Source of the DNA: Brachionus koreanus
Lineage: Eukaryota > Rotifera > Eurotatoria > Ploima > Brachionidae
DNA: 48,235 nucleotides
NCBI GenBank assembly: GCA_016987375.1
Contig: PJRA01000048.1
Coordinates: forward strand, 2,046,375 to 2,094,609
Direction: 5' to 3'
Part shown: piece by piece, positions 1 to 48,235 of the stretch
Position numbering within the stretch: position 1 is the stretch's first letter
How the letters are laid out: each line of letters starts with the position of its first letter
Position numbers and translations under genes: made by a program
The notes under the pieces: model-generated
Databases searched by the model: none
What the model saw: the letters and a program-made list of their open reading frames with translations, nothing else
What the model was told of the DNA's origin: nothing

Positions 1-285
1 AAGATTTTAAATCCAAGTAGAACGGCAATTTATTTGGTCTTGCAGATTCACTTTTTTTTCGTTAAAAAAAAAATTACTAGAAAATTGAATTTGCATTCGT
101 TGTTTTAAGATAAAGTCCTGTTTTTAATAATAAATTTTCATTGCATTAGATATTAAAAAAAGACTATTTTTTTTTCAATTTTCTAAGACTGAATACCAAA
201 GGACCTTTGATTTTGTTCTCATTATAATGTAGCTAAAATGAACTTAAGCATAAATTTGTAATTTCAATTTTAAAATACATTTGAA

Positions 286-630
286 ATAATTTTTCACGCA
301 AATAATTCTGCAAATTATAAAATTCATTTAATGCATTAAGGTGGCAAAGTAAAATTTTCGATCAAATTTCATTTTTCAAAAATGATCAAAAAATTTTAAA
401 TACACAATTAAATTTAATCGCAGATGTTTGAATTTTAGAAACATTTCAAAGCTTTATTTTACGACTTTTGAAAAAGGATTGTAATTTCTAAAAATGCATA
501 GGAATTCAATTGCACATTCAAAATTTTTTGAACTTATTGAAAAAAGTAATTTGATCAAAAATTTTTCTTTGCCAACTTAATGCTTTAAATAAAAATTAAA
601 ATTTGCAGAATTATTGCCGAGAAAAATTAT
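286..630. repeat. Long imperfect inverted repeat (foldback element)
   Basis: The arms at about 286-430 and 490-630 are reverse complements over much of their length. The best part is the left stretch at 333-368 (GCATTAAGGTGGCAAAG and onward), which matches the reverse complement of 545-583 with about three mismatches in 36. Similarity continues outward through AATAATTCTGCAAATT and inward into the loop. No reading frame is present. It is probably a non-autonomous DNA transposon or foldback element; a TTAA occurs in each arm, but no clear element boundary can be fixed. Confidence 0.7.
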
Positions 631-1111
631 GGATTATTGTTGTATCAGATATAAGATCAACTAAAATCAAAATAACTGATTTAATTTAAAATTTTTTAGC
701 TTGAATTTTTCTTCAAAATTAACAATGCCCTTTTTCTGATATATTGAAAGATTGTTGTCAATTTTTTTATTAATATTTTTTTTAAGCGTAGCATAGTGTA
801 AAAACTCGAAATTTGATTGTTCTTTCTTCCGCAAGGTTTCTACTGAGTTATCAAGAAAAATATTTCCTGGGAAATTCTGAATGTAGAGCCCTTTTTTTTA
901 GCTCTCATGTTTGCAATATGGTTAGAAAAGATATTAAATGTATGGGTTCAATGAGAGTAGAAATAAATATTTATATTGTATTTATTACTTAATTTTAAAA
1001 CAGTTATTTAATTGTTAGTTAAATTTTTTCTTTTTTTATATATATAAAACTATAATTCAATTTGTCTATGGGACTTAAACTTTAATTAAATAAATAAATT
1101 TCTGCTAAGAG

Positions 1112-1481
1112 GGTTTTATGAAATTTAGTACAATAGAACAGAAAAAATGTTAATTCTTATAACTTTTCTTTTAAATGTCAAAAGCAAAAACGCAACATGG
1201 TGTAACATTCAAAGTTGCATTATTATCAACAATCTAGTAAATTCTGCAATTTGCAATTTTGGCATAATTTAAATTTAGACAAATTTGGCTATAGTGTATT
1301 TTGCAGAAACTTAGCAAATCATTAGCAGACTTTGACTTTTGGTGCAACTAAGTATGTTGCAGTTTGTCGCAGTTAGTTGCACTAACAGAACTAATTAACA
1401 GCCTTCAGAAAAAAAAGTTATATGCTTTTAAAGCGTTAAATTTTGTTCTATTTTTTATTTTGTAACAAATTTCACAAAACC
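1112..1481. mobile_element. MULE-type MITE with 9-bp target duplication
   Basis: A 370-bp non-coding element is bounded by inverted ends, GGTTTTATGAAATTT on the left and its counterpart GGTTTTGTGAAATTT on the right (read in reverse). The 9-mer TGCTAAGAG lies directly outside both ends (1103-1111 and 1482-1490), an exact target-site duplication. A 9-bp duplication is typical of Mutator-like elements. Inside is a perfect 10-bp hairpin stem (GTGCAACTAA at 1342-1351 with its complement at 1373-1382). Confidence 0.72.
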
Positions 1482-1499
1482 TGCTAAGAGTTCGGTGTG

Positions 1500-1815
1500 T
1501 TTAAGATTGAAAAGGTGTTTTGCATTCTAAATTATGTTTATAGGAGCTTTGATGCAGAAAGCTCTGAATCTCATGAGCAATAAATTCATAATTTTGCTTG
1601 GTGGTGATGAATTTTGAAAAAGCCTGCTTTCTCTGTCATTTGTCAAATCGATTTTAGTCCTTTGTAGATTGTTTAGATACTTATCTTTAATGGAAAACAT
1701 TTGATGATCCTCAAGATTCGATTTTGGATTTTTTGTATTTGGGCTTTTGAGTATCTGATTGAAGCATTATAAAGCAAATCGAATAAAATGATCTAATGAG
1801 TGAGACAAATAGAAT
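1500..1815 (-). pseudogene. Probable LINE reverse-transcriptase C-terminal relic
   Basis: Reading the minus strand across frames gives fragments resembling the C-terminal part of LINE proteins (for example LIRSFYSICF, then KDKYLNNLQRTKID), interrupted by stops and frameshifts. Base composition is less AT-rich than the surroundings. The resemblance to the better-preserved copy at 47.5 kb is weak, so this is a tentative call. Confidence 0.35.
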
Positions 1816-2268
1816 TTTGTTGATATTTAAAGAGGTCCCCAAGTTGAAAATTTTAATTTTTCTCATTAATTTTGGATTTTGGACTTTTTTTGAATTGACA
1901 ATTTTACAATGTTAATAATTGATTTTAGGATTTAATTTTATACAGTAATCAATAATTTTATTAATCAATAATCCAAGAAATATTATATGAAGATTATGTT
2001 TTTTTAATTAACTATTGTTTGATGTTTTGTCAAAGACTTCAATTAAATTATTTAAGCTAGTTAGTTTAATCCCAATATGTGGTCTTGGGTGATTTATAAT
2101 TTTCTAAAGCCAGACTGACAAGCTAACAGACTGATAGCTTATAAAATCTTTCTTTTCAAAATTTTTTTTTTAAATTTTACGTCAAATAATCAAATGATTA
2201 TGATTAAAAAAAACAGAATATTAGATAATTAATACAATTTATTATATTAGGAAAATATATTAGAAAAT
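1816..2268. other. AT-rich spacer
   Basis: This is the 3' flank of the minus-strand trypsin gene. No reading frame or repeat boundary was recognised. Confidence 0.6.
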
Positions 2269-3139
2269 TTAATTGTTTGTGATGATATCTTTAATCCAGT
2301 CGAAGTAGTGACTTGTTCTTGTGTATACACCACCATCACCACAACCATAACCCCAACTAGTAAGACCAGCCAATTGCCATCTATCTTGTGATTTGACAAC
2401 CAATGGACCACCTGAATCACCTTGACAAGTATCTTTTCCTTGACCATCTTCACCGGCACAAACGGCAACGGTAACATTAACACTGGTATATTTTTGTTTG
2501 CATCTTGAATCAGTCAAAAATGGCATTTCAACTTCCATCAAGTATCTAGAAACTGAGCCGCCAGAGTATAAGGTACCCCAACCAGTAGCATAGCTACTTA
2601 GTCCAGCAAAATTAAATGAATCGTCTGGAATACAAGCTGGCAAAATTTGGTCACTGTAAACCAATGGTGTCTATTTTATAAATTAAATAAAGTTGCATTA
2701 GAGTAAAATTTTTAAAATATATTACGCTCAATCTCATCAAAGCGATATCATTTTGTAAAGTATATTGACTGTATCTTGGATGGATGAAAATTTTAGATAC
2801 TTTTCTAGAATCAGCATATGGTTCTGGATTTGATCTATCATGTAATCCAAATCTCAAATTATAGCTTGATGGGTAGTTACGTCCATAGACACAATGAGCA
2901 GCAGTAATAACCCATTCCTTGTTTATGATCGAACCACCACATGTGAATCTACCATTGTATTCCATAGCCATTTGCCAACCCCAGTCTTCTTTGTCAGCTG
3001 CTACACCACCGACAACCTTATCGGCTTCTTTTCCTCTGATTTCACTAATTCTTCTACCACAATTCGACTCGTTAATAACGGTAGAATCTTGGGCAATAGC
3101 TAGACTAGCTAAAAATGCCAAAAAAACAACTCCTCTCAT
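2269..3139 (-). CDS. Secreted trypsin-like serine protease (copy 1, inverted)
   Basis: Two exons, 3139-2726 and 2670-2269, joined by a 55-bp phase-0 GT-AG intron, encode 271 residues. Residues 1-16 look like a signal peptide. A propeptide with C27-G-R-R precedes the activation site K41|VVGG. The triad is H82 (TAAHC), D131 (NDIAL) and S224 (GDSGGP). D218, six residues before the serine, sits at the chymotrypsin-189 position and predicts cleavage after Lys/Arg. Cysteine spacing fits four disulfides, including one tying the propeptide (C27) to the catalytic domain (C151), as in chymotrypsinogen. The ATG at 3139 was chosen because the same MRGVVFLAF start occurs in the copy at 24985; an upstream in-frame codon is not an ATG. 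Likely a digestive enzyme. It lies about 20 kb from, and opposite to, its three paralogues. Confidence 0.95.
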
Positions 3140-3184
3140 TTTTTGTCTTTTCAAAATATAACTTTGTAACAAAATTCAAATTAA

Positions 3185-3191
3185 ATTTATA
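3185..3191 (-). promoter_or_regulatory. TATA box of trypsin copy 1
   Basis: TATAAAT on the minus strand begins 52 bp before the ATG. Trypsin copies 2 and 3 have a TATA motif at nearly the same distance (45 and 49 bp), supporting a real core promoter and a very short 5' UTR. Confidence 0.6.
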
Positions 3192-6100
3192 ACCAACAGC
3201 TTGTGAAACATTTACTATCAAGCATACGGTACAAACTTATATTATTTGATAATTAATTATCAAATTAAAAAATACTGATAAATTTTCAAAAATTGTATGA
3301 TGTCTCAAATAAAATCTATTGCATAAGAAATGCTCTCCTCTCAATGTGAAAAAATAAATTTGCTTAGTTCTCATTACTAATTTTTAAATTTTTCATTTGT
3401 CTCAAGTATTGATTAACTTTAAATTAGACATTATTTCAAAAAATGTTTAATGAAAATTTTTATGTATTTAAAAATATGAAATGTGAAATTTTTTTAATCT
3501 AATCGTATTTCAGTCTGAGGATGATTAAATTTAAATTGGCTCTTGATTCCATTAAAAACATTATCTTATTAATCTTAATATAAAATAATTTTTTTTAACT
3601 AATTATTCTTTGAATAAAAAATTCGAAAAAAATTTTTTCTAAAAAACCTTATTTTAAAATTTTCAAATTACCTGATTTTCTTTTGGCTTAATTTGGTATT
3701 TCAACTAGTTCTAAATCATTTCAAAATGCGGATTTGAAAAAAATGAAAATTATTCTTCAATATTTAGTTTCACTCTAAAATTTCGTATTTCCATTATTAA
3801 ACTCTAGAGTGAATTATTTTACGATTATATGCTTCAAGTAAATGGCCTAAAAAAATTTTTTTAGTATTTATTATTGATTTCAATTTAAATAATAGAAAAT
3901 TTTTTGTTTTATTATTTATTATATTTTAATGAAAGAAAATGGTCTTTAAATAAATTTTTAGTTAACTTTATAAGCTAAAAGCTAAATAAAAAAATCTAAA
4001 ATTGAATACAAAAACTTTTTTCTATGCGTAAATGACTCTAGGATAGTGGCAAAATTCTTTCTAAACACAAATTAAATTTAAAAAAAATTTACAAAATTTT
4101 GAATTTAGTATCTAATCACTTGAAAATTTGATTTTTATACAAGAAAAACTAAGATTTCAAGGGAAGACAATCATTTTAAAATTAACATAGATTTTATCAG
4201 GTACTTTTTTATTTAATATATAAAATTAAAATTTTTTAAATAAAAATTAGTCAATATTCTAAATTCCTTGAAATTTACGATCGTAAGGCTTCTTGATGAA
4301 AAAAATAGAATTTTCAATATGAGAAAATTCTAAATTTTTATATTTAAATTTTCATAAAAGCTTACTTTTTTTTCTAACACTAGGGATTGTCTCAAAGATC
4401 TAAAAGAAAATAAAATTTTAAATTTTTGTTATTTTTAATCACTTTTTTGATAAAATTCTAAATTGATCTATTGATTTTAATCATTTTTTTCAGTATGATA
4501 AGCAAAAAAGTAAACTAATTTTTCTAAAAAATGGGAGTGTTTAAGATTATGCAATGATTATTTTTGACTAACACCAAAAAAAATTTTTTTCAAAGCTGTT
4601 ATTGTAACTATCAATAACCAAGAAATTATTTTTGATTAGACCTCTCAAGAAGTAAAAGTATTTCGCGGGATCCTAGTATCCCCGATGTTCATAGTTACTA
4701 CATTCCATATATATGTATACGTAAATTCAAGTAAAAAGATTTTCTTAAATTTTAGGAAACTTAGAAAAATATAAAAAAAAAGAAAATATTTAAATCCTAT
4801 AATCATTAGACCATTTAAATCGCTTTTAAATCATATATCTTTCTTATTATTCACTTGCCTTTATATTTAACTGATTAATTAACAGAATATTTTTTCTAAT
4901 TAATTCTATTAATTATTTGATGTAAATTTTATAAACTTTTTTTCATTTTTTGTATAGTTTTTATATTAGACTAAAATAAAAGCTTTTATATTCAATTATT
5001 CGATAGTTCCTAATCCAAATTAAGATCATCTCCTTTACCATTTTTCAATCTAATTTCTAGTTAATCAGCAATAAAAACTAATCATTTGATATAAAATAAA
5101 AAAATTATTTCAATTTGTTTATTATTTATTTTATTGCTAAAAAAATACAAAGAATAGTTTAATTTTTTAGTGATTTAGAAAAGATAAAATTTAAAAAAAA
5201 GAAAAGGATCATTAATTTATTCATGATCTTTTGTTAGTCTATTGTTCTAGATCTTATGATTGAATTTTTCTTGGACTTTTCACTTGAATTTTGAATTTGC
5301 TATTGAACAAACGTAACTAAATTATCTTCAGTGATCATTCCCATAATAACTGGTTACATCTCGTACTGATTGTTTTTTGCTTTTAACTGGTCGCCCTAAT
5401 TTCTAATCATAACCACACTTTTTTAATTCTTTTATTTTCTTTGACATTGAAAAAAATATTTTAACATCATTTAAAGTTTTTTTTTTTAAATCAAGGTATT
5501 AAATTTTATTAAATTTTTTATTTTGAGCAGAAAATTAATTTCTATTTCATCAAAAAATATTTATCACATTTTAATAGAGATTTTTTAAATTCTGATCTTA
5601 AAGAAGAATTTAAAATATACTTTGCCATTTATTAAAAACTTATCTGCAAATTTATAAAAAAATAAGGAATTTCTTAGTAGTTAATTAATAGTCAATCCAA
5701 TAAATTCTAAAAGTTTTTGTAGCCTGTCTAATTTGTTGAATTGAACAAGGTTTTTGTGAGCTGATTCCATTCATATGATTTAAATATTTTCTAAATATAT
5801 GCCTTTTGCTGAATACATCGTTTGGTTAAATATTCAACTAATTTTTTTTATAAACTTTTACATAAAGTTTTTATAATCAAAGGCTTGAATTGAGCTGCCA
5901 AAAGCTATTGATTAATAATCAATAAAATGTTTAATCGAATAAGAGTTTCAACTAGTTTAAGGATTATGTTATGAGGATCAATAAAAGTTAAAATTTAAAT
6001 GGGAGTTAAAAAAAAAACAATGATTTTCGTTTAAAATTTTATTTAGCTGAAATTTTCTCTAAAAATGATTGTTAGAAATAATGAATTGTACCCCAAATGA

Positions 6101-6354
6101 ATTGTATAAAAAAAAGAAAAAGCCAAATCGCCTTCTTATTCATAGAAAAATTTGTTTAACAATTGAGAATTATTATTCTTAAAAAATTCAATCAAAATTT
6201 AATTAAGAGAGCTACAAATCGAATAATTAATAATTGTCTTGTAAAAAAGATAAAAAAAAAAAATATTGACGCTTAGTATTATCTAATTTTTTGTCATTAC
6301 TATTAATTTTATGAATATTTCTATGCGTAGAATATTTGTCTATCAAATGTAAAT
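3192..6354. other. Gene-free AT-rich intergenic stretch
   Basis: About 3.2 kb lies between the start of trypsin copy 1 and the end of beta-tubulin. It holds only short chance frames. A slightly GC-richer patch occurs at about 4665-4730, and the minus strand at about 5200-5420 gives a broken stretch including LGRPVKSKKQ, perhaps a transposon crumb. Nothing else was recognised. Confidence 0.6.
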
Positions 6355-7767
<1,413 letters not shown>

Positions 7768-9079
7768 TTTGAATGGTATAAAATAAAGGTATTAAATGGA
7801 AAAACAAGGTTTTCTAAATTAAAAATAGAACAAAAAATTAGATTTTAAGCTTTTCGAATATTTTTTTATAAATTTTTGTTTTAAAATAAAATGAATCGTG
7901 TTTGAAATAAAATTTTAAGCTTTGTGCTAACCATTTCTTGCTTAGATGATCCAGTTTAAGAACAAAAATGTTCAATTAGTATATGCAATAAAATATTCTA
8001 TTTAAAACAATCGTGCTGGTTATCCTCCCTAGCAAAAATGGCTTTTTCTTAAGCTAAAAGCTGCTAATGCATTAAAACTAATTTTGCAATTTTGCAAATT
8101 TAATTTATACTTTTTTTTTTATTAATAGAAATTAGAGAAATTTTTTTTTTGTTCTCTAGTTGTGTTTAGCAATGGAAATTTATACTTTTCGCTTTGGCAT
8201 TATTTGTGTGTCGAATCAACAAATACTAATCAACACAAGAATTTCTATTTGGTCGATAAGAGCAACACGACTTGATTAGTTGGAATTAATAAAAACAAAT
8301 AAAATAAAAAATGAAGTATATGCAAAATAAATATTTTTAACCCCAATTCGTTACTTAGTTATCGAGAGTCTTGTTATTTCTATGTTTTCAATGAATCACC
8401 CCTCTATTAAAAAAATTGCTATTTTTACAATCTAAATTGTTGATCCAAATTTATGATTGGTTGCCATGGTTACCATAGAAACAACCGCGTTGGCTGAACA
8501 CACTAAGGACCGTATCGAAAAGAAAAAAAAACAATTTCTAACCTTTTTCAATCAATGTTGCTATTTATCCTATTTGGCTATTAGTGAAAAAAAATTTTAA
8601 TCAAGCCATTTTTAAAAGCTATATTTTATTCATTCTCATTTTCGAAACAAGTTCATCATCTATTTGGATTAAATCTAATTTATATGGATTATTTACGTTA
8701 AATATTTGCTCACCAATATGGCCAAGATTAACTTAAATGTTTTCTTAAGCAAGAATAATCTAGAGCACAAAAATGAACGCTCGCTTAAGTTCAAAGTTCA
8801 TTAAAATGCTACTCATGCGAAAATAAAAACCTCTTTTTAAAATGTGAATAATTATTTAATTCTAAAATTTCCAAAATAGTTATTATGCTTGACATAATGC
8901 CATTTCTTTCTAACCATGCCATATTTGTTTATTTAATCTATTTATTCTTTCACATTGCTGACAGAATTTAAAATTTTCAATCATCTAAATAAAAAATATT
9001 CTAAAAGTATTGAATTTATCAGGTCTTTATTGCTCAAATAGCTTCTAAACAAATACAAACTGTGAAAATTGATTTAAAA
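7768..9079. other. Divergent intergenic region, beta-tubulin / SUZ12-like
   Basis: Shared upstream region of two genes transcribed in opposite directions. It holds overlapping X-box motifs at 8460-8482 and otherwise AT-rich sequence. An AG at 9021-9022 preceded by a pyrimidine-containing stretch could be a 3' splice site for an unseen upstream exon of the plus-strand gene. Confidence 0.6.
8460..8482. promoter_or_regulatory. Overlapping RFX-type X-box motifs
   Basis: Two overlapping 14-mers are present. GTTACCATAGAAAC (8469-8482) fits the X-box consensus GTHNYY-AT-RRNAAC fully; GTTGCCATGGTTAC (8460-8473) fits with one mismatch. RFX factors bind this motif, mainly at ciliary genes. It lies about 0.7 kb before the tubulin ATG and 0.6 kb before the SUZ12-like ATG, farther than usual unless a 5' UTR intron exists. 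Confidence 0.5.
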
Positions 9080-11290
9080 ATGAATTTGAGAAAGAGTGGT
9101 CGATTGCGACACAGAAATGATATGATTCCAGAAGCCAGAACCAAGACACAGAAGCGTAAACGCACATGGAAAAGCTCGCAGATGAAACGAGCAATTCAAA
9201 TGGTCAATTCGGCAGGCTATCGAATGTCGGAGGCGGCTCGTAAATTTCACATACCACTGTCGACTCTTGCCTCTTATTTAAAACAAGGTAATTCTATTGA
9301 ATTAGATGAGAGTGACACTGAAGAAGAGAAAATGGACGAGTGTCAATCATTTGAAGATATCAGTGTATGTCTTAGTGACGTAGTGTCCGACAAAGAAATT
9401 GAGACAATTTCAGTGTCATCATTAAATACTGTAAAGAATGATTTTAGTAATGGGCAAAAATTTTTAATGGTTGCTAGAAAATCTACTTGTCCGTATAAAG
9501 TAATGATTAAAAATAATCCTGTAACAATTTGCTCAAATTCTGATGAGACAAAAATTAGTAAAGAAAAAACTAAAAGAGATGAATTTTATCAGCGCGATCA
9601 AATAACAGACACACAAACATTTATTGATTCATTGATTTTAAACAAAAATAAGCTAAATAATTTAGCAGAATTTGAAAAGCCGATCAAAATTTATTCATAT
9701 TTGAGCATTAGACAGCGATTTCATCCGGTTTTTTTGAACAGAAATTTAAACTATTTGCACAAACATTCTCATTTTACAACTATTTCTAGAAAAAAATTCA
9801 AAATAGATAATATCTATGGAAAAAAAAGTTTTTCCACTTTTCCAAACCAAATTTCTTTTAGACCAGACACAATTTTTATTAATAACAAACTTGATATTGA
9901 TTTTATCTCACTGAACATGGATAAAATCAATGAATCCATTTGTGTTGACATATCTGCCATAAAACCAAATGATTTTGTTCTTATAGACAAAATTGACAAT
10001 AAACATGTTCAATTGGAGATACAAAATGAGAAAATATTAATTAAATTGTTAACTAATAATTTCATATCGATTCAAATTGACTCATATTTGAATAAAAAAT
10101 TCAAATCTTTAGCAATTAATGTCAAAATTTTGGATAAAATATTTAATTTTTACTATTCATTTTCTGAAATGTGTAAATTTTTAGAAAACAGTCCTAGAAC
10201 AAGCCCGTCCAAAACAGAATTTTACGATTTAACATTAAGATTAAAATCAGGCGACACTTTTAAAGCATTCAAGACTGCTCAGAGTCTAATTGAATCATTT
10301 AAAAATTCTAATTTGATACAGTTAAAGCTTAAAGTGTCTAGATCAGAACAGACTAAAGAAAAACAACCCCAAGTCAATAGACTAGAGCATATTAGTTCAA
10401 ATATAATTTATCAATTTACTGACAAGAACAGTAAAAAGTTGATCACACGAACAAATAGTTTGCGGTGTCCATTCTGCTATATAGACTCATTTTTTGATTA
10501 TCCTTCTTTGATAAAGCATTTGAATAGCTCTCATTTTAGAATCAAAGTCAAGCAGCTATGTCATCAAAATGGTGTTCATTCACTTAAACTGGATTTGGGT
10601 TTAGATGAAACATTCGATGGATCTTTTACTGGAAGTCTGCATGATTTGATAAAAAATAGTCATCTCGGTTTTACACTATCTCGTTTAGTGCCCACTCGAC
10701 AAACAAGTGTTGATTCGACCGAAATATTAGTCAATAAACGAAATTTTAATTTAAATTTGGAGAATTTGGTCAAAAATGAACATTTGACCAGTGATGAAAT
10801 TTCTTCACTAAATCAAATACAACAGCAATTGATTTGTGTAAGCAGCTCGATTGATCAAGCAGCTCAGTACAAAAATAACTTTATGCAAAGAGTGTACTAT
10901 CATGCTAGAACTAGCCAGCCTGTTCACATAGACGAATTAGATTATGATTCAGATTCAGAAATGGATCCAGAATGGCTCAAAGAGTTGACTGTGCTGCTAA
11001 TTAATGATTTTGCAGATGTTAACCAAGGTGAAAAAGAGCTCATGAAAATGTGGAGTTTGTATTGTTTAAAGCATAATTTTGTGGCCGATTCACAAATTTC
11101 CTCAGCCTGTGAACAATTTATCGATTCAAATGTTAATCAATTGATCAAAACGAATTTGGTTAATAATTTTATACTTCATTTAGCTAATTTGAATGATCAT
11201 TCTTTATTGAAAAAAAATGATTTTGTGAAATTAATTGACTATTTGTACATTAAGATAGATGAGGCCAATAATATAACTAAAATATTCTGA
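9080..11290 (+). CDS. SUZ12-like PRC2 subunit with N-terminal pipsqueak HTH
   Basis: A single 2211-bp open frame encodes 736 residues (human SUZ12 is about 739). In order: basic N-terminus; pipsqueak-type helix-turn-helix at about 28-72 (SEAARKFHIPLSTLASYLKQ); acidic linker; a segment at about 198-245 starting FEKPIKIYSYL that matches the conserved SUZ12 N-terminal interaction region; C2H2 finger C463-x2-C466-x13-H480-x4-H485; and a VEFS box at about 602-715 (DSDSEMDPEWL, DVNQGEKELMKMW, CLKHNFVAD). SUZ12 scaffolds PRC2, which methylates histone H3 Lys27 in the nucleus; the VEFS box contacts EZH2. SUZ12 normally has no pipsqueak domain, so the N-terminus is the anomaly. The ATG at 9080 is the first in frame; the frame is open back to 9014, so an upstream exon is possible. 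Absence of introns is unusual among neighbours and could mean an old retrocopy. Confidence 0.9.
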   Translation: MNLRKSGRLRHRNDMIPEARTKTQKRKRTWKSSQMKRAIQMVNSAGYRMSEAARKFHIPLSTLASYLKQGNSIELDESDTEEEKMDECQSFEDISVCLSDVVSDKEIETISVSSLNTVKNDFSNGQKFLMVARKSTCPYKVMIKNNPVTICSNSDETKISKEKTKRDEFYQRDQITDTQTFIDSLILNKNKLNNLAEFEKPIKIYSYLSIRQRFHPVFLNRNLNYLHKHSHFTTISRKKFKIDNIYGKKSFSTFPNQISFRPDTIFINNKLDIDFISLNMDKINESICVDISAIKPNDFVLIDKIDNKHVQLEIQNEKILIKLLTNNFISIQIDSYLNKKFKSLAINVKILDKIFNFYYSFSEMCKFLENSPRTSPSKTEFYDLTLRLKSGDTFKAFKTAQSLIESFKNSNLIQLKLKVSRSEQTKEKQPQVNRLEHISSNIIYQFTDKNSKKLITRTNSLRCPFCYIDSFFDYPSLIKHLNSSHFRIKVKQLCHQNGVHSLKLDLGLDETFDGSFTGSLHDLIKNSHLGFTLSRLVPTRQTSVDSTEILVNKRNFNLNLENLVKNEHLTSDEISSLNQIQQQLICVSSSIDQAAQYKNNFMQRVYYHARTSQPVHIDELDYDSDSEMDPEWLKELTVLLINDFADVNQGEKELMKMWSLYCLKHNFVADSQISSACEQFIDSNVNQLIKTNLVNNFILHLANLNDHSLLKKNDFVKLIDYLYIKIDEANNITKIF

Positions 11291-11410
11291 TATTTTTTTC
11301 AGAGTAAAATTTTAAATATTCTTATTTTGTATAACTACTTCAAATTTTGTTCTAAAGAATTTTTTTTTATTGTGAAAAAAAGTTAATAATTTTAGTAACT
11401 ATGGAAAAAT

Positions 11411-11416
11411 AATAAA
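11411..11416 (+). terminator. Poly(A) signal of the SUZ12-like gene
   Basis: AATAAA lies 121 bp after the stop codon, the first canonical signal downstream. In this AT-rich DNA the motif is common, so the assignment rests on position. Confidence 0.4.
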
Positions 11417-11699
11417 CTTTAAATAAGTTTTAGACTAAAAATAACTATATTTATCTTAAAACATAAATAATAAATTGTAAAAAGCAAATCCAGATATTAG
11501 CAAAGAAAATCTAAACAATAATCGGTTGATATTGTGCTTAACAAAAGCATAGATTAGTAAAAATGTTTTAAAATAAAATAAAATTAAAAAATTTCTTAAA
11601 TATTGCACAAAAAAATTTAAGAATATGAAAATGTAAAAATGTAAAATTATTTTCATTTTGCCCCACGAGAACTTGTGTGAAATTTTATAAGAAAAAAAT

Positions 11700-11880
11700 T
11701 TAGGCTAAAAGCACTGATCAGGAAAAGAAGGTTGTTCCTAATTTACGGAACCAAACAACGGAACCGGAATTATTGGTACCAAAATTACCGAACAACAAAT
11801 CCAGAACGGGCTACTAAATTATAGAACCGCATCATACTAAAGTACGCAATAGATAAAACGGAACAAAATTAAAACTGTGA
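11700..11880. mobile_element. Possible hAT-type transposon remnant
   Basis: This less AT-rich patch carries GGAACC twice within 20 bp, GGTACC, and related words. Such motifs are common in subterminal regions of hAT-derived non-autonomous elements. No matching second end or target duplication was found. Confidence 0.25.
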
Positions 11881-13909
11881 AAAAAATTTATTTACAATCA
11901 TTAACTAATATATAAAATTTAAACTATTAAACTAAAATTTCAAAATTTTAAATATTTATTTGCATTCTTTTTTACCGGATAAATCTGAAATAATTTTTTT
12001 GTAACCAATTATTTTCAACATTGGTTGCTTTAATTAAGATAAAGTAACTGAGGAAATGTTTATAGTTCAACCGGAATTGCTATCTGATTGAGTAATTAAT
12101 GTAAATTTCGAAAAATACAGATCACATTTTGATGCTGATGCTTTTGAATACTTGTTGAAAATAATTGATCTCAAAAAAATTATTTTAAATTTATACCGCA
12201 AAAAAAAAGAATGGAAAAAATTATTTAAAAATTAAATTTTATTGTTTAATTTTTATATATCAAATACTATTTTTATTTAATAGAATTTATATGTCAAACA
12301 ATCTTCATCAATTTTCACAACTTTATTTATAAAATGATTTTTTTACAATGGTTGTACTGGAGAAAAAATCTTCGCCATGTTAAAAGATTTGTATATGAGG
12401 TTAGGAGGAGTTGGTTTTTTTCTGTTAATTAATTAAATAAACATAGCAAAAGTCTTTTTTGATTAAAAGTTTTCAAATTTATTCAAAATAGGCGCCAAGT
12501 CATTAGATATCAATTCAAAAAAATTAATTGATTGTTTATATAATTGATAAAAAAAAATGCAAATAATAGGACTTTTAATTTAAAAAATTAGTTAAATAGC
12601 GCAAACTCCCGAAAAAATGTTATAAAAGTAAAATATTCTCTTATTGAGTATATTCTTTATAAATTTGAATATTAAAATTATAAGATAATCAAATTCTTTT
12701 AATTGTTGAAGAATTAAAAGCAATATAACAAAAATTAAACCCTAATTTTTATTTCGATTATAGTAAATTAGTTTATTATCAAATCGATTGATTGTTTTTT
12801 TGAATCGATTGATTTAAAGAAAAGTCTATTACAACGAAAAAAACAAAAATTTGATTATTTAAATATTTAGATATATTTAAATAATACGAATAATTTTACA
12901 AAATGATGAGTTTTATAAAATAATAAAGTTTTAGAAATAAAGAACTTTATAATTAGTTGCCAACAATCGGTTATTTTGAATTTTTATTATTTAAAACGAA
13001 AATTTTTTAAAGACAATTAAATTTTATAGCATCATCAAATAATCTGTCTATTCTTTAGATCAAAATCTTTTGAAAAAACTGATGGGTCAAAATAGAATGA
13101 GGCTTAACAGTTTATAAACATTTTAATTAAAAGACGCTCCGCATGGATAAGGTAAAAAATATATAAAAATGATTACAAAATTAATTAAATAGAAAATGAT
13201 CCATAAAAAAAAATTTTTTGAACTAAAAAACAGATCTTTTGATTTGGCGACATAAACATTTGCAAAAAGTCAAATCTATCTGCTAAAAAATCTCGAGATA
13301 TTAAAAGGGTATAAAAAATGACTCTTCTTGAAATAGAATGAGGCAAAGTTATTAATTAAAAAATATTTTGAGTTTTATGGTTATTAGATAGATCGTATCC
13401 AAAAAATATTCAAATTAGAACTAAGTTTCTAAAAAAAGACATTTTTAATATAAAATAGAAAACTTATTCATTAATAGTTTTTTTTTTGATACTAACTAAG
13501 ACTTTTTCTTTTGAAATTAAGATTCCAAAAAAATTTCACAAGTTAAATTTTAATGGTGATTAATCTTTTAATATTCGATTTAGTTAAAATCTATTTTAAA
13601 TATAATAATGTATATTCTACGATCAAATTAGTTTAACTAAATTGACAAAGCAGGATAACTAATTGAATCCCACTATAGTAGACTTTTCTTTGATGTTTCT
13701 ACCGACATTGCTGATTTCATTTTCGCATTTTAGTTAAAGAAAACAACTTTTCAAGTTGAGTGGTGAATTATAAGGAGGGCGGAATTAAATAAAAAATAAA
13801 TTTTTTTATTAAATTATAAAACAAATATTTAATTATTTGTAACTTTTTTTTGTATAAAATCATATTAAATTAAAATGATACTTAAAATTTAATTAAATAA
13901 ATAAATATA

Positions 13910-16187
13910 CCGTAAAACCTTGCAAACTACCCCGGGGTTAAAGTGTGTAATTTGCTATAGCCCCCCACCATAATATATGATATAACCCCATGGGTTTAAA
14001 AAAAAAATTCTGTATTACACCGGGGTTGTATTAAAAAATTAGTTAAAATTCTTATAATAATACTTACAGATTTTCAGTATAACCCCATGGGATAATTATA
14101 ATATTGTCTCATGGGATTGCATTATTAAAAATAATACACACCCATGAGCTTAAAATTTGTAGAAATTTGCATCATCATACACAAGCTTTGAACTTTGAAC
14201 AAAATTTAAAGTCAAGTCAGGTTAAATAGAACGTATTTTTTTTTATTATTTTAATTCTCTTCTAAAATTTTGACTTAAATAATAATAATTGTTAATATTG
14301 ACTTAAAAACTAACATGAAAAGTCCACAACTATCGCCTCTTCCTAAAAAAAAAACGAGGTAGGCCGACTAAAGAAGAAGCAGCTGAAAGACAGGCAATAC
14401 TACCTGCAGCCAACGAAAATCGTCTGATTGAACCACTGTGATCATCTACGAATTCGGCAGCACCGACTTTTGTTGAAGTTGGTGCTCAATCAAGTTCATC
14501 CTCGTCTATTAAGTGCACAATCAATTAGCCCAACTACTTCAACTCCAAACACCCAATCTAATAGTCCAATAAATCGTCATGCTTATCGTCTCTCATTAAA
14601 AATTAATGTAGTAAGACATGCTGAAAATTGTGATATAAGTAAAGCAAGTAGAAAATATAAGGTGGACAGAAAAACGATCAGAACTTGGATCCGATCTAAA
14701 CCTGAATTACTTGAAGAAGCCAAAAAGAGAAACAAGTTTAGAATATCTAAAGGTGATACCGCTCAATTTCCAGAACTTGAAGTCGAACTACATGAATGGA
14801 TTTTGAGTAAAAGACTAAATGGAAATTTCGTGAATAAACGAATGATAATCACTAAAGCACTAATAGCTAATAAACATGAAAAATTCACCGCATCGAATGG
14901 TTGGTTTCATAATTTTTTACGAAGAAAAAATTTGGTCATGCCTAGAGTCACCACAAATGGACGTGAACTACGATAAGAAGCTGATAAAACAATAATGGAT
15001 CATCTAAAGTTTTGTAGCGATCAGTTTGTTCTAAGAGAATTAAGCCGAGATTTAATTATCAATATGAATGAAACATCTACATATCTAGATAGTCCTAGAA
15101 GAACAACATACTCCGAGTCTGGATTGAAACGCGTACCTGCAGTTACAACTGGGAACGAAGCTACTCGTGTGTCAGTTGCTTTTTCAGCAGCCGTTTCTTC
15201 CAAAAAATTGAAACCTATGATTTTGATTCCACGTAAAAAGCCGCTCAAAAATTTTATGCCACCAAATAACGTAGTTGTTGTCTATGGTACAAATGGAAAT
15301 TTTAATGAGTTAGTTATCAGTAGTCATTATATTGAAAAGGTTATAAAGCCATATATGATTGTAAACGGGTTTGAAAAAGTTAATTTGATGATTGATTGTG
15401 CACCATGCCATTGTACACCAACAGTAAAAAATGCTTTTGGGGCTGCAAATATTGATGTAACATATATTCCAAAAAGACTAACTAACCTTTTGCAGCCAGC
15501 TGATATCTCTTGGTTTCGACCGTTGAAATCATCATACAATGAGTTTTAGACTGATTGGCTGTTAAATTCGGATAAAATCTACACAAAATCAAACAATGTT
15601 AGATCACCAGGATATGCGCTAATTGTTCAATGGGTGAGTTCAATTTGGGAACAATTCGACAAAATGATTATTCAAAACTCGTTTGATCAAGCAGGAATAA
15701 CATCCAACATTATCGACCTATTTTATAGACATCTTAGGCATTTTATTATTAATCAAGAATTTATTGATGATGTAGAGGATGATAATGCGCAAGATTTGAA
15801 CGCATTTATTTCAGGGGATGAAGCTAACATTCATGATTTAGGTGATGACTTTTACGATGATGAAGATAATTCAGACGCAGAAATGGCTTAGTTTTTGTAA
15901 AATATTTAAACATTGTATAGTATTGTATAGTTTCTTTTTTTTATATTTTTTTTTTAATTTTTTTTAAAATTTTTTTTTCGAAAGTACCGAAATTTTCTTC
16001 TAAAAGCCCAGTCAAAAATTAAACTTTTTTTCATATTACCCCATCAATTTAAATATATAATTTCAATATAAGCCCGGGCTTCTAATTTATTTTTTTTAAT
16101 ATAATTTTAGAGATTAAATTTCTGCTAAATTATAACCCTCCCATTTTCTCGTTTGAACCCCTTGGGGTAGTCTGCAAGGTTTTACGG
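13910..16187 (+). mobile_element. pogo-type (Tc1/mariner superfamily) DNA transposon, decayed
   Basis: The 2278-bp element has terminal inverted repeats starting CCGTAAAACCTTGCA at both ends; about 24 bp match with one mismatch, then ACTACCCC on both sides. TA flanks it at 13908-13909 and 16188-16189, the expected target duplication. Subterminal repeats include AACCCCATGGG at about 13984 and 14080 plus diverged relatives. The transposase frame inside is broken, so it cannot move itself, though its ends could still be used by an active relative. Confidence 0.9.
14313..15891 (+). pseudogene. pogo/Tigger-like transposase pseudogene
   Basis: A DDE transposase of the pogo group, DNA-binding by origin and now inactive. 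The 5' part has an AT-hook-like KKKRGRP motif and then several frameshifts and stops before 14428. From about 14575 a pipsqueak/CENP-B type helix-turn-helix (SKASRKYKVDRKTIRTWI) and a second CENP-B-like helix-turn-helix follow. The catalytic core is readable: the first acidic position is NMNET where the family normally has NMDET (codon AAT at 15067), the second is MIDCAPCH, and the third is LQPADISWF. Two in-frame stops, TAA at 14974 and TAG at 15547, cut the otherwise single frame. The acidic C-terminus ends at 15891. Confidence 0.88.
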
Positions 16188-16463
16188 TACCAGTATAATT
16201 GAACATTGAACATCATCTGTTTATTCTGTTCAAAAAATAATTAGCCTTTTGTATAGAAATTATGTCTTCAAAAATTTCAGAGTATTTACAAAGTATTTCA
16301 AATTTTATTGTATGTTTAACAAAAAAATTTCTCATACCTTTTGTATTTTGTACTATAAATTTAGTCAAAAAAGATAATTAGGAAATTTAGTCAAAAAAAT
16401 TTTATTCAATCAATTAAATTAAAATATTTATTTATAGAAAAAAGAATAAATAAACTAAATTAA

Positions 16464-19400
16464 TTAATTCCAAATATCCTCAAAATTAATTGATATTTCA
16501 CTCAAATACGCAAGATTTTTAATTTGCTTCTGATAAAATGTCATATCTTGAAAAATCATCCTAGAAAAATATTTTTAAAATAAAAATTTCACTTTGATTG
16601 AGCTTTTATAAAGAAAAATTAAAAACTCACGCATATTGAGGTCCACCATCTCTCGAAACTTTTAGCTGTATTAATCTATTTTTTAGCCGTGTTTTAAATT
16701 TTTCATCAACCTGAATAAACAGCTTTTTTATATTTGTTTCTGGTAATATGTCTATTAACAATTGATAGGTTTTTTCAATTTGATAGCAAATGGATCGGAA
16801 ACACTGGGACGGAACTGGAGCTTTAACTTCATATACAGAAATACTTTCACCCAATTTGTCATCGATCATGTAGACCAATTTGTTGTTTAATTCGTTAATG
16901 TGTTCCTGAAAGTCCAAAATTAACTTACTAAATTGTCGTTCGACATTTGTTTTTTTGTCAACTATTTTATCTAAGAAGTTATTTCTTATAAATGGAATAA
17001 ACTTGAGAACAGTATCTAATGAACGTAATGTCAAGGCCAAAGTTTTGAATGTAATGACATTGAGAAGACCCGCTTCAATGGCTCCAACACCCAAAATCAT
17101 TTTAAATGTTTTGCGATTAAATATCTTAAAATTTTAGAAAATAAAAAAATATAAAACAAAAAAAAATAATTACGTTGTAGATTTCAACAATTCGATTAGA
17201 AACTTCATAATAGAAAGTAGGAGTTAAAAAGCTCAGCTGTACATATTCAAGGGTTATTTTTATTAAAGTAAGTACAATACCAAAAATAATGTGCTTTTCT
17301 TCATTGATGTAAAGAAAATTTGAACCAGATTCATTTGATATTCGACATACAAAATTTGATGGATGGTTGAAAAAATTTTCATTAAGTGTGTCTATTATAT
17401 TTTTAAAGTCAGATGGTGGTTCTACAATTTTCCAAGATTCACTATCAATTGAAAGAACTAGTTTATCTTTGAGTTCCGAATGAATCTTGTTCAAAAATTT
17501 GCTTGTTTGATTTTGTTGCCATGAGCGTAAAGTTGCCGTTTTATTTTTTAATTCATTGTCTATTTTGATTAGAAATGTGTCGATTAATTTTAATAATGAA
17601 CTGAAACTGTGAATGCTAATTTTATCTGAATTTTCTTCCTTTAGGTAAAAAATTTAATGTTAAAAGTGACCAAAATTAGTTACGTGGAAATTCATTTAAA
17701 TGAATTTAAAATGAAAATATAAAAATAATTAAATAAAAATAATTTTTTTTTAATCAACTGTTAAATCGACTAATAAATTATGTTTTTAAAAAATGAAAAA
17801 AAAAGTTTATACTTAAAAAAGAAAATTATCCAATTTAAAGCTATTCGAAATACTAATTATTTATAATGTTTTTTTTTATATTATTTTCATACTTATTTTA
17901 ATTTATTGTGATGATACAACTACTACTTCAAAAAAACAATATCTAATTAAAATTTTTGCCTTTAATCTTTAATTTTGAATCTTTTTAAGTTTTAGCTTTT
18001 GTATTTTTGTTAGTCATTAATTTTGGACTCAAATAAGATCAATTAATAGAAAGATAAAACACTGGAATACATATAGGAAGCCAACAAATCGCGATAATAC
18101 TATACGCTGATGATATCCTACTCCTGAGTACAGAAAAAAACAAAATCCAAAGAGCGATTGAAATTTGTGAAACATANNNNNNNNNNNNNNNNNNNNNNNN
18201 NNNNNNNNNNNNNNNNNNNNNNNNNNNNNNNNNNNNNNNNNNNNNNNNNNNNNNNNNNNNNNNNNNNNNNNNNNNNNNNNNNNNNNNNNNNNNNNNNNNN
18301 NNNNNNNNNNNNNNNNNNNNNNNNNNNNNNNNNNNNNNNNNNNNNNNNNNNNNNNNNNNNNNNNNNNNNNNNNNNNNNNNNNNNNNNNNNNNNNNNNNNN
18401 NNNNNNNNNNNNNNNNNNNNNNNNNNNNNNNNNNNNNNNNNNNNNNNNNNNNNNNNNNNNNNNNNNNNNNNNNNNNNNNNNNNNNNNNNNNNNNNNNNNN
18501 NNNNNNNNNNNNNNNNNNNNNNNNNNNNNNNNNNNNNNNNNNNNNNNNNNNNNNNNNNNNNNNNNNNNNNNNNNNNNNNNNNNNNNNNNNNNNNNNNNNN
18601 NNNNNNNNNNNNNNNNNNNNNNNNNNNNNNNNNNNNNNNNNNNNNNNNNNNNNNNNNNNNNNNNNNNNNNNNNNNNNNNNNNNNNNNNNNNNNNNNNNNN
18701 NNNNNNNNNNNNNNNNNNNNNNNNNNNNNNNNNNNNNNNNNNNNNNNNNNNNNNNNNNNNNNNNNNNNNNNNNNNNNNNNNNNNNNNNNNNNNNNNNNNN
18801 NNNNNNNNNNNNNNNNNNNNNNNNNNNNNNNNNNNNNNNNNNNNNNNNNNNNNNNNNNNNNNNNNNNNNNNNNNNNNNNNNNNNNNNNNNNNNNNNNNNN
18901 NNNNNNNNNNNNNNNNNNNNNNNNNNNNNNNNNNNNNNNNNNNNNNNNNNNNNNNNNNNNNNNNNNNNNNNNNNNNNNNNNNNNNNNNNNNNNNNNNNNN
19001 NNNNNNNNNNNNNNNNNNNNNNNNNNNNNNNNNNNNNNNNNNNNNNNNNNNNNCAAGCTCGCATTTTCGGTTTTTGACCCAGCATTATTTTGCACCTTTT
19101 TTGAATTTTATCGTCGCGTCGAAACATGAAATCTGCATTTTTATGCTCGCATCTCAAGGGAACCGATTTTAACATGAGAAGGATGGTCGCTTATTCGTGC
19201 ACTAAAACCTAAGAATCAGAAGTTATTCCATGCACGATGAACCAGCGGAGTACCTCTTTTATTGATAATATCTAAATACTATCTTTCAACTCATTTGATT
19301 AATAAATGTGACAAATATACCGATGATATTAAAGTTTTATCTAAAATTAAAAGTACCAAAAGACAAGTTATTATTTCAAAGAGATATAGATTATATTTCA

Positions 19401-21971
19401 GACTGATCGCTAACTTGGTCCTTGGATTTAGTTATCGAAAAATACAGTTGCATATTGCATATTGGTGGAAAAAAACTTCCTTTGATTATACTATTTATTG
19501 AAGATATGGCAAAAGAAAATTAACTGACTTAATTGCTTGATTTTAACGACTTGTAGTTATATCTGGGTAATCACAATTAAAGACATGTCGTTAAAATCGA
19601 CTAATTATATTAAAACAGCTCTTGAAAAAGATCTATGTATTAAAAATTATTTGAAATGGAGAAACAAAATCAAATATTTGTGAAGCCTCATGTAGAATTT
19701 GCCATAAATTCATGTTTTCAGGAAGATATATCGTAAATCGAGAAGGTACAAAGAAGGGAGACCAAGATCATTTCTTCACTTCGGAAATATGATTACTTGA
19801 CAAGAATTTTTGCTTTAATTTATTTAATTTTTTTTAAGTTTTTTAAAAAAATTTAAATTCAATTTAACTTGACTTGACTTTTGAACAAGTTTAGCTCTCA
19901 TTGAGTTTTAAAAATAATGAGAAACAGTTTATCTATAAATCTTTCTTGCTTTAGTCTGTTTTAATTATTTAATTTAGAAGGATTGAACGGAGTTGGCACT
20001 AAAATATCTTTTTATTTTTATTTAACTTTTAGATACTTTAATATCATGTCCAATAAATTCAACTTGAATCTTATAGATATATTTTTATACCTTATGTTCA
20101 AGTTAATCTTAAACAAATTATTTATAATTTTTGAATAAATTGAAAAATTTATATCATACAATATTTAAATATTGATTTTAGATTTACTATTAAAGAATTG
20201 ATTTACTTTAAACTTTGGATCCAAAACAGTAATAAGCATTTCTTGAACAAAATCAACTGTTTTATTCAACAAGTCATTTAATTTATCCTCAATTTTAAAC
20301 CATCCATTTTGACCAACAATTTCTTTATTTGATTCTCTAGAAAACTTAATAATTAGAATATTTTAATTATGTGCTTGTTAATATAAGTTCGCCTACTTTT
20401 CATAGGATTTATTCTTCTTAAAAACGTCAAGCATAAAATTAACAATCAACTTGAACAAAATTTAGATAAAAGATTAAAAAAATTTATTCTAATCAAAGTT
20501 TACCTCTACTCGGCAAATTATTATTTCAAAATTTTTCAACACAATTTCAATAATTTCTAAAAATTGATCAAATCTAAGAGATTTAACTTTTTCAATTAGT
20601 TCATAATTATTTGTGTCACTATTCAGCATGGAAATTTCTACATCATTATCTAATTGAGAAATTTTCTCAATAAGTTTTATTTTAAAAATCGACTTCACAT
20701 AAAGATCAATCTCTTCGCGGCTCAAATCAATGAAGTCATACGACTTAATTTTCATTAAACTAGAAACAAGTGAATAGAGTTCATTTTCATCCTTAATTTG
20801 GCATTTTTCTTCAACATCTCTACTTAACTCGCCATTAAGATATTTTATAAAGTCCTGGTTTATCATTTTTTCAATAACTTTACCAATTTCTTGGAATTGA
20901 GAATCAAAATGACGCAAGCAGCGAATAAACTTAAGATCATGTCTCAGCAATTCTTGACTTACACTGATTATGTCTAAAGCTCCGTTGTACTCGGATGATG
21001 CAAGGTGTACTTGAATGGCAGGCTGATTCTGATGCACTGTAGAGAGCAGCTCCATTTTATCCAGGAATTTTTGGTAGCGAATTTTTAAACTTACAAGCTT
21101 CAAAATTCGAATCGAACATATAATTGATTCTCGATTCAATGTTTGCATATTATGACGTATTTGTTTCGCTTGTGAAGACGTCTTCAGTATATGCTCCTGG
21201 ACCTCATCCTGAGAATGTATGGCGTTGAAAAATGTATTCGCTTTAGAAGAAATTTGTTTCGTTATGTGAGATTCGATTATGTCCAAATAGAGCGAAAACT
21301 GCAAAAGTTTTAAATTATTTTAAGCAAAAAATGGAATATACCTTGTTCAGAACCAATTTGCACCAATTGGCATCATTTGAAAACTCTTTTGTTGGCGATT
21401 CTAAAAATGGTCTTTGGACTTTTTGTATTTTTCTAATTGAAGCTTCGCTTTTTATTACTAATTCAAAAGTTTGCCGATCGGATAAATTAAAATTTGAATC
21501 AAAAAATGTCTTAAATTTAGAATAAAAAAAAATATTTTTTATTTAAATTCGATAATACTTGAGGAATTTGATCAAGACTTAATGAATTACTCTCATTTAA
21601 ACTCCTAATATTCAATTTTGAATTTGATGGAACATTTTTCAATAAGTTTTTATTATGGTGGTGTTTTTTTAGTCGCTTAAATTTTGGAAAAAAAGATTAC
21701 TATTAAGTCATTTAGGAAAAAGAAAACTCACTTCATTTGTTTCATTAATATGTGACTCAAAATTTTTGATGCCCAACTCAGACTTGATGATTTTGAAATT
21801 AGCGCTTTCAGTAAAGTCCGAACCCCAAGTTTTGGTGAACAAATAAGCCTTTTTGGTTCGGTCTTTGCGGGGATCATTTAGAACGGCAGCTAAGTTTGAA
21901 GAAAATATGGGCTTTGAAGACTGAGATGTTTCATGGTTCGGAATAGGAGAAGTTTTTTGGTTATTCAACAT
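16464..21971 (-). CDS. VPS54: VPS54, GARP tethering-complex subunit
   Basis: Nine exons: 21971-21732, 21675-21559, 21509-21342, 21298-20504, 20449-20397, 20336-20207, 17638-17174, 17124-16631 and 16560-16464. Together they give 2559 bp (852 residues plus stop) with consistent phases. Conserved stretches identify it: LNDPRKDRTKKAYLFTKTWG (31-50), QIPQTFFDSNFNL across exons 2/3, VHQNQPAIQVHLASSEYNGA in exon 4, and YEVKAPVPSQCFRSIC and GGPQYA in exon 8. VPS54 is the GARP subunit that, with VPS51-53, tethers endosome-derived vesicles at the trans-Golgi; its C-terminal region binds endosomes. The protein is about 120 residues shorter than human, mainly in the N-terminus and central linker. Exons 5 and 6 are short and least certain. 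The start at 21971 is the first ATG after a stop; an upstream exon cannot be excluded. Most introns are 43-70 bp, but intron 6 is 2568 bp and houses a LINE. Confidence 0.92.
18060..19266 (+). mobile_element. Non-LTR retrotransposon fragment with assembly gap
   Basis: Immediately before the gap, 18063-18176 encodes a reverse-transcriptase core with YADDILLLS, the catalytic Y-A-D-D motif. The frame has a stop just upstream, so the copy looks 5'-truncated. After the gap, 19054-19266 matches the repeat at about 31370-31575 and ends in TTTTATTGAT in both. The simplest reading is one LINE insertion: RT, hidden middle, then 3' UTR. The element runs opposite to the host gene VPS54. Confidence 0.7.
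18177..19053. other. Assembly gap (877 N)
   Basis: Unresolved bases inside the LINE insertion. Any reading frame spanning the gap is meaningless. Confidence 1.
19539..19598. repeat. Hairpin with 16-bp arms
   Basis: GATTTTAACGACTTGT at 19539-19554 is the reverse complement of 19583-19598 with one mismatch, leaving a 28-base loop. Function unknown; it may be the end of a transposon fragment. Confidence 0.5.
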
Positions 21972-22691
21972 TTCAACATCGTCTTTTAAGCTAAATCATT
22001 ATCAGATGAGATATAAAAACAATAATTAAATATTAAAATTGAGTTTTTCTTATTTTAAATTAAAATTTTAAAATTTATTCGAAATTTAAAAACATGTAAT
22101 AGGAAAATATTTTAAATTAATTATGTAAATGCATCCTATTTGCATATGAATATGTAAATTTAGAAATAATTTAAAATCAGTAAAATCACAAAATAGTGAT
22201 TATCATACTAAAATATATTTTCGAAAAATTTAAAATAATTAATTTCAAAATTTTAAGATCTGATAGATTTTTTTAATAGCAATTTTTTTTAGTTATCAAA
22301 TGTATTGGGTAATTGAAATTTAAATGATTTTTATTCACAGATAAATTACAAAATTTAAATAAATAAATTTTTATTTTATAATGCTAAATTTTGAGATATA
22401 AAATTTACCTAAAATGAAATATTTTTTAAATTTCAATACTAATTCTGTTAATAAGAATTAGTAATTAATTTGAACTGACGTAGGCTAAAAAGTTGAAAAA
22501 AATATGTCGTTTAACCATGTTAAACAACTAAGCAAGCTTCAATACAATTTATGAGTAAATGTTCATCAATTAAAATAAAATGATAAGAAAAACTTATGGA
22601 TATATCCAAAATGTTCACATTCGATTTGATTAGAATCCTATAGGTGTATAAATATATTTGAGTTAAACGAAAAAAAAAATAAATAAAAAAA
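21972..22691. other. Divergent spacer, VPS54 / trypsin copy 2
   Basis: About 720 bp between the two start codons. Apart from the trypsin TATA box, nothing was recognised in this AT-rich sequence. Confidence 0.6.
22647..22654 (+). promoter_or_regulatory. TATA box of trypsin copy 2
   Basis: TATAAATA starts 45 bp before the ATG at 22692. Position agrees with trypsin copies 1 and 3. Confidence 0.6.
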
Positions 22692-23538
22692 ATGAGACCT
22701 TTAATTATTTTAGCTGCTCTTGTAGCCACAATTTTGGCTGATTCAACTATTAATCCACCTGAATGTGGAAAAAGACCTTATGCTAATAAAGTAGTAGGTG
22801 GAACAAAAGCTGATCCTAAAGATTGGGGCTGGCAAGTATCTATGAATTTTAATTTTTACGGATTTATTTGCGGTGGTTCAGTTCTTAACTCTGAATGGAT
22901 TGTTACAGCTGCTCATTGTGTTGATGGATATCTAAATCCAAGTTATTATTCATTCGACATTGGTCACCATGATAGAAACAACATTGAATCATGGGCTGTT
23001 AGCAGAAAAGTAACAAAAGTTATTGCTCACCCAAGCTATTCCGACAGAACATTACAAAACGATATTGCTTTAATGAAACTAGACGTAAGCCTGAATTTTT
23101 AGTGTTTTAAAGTAATTAATTTTATTTAATTTAAAGCAACCATTGACTTTTACTGACGAAATTGTACCAGTATGTATTCCAGACGGTAGTGTTGATTTTG
23201 CTGGAAAAAGTTCATGGGCTACTGGCTGGGGAACTTTGACCTCAGGAGGATCAGTTTCAAGATATTTGATGCAAGTCGAAATGCCATTTTTGACTGATTC
23301 ACGATGCAAACAAAAATATTCTTCAGTTAATACAAGAGTTGCTGTATGCGCTGGTGAAACTGGTGAAAATAAAGACACTTGCCAAGGTGATTCCGGTGGT
23401 CCATTGGTCGTTGAAAATAATGGTAGATGGGAATTGGCCGGTATTACTAGTTGGGGTTATGGTTGTGGTGATGGTGGTGTCTACACAAGAACTAGCTATT
23501 ACTATAACTGGATTCAACAACAAATTTCAAACAACTAA
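22692..23538 (+). CDS. Secreted trypsin-like serine protease (copy 2)
   Basis: Exons 22692-23084 and 23137-23538, with a 52-bp phase-0 intron at the same place as in the other copies, encode 264 residues. A signal peptide of about 16 residues leads into a short propeptide (C25-G-K-R) and the activation site K33|VVGG. Catalytic residues are H75, D124 and S217, with D211 setting trypsin specificity. The propeptide lacks the MRGK/EIRGK stretch of copies 1 and 3 and is the shortest. First gene of the tandem array, 1.4 kb before copy 3. Its last 120 bp of coding sequence include a 104-bp block identical to copy 3. An AATAAA lies at 23601. Confidence 0.95.
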
Positions 23539-24984
23539 ATAATAATTTTCAAAATTTGAATTTTTTTTTCGATAAATTTTATTAATATTAACACGATTTA
23601 AATAAAATTTGATTAAAATTTAATGAAATATTTTCAAATTAAAAAAAAAACATAGAAATTAATTATAAATCTAATTTAAATTGTCCTAATATTTTCTTCA
23701 TTGAGAAAAATTGATTAGTTAAATAAGCTAAAAAAATATCTATTTTTGTTTTGATTTTTTTTATCTAATTTTTTAGAAGATCTTGCTATTTTTTTATCAA
23801 TAAAGATTTAAAATATTCAAAATCAAGGACAAATTAAGTAATCGGAATGATTAAAATGCCATTTAAATTTAATAATTTAGCTTACATTATAATTTGTGTA
23901 CATCACTTGCTAGCCCTCATTTGGTATTAAATGAAGGATTTTTTTAAATAAAATATAAAAGTAAATTTCTTTTAAAATCCCATTTCGAACTCAACAAGAT
24001 ATAATTTCAGAAGAAAAATTAAGGAATTAAAACGTGAAAAAATTCAACAAAAACTTAATTATCACGTTAAGCCTAATTACTAATGTCAACCAATTTTACC
24101 AAATTTAATATAAATAGCTTCAAAAAGAATTTAAAAAAAAAATTGAACTTTAACTTAAGAAAGCATGTTTATTTTAAATTTGAAAATTTAATGATTAATC
24201 TAAATCAAATATTTTATATGCACTTTAGAAGTTTATTAGTAGATAAAACGCATTTTGACATCTATGTCTTTTTTTTCTAAATTAATGTATTTGTTTTTAG
24301 AGAAAAGCATTTCTTTTCATAAGCTAAATAATTTTTTTTTATTACAGTTTATTTTATTTTTTAAAAGAAAAATTATTTTATCGAGATAAAACAACAAACC
24401 AAAACTTTGAAGTGTAAAATGACAGAAATATTTAATTTTTGTTATTATGCTTTAATTTAAAATTGAATAAATTCAAAAAATTTTCCTTTTTCATAAATAA
24501 ATTTATATATTGAATATAATCAAAATATAATTGAAAAAAAAAATTAATTTGTTTCTAGCGTTTTGTTCTTTTTTTTTGTGCATATCTATTAAAAGAAAAT
24601 TTTTGATCAACTTAAACTTCACATTCTATATTTAAGACACCATTTTGGGTGCATTTATTTGCAGGGAAAAACAGTAATTGCAAAATTTTTCAGAATAGAT
24701 CAAATAAAATTATTTTGGCGGTTAAGCTTAAATCAACAATAAAAAATATGGTTTTCAAATTTTAAATTTCAAAACTGTTTTCGAAAACGTTTTTGGCTTA
24801 AAACACATGTAAATAATTCATAAGAACTAAAATTATTATCTACAAACTTAAATAGTATTTTAAATATTATTACGAAATCGATTATAAAAATTATAAAAAC
24901 ATGCTTTTGCCCAATACTTTCCCATAGAACAAATATATAAATTTAAAACTGAATAAAGTATATCAAACATTTTTATAAATTAAA
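23539..24984. other. Spacer between trypsin copies 2 and 3
   Basis: 1.45 kb of AT-rich DNA with only chance frames, including a 65-codon one at 24083 that has a low-complexity composition and no family resemblance. Confidence 0.6.
24936..24942 (+). promoter_or_regulatory. TATA box of trypsin copy 3
   Basis: TATAAAT (extended to TATATAAAT from 24934) is 49 bp before the ATG, matching the spacing in copies 1 and 2. Confidence 0.6.
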
Positions 24985-25909
24985 ATGAGAGGAGTTGTTT
25001 TTCTAGCTTTTTTGGTTGCTTGTGCTTTTGCTCAAGATTCAACCACACTTAATCCATCAGGATGTGGTCGAAGAGTTTCAGAAATGAGAGGTAAAAGAGA
25101 TGCCGACAAAGTTGTTGGAGGACAAAAAGCTAATCCAGAAGATTGGGGTTGGCAAGTTGCTATGCTTTATAATGGAAGATTCATCTGCGGTGGTTCATTG
25201 ATCAACTCACAATGGGTTGTAACAGCTGCCCACTGTGTCTCATCTAACTTAAATCCAACAGCTTACTCATTCGACATTGGTATACATGATAGAAGCAACA
25301 AAGAATCTTGGTCTACATCGAGAAATGTCGTCAAAGTAATTATGCATCCAAGTTATTCATCTTCAACTTTCCAAAACGATATTGCCGTCATGAAATTGAG
25401 CGTATGACAAAATTAAATTATTTTGGAAAAAAAACTAAAATTCTTTAAGTCTCCAGTTACTTATTCAAGACAAATTGTTCCAGTATGTGTACCATCACCA
25501 AACAACGCCAATTTTGGAGGCTTTAGCAGGCAATTATTTTATTTATTTCATAACTTATTTTCTAATCTGTTTTTTTTTAATTAGTTGGGCCACTGGTTGG
25601 GGAACTTTGTATTCAGGAGGCTATACCTCAAGATATCTAATGGAGGTTCAAATGCCATTTTTGACTGATTCACGATGCAAACAAAAATATACCATTGTCA
25701 ATACAGCTGTTGCTGTATGCGCTGGTGAAACTGGTCAAGGAAAAGACACATGTCAAGGTGACTCTGGCGGTCCATTAGTTGTAAAAAATAACAACAGATG
25801 GGAATTGGCCGGTATTACTAGTTGGGGTTATGGTTGTGGTGATGGTGGTGTCTACACAAGAACTAGCTATTACTATAACTGGATTCAACAACAAATTTCT
25901 AACAATTAG
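24985..25909 (+). CDS. Secreted trypsin-like serine protease (copy 3, GC-AG intron)
   Basis: Exons 24985-25401, 25450-25529 and 25585-25909 encode 273 residues. The first intron (48 bp, phase 0) is shared with the paralogues. The second (55 bp, phase 2) is unique to this copy and begins GC rather than GT: AG|GCAATT to TTAATTAG. Removing it restores FSSWATGWG, which aligns exactly with FAGKSSWATGWG of copy 2; no GT nearby does so. Signal peptide at 1-16, propeptide with C27-G-R-R and a basic RGKR, activation at K42|VVGG, catalytic H83, D132, S226, specificity residue D220. Probably a gut protease, like its relatives. AATAAA at 25998. Confidence 0.93.
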
Positions 25910-26280
25910 ATTTTCTTCTATAAACTATTAATCAATTCAATTCCAAAAATATAGTTAATCATTTATAAATTTTTTTATTAATCATTAAAAGGATAAAAAT
26001 AAATATTTTTGCTAAAATTGAATATTTGAAAAAAAATGATAAAATTTTAAATTAATGAAATTAAATTTGATTTATACTAGCTTTACAAGCTAAAAAGATT
26101 CTTTTAATGAGTTGCTATTATTTTTTCGCTAAATCTAGATTGTTCAAACTATTCTACTTATTTTTTTATTTTGATCTATTTAAAAAGTTTTTGATGACTT
26201 AATTTAATGTTTTTTGCATTTAAATAATAACTAGAAAATGATTTAGTATTCCATTTTTTAAACTTTTTATTTTTTTGAAT

Positions 26281-27158
26281 ATGATAAAAAAATTTATACT
26301 TTTGATTATACTATTTAATGAAATTAGAGCTCAGAGTCAAAACGACACTAAAAATGTAAATTCTATTTTATGTGGGCAAAGGATAAAGAATGGAGAAAAG
26401 CTGCCCTATAAAATAGTAGGTGGGAATATAGCTGCTCCGGGAGATTGGGGATGGCAAGTAGCTATGCTTTTTAGTGGAAGATTTACATGTGGAGGATCTC
26501 TAATAAATTCCCAATGGGTTCTTACTGCGGCTCACTGTGTCTACGGGCGAAATTTTCCCACATTGTTCTCTTTTGCAATAGGCCTACACGATAGGTTTTT
26601 TCCAGAAAAATGGTCCGAAAAGCGAAAGGTTTCCAAAATAATCGTTCATCCTCTTTATGATCAATACATGCTTCAAAATGATATTGCATTAATCCAACTT
26701 GAAGTAGGAAAAAAAATTTTTTCTTAACAAAATTTAAATTCTAGCTTAATTTTGAGAGTCCAGTTAACTATTCTTCACAAATAGTGCCCATTTGTATATC
26801 TGATACAGCCGATATTTCAAACAAGCTTAGTTGGGCTACTGGCTGGGGCACCTTAAAATCAGGTGGATTTGTCTCTAGATATTTGAGAGAAGTTCAAATG
26901 CCGGTTTTGGATGACACTCAATGCCGTGAAAAATTCAAAATTGTTAACACAACGGTGGCAATTTGCTCTGGTCAAGAGGGTCAAAATAAAGACACTTGTC
27001 AAGGAGATTCTGGCGGTCCTTTGGTTGTATTCAATGACAATAGATGGCTTTTGATTGGTATTACTAGTTGGGGTTTTGGCTGTGGAGATGGGGGTGTATA
27101 TACCAGAGTTAGTTATTTTTTTGATTGGATTAGTCAAAGTCTACTGAATAGTGAATAA
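26281..27158 (+). CDS. Secreted trypsin-like serine protease (copy 4, divergent)
   Basis: Exons 26281-26703 and 26757-27158 with a 53-bp phase-0 intron encode 274 residues. Signal peptide about 1-18 (MIKKFILLIILFNEIRA), propeptide with C31-G-Q-R, activation K44|IVGG, catalytic H85, D134, S226 and specificity D220. The acceptor at 26755-26756 gives QLE|SPVNYS, aligning without gap to copy 3; an in-frame alternative acceptor 12 bp upstream would add LNFE. It is the most divergent copy, lacks the MRGVVF-type leader, and has no TATA box at the position shared by the others, so its expression may differ. The gene-model start is the ATG at 26281; the preceding in-frame codon is TTG. Confidence 0.93.
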
Positions 27159-30100
27159 AATTATAAAATAAGAATTTATTTTAATCCTTCTGGGCAGATA
27201 ACTATTATTTTAAAAAGATTAAAAATTCATCTTGTTCAAAATTTAAAAATATTTAAAATATTTAAACAGTGGTTCAAACTTAATTTTTAGATGATGTAGC
27301 ATGGTGACATGGTCAGACTATAAATATTTTATTTTAAGTTAAGTTGTTTTTTCTAAAATTATTATAAATTATGTTATTATCACACTTGGCCTGTATTACA
27401 ATATTTTAACACTAGAAGCACCAAGCATTTTTTCAGGTTTTTTTAAATCATAAATATTTTATAAAAAAACTTAAATAATTTAATAAAGTAATATCATTTT
27501 TTAAAGAAAATTTAAAAATCTTCATAATTCAAAAAAGATATATTTATTTGAAAAATCCATTCAAAAGATATGAGGATTTAAAAATTTTTCAAAAAATTGT
27601 CATGGTGCTTCTAGTGTTAAAATAATGATTCTAATGCTTAATTATTTCTTGATTAAAAATCAATTAATGTTGATAATGGAACAAGAATATTTGAACAAAA
27701 TTAAAATTTAATTAGTTGAAATAATGTTAATAATTAAAATTAGATTTAATTTTATGAATTTAAAAAAATCTTTTTTAAATTTTTTAATACTGACCCAGTA
27801 TATGAAAATTCTTTAAAAAAACTGACAAATATTCTAAAAAAATTATAAATTTTATTTTTCGTTTTTTTTTTAATAAATAATTCTTAAAAATTATTTGGTT
27901 TTCTGGGATAAATAATAAGGGTTAAATTAAAAATTTATTTTATGGTTTTATTTTTAGAATTTCTACCCAAATTGCCTCATATCTTGTGAGAAATTTAGTC
28001 TGCTTAGAAAAATTAGCAAAAAGTCTTAGAACCTATGCTTAAATTTCATGGGAAATTTGTTATCAATTAAATATTTTTTTCAATTTTCTTCAACCTTGTA
28101 GTCAATCTGAATATAAAATATAAAAAGTTAATTATTTTTTACCTAATCAATATTCTAAATAAATAAGCCAAAATAAGTTATTTTTAGATTCATTACCGAC
28201 TCAAGTTCCTTTTTTATGCATAAGATTTTTTTTGATTTGCTTTAATTTTTTAATTATTAACACTTGTGTAAAAATATTAACAAAAAGTAAGTTAGATTAT
28301 ACAAAGATATTATTTTTTAAGGCAAGTATATTGAACTAACTGATCATGCACTTATTTATTAAGAATTTTAGACTAAAGAAAAAGAAAAATTCAAAACAAT
28401 TAAGATTTGAACCGTAGCTTTTAAATATGATGTACAATTTTTTAGCATATAAAGAACAAAAATTTCAAAACAGAATGTTTCATTTTATTCCAAGTTCTTC
28501 CAGACTATTTACACACCTAAATTCTGCTACACCAGTGCTGTAAACATCGATCAACCCTTTTCGATTATTTTTTTATCATATTTCATAATTTTGCTATTTT
28601 TATCTACTATCTACAAAATATTTTTATAAACTATTTTCATATGTTTTTTATATTCACAAAAAATTTATAATTTTATTTTTCTTTCATTAAAATTCATTAT
28701 TTGAATGTCGCTCATTTATTTGAAAATTTTTTCTCTTAAGATCAAATTTCAAAACTAAAGAGCAGAAAAATAAATTATTGCAAAAAAGCTTAGAAAAAAA
28801 TTTTCAGAAGAACTCGAATTTTATTCAACTTAATTAAAGAGCTCTGTTAATTTTTAGCTAAAAAACATTCTAATCAACATAAGTTGCAATTTTAATTAAA
28901 ATATTATTGAAAGGTCGATAAAATTAAACTTTTAATTCTTTTTTTATTTTGAAAACTTTTAAAAATAAAATAAAAGCATTTTCGAATTTTTTAATTCGAG
29001 ATTAAAAATTAAAATGATTACTTAAACCCCTTTAATTTTAAAAAAATTGAAAATTATTTTGTTCTTTTCTATTTTGGGCAAAGAATTATTCTCCAAAAGT
29101 TTTAAGACCTCTTGATCATAAAAAAAATTAAATATATTCTTACTTAGGAAAGAAATTAAGAATTTATTAATTAAAATTTTTAAATATTTAGCATTTAGCA
29201 TAAAATAAATTTTAAGAACCTTTTTGTTAAAAATTTCCAATCAAAAGGTTAAAAATGATCATTTGCTTTTTCTAAAAAATTTGATCAAAATTTTGTCATT
29301 GAAATTTTGACTATTTTTATAATTTTAAAATTTTTTTTATCTTCACTTTAAATAAATTAGGGGTAAAAGCCAAATTTTGAAAAATAAAATTTCAAATTTT
29401 TGATTATTTAGTGAAAATAAAAATCCTATGAATTAATTAAAATTGGTGCATTTACACTAAACAATCACTCAATAATCAAAATTATTATTTATAGCTCAAA
29501 AAACTTCAAATATGATTAGATAACTTAAAAATATAAAATAAATTAATTCTATTTTTGTTCTCAAGTCTTTTTTTTAATTAGGCTCAAACATGCCGGGAAA
29601 ATTTCAAAAATAAATATTTTTATGTTGACAATTGATGTTTCTCAGAATTGTTTTTTTTTTTTATTTTTGATTCATTTATTTGCAATAAATATTATAACGT
29701 TTTTCATGATAATTTAGAACATAATTTTTGAAAACTTAAGAGCAACTTTAATTCTAAAAAATTGTTTAGATTAGGCTTTTTGAATAGACTATTTGTATTA
29801 TTTACACAAATGAAAATGCGCTTAGTTTCTTATTAAAAAGCACGAATACTTAAATCACGCACAGTTTTATAAGTACTAAATATTTAGTCTTAAAAGATTA
29901 AAAAAAAACTTCTTATCTCTTTTGCTTAAAACTCATTTACTGTTTCAAAAATTAGGCTTTAATCTATCAGAGCTTTACAAAGGAGGTTCCCATCAAAATT
30001 GAGTAGTTAATTTTTGACTGAAGCCTTTATGAGCCTGCTAAGAAATTATTAAATATTTCAAGTCAAATTTTTATCTTCTAATCTAAATGAAATGAGATTT

Positions 30101-30755
30101 TATTTTCAAATATATCTGTTTTTTACTTGAGTTTTTCATCAGACTTTTTGAAATTTCATTATGGTATTCATAAGCAAATTTTTTGCTGGTTTTAAATAAA
30201 ATTTTCCTAATTGAATAGCTATCAGGTAGCTCTATTTTAGATTAAGCTTACATTAGTATTTATGTCATCATACAACGATCATTTGAAGATCTGGCACTTG
30301 AAAATTTACAGCTTTAGTCAGTTAAATATTTTTGCATGTTAATATTTTCAAAAAAGCATTTTTTTTAAGTATAAAATCAACTTTTTTGATAGAAGGAAGT
30401 AGTTAAAATACCATTTTTACCTTAGCTAGCTTTAAGCAAACTATTTGATTGTATTTAAACTAGAATTAATTTAAAATAGAATTTAAAATAAAAATGCATA
30501 GAAAGTCAGAATTGAGAACCAAAATTTTGATGGTAACTTCTCTTGTTTTCAGTTAATTAATTTTTGAAATTTTTATTCTATAAATTTTCAGTCATAATCC
30601 ATTAATACTCTAAAATTAAAGTAATTAATTCAATATAATTAGAATATCTTCAATTATCGATTAGTTCATATTTTAAAATAAGGTGAATTTCATTCTTTTT
30701 TGTTAAACAATTAGACTAAGTAATTTTTTTGAATTTTTGTTTTATTTATTTAGAA
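27159..30755. other. Intergenic stretch, trypsin copy 4 to globin
   Basis: 3.6 kb of very AT-rich DNA. It contains the TTAA-type MITE at 27410 and otherwise only chance frames, such as 72 codons at 29022-29240 on the minus strand with low-complexity Lys/Ile/Phe content. A CAGTGCTGTAAAC end-like motif at about 28533 has no visible partner. Confidence 0.55.
27410..27616. mobile_element. TTAA-type (piggyBac-like) MITE, family A
   Basis: A 207-bp element with perfect 14-bp terminal inverted repeats, CACTAGAAGCACCA, extended imperfectly to 16. TTAA stands directly outside both ends (27406-27409, 27617-27620). TTAA duplication and CAC/CCC-starting ends are features of piggyBac-type elements. The interior is AT-rich and non-coding. 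Confidence 0.82.
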
Positions 30756-32354
30756 ATGGGAAGCAATCTAAGCTCGAAAAATATAGAAAACGTGGCGTTC
30801 AATAGATATGAAATACAGATTATTCGAGAAACATGGGCTAAAATGATAAAAAACGGTTTGCCTGAACTCGGACTAGGTCTTATGACACGGTAATCTTTTA
30901 CATGCCTTCTTTGAATTTTAGAGAAGATATTGGATTTCAGAAAAATTTAAGAATAAGTTATATATCAAATGTCAATCTTTTGCATTTTATTTATGTACGA
31001 TTATTTTAATTTTCTATTTAAAGCTTTTTTAAAAATTTTTAAATTTTTTTTATCTAATTAAAAGTTCATTATAATTAAGAATAAAAATCTTTTTTTAAAA
31101 ATATAAATTATAAATTAATCATTAGCATTTAATCAGTTTCTATTAAAAAAAAATCCAAAACCTTTGTTGAAGAAAAATCAATTATAAATTTTTTAGTTTT
31201 TTTAACTTTAAATCCGGAAAATACAAACTATTCACATAAATATAAAATTTATTTGAAACTTTTTATGTAATTATTTTTTATATTAACATTTTACTGCATT
31301 TAGCAGCAACTATCCATTCCTTAGATTTGATATTTAAGTTTACCATGTAATTTTTGTTTTGTCTCAAGCTTTGACTTTGCTGAGAGGTTAAAAATCGAAC
31401 ATTATTTTTGATTATGTTGATGGGGGACTAAAAGTTGCGATAACGCAAATATAGCATGTGTATAGAGGCAGCCGATTTTAACATGGAATTAATACTCCTT
31501 AACATGCAGTAAATCCTAATATTAAAAATAAGAGCATGCAACATCTTGCAAGGGTGTACAGTATATTTTATTGATTCAAGGGCATTAAAAATCTAACAAA
31601 TATTAATGGTGTTCATCTTCTTTTAAATGATTAGAAAGAAAATATTGATTATCTTCTTTTTTTTAAATGTTTAAAATTAATCAATTAGATAATTTATTTC
31701 AAAGTTTTTACACTGTTAAATATGAAAAAAGATTTTTTTTTTCCAATTTCAAATAAACTAGTCAACAAAAATAATCTAAAAATTGCCTAAGGTTGTCAAA
31801 TTTACTTAAAAAAATATAAATTAATGACTTGCGGGATTATGAATCAATTTAGTTTCTAATTAGCTTTTTATTTTAAAGGATTTTAATAGAACATAAAGAA
31901 ATGAAATCTATGTGGCGCAAACAAAATCCAATTAAAAATGAATGCTGCCTGATGAAAAATTATTGCAACGAGTTCACGAACCCAAATCATCTAATAAAAG
32001 CTCATGGTGAAAAAGTTTTCAACACGATTAGAATTGCAGTAAACACACTTGATGATTTATCAAGTTTGTACCAATTTTTGAATCAAATGGGATATGATCA
32101 CTATCAGTATGGAACTAGAGATAAACATTTTGAAGTATTTATGAAATAAAGGATGATTCAAAAGAAAAACTTTGACTATTTTATCTTAAAAGATAATGGG
32201 AGAATCACTAATAAGCACTCTAAGTGACGCTTTAAAAGAGCAATGGACTGAAAAAACAAAAAAAACTTGGATTAAATTGTTTCAGATAATTGAATATCAA
32301 ATGAAGAGTGGCATGGAAAAAGCTCAAAAAGAAAAAAAAATAAGTCTAAGCTAA
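30756..32354 (+). CDS. N-myristoylated globin (globin-X-like)
   Basis: Exons 30756-30889, 31879-32134 and 32193-32354 encode 183 residues. The N-terminus MGSNLSS fits an N-myristoylation signal (Gly2, Ser6), suggesting a membrane-bound globin. W27 lies in helix A. The distal histidine E7 is H87 (KAHGEKVF) and the proximal F8 is H119 (MGYDHYQYG), 32 residues apart as in cytoglobin. The introns are phase 2 after LMTR and phase 0 before IMGESL, matching the ancestral globin sites B12.2 and G7.0. The CD region is about seven residues longer than usual, has C67, C68 and C74, and no obvious Phe at CD1. Membrane globins of this type are thought to act in redox or nitrite chemistry rather than oxygen transport. 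AATAAA at 32400. Intron 1 (989 bp) carries a repeat. Confidence 0.88.
31370..31575 (+). repeat. Dispersed repeat, probable LINE 3' end (copy 2)
   Basis: It shares CCGATTTTAACATG, a diverged middle, and terminal TTTTATTGAT in the same order and orientation with 19054-19266, which follows a reverse-transcriptase fragment. Probably a 3' fragment of the same LINE family, sitting in globin intron 1. Confidence 0.6.
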
Positions 32355-33118
32355 ATATTTGAACTAGTAATTATTTTTGTAAAAAAATCTTAATAATTAA
32401 ATAAATTGATTTATATTATTTTTTTTAATTTTCTTGTTATTTTCATAATTTTTCAAGAATTTATCTAAATTGATGTTGGGCACCGTCAGTGAGCGATGGA
32501 CATGTACGAAAATAAAACCTCAAATAAGAAAACAAGATAGATAAAAAATTGTGATAAATAAGTGTAGTTAAAAAAATTATCATCCCATAAATTTAGATAA
32601 TGAAAAAGACCTCATAGTCATCAAGACGGCCAACACGAAATTTTAGCGGTTCTTTGACCATGTTGCAAAAAATTAATTTAATAAATTATACATTGGTTCA
32701 GATTTTAAAGATTCTAAGTGATGTCTATTTAAAAATTTAATTTTTTTTTGTTAATTAAGCTTTAGAAGGCTAAATAAAAAAGATTTCGAGACAAATTTAT
32801 TTTTTCTTTATTTTGTGCGCAAAATGAAATTTTACAGGCTAAAAATTAAAAGTTTCTCCTAAAAGAACACAAATTTATAGTTAAAAATGCAAAAAACTAC
32901 AATAATATGAGCAAATTCATGAAATTTATTTACTTAGATATTTGTAAATATAAAATCGTCTGTAGAAATTAAGTTATGTTATGCAAAATAGGAATGATTT
33001 TGAGATAATTCATTTAGTAGGGGATAAATTGTTTCAAAAAAGAATAATTAATTATTTTAACTTAATAAATAAAAAATTGATTTAACACAATTTATTTTTT
33101 TCATTAATTTTTAATGAT
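32355..33118. other. Spacer, globin / secreted protein (convergent)
   Basis: AT-rich with a slightly GC-richer patch at 32465-32665. There the minus strand gives a short open segment from 32661 (MVKEPLKFRVGRLDDYE) that I cannot assign to a family or extend with confidence. Confidence 0.5.
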
Positions 33119-33954
33119 TTACAAACAATTTTCAAGTTGTAGTACAAATTGCTTAGCTGATTTGGCAGAGGCATTTGGAACTTTTTTGTTACCTTCACAA
33201 TACACTCTGAAAAATTTATTTAATCTATGATCTACATAAATACCATCACATTTATACTCATCATTAAGACAATTTTCTAAAAGTTCACAATTGTTTAAAT
33301 TTTCTTCTTTTCGAATTTCGTTTAAATAACAAAAATCCAAGTCTGGTTTTGAAAAAGACACCTTGCAATGATTTGTTTGATTACAATTACAAGTAGATGA
33401 CTCGTAGTGGTATGAAACAAAATTTTTTGTCTGAAAATTATCTTCTGAATTTTTTAACTCGCTATCAATGCTGTCACATGATAGAACTTCCAATTCAAGT
33501 TCCGAACCAATATCAAGATCTGGTCTGGCAGAATGGGCAGTTTTAAAATTTGAGAATGAGTTAAGTAGCTTGTTCATCATAATGCTGTGCATTGAATTGT
33601 ATGGACTGAATACAAACGGATCTTGGAACATCGGATGAAAAGAAAAAGGTGACTGAAAATTATTGAAAAATGGATTTGAAAATCTATCTTCGTGATAAAT
33701 TGGATCCATTGGTGACATAAAAATGGGTTCCTGGTAAATAATCAAATAATCTGACTGTGGATAATCATGTGGCATCATTTCTTCAATGTCTCTTTCTTCA
33801 TAGTCTGAATTTTGATCAGCTTTTAATGTTTTTAGAAATTTAGTCTCAGCTTTTCAGTTAAATTAAATATTGAACTAATTAAATTTATTTTAAAAAACAT
33901 ACCATTGAGAGCTAAAATAAAAAAAACAACTAGGCTAATGAATAAAAATTGCAT
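33119..33954 (-). CDS. Novel secreted Cys-containing protein
   Basis: Exons 33954-33903 and 33849-33119, with a 53-bp phase-1 intron, encode 260 residues; the joined length is a multiple of three. Exon 1 is essentially a signal peptide (MQFLFISLVVFFILALN), the main reason for accepting the splice. The mature protein starts with an acidic/polar stretch, then a Phe/Pro/Met-rich region (about 55-110) with repeated NPFF and SPF-like words, then a C-terminal half with 12 cysteines (for example CNCNQTNHC, ENCLNDEYKC). The last 50 residues look like a compact domain ending in LENCL. No known family was recognised. It is probably extracellular, perhaps a matrix or secreted effector protein, but that is only inferred from the signal and cysteines. 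Confidence 0.75.
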
Positions 33955-34389
33955 TTTTGACTTTTATTTAAAATGAATATTTTGAATTCAAATGAATCCT
34001 TTTTATATTGATTTTTGAATCAAATTTCAAACATATGGTTAGTATATGATTGTTAAGATGAAAACTCATTCAAAAATCAAAAGTCTTTTTTTTTCAGCGG
34101 TACAGACATTATTTTTTTTAATGTTCTAAATAATACTTGAATATATTCTAAATTTAAATTTTCTATTTTCTAATAAAAAAAAAGTTAACTAACAACTTTC
34201 TTTTGCATTGTTGTTTTATATATTTATCTAAAAGTTTTTTATTTTATTTTATTTTCCAAAAATCAAAACCGTAAATTAAAACAGATTTGTTTTTATTCTG
34301 CTAATAGTTCTATTTAAAAAATCTCTTCATTTAAAATTCGTTTAGATTTAAAAATATATAGAAGTTTCCATTCTTTATTAAGAAATTTA
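33955..34389. other. Upstream flank of the secreted-protein gene
   Basis: AT-rich sequence without recognised features. Confidence 0.5.
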
Positions 34390-34560
34390 TTCAAAAATAG
34401 TAATAGTAGTAAAAAAAATACTGCGACTCTATCGGTAAAGCTTTTTTGAAGCTATGGTAGTTAATTGGACTGTTTTCTGAGCCATTTGTCTAATTTATTT
34501 TTGAAATTGTTTATTGATACAGAATTAAAAATGAGCTGAAGCATTAATGTATGAGGTTTT
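34390..34560 (-). mobile_element. LINE 3'-end fragment, minus strand
   Basis: On the minus strand, SVSINNFKNKLDKWLRKQSN followed by a stop resembles the C-terminus of LINE proteins. It is followed by a TACTACTATTACTATT tail (34397-34412). The fragment after the gap at 35775 has the matching NQFKNRLDN and an ATT-repeat tail, so the two are probably the same family. Confidence 0.55.
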
Positions 34561-35175
34561 GGTGAAAAATAAAAATCAAATTTTCAAAAAATGTATTTGA
34601 TCAAGCGTTAGAAATTGATTCTAAAAGAAAATTAGAAAAATGATTATTTATTTTGGATTTTTGTGAAAAAACCACAAATATTAATGCTACTATAAAACTA
34701 AAAACTTGATTTTAATGCAGACCAAAGCTTCAAAACATATCTTTAGAGCATATTTTTATAAGAATGTTTTAACATAGAAGAGATGGTGTTTATCGCATAC
34801 ATGAAAGTTGTGTTTTGGCTTATAATGCTGCAATATCGAACAAGCGATTACAGTATTAAAGTAATAATTGAAAAATCATGGAAAAAAAAGAATTGTAAAA
34901 ATTCTGAAAAAAATGAAAGAAATATTTTTATGATTCAAATGTTGTATTAATCAAATTGATTTGATTATTTTTTTAAAATAATTAATTAAGCGTTTTTTGA
35001 AATAACTTTTGAAAATCGGACTGAATTAGTGTTAATAGGTTGATCCAGTTTAATTTTTTTAAATCGGTTGTAACAGTTTAAACTCAAATAATTTAAATAG
35101 TTTTAAATTTTAGAAAAATAAAGGTTATTTTATACTTGATTAATGTTGTTTAAGTTTTTATAAATTTTTATCATT

Positions 35176-35925
35176 TTTGAGTGGTGGAAACGTTGGAGTA
35201 TGGAATTTAATGAATTCAAGGGTAAAGTAATGTACATCGGCAACTCAAAGATTGCTAAGCAAAAAATCTCAATGTTAAATGCAGACGGTTTGAGAGTTGA
35301 ATTAGCTGAGACTTCTGCTGAGCGCGATCNNNNNNNNNNNNNNNNNNNNNNNNNNNNNNNNNNNNNNNNNNNNNNNNNNNNNNNNNNNNNNNNNNNNNNN
35401 NNNNNNNNNNNNNNNNNNNNNNNNNNNNNNNNNNNNNNNNNNNNNNNNNNNNNNNNNNNNNNNNNNNNNNNNNNNNNNNNNNNNNNNNNNNNNNNNNNNN
35501 NNNNNNNNNNNNNNNNNNNNNNNNNNNNNNNNNNNNNNNNNNNNNNNNNNNNNNNNNNNNNNNNNNNNNNNNNNNNNNNNNNNNNNNNNNNNNNNNNNNN
35601 NNNNNNNNNNNNNNNNNNNNNNNNNNNNNNNNNNNNNNNNNNNNNNNNNNNNNNNNNNNNNNNNNNNNNNNNNNNNNNNNNNNNNNNNNNNNNNNNNNNN
35701 NNNNNNNNNNNNNNNNNNNNNNNNNNNNNNNNNNNNNNNNNNNNNNNNNNNNNNNNNNNNNNNNNNNNNNNNNNCCAACCAGTTCAAAAACAGACTGGAC
35801 AATGTCGGTAGGAACAAAAAAAATGAAAAGTCTACTAAAGCGGGACTACGTTAGTCTTCCTGTTTTGTCAGTTTAGTAAAACTAAACTTGACTGTAGAAT
35901 ATTAACTATTATTATTATTATTTTC
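35176..35925 (+). mobile_element. LINE 3'-part with assembly gap
   Basis: 35176-35329 encodes a typical post-catalytic reverse-transcriptase segment (WSMEFNEFKGKVMYIGNSK; related LINEs have FN-x-x-KCKVMHIG). After the gap the frame resumes with NQFKNRLDNVGRNKK, then a stop, then a 3' UTR with an (ATT)n tail at 35906-35922. The element is 5'-truncated. The gap hides roughly 150 codons, an appropriate length for the missing part. Confidence 0.75.
35330..35774. other. Assembly gap (445 N)
   Basis: Unresolved bases within the LINE; repeats probably caused the break in assembly. Confidence 1.
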
Positions 35926-36035
35926 AAATATAATCATATTTAAAATATTTTTTTATTTTTAAACAAACAAAAAGCAAAGCGAGAAAACTTTTTAATTTTA
36001 CTATTTTAATCATTTAAAATTACTCAATCTTTTGG

Positions 36036-36846
36036 CAGAAATGCTGAAAGCTGATGGTAAGATCACAATTGGGACCCTGCATGATCTCTTCAGCAAGATA
36101 TGATGACAAGAAATTATTTCATAGGACTGGTCAAAAGGCCTGATAGTAAAGCTCTCTAAGAAAGATAACAAAATGATCTGTGACAATTGGCGAAGAATAG
36201 CACTGCTACCAATAACAAGCAAGGCGTTCCGCAGCATAATTGCGGAAATAATCAGGAACTCCTTGGATGTTACACTTAGAGATAAACAAGCAGGATTTAG
36301 ACGAGGGAGAGGATGCATAGACCAGATATTTGCACTTAGGAATATCTTAAAACAAAGCCTGGAATAGAATAGTCTCCTGTATCTTAACTTCATTAACTTC
36401 AAGAAAGCCTTTGAAAGCATACACAGAGAACCCTTGCGGGCTATAAGATCATATGGCTTGCTACAGAAAATACTTTAATTGATAAAATTCTTCTACGAGA
36501 AATTCGAGAGTAGCGTGATTCTGGAAAAAGGACAGTATCAGAGATTCAAAGTGTGTATAGGAGGGTGCTTTCTCTGCTTTTGCTTATGCTTTTTGCTTAT
36601 GGCATGAAGAAAGCAACTGTCAATGCGAGGGATATACAGTGGGTATTAACAACAAAGCTTGAAGACTTAGACTTTGCGGATTATCAGGTACTAATAATTA
36701 ATAAAGAAGCAGATATTAAGATGCAAGATTTGGCGAGCAACGCTAAACCAACCGGAGTCGAAATTAATACCAAAACCAAAACGAAAGTTATGTACATATA
36801 CATCAAATTGGACAACACAATTACTATCGATGATGCACAAATTTAG
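36036..36846 (+). pseudogene. Degenerate LINE reverse transcriptase (FADD mutated)
   Basis: Readable across frames: AEMLKADGKI, DWSKGLIVKLSKK, then DNWRRIALLPITSKAF, QAGFRRGRGCIDQIFALR and NFKKAFESIHREPLRAI. This is the order of conserved blocks in a LINE reverse transcriptase. After a frameshift comes IQWVLTTKLEDLDFADYQ, where relatives have FADD; the second catalytic Asp is lost. It continues to INTKTKTKVMYI and TITIDDAQI. Several stops and frameshifts make it inactive. Clade not assigned. Confidence 0.85.
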
Positions 36847-37320
36847 TATGAAATATTTCTAAAATGAAAATTGAATTTTTCAAAAGCTTGTTTTATGTGT
36901 TTTAAAGTTATTAAAAATTTATTTGGGTATTGTGTAATAAATGAACAATTGAACAATTGTGCAGATATTTTTGAACAAAACTATCTAATTTTCCTTTTCT
37001 TTTCTTCTTATTGATTTACTAATTGTATTTTCATCGTTACTCTATCATGACAGCTCTATAAAAAACTCAAAAACTTCTTCAAAGACAAAATTTATAACAA
37101 CATACTAACAACTTATTTTTGACTGAAGCAGCTCACGTTCGACAGTCTTTTAATAAACTAATAAAAAAATTATTTGGACAATTTAATTTTTTCTCAATTT
37201 TAATGATTAAGATATTAGAAAAAAAAGTTTCATGGAAAAATAAATATTTTTGATAAATCAATTAATTGATTTAAATGTTATTAAAAAATCTACAATTTGT
37301 TTCAATTTTAACTTAGCTTA

Positions 37321-38295
37321 TTCTCCATCAAAAATGTACAATTTTCACCTCCATTCCAGCCAAAATCTAAGAATTCATTGAAACGCTGCACTAGTTTCCT
37401 TGTTTTCAAATTTTATTCAAAACCCAGTTTCTAAAAACTCTTTGAAATTTATACGCAAGCTACTGTAAACTTTTCGAAATAATTGCTCCCCAAATTATGT
37501 TTTTACCGAAGAATTTAGGCAAATTTTATATGGATCTTTGATTGATGTTAATTAAAAAATATAAAGATGAAACATATCATGTGTAACTCAATAGATGATA
37601 CTGCCAAGAGAAACTATTCCCTCTAAATTATATTTTAAATAAAATAAAATAAAATAGATGAAACTTTAAACGCTAAATTCACATCGCTTTATATAGATTT
37701 CAATACAATAATTTCTCCATAAAAAAACTTATTACTAAAAACTAAAAACAAAAATCTTTCGCATAACTCATTCTTATTTAATAACGCTAGGCTAAAAAGA
37801 AGGACTTAGCTCCATTCTGAGCAGCCTGAGGCTCTCCTCAAATTTATTTAGAAAATAAATAAATAAATATGTGTTACTTTGTTTTAAAAATGAAGATCTT
37901 TGCCAGACACTTATTTGCAAGGGTTTACGATAATATCTAAAATCAACCTAATCCTTGATTACATGTTTAATACACTCTCAATTTCAAACCAAAAAAATTA
38001 GCATTGATGAGCAAAAAATTAAATCGTCAAATTCTGAATATGAAGATCACTACCATTCATAATAGCCAAAACACTAGCATCGCCTCTACTAGATCTAAGC
38101 TTTTCTTAAATAAATTTCAATTCACTAGCAATTTATAGAAATTTTAGATGATTATCGTACAAATCCATTAGTATTCAACCAAAACAATATCTCATTTATG
38201 AAATCTCAACGAAATATTAAATCACTAATACAACAAATTTTAGCTTATGATCCCGACCTTTTTAATTTTATTAGGTTGAGTCAAAGAATATTACA
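37321..38295 (+). mobile_element. Cluster of LINE relics with AT-rich tails
   Basis: Two LINE 3' ends can be seen. One is 37600-37657, CTGCCAAGAGAAACTATTCC followed by an (AAAAT)n tail; the same text occurs inverted at 46550-46600. The other is 37783-37870, CGCTAGGCT to ATTCTGAG with an (AAAT)n tail; a related text occurs inverted at 47160-47230. Downstream, 38140-38290 reads NPLVFNQNNISFMKSQRNIK, which may derive from the N-terminal nuclease region of another LINE (tentative). Confidence 0.55.
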
Positions 38296-38330
38296 TTTTT
38301 TTTTAAATATTTTTTAATTGGGTGAGGTAG

Positions 38331-38381
38331 AAAAAAACATAAAAAAAGAGAAAAAACATAAAAAAAAGAGGAAAAACATAT
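38331..38381. repeat. Short tandem repeat, three units of about 18 bp
   Basis: Three successive copies of a unit like AGAAAAAACATAAAAAA, fading downstream to about 38460. Confidence 0.7.
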
Positions 38382-38483
38382 AGTCAATTGTAACAAATTT
38401 AGCTTATTTAAGGAGAGAAAAAACATAACTTATAAAAATCAAAAAGAGAATAAAACATAAAATTAATAAAAAAAATTTAATTA

Positions 38484-38730
38484 ATTAGAATGAGGCGAAA
38501 ATTAGACTGGGTATTGGTTCAAGAATTTAGCAACCAAATAGACCTTAAAACATTTATTTCATCTTCATATGACCCAGCCTCTGTAATAAACCCATTTAAA
38601 TCAAAATAATTGTACTCTCTGCCAAAGCAATAGTCCTAATCTAATGAAAGTAACTACAAAATATTTTCTAAATAGACCCAAAGCAGGTCGGAAGCGAAAA
38701 GCTGGTCCTTGTTTACAATATGATAAATGA
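38484..38730 (+). pseudogene. Possible transposase-type coding debris
   Basis: The plus strand reads MRRKLDWVLVQEFSNQIDL and, after stops, NRPKAGRKRKAGPCLQYDK. The first resembles the start of zinc-finger domains linked to MULE-type transposases; the second resembles their basic C-terminal segments. Too short to be sure. Confidence 0.25.
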
Positions 38731-38889
38731 AGAAATAAAAGTAAAAATTAATGTTTTTTATCCCTTTTATTCAAATGAATATATGTATTTTTCTTTTAAA
38801 AAATTTTTGATTCTGGGTTTTGTTTTTTATCTTTTTTATTCAACTGATTTTATGCTTTTTTCTCTAAAATAAAATTGAAATTTTGCCAA

Positions 38890-39075
38890 TTTTTAAAAAT
38901 TTTACGATACCCTTTGGTTAATAAAATGCCGTCCGCTAAGAAAATAGACCATTGAGCGAAAAAGATGATAATCAGAAGGAAAATGATTCCGGCTATATGC
39001 TGAATAAGAAAGAAGTTCGAAAGTCGATTGTGATGTGTAAAAATCATTTGAATATTGGCTAGTACTAAGTTTAAA
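38890..39075 (-). pseudogene. mariner transposase C-terminal relic
   Basis: The minus strand encodes PSDYHLFRSMVYFLSGRHF, which matches the signature PSDYHLF region after the last catalytic Asp of mariner transposases, preceded by a damaged YSPDLA-like segment (YSRNHF) and a possible DNARPH remnant. A stop follows RHFINQRVS. No upstream transposase was found. Confidence 0.75.
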
Positions 39076-39534
39076 TATAGCAAAAAAGTATTTAAAATAA
39101 AAAATAAAAATCTTAAACAAATTCTATTTAGATAAAATTTTTATAAACAAAATTTTCGACTAAACCTATCAATTTATCTAATTATTATTTCTTTTTATTC
39201 TTTAACTTTGAATTAATCATATGTTTTAACTCAGTTTCAGAACACTTATCTTTGATTATTGCCTCTCCTTTTTAGCAAACAAAAAAAACATTACAAAAAC
39301 AAAAATTTAAAAAAATTCAAAAATTATAAAACATTTGACCATCTTCTGTTAGAAATGATGAAAAAAATAATTGCTTAAAAAAATTCTAAATAATAGATTG
39401 CTTTCAACACACACTTTTCAAACGTATTGCCAATTTTGTTCACAAATTTCAAAATTCAAGAGTATGACCAAATCGTTCAAGAAAATGAATAAAAACTTTA
39501 TTTACTGAATAAAGATAATTTAAATCTATTTTTT
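39076..39534. other. AT-rich spacer
   Basis: No feature was recognised between the mariner relic and the MITE. Confidence 0.5.
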
Positions 39535-39538
39535 TTAA

Positions 39539-39767
39539 CACTCAAAGGCCAGAGGCTTCTTTTGAACCTCTTTTGTTACTTCCTACATTTGTTTTTTATT
39601 CAATAAATTTAATCATTTTTTATAATTTTTTCTTTCAATCATATCTAAAATCAAAAATTTTATAAAATTATTTAATTTTTATAACAAAATAATTTTATTT
39701 TTATTGACAAAAGTAAAAAAAATGAGTCAAATAAAATTGGTCGAAAAATCCCTCTGGCCTTTGAGCG
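39539..39767. mobile_element. TTAA-type MITE, family B copy 1
   Basis: A 229-bp element with ends CACTCAAAGGCCAGAGG (left) and CGCTCAAAGGCCAGAGG (right, reversed). TTAA flanks both ends (39535-39538 and 39768-39771). The interior matches copy 2 at 46961-47151 along its length, including TCAATCATATCT. A 63-codon frame inside it is fortuitous. Confidence 0.88.
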
Positions 39768-39771
39768 TTAA

Positions 39772-40868
39772 TTTTGTAAATTATTTTGTAATTTTGATAT
39801 TTATTTCAAAGAACTATTTTTTTAACTGTTTGAATTATTCATTTATTGAAATGGCAAAAAAGAAGAATACTTTTTTACAAGCAATAGAGCTTTAAATATT
39901 TAAATGAATCTTTTTTTTAAATCAAATAATTGCTCAGATGAGATTTTTATATTTTTTTTTTCAGGAAATAAATGAGACCCGATAGATGATTATGTGTGTT
40001 AGTGGGATCAAACAAGACAGATTTTATTACTTATTGCCGATACCTGATAGAAAAGATAAGTAAATTAGAGTAGAGCTAAAGAGGAATCTTTGAATTATTA
40101 TTGATAAAGCATGCTTGTTTTAGTAATTTATCAAAAGCTTAAACAAAAGCTTAAATAAACAAGAAAATATATATTAATTTTTTAATAAAAATTTTATTTA
40201 AAAAATATCAAGAATCGATCATGAAAAACGGAATAAAGGTAAACACATTTCTCACTCTTTTTTCTCTTCTCTATTAAAAACGAATCTGATCGTGAATATA
40301 AAAGAAAAGGTAAATTTTTCTGTTCTTTTTTTTTTTTTGCTGAAAAGCAAACCGGATTAAGATAATTTAGTTAATATTTATATTAATTTCAAATAAAAAT
40401 CAAAAGTTGAAAACGCAAAACCTGTTAATTAGTTATCTCTTGCAAAATCATAAACAGATATTTGAGGACTTGTTAACGAAGCTTTCTTTTTTTTTTTCAA
40501 AGCTATTTGAGCTAAGTGCTCAAGTGCCGAAATTTAATTTCGATTCGTTCAAAATTTAGCATTTTTTCATATCAAATAATTTCGTATATCAAATCAAAAA
40601 ATTTACTAGCTACCAATGAGAATATTTTTGTAAGGCTTAAATTGGGCGGAGAATGGTGTAGAAATTTTATTTTCCGAATGAAGCTGAAATAAAAAGAGTA
40701 ACAGCGATTAATTTTTATTGCTTATTTATTCGCTGCTTGATTTTTTATTTTCGCTTTTGCTAAAAAAAAATTAAAGGTATATAATATTCATATGTATTTT
40801 AGATTTTTTTTATTTAAAAATAAAAAGGAAACCCCTTATAGATTTGATTTAAATTTCAAATTTTAAAA
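39772..40868. other. Upstream region of the LMX1-like gene
   Basis: 1.1 kb without a gene. It is somewhat less AT-monotonous than other spacers (for example 39970-40080), and could hold regulatory sites. Forkhead-like TAAACAA and TAAATAAAC words are at about 40140-40160. Confidence 0.45.
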
Positions 40869-42597
40869 ATGATAATCAATGGAACTTATCATCATCAACA
40901 TCAACAGCAACAACAACAACAGTCTCTTAGTTCAGAGACAGCTTCGGAGTTTTGTCTCAGAAATTCTCAAATGGAAGACCTCAACAACAACTTAGACTCC
41001 TCCATGAACAGAAAGTATTAATTAAAAAATAATTTTTTTTTTTCTAAATTATAAAATTTTATTTTTCTAAGTGGTTTTTTGACTAATGGTCAAAATGAAT
41101 ATTCGATCAAGTTAAAAAGTGAAAAAAGTGACTCGCATCAGACCAATTCGTTGGCACCCAAATGCGCCAACTGTCTACTTCCCATTGAGGACAAATTTAT
41201 TTGCAACATGATGAACATGTTCTGGCACGAGGAATGTCTCACATGCTCCCAGTGTTGCTGTATGCTCAATCAAAGCTGTTTTTTCAAAAATGGCCAGCTA
41301 TTCTGCAAAGACGACTACTTCAAGTTAGTTAACAAAAATTTAATAAATTTTTTTCTTGCTAGCTTTCGGCTTTTTTTTTGTTTCAAATTTTAAATATTTA
41401 CTTAAAAAAAATTACTTTATGGTCTCTAAAAAAACAAAAAGACAGGTACTAGAATACGAGTTTAAGTAAATATAATATTTGAGTGTAAATTATCTTCAAT
41501 ATTAAATTTAATAAACCTAGCTTTGTTTTCTCACAAGTTGACATGTTTCACAAATAGCGATAAGGCTTCAAAAGTATTCTAATAATTTTTTTTTTAGAAA
41601 TTTTGGCACCCGATGCCACTCATGCATGGATCTAATTGGAGCCAACGAACTTGTAATGAGAATAGAAACATTGAGCAGCAAACAGCTCATTTACTATCAC
41701 TTTAATTGTTTCAAGTGCTTGATTTGTGACAAGCAGCTGCAAAAAGGTGAAGAGTACATTTTGCGTTCAGAAGGCATATATTGCAAAATGGACTTTGAAA
41801 GATGTAAGCTAAAGTCTCATTTGGTCGGCTCATCACCGGCCTATTCTTTCAATAGTCAACAAAAATTGAGCAACAATTCCAACTCTAGTTTTAATTCACA
41901 GCCAAGCGAAGAAGAAAACAGCGTTGATTCGATCAAATATCGAATGGTGCTCGCTAATCAAACACAGAATGAGCAAGTTGGCAAAAAATCAAGTAGTAGA
42001 AGAGTGACCAAGCGACCTAGGACTATACTGAACGCCGCGCAAAGATACGACTTTCGCGAGGCTTTCAAACAAAGTCAAAAGCCCTGTCGCAAAGTAAGAG
42101 AGCATTTGGCAGACAAAACTGGTCTGAGTGTTCGTGTAGTACAGGTTTGGTTTCAGAATGAGAGAGCTAAAATGAAAAAAATGCAGCGCAGACAACAACA
42201 AATGAATAAATTCGGTGAATTGGAGCCTAATGTGAATAAGAAAAAAATGCCTGCAAAAAAGACTAAAAAAGACGCCCTGAGCAATGATGAAGATGACAGT
42301 ATGGATGAAGAAGTTTCAGAGGTAGATTCGGACGATTTTTCTGATGATGAGGAAAGTTTAGACTTGGATGAGTCCGAAAATAGAATAAATGGTCAAAGTT
42401 TGCCTCAACAGGCCAGTTTTCAGCCTCTACAACTTGCCGACTCGGATAATATGATGTCAGCTCCTGGCTATCATCATCAATCAAATGAGAATGAATGCAT
42501 GAACATGATGAATATTCAATTCAACCAACAGCAACATTGCCAAATGCAAACAAATCCAATAAATCGTTTGTACTCAATGCAAAATTCTTATTTTTAA
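40869..42597 (+). CDS. LMX1-like LIM-homeodomain transcription factor
   Basis: Exons 40869-41014, 41072-41323 and 41598-42597 encode 465 residues. The first intron lies before LIM1; the second divides the two LIM domains. The N-terminus has a His/Gln-rich run (HHQHQQQQQQQ). LIM1 starts at C80 (CANC) and LIM2 at C139 (CHSC); both show the expected Cys/His/Asp zinc-ligand pattern. The homeodomain is at about 270-329: KRPRTIL, then the LMX1-typical SQKPCRKVREHLA, GLSVRVVQVWFQN and AKMKK. Recognition-helix position 50 is Gln; position 52 is Glu where LMX1 usually has Gln. After it come a strongly acidic stretch and a Gln/Met-rich tail. LMX1 factors bind AT-rich DNA and specify neurons and dorsal structures. 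AATAAA at 42783. Confidence 0.95.
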
Positions 42598-42782
42598 TTC
42601 ATGGACTTAGTGGTTTTTAGTTTTTTTCATCACAGTTCTCTAGTCAAGTCAAAGCATTTAGGAAAATTTTTCAAATTTACTGAAAATTCCATCTTTAAAA
42701 TGTAAAATTGTAATTTATTTCTTAAAATTATTTTTTGCTTAGCTTTTTTCTTAACTTTTTTTTTTAAATTATTTTTTTTTCA

Positions 42783-42788
42783 AATAAA
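42783..42788 (+). terminator. Poly(A) signal of the LMX1-like gene
   Basis: AATAAA 186 bp after the stop codon, following long T runs. Assignment rests on position only. Confidence 0.4.
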
Positions 42789-43067
42789 AGTTTTTTAAAT
42801 TAAATTATAGTCTTATTTTTTTTACTAATCAATATAAACTCTTCATTTATTTGATTTAGAAGAAAAAAATTTTTTGTCAAATTAAAACTCAAAACTTTTT
42901 TTAAAGAGAATCAATAAAAAAAAATTAGATTGTTTCAGAAGAGTTCTATTTCAAAATATTCAAACAAATCTAGATAAGTTTATTTTTTTTGTTCAAATTA
43001 AATACATGTTCAAACTTCAAAGGTAAAATGATATAAATTCAACATGATAATCTTCTTAGAAAAAAAA
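42789..43067. other. AT-rich spacer
   Basis: Nothing recognised; TTCTTAG at about 43053-43059 could be a 3' splice site for the next item. Confidence 0.4.
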
Positions 43068-44214
43068 ATGTGCCAAAAACTAGAGCTTGAGCCCGACAAA
43101 GACACAAAGTCAAATTTCAATCAAGATATATTTATCTATGAGTCGAATCTAGTGCGAACATACGTGATTAGCCTAGGTTGATTTTTAGGCTGTTTATTCC
43201 TCATATTCGGATCATTTTTAGCCCCTAAATTTGAAAAGTCTATGCTAACAATCGGACTTAATTAGGCTATTCTGCAATAAGTCACATACACACACTTATT
43301 TTTCGCATGGTATTTCTAAAATCTCTAAAGAAAACAATCAAATTTCGGATCGAAAATCAAACTCAATAAAAGTGTTTAAATCTTTTTGGCAAACTAATAA
43401 AAAAAAGACCTAAAATTCAAGCAAAAAGTGTTTTGCTACCGCTCTTATCCCTTTAGTAAATAGAAAATTTAAATTAGAGAGCAAAAATGACGCAAATCAA
43501 ACAATGGCTAAATAAAGAGCGCTACTCAAACAAAAAATAGGTTAGATAATTCTATTATCTTTGACTCTGTGTCCGATGTTGACTTTAAATGGCTAATTTA
43601 AATATGAATTGAGTCATATCAGCATAAAAATTCAAGAATAAGCTTCAATAATTTTTGACAAATATTGATACTAAGTCTTAAAATGATAACCGAAATTATG
43701 CATACTCGAATAAGCTATGACTGATTCTGTGATAATAAGCCGAAAAATTAAATTATTAAATTCAAAGCTTTTTTAATTTAAAAATTTTTGTTTAATTTTT
43801 TTTAATAAATTTTTTTAAAAATTTTAATAAAATTTAAAAATTTAAGCTTTTGCTTCAGATTATCTTGTCTGCCAGTTTTAGAGTATTAGCTATTTTGAAT
43901 GCTGCACAGGCGTTTTAGTTTACTTAATCTAAAAAGATGTTGTTGGGCGTGATTTGTCTTGGTTGCTAAGATAAGATGCTAAATTAAAAAGCAATAAAAA
44001 GTTTAATGATTTAGAGATTAAGCAAACAAATTTCAAGGGCATAAATCTGAAAAAGTCATTCAAACAGCCAAGTATTTCAGCCAATGTTTGTGATAAGTGT
44101 CTAATCTCTAAAATAGAAAAGTTAATTAAAACAATACACTTGAAAATCAAATTAACAGTCAGACACAATGAGTTCCTCAACAAGCGCGAATATTTGGATG
44201 ATTTATTTTTTTAA
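43068..44214 (+). CDS. Possible two-exon gene of unknown function
   Basis: Two stretches have unusually good coding composition for this DNA. 43068-43176 runs from ATG (MCQKLELEPDKDTKS) to a GT donor in phase 1. 43976-44214, after an AG, runs in the compatible phase for 79 codons (for example SISANVCDKCLISKIEKLIK) to a TAA. Joined they would give 115 residues, basic and Lys-rich. Other exons could lie between, for example around 43550-43610 (SIIFDSVSDVDFKWLI). I recognise no family, and the model is a hypothesis. Confidence 0.3.
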
Positions 44215-45627
44215 AATCAATAAATTTATCTTAAATTATTTTCCTAAATTGTTTAATTGACTCTTAATAAAATTTTTATTGCCTTTTGATTGATAGAAAT
44301 TTTTATTGGTTTTTATGGCTTGTCCAAGTGTTTGATAAGGTTTGCAGCTGAATTTTATTTGAAAGAAAATGAGACAACTGCTTGAAACTATAACATACAC
44401 CGTTTTTTTCCTTGTTATTTGCTTAATAAAAAAAAACGGAAGTTAAATTTGAATTTTAAGCAAAAATTTCAAGAACCAGAAATTTGAATTTGAATTTTTT
44501 TAAGATCAGGAAATAAAGCACTTAAGTGCTTTTGCTGGTCCGATAAAATAAAAGATTTGCTGATATATTTAAAACAATGCTTTTAAACAGAGATTCAAAT
44601 CGATATTGAAAAATCTTTATTTTCAATTGCTCATTTATATTTAATTAAAAAAAATTCTATTTTTTATTTAAAAAGAGAATTAAAATTTCGCTCGTTTTTA
44701 TTTTTTATATCAATTCATCGAATAAAACATATCCGTGTAAATGTTTGTTTAAATCAAGATTTATATCATAAAAGTTCCTCCAAAAAAATTGTTTGCATCA
44801 TTTGGGAGTGTTTTTTTCAATCTTGTTCTTTATTAAAAAAATAAGATTTTAATTAACAAATGTTTAATTAACAAAAGGTCTCAACATGCTTGAAAAGAAT
44901 TTGGAAAGAGGCTTTTAAAAATTTTAAACTTAAAATTTAACTATAATATGCAAAATATTTAGAACTAGTTCCTTACAATTATGAAAATCCAGGATTGTTT
45001 TCATTTTAAACCTTAAAAGAATTTATTTTTCTTTTCTTTATTTTTGTCAGAAATTTACTTTGCTAATTTTCAAAAAAATTACAGTAAATTCAAAAAAAAC
45101 AAACGATCTTTAAAACTATTTGAAATAAATTTACATATATTTTAAATGAATCTAAAAATAAAAAATATTGAATTTAATTAATTACCTTTTATAATTTTTT
45201 TGTGCTAAAATTTTTAAGAAAAATGTATATAAAGTTGTTTTTGTTTTATAAATACCAAAAAAATTAACAACGATTCAAAAATAGAATCGAAATAGAAAGT
45301 TAAAATTGAGATTTTAAATACCTAAATTTACAATTTTGAAATGAAAATTATAGATCATTTCTGTTTTATATTTTTTTATCGTGTTGAAAATCAATTATCA
45401 GTTAATAAGAATTTAACATTTGGAATTTTTGGCAATTATTTATTTCAATTTAGCTTTTACTTTTTCATTTTTAATTTTTTTGAAGTCAAAATTTTATAAA
45501 TAGAACAATCTCTAGTATTCTTTGGTACCTTCGAACCGTTTTTGTTTTTGTTGAACTCGAATTTGTCTGATAAATTTTATTAGAGGATTTTTATTACAGC
45601 TTTATTTTTTAAAAATTAGTTGATAAA
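44215..45627. other. Gene-free AT-rich stretch
   Basis: 1.4 kb with only chance frames. Confidence 0.55.
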
Positions 45628-45629
45628 TA

Positions 45630-46020
45630 CAGTGCTGCAATGATCCGATGTATTCACCACATTATATGTAAAATTACGTCAATTCCCCAACTTCATTTAA
45701 CGTAAAATATAGCAAATTTACGTTATTTTACGTAAAATGTGATAAAATTTCGTATAACACAAAATAAGCAAAATTTTTGAAAAAAATCGAAAATTTAGTA
45801 AAAAAAATTCACATCAAATCCAATATAAATTTATCACATAATATTAATGTATACTATATAAAAAAACTATTTACTAAATAACAAATTTAACTGACTGTAA
45901 ACTTTTATTAACCAGAAATAAAATTTTATTGCGTAAATTTTAGTCAAAATAAGAATACTATTTTTGAGGGTTTCAATAGATAAAATAATGTGGTGAATTC
46001 ATCGAATTTTAGCACCACGG
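45630..46020. mobile_element. Tc1/mariner-type MITE
   Basis: A 391-bp element whose first and last 36 bp are inverted copies with about 29 matches; the best shared part is ATTCACCACATTAT. TA lies outside both ends (45628-45629, 46021-46022). The interior repeats TTACGT-like words and is non-coding. The ends differ from those of the pogo-type element at 13910. Confidence 0.65.
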
Positions 46021-46022
46021 TA

Positions 46023-46495
46023 TGAATAAAAATAAAAAAAAAACAACGAAAAAACTAATTTACAAAGGAATTAAATTGATAGATGAGCAGAAATTTTAAA
46101 TGCTAAATACAGAATTAAATTCGAAAAATGCTTGATATAATTTTTTTAACTGTTTTAATTAATATTTTGTATTTATTTTACCTCTTTTTAAAAAATTGAT
46201 ATTTAAATTAATAAAATTAAATTATAGAAATAAAATTTTACATAAACTAAGCATCTTTTTTTTTAATTCTGAAATTTTTATTAATAATCAATCTTTTTCT
46301 AACGTTAAAATAAAATTCTATGCTTAATTTTAAAAGATTACTAATAATGAAATAGTGAAAACAATTATTTAATAATTATCAATTTTTCAGTATATTCATT
46401 AGGTTTTCGATATTTTGATATTGGCGTATTAAATTGATTTGCAAGTCTTCATATGCATAATTAAAACAGTTCCATTTCTTTCTTAATTGATATAT
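46023..46495. other. AT-rich spacer
   Basis: No feature recognised. Confidence 0.5.
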
Positions 46496-46625
46496 TTATT
46501 TATTTTCTGATCTGAAGGAGCTAAAGCTCGGTACAGAAATACAAATAAAATAAAAAATTTAAAATATAATTTAGAGGGAATAGTTTCTCTTGGCAGCTCC
46601 GAACGGCGTAGTGCCTTCTTAATTG
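46496..46625 (-). mobile_element. LINE 3'-end fragments, minus strand
   Basis: On the minus strand, GCTGCCAAGAGAAACTATTC and the following text match 37600-37657, then run into a second AAAT-tailed piece. Only 3' ends are present, as expected of heavily truncated LINE copies. Confidence 0.6.
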
Positions 46626-46956
46626 AAATATATTCTAATAAAATCTTGAAAACAAATTTCGTTTACATTGATTGGAAAGATAATGATAATGACCATCAAG
46701 GTTAGATGAGGACTACTACCATTTTATTGAAATTTTCAATGTGTCATTTGTAAATTAAAGCGTTTTAACTTTGATGTCCCTTATGCTCTACTTGATGTAA
46801 AAGTAAGAAGAATATAAGCTTCAATTTCTTTGCAAATAGAAAGGATAAGAGCTCATTTGATTTCTTCTTTTTTAATTATTTCGCTATTTTATTAGATTAA
46901 CAAAAGAAAAAATCATGAGAAAAATCAGTTTTTTCTTCATATATTTTTTTATTTAT
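46626..46956. other. Spacer before nested MITE
   Basis: No gene; the last bases (about 46921-46956) read on the minus strand as the AT-rich tail of the LINE interrupted by the MITE. Confidence 0.45.
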
Positions 46957-46960
46957 TTAA

Positions 46961-47151
46961 CACTCAAAAACCGGAGGGGTCTTTTGAATCCCTTTTGTAA
47001 CTTCCTTCATTTTTTATAATTTTTTTTTTCAATCATATCTTAAATCAAATTATTTTATATTATAATATATAAAATAATTTTATTTTCATTGAAAAAAAGT
47101 ATAAATAAGATTCAAATAAAAAGATCAAAAAATTCATCCGGTCTTTGAGTG
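46961..47151. mobile_element. TTAA-type MITE, family B copy 2, nested in a LINE
   Basis: A 191-bp element with ends CACTCAAAAACCGGA (left) and CACTCAAAGACCGGA (right, reversed), flanked by TTAA at 46957-46960 and 47152-47155. It is homologous throughout to copy 1. It sits inside the 3' tail of the LINE at 47152-48235. Confidence 0.88.
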
Positions 47152-48235
47152 TTAAATAGTTTTAGGGAATACCCCAGGCAGCTCAGAATGGATCACATTC
47201 TTTCTTATCAGCCTAGCGATTGAGTAAAAAAATACAAAAAAAAAAGATAAATGACTAAGAATTAATTAGTGAAAATAAAAAATTGACTAGTTTTTGGTGA
47301 AAGGAAATAATTGCATATTTATCTTCGGACGTCCTGTAAAAAGGAATTAAACTTTCCAAAAAGTGTATAAAATTTTTGATTCAAATCTGGTGCAATGGAA
47401 AAGTACTCTTTTAAGTCGCTGTTAAATTGCTGATGCTCAATTCATTTGAGAAACCTGTGTAAAATACGTTCGGATCTTGTAGCTAACAGTCGAGCTTTTA
47501 ATGTTGGTGTATTTTGGTTATTCTTGTCTTGATCGGAAAATACTTAATGTGCCTTAATATTTTGATCTGTAGTTTTTGTAGGTCTGAGCCTATAAAAAAT
47601 CGGAATAAAAGAGTAATCGAACTGAGAACGAATAAAGCTTTTGAATACGATCTTGGACAGTTCAATTGAGTTTCTTAGTTTTAAACCCTTTATCCTGCGT
47701 ATTAAATTAATTTTTGACATAACTTTCTCATTTTTGTTTTCCAATAAGTTTTAGAAGCTTAGCTTAGGATCGAATTTAATACCTAGAAAGGCTGGAAACT
47801 GATCTAACGGGACTGGTTGGCTAGTGATGATGAGAATTTTTACTTTGTTTCATAAATTGATCGGTGTCCAGCAGCTGTGAAAACCCTGTGAAAGGTTTTT
47901 CTTGTAATTAAAACAAATCCCCAGTTTCGACAAAAGCAACTTATGAAATACTTAACAACTTAAGGCTCGGTTCAGTGTTTTTTCAATTTCTTTTAGTGAT
48001 TTGTTTGAGTACCAGATGCACAAACCATCTGCAATAAGGGTTGTTTGGACTTTTTTTGGAATAGCTGTAACTATACCGTAAGATTGAAAAAAGAGTTTGA
48101 GACAAACAGCTCCCGTTGAAGTACCAAATTCTTGTGATAGCTTATTGTTAACAAAGACTTTAAATTTTCGGCAAGTCAAAAACTCTTTAATCCACTAGTA
48201 CAAGTACCAATTAATTCCTAACTTTTTAAGTTTGT
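47152..48235 (-). pseudogene. Degenerate LINE reverse transcriptase, runs off the window
   Basis: The minus strand reads KFKVFVNNKLSQEFGTSTGA, then PKKVQTTLIADGLCIWYSNK where active relatives have FADD; both the Phe and the second Asp are changed. Further on, IRRIKGLKLRNSIELSK and FKSFIRSQFDYSFIPIF form the typical C-terminal region. The 3' UTR (CATTCTGAGCTGCC, then TATTCCCT) ends near 47156 and matches pieces at 37.6-37.8 and 46.5 kb. Stops and frameshifts separate the blocks. The 5' part lies beyond the window end. Confidence 0.82.

Follow-up and report, generated by a model that had tools for sequence, protein, structure and literature searches.

The window, the 48,235-nt stretch of Brachionus koreanus DNA analysed here, contains on its forward strand a SUZ12 frame of 736 uninterrupted residues that begins with an ATG at 9080 and ends with a stop codon at 11288-11290 (read from stop to stop, the frame starts at 9014). 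Its features are as follows.

9080..11290, + strand: intronless SUZ12-B gene with an N-terminal pipsqueak (psq) domain, 736 aa plus stop
9152..9295, + strand: basic arm and pipsqueak-type helix-turn-helix (residues 25-72; Pfam HTH_psq, AlphaFold2 model, Foldseek)
9296..9670, + strand: linker from psq to the SUZ12 core, mildly acidic and of low confidence (residues 73-197)
9473..9493, + strand: ARKST(C/S)P motif (residues 132-138; invariant in the seven rows that cover it)
9671..9814, + strand: SUZ12 N-terminal segment FEKPIKIYSYL...KFK (residues 198-245; match to solved SUZ12)
10397..10552, + strand: SUZ12 C2H2 zinc finger region (Pfam Zn_SUZ12)
10853..11230, + strand: VEFS box (Pfam VEFS-Box, 4.9e-38)

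The original prediction placed a psq helix-turn-helix (HTH; residues 28-72), the sequence FEKPIKIYSYL, a zinc finger and a VEFS box in this single frame, and both Pfam and matches to solved chains confirmed this arrangement. The Pfam run, carried out on a 742-aa frame starting at 9062, gave VEFS-Box at 130.5 bits (cut-off 23) and Zn_SUZ12 at 30 bits (cut-off 28; 4.4e-7); the finger residues C463, C466, H480 and H485 were correctly given. HTH_psq reached 19.4 bits in the protein (8.5e-4), below its cut-off of 20.4, and the same segment scored 24.3 bits, above the cut-off, in a six-frame profile search of the genome. Weak psq matches are unspecific, as 6 of 14 control genomes yielded them at E up to 0.1, with one over the cut-off. 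Pfam found one psq and no BTB match in the protein. Solved SUZ12 chains aligned with a best E of 2.6e-50 in two blocks, one at the FEKP segment and the other over the half running from the zinc finger to VEFS, and the N-terminal FEKP/WDB1-like segment (residues 201-254 of the 742-aa frame) matched SUZ12 chain 8vnv_A at an i-E of 4.6e-6. The rotifer protein thus shares the FEKP segment, zinc finger and VEFS box with canonical animal SUZ12, from which it differs by the 197 residues ahead of FEKP, containing the psq-type HTH and the ARKST motif.

Elsewhere in the window lie a frame at 6355-7659 that we take to be beta-tubulin-like, a Vps54-like gene (16627-21319, - strand), a LIM-homeodomain gene (41542-42597, + strand) and a local cluster of trypsin-like serine protease frames (2269-3175 and 22683-27158), one confirmed by Pfam and the others named by eye. 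The stretches 18029-19190 and 35130-35876 translate as X, and reverse-transcriptase-like YADD residues occur beside the former. About 3 kb from SUZ12-B, a Tc5/pogo-like transposase occupies 14428-15549 as a pair of neighbouring open stretches, with matches to HTH_Tnp_Tc5 and DDE_1.

Two SUZ12 genes and their relatives

VEFS matches occurred at two places in the 83.3-Mb, 92-contig genome, the window and contig C48. The C48 gene (302364-304934, - strand), overlooked in the original prediction together with the ARKST motif at residues 132-136, codes for 747 residues when spliced according to our own model, which removes one GT-AG intron of 275 nt and another of 52 nt. Exon 1 holds the psq segment, the ARKST linker and the codons up to FE; intron 1 falls within the K codon of FEKP, and intron 2 lies directly ahead of KFKVDD. 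This splice model is supported by the Brachionus plicatilis protein P0008, which is 73% identical to the C48 product and spans both junctions likewise. The psq segments of the window and C48 are 58% identical over 52 residues (E 5e-13). The search for a second SUZ12 gene, proposed as a check on the fusion, therefore did uncover a spliced one, but since this gene carries the same extension its existence leaves the fusion standing. Genes for tRNA-Phe, tRNA-Gly and tRNA-Ile flank the C48 gene on either side (L005).

For comparison we assembled 13 rows, namely the window, C48 and 11 different database proteins obtained from searches with 2, 9 and 11 matches, the first of which scored the 7997 candidates sharing most words. 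The named proteins among these 11 come from Brachionus calyciflorus and B. plicatilis only. The N-terminal extension is covered by seven rows, with the whole psq segment in six and its first part only in P0012; P0004-P0006 and P0009-P0011 are C-terminal frames and lie outside the N-terminal comparison. Psq and VEFS profiles were sought in single proteins of related animals, as the original prediction had advised, and were found together, each psq over the cut-off, in one frame of P0002 (26.1 bits) and of P0003 (31.4 bits) and in B. calyciflorus P0007 (22.2 bits), which makes a chance juxtaposition very unlikely. The profile stays below the cut-off in C48 (12.7 bits) and finds no match in B. 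plicatilis P0008, and both segments still align. An aligned N-terminal segment is accordingly present on SUZ12 of B. calyciflorus, B. plicatilis, P0002, P0003 and C48; rather than being lost in close relatives, it is kept in Brachionus relatives that cover the N-terminus. One scan of viral contigs confirmed no relatives there.

The tree resolves a clade B (support 100/99) containing the window, P0002, P0003 and B. plicatilis P0012, and a clade A (100/99) containing C48, P0004, P0005, P0006 and B. plicatilis P0008. B. calyciflorus P0007 branches outside both with moderate support (87/90), while P0009 and P0010, the latter on a long branch, fall outside the Brachionus group (93/97). P0007 carries psq and lies outside A and B, which places the fusion before the A/B duplication, an event itself older than several species splits; on this tree, the fusion would also predate the split from B. 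calyciflorus. P0012, deposited as suz12-B and 43% filled, is a protein of 320 aa from which helices 2-3 of psq and a large part of the SUZ12 core are missing, either through gene decay or because of a poor gene model.

A predicted DNA-binding segment on the PRC2 scaffold

Among the six proteins with the whole psq segment, mean pairwise identity is 60% within it versus 40% and 41% in the stretches flanking it. A comparison of psq in the window and C48 shows changes of 0.24, 0.29 and 0.67 at codon positions 1, 2 and 3, with a dN of 0.36 and a dS not computable due to saturation. Residues 23-72 include 11 K/R and a single D/E. AlphaFold2 predicts helices at 32-44, 49-56 and 60-68, with pLDDT of 84-89 over residues 31-70, and the psq helices reappear in a full-length window model of mean pLDDT 44.7. 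Foldseek ranked the HTH of human LCoR first (probability 1.00, rmsd 1.5 over 41 columns, 32% identity, at a weak E of 0.22); when an alignment profile was run against the PDB, LCoR and CENP-B came after SUZ12 at weak E values of 0.22 and 0.41. The HTH fold of CENP-B and pogo transposases is likewise similar to the rotifer psq, and VIA-align results did not tell psq apart from other HTHs. The motif P-x-S-T-L, invariant in all six proteins, opens predicted helix 3, the helix of the domain with which psq proteins read DNA sequence.

Two candidate sources of the segment were rejected. A donor gene elsewhere was sought by searching the genome with the psq segment, which returned the two SUZ12 genes alone (2 of 2 scored candidates). 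The neighbouring transposase fits Tc5, Brinker and CENP-B-type HTH profiles and gave no BLASTP alignment to psq. Apart from the one in the window, the genome profile search placed psq matches (E no higher than 0.1) at C4:1268067, C1:2572649 and C1:2588888. The C1 pair, two of these three, showed psq-like matches only and no BTB in a Pfam scan, which is weak evidence that a free Pipsqueak is absent from the genome. These two (L010, 580-3048; L011, 580-1932) are facing genes about 16 kb apart with a near-identical psq-like domain and also share a conserved stretch without a Pfam match.

Pairing of a psq-type protein with PRC2 appears to have precedents, but as separate proteins. PRC2 is described as finding its targets through separate DNA-binding recruiters in flies and accessory readers in mammals (PMC9122586). 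Drosophila Pipsqueak, to which the rotifer segment is linked at the family level only, by a shared psq-family HTH, is named there as a proposed recruiter at Polycomb response elements, one of several separate factors at these sites (PMC9122586, PMC7603765); it is a separate protein in the fly, whereas psq is part of a PRC2 core subunit in the rotifer. In vertebrates, LCoR, the top structural match, has a psq-family HTH (PMC6155025), and PALI1, a product of the LCOR locus, is reported to belong to PRC2.1 as a subunit and to help it bind DNA (PMC8319299), an HTH being listed for PALI1/2 in a review (PMC8489530). PALI1 is nevertheless a separate accessory protein, described as vertebrate-specific, unlike the rotifer psq, which lies within the scaffold. 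The main texts of two papers on SUZ12/PRC2 evolution (PMC9253717, PMC10638273) do not contain the words helix-turn-helix, HTH or psq, and searches of the open-licence PMC literature found no paper on a psq-SUZ12 fusion.

On balance, we favour the reading that both SUZ12 genes found encode a pipsqueak-related segment and the scaffold as one protein, in which the segment likely binds DNA and thereby tethers PRC2 directly to chosen sites. The psq domain would hold DNA, as in the fly protein Dan, which needs its psq domain for DNA binding (PMC11178893), and the linker of about 125 residues would let the DNA-held domain bring the PRC2 core along. A doubtful but worthwhile competitor is that psq is a protein-interaction module, or one with general affinity for nucleic acids, that stabilises PRC2 on chromatin and has no part in site choice. 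The strong positive charge of the segment and the weak or absent profile match in clade A fit such a module, as does the reported similar affinity of PRC2-PALI1 for two tested sequences, read there as a sign of non-selective binding (PMC9122586). It is harder to reconcile with the matches of P0002, P0003 and P0007 to the Pfam psq profile and with the invariant P-x-S-T-L that opens predicted helix 3, and direct tethering to chosen sites remains our preferred reading.

Origin of two scaffold versions and their possible roles

Both C48 introns are missing from the window copy at the exact junctions, as is characteristic of a processed retrocopy. Clade A might instead have gained the introns, a less likely course; the C-terminal frames P0009 and P0010 start near the site of intron 2, a hint that this intron was present early and that the window copy lost it. 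The simplest account is that the window copy is probably an old retrocopy of a spliced psq-SUZ12 mRNA, and retroposition of such an mRNA would have given rise to the two scaffold versions, A and B. Since the window copy is thus probably a derived intronless duplicate, the fusion is better viewed as a trait of the Brachionus SUZ12 lineage. At third codon positions, the window and C48 genes diverge least in VEFS (0.32 over 10880-11224), compared with 0.53-0.69 in four other longer stretches and 0.40 in a stretch of 15 codons; either gene conversion or synonymous constraint could explain the low VEFS value.

The missing introns, along with a B copy in B. plicatilis that looks broken as annotated, could mean that the window copy is a retrocopy heading for loss and that the C48 gene alone matters. 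We regard this as unlikely, as three of the four clade B members keep frames open over 724-736 residues, with P0002 72% and P0003 56-57% identical to the window, and codon position 3 is the most changed between the window and C48. That the fusion is an artefact of gene prediction or assembly joining two neighbouring genes is highly improbable: the full-length relatives are predicted proteins, but the frames are uninterrupted in the window, P0002 and P0003, and protein records from two named species and the unlinked second gene show the same order.

The linker contains ARKST(C/S)P in all seven rows covering this region (7 of 13, the other six not reaching it), and the residues just beyond the motif (141-175) have an identity of 28%. 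When the residues of the window protein were shuffled 5000 times, ARKS appeared in 0.6% of the shuffles and ARKST in 0.02%, figures that apply to a motif chosen after being seen. We take ARKST to equal the H3 tail around K9 and to resemble that around K27. The motif could act as a methylated mimic of H3 or as a kinase site, or it could form a structural turn. Kinship with the motifs by which PALI1 and JARID2 bind EED was rejected since the methylated lysine of those motifs needs an aromatic residue at +1 (PMC8319299), where ARKST has S. In a more speculative extension, which we rate as a long shot, the Brachionus PRC2 scaffold would have absorbed accessory jobs: psq would read DNA, and ARKST(C/S)P, as a copy of the H3 tail context, would be methylated by PRC2 and held by EED, switching the enzyme on at the places where the scaffold sits. 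PRC2 would then be both self-targeting and self-priming, with one version for each paralogue.

Only one EZH-type gene was found (C9:1977459, with SET, MCSS and CXC domains), and hence scaffolds A and B would share a single enzyme; expression of EZH has been reported in Brachionus manjavacas (PMC5333405). A PRC1-type RAWUL domain scored above the cut-off at one place, on C47. No PCL/Mtf2_C match was found in the genome, the profile being too short to prove loss.

The original prediction went on to propose that this animal may have hard-wired targeting into its PRC2 core. In favour of this view, psq is fused to the scaffold and kept in Brachionus, and neither SUZ12 gene is free of it; the point to correct is that the window copy is probably a derived duplicate. 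PRC2 targeting, site choice and any replacement of other recruiters in the rotifer are what we infer. It has long been asked how PRC2 reaches its targets, and psq-SUZ12 offers a natural experiment confined to one domain of one protein; the paralogues, with a stronger psq match in B and a weak one in A, may allow the comparison to be made within one nucleus.
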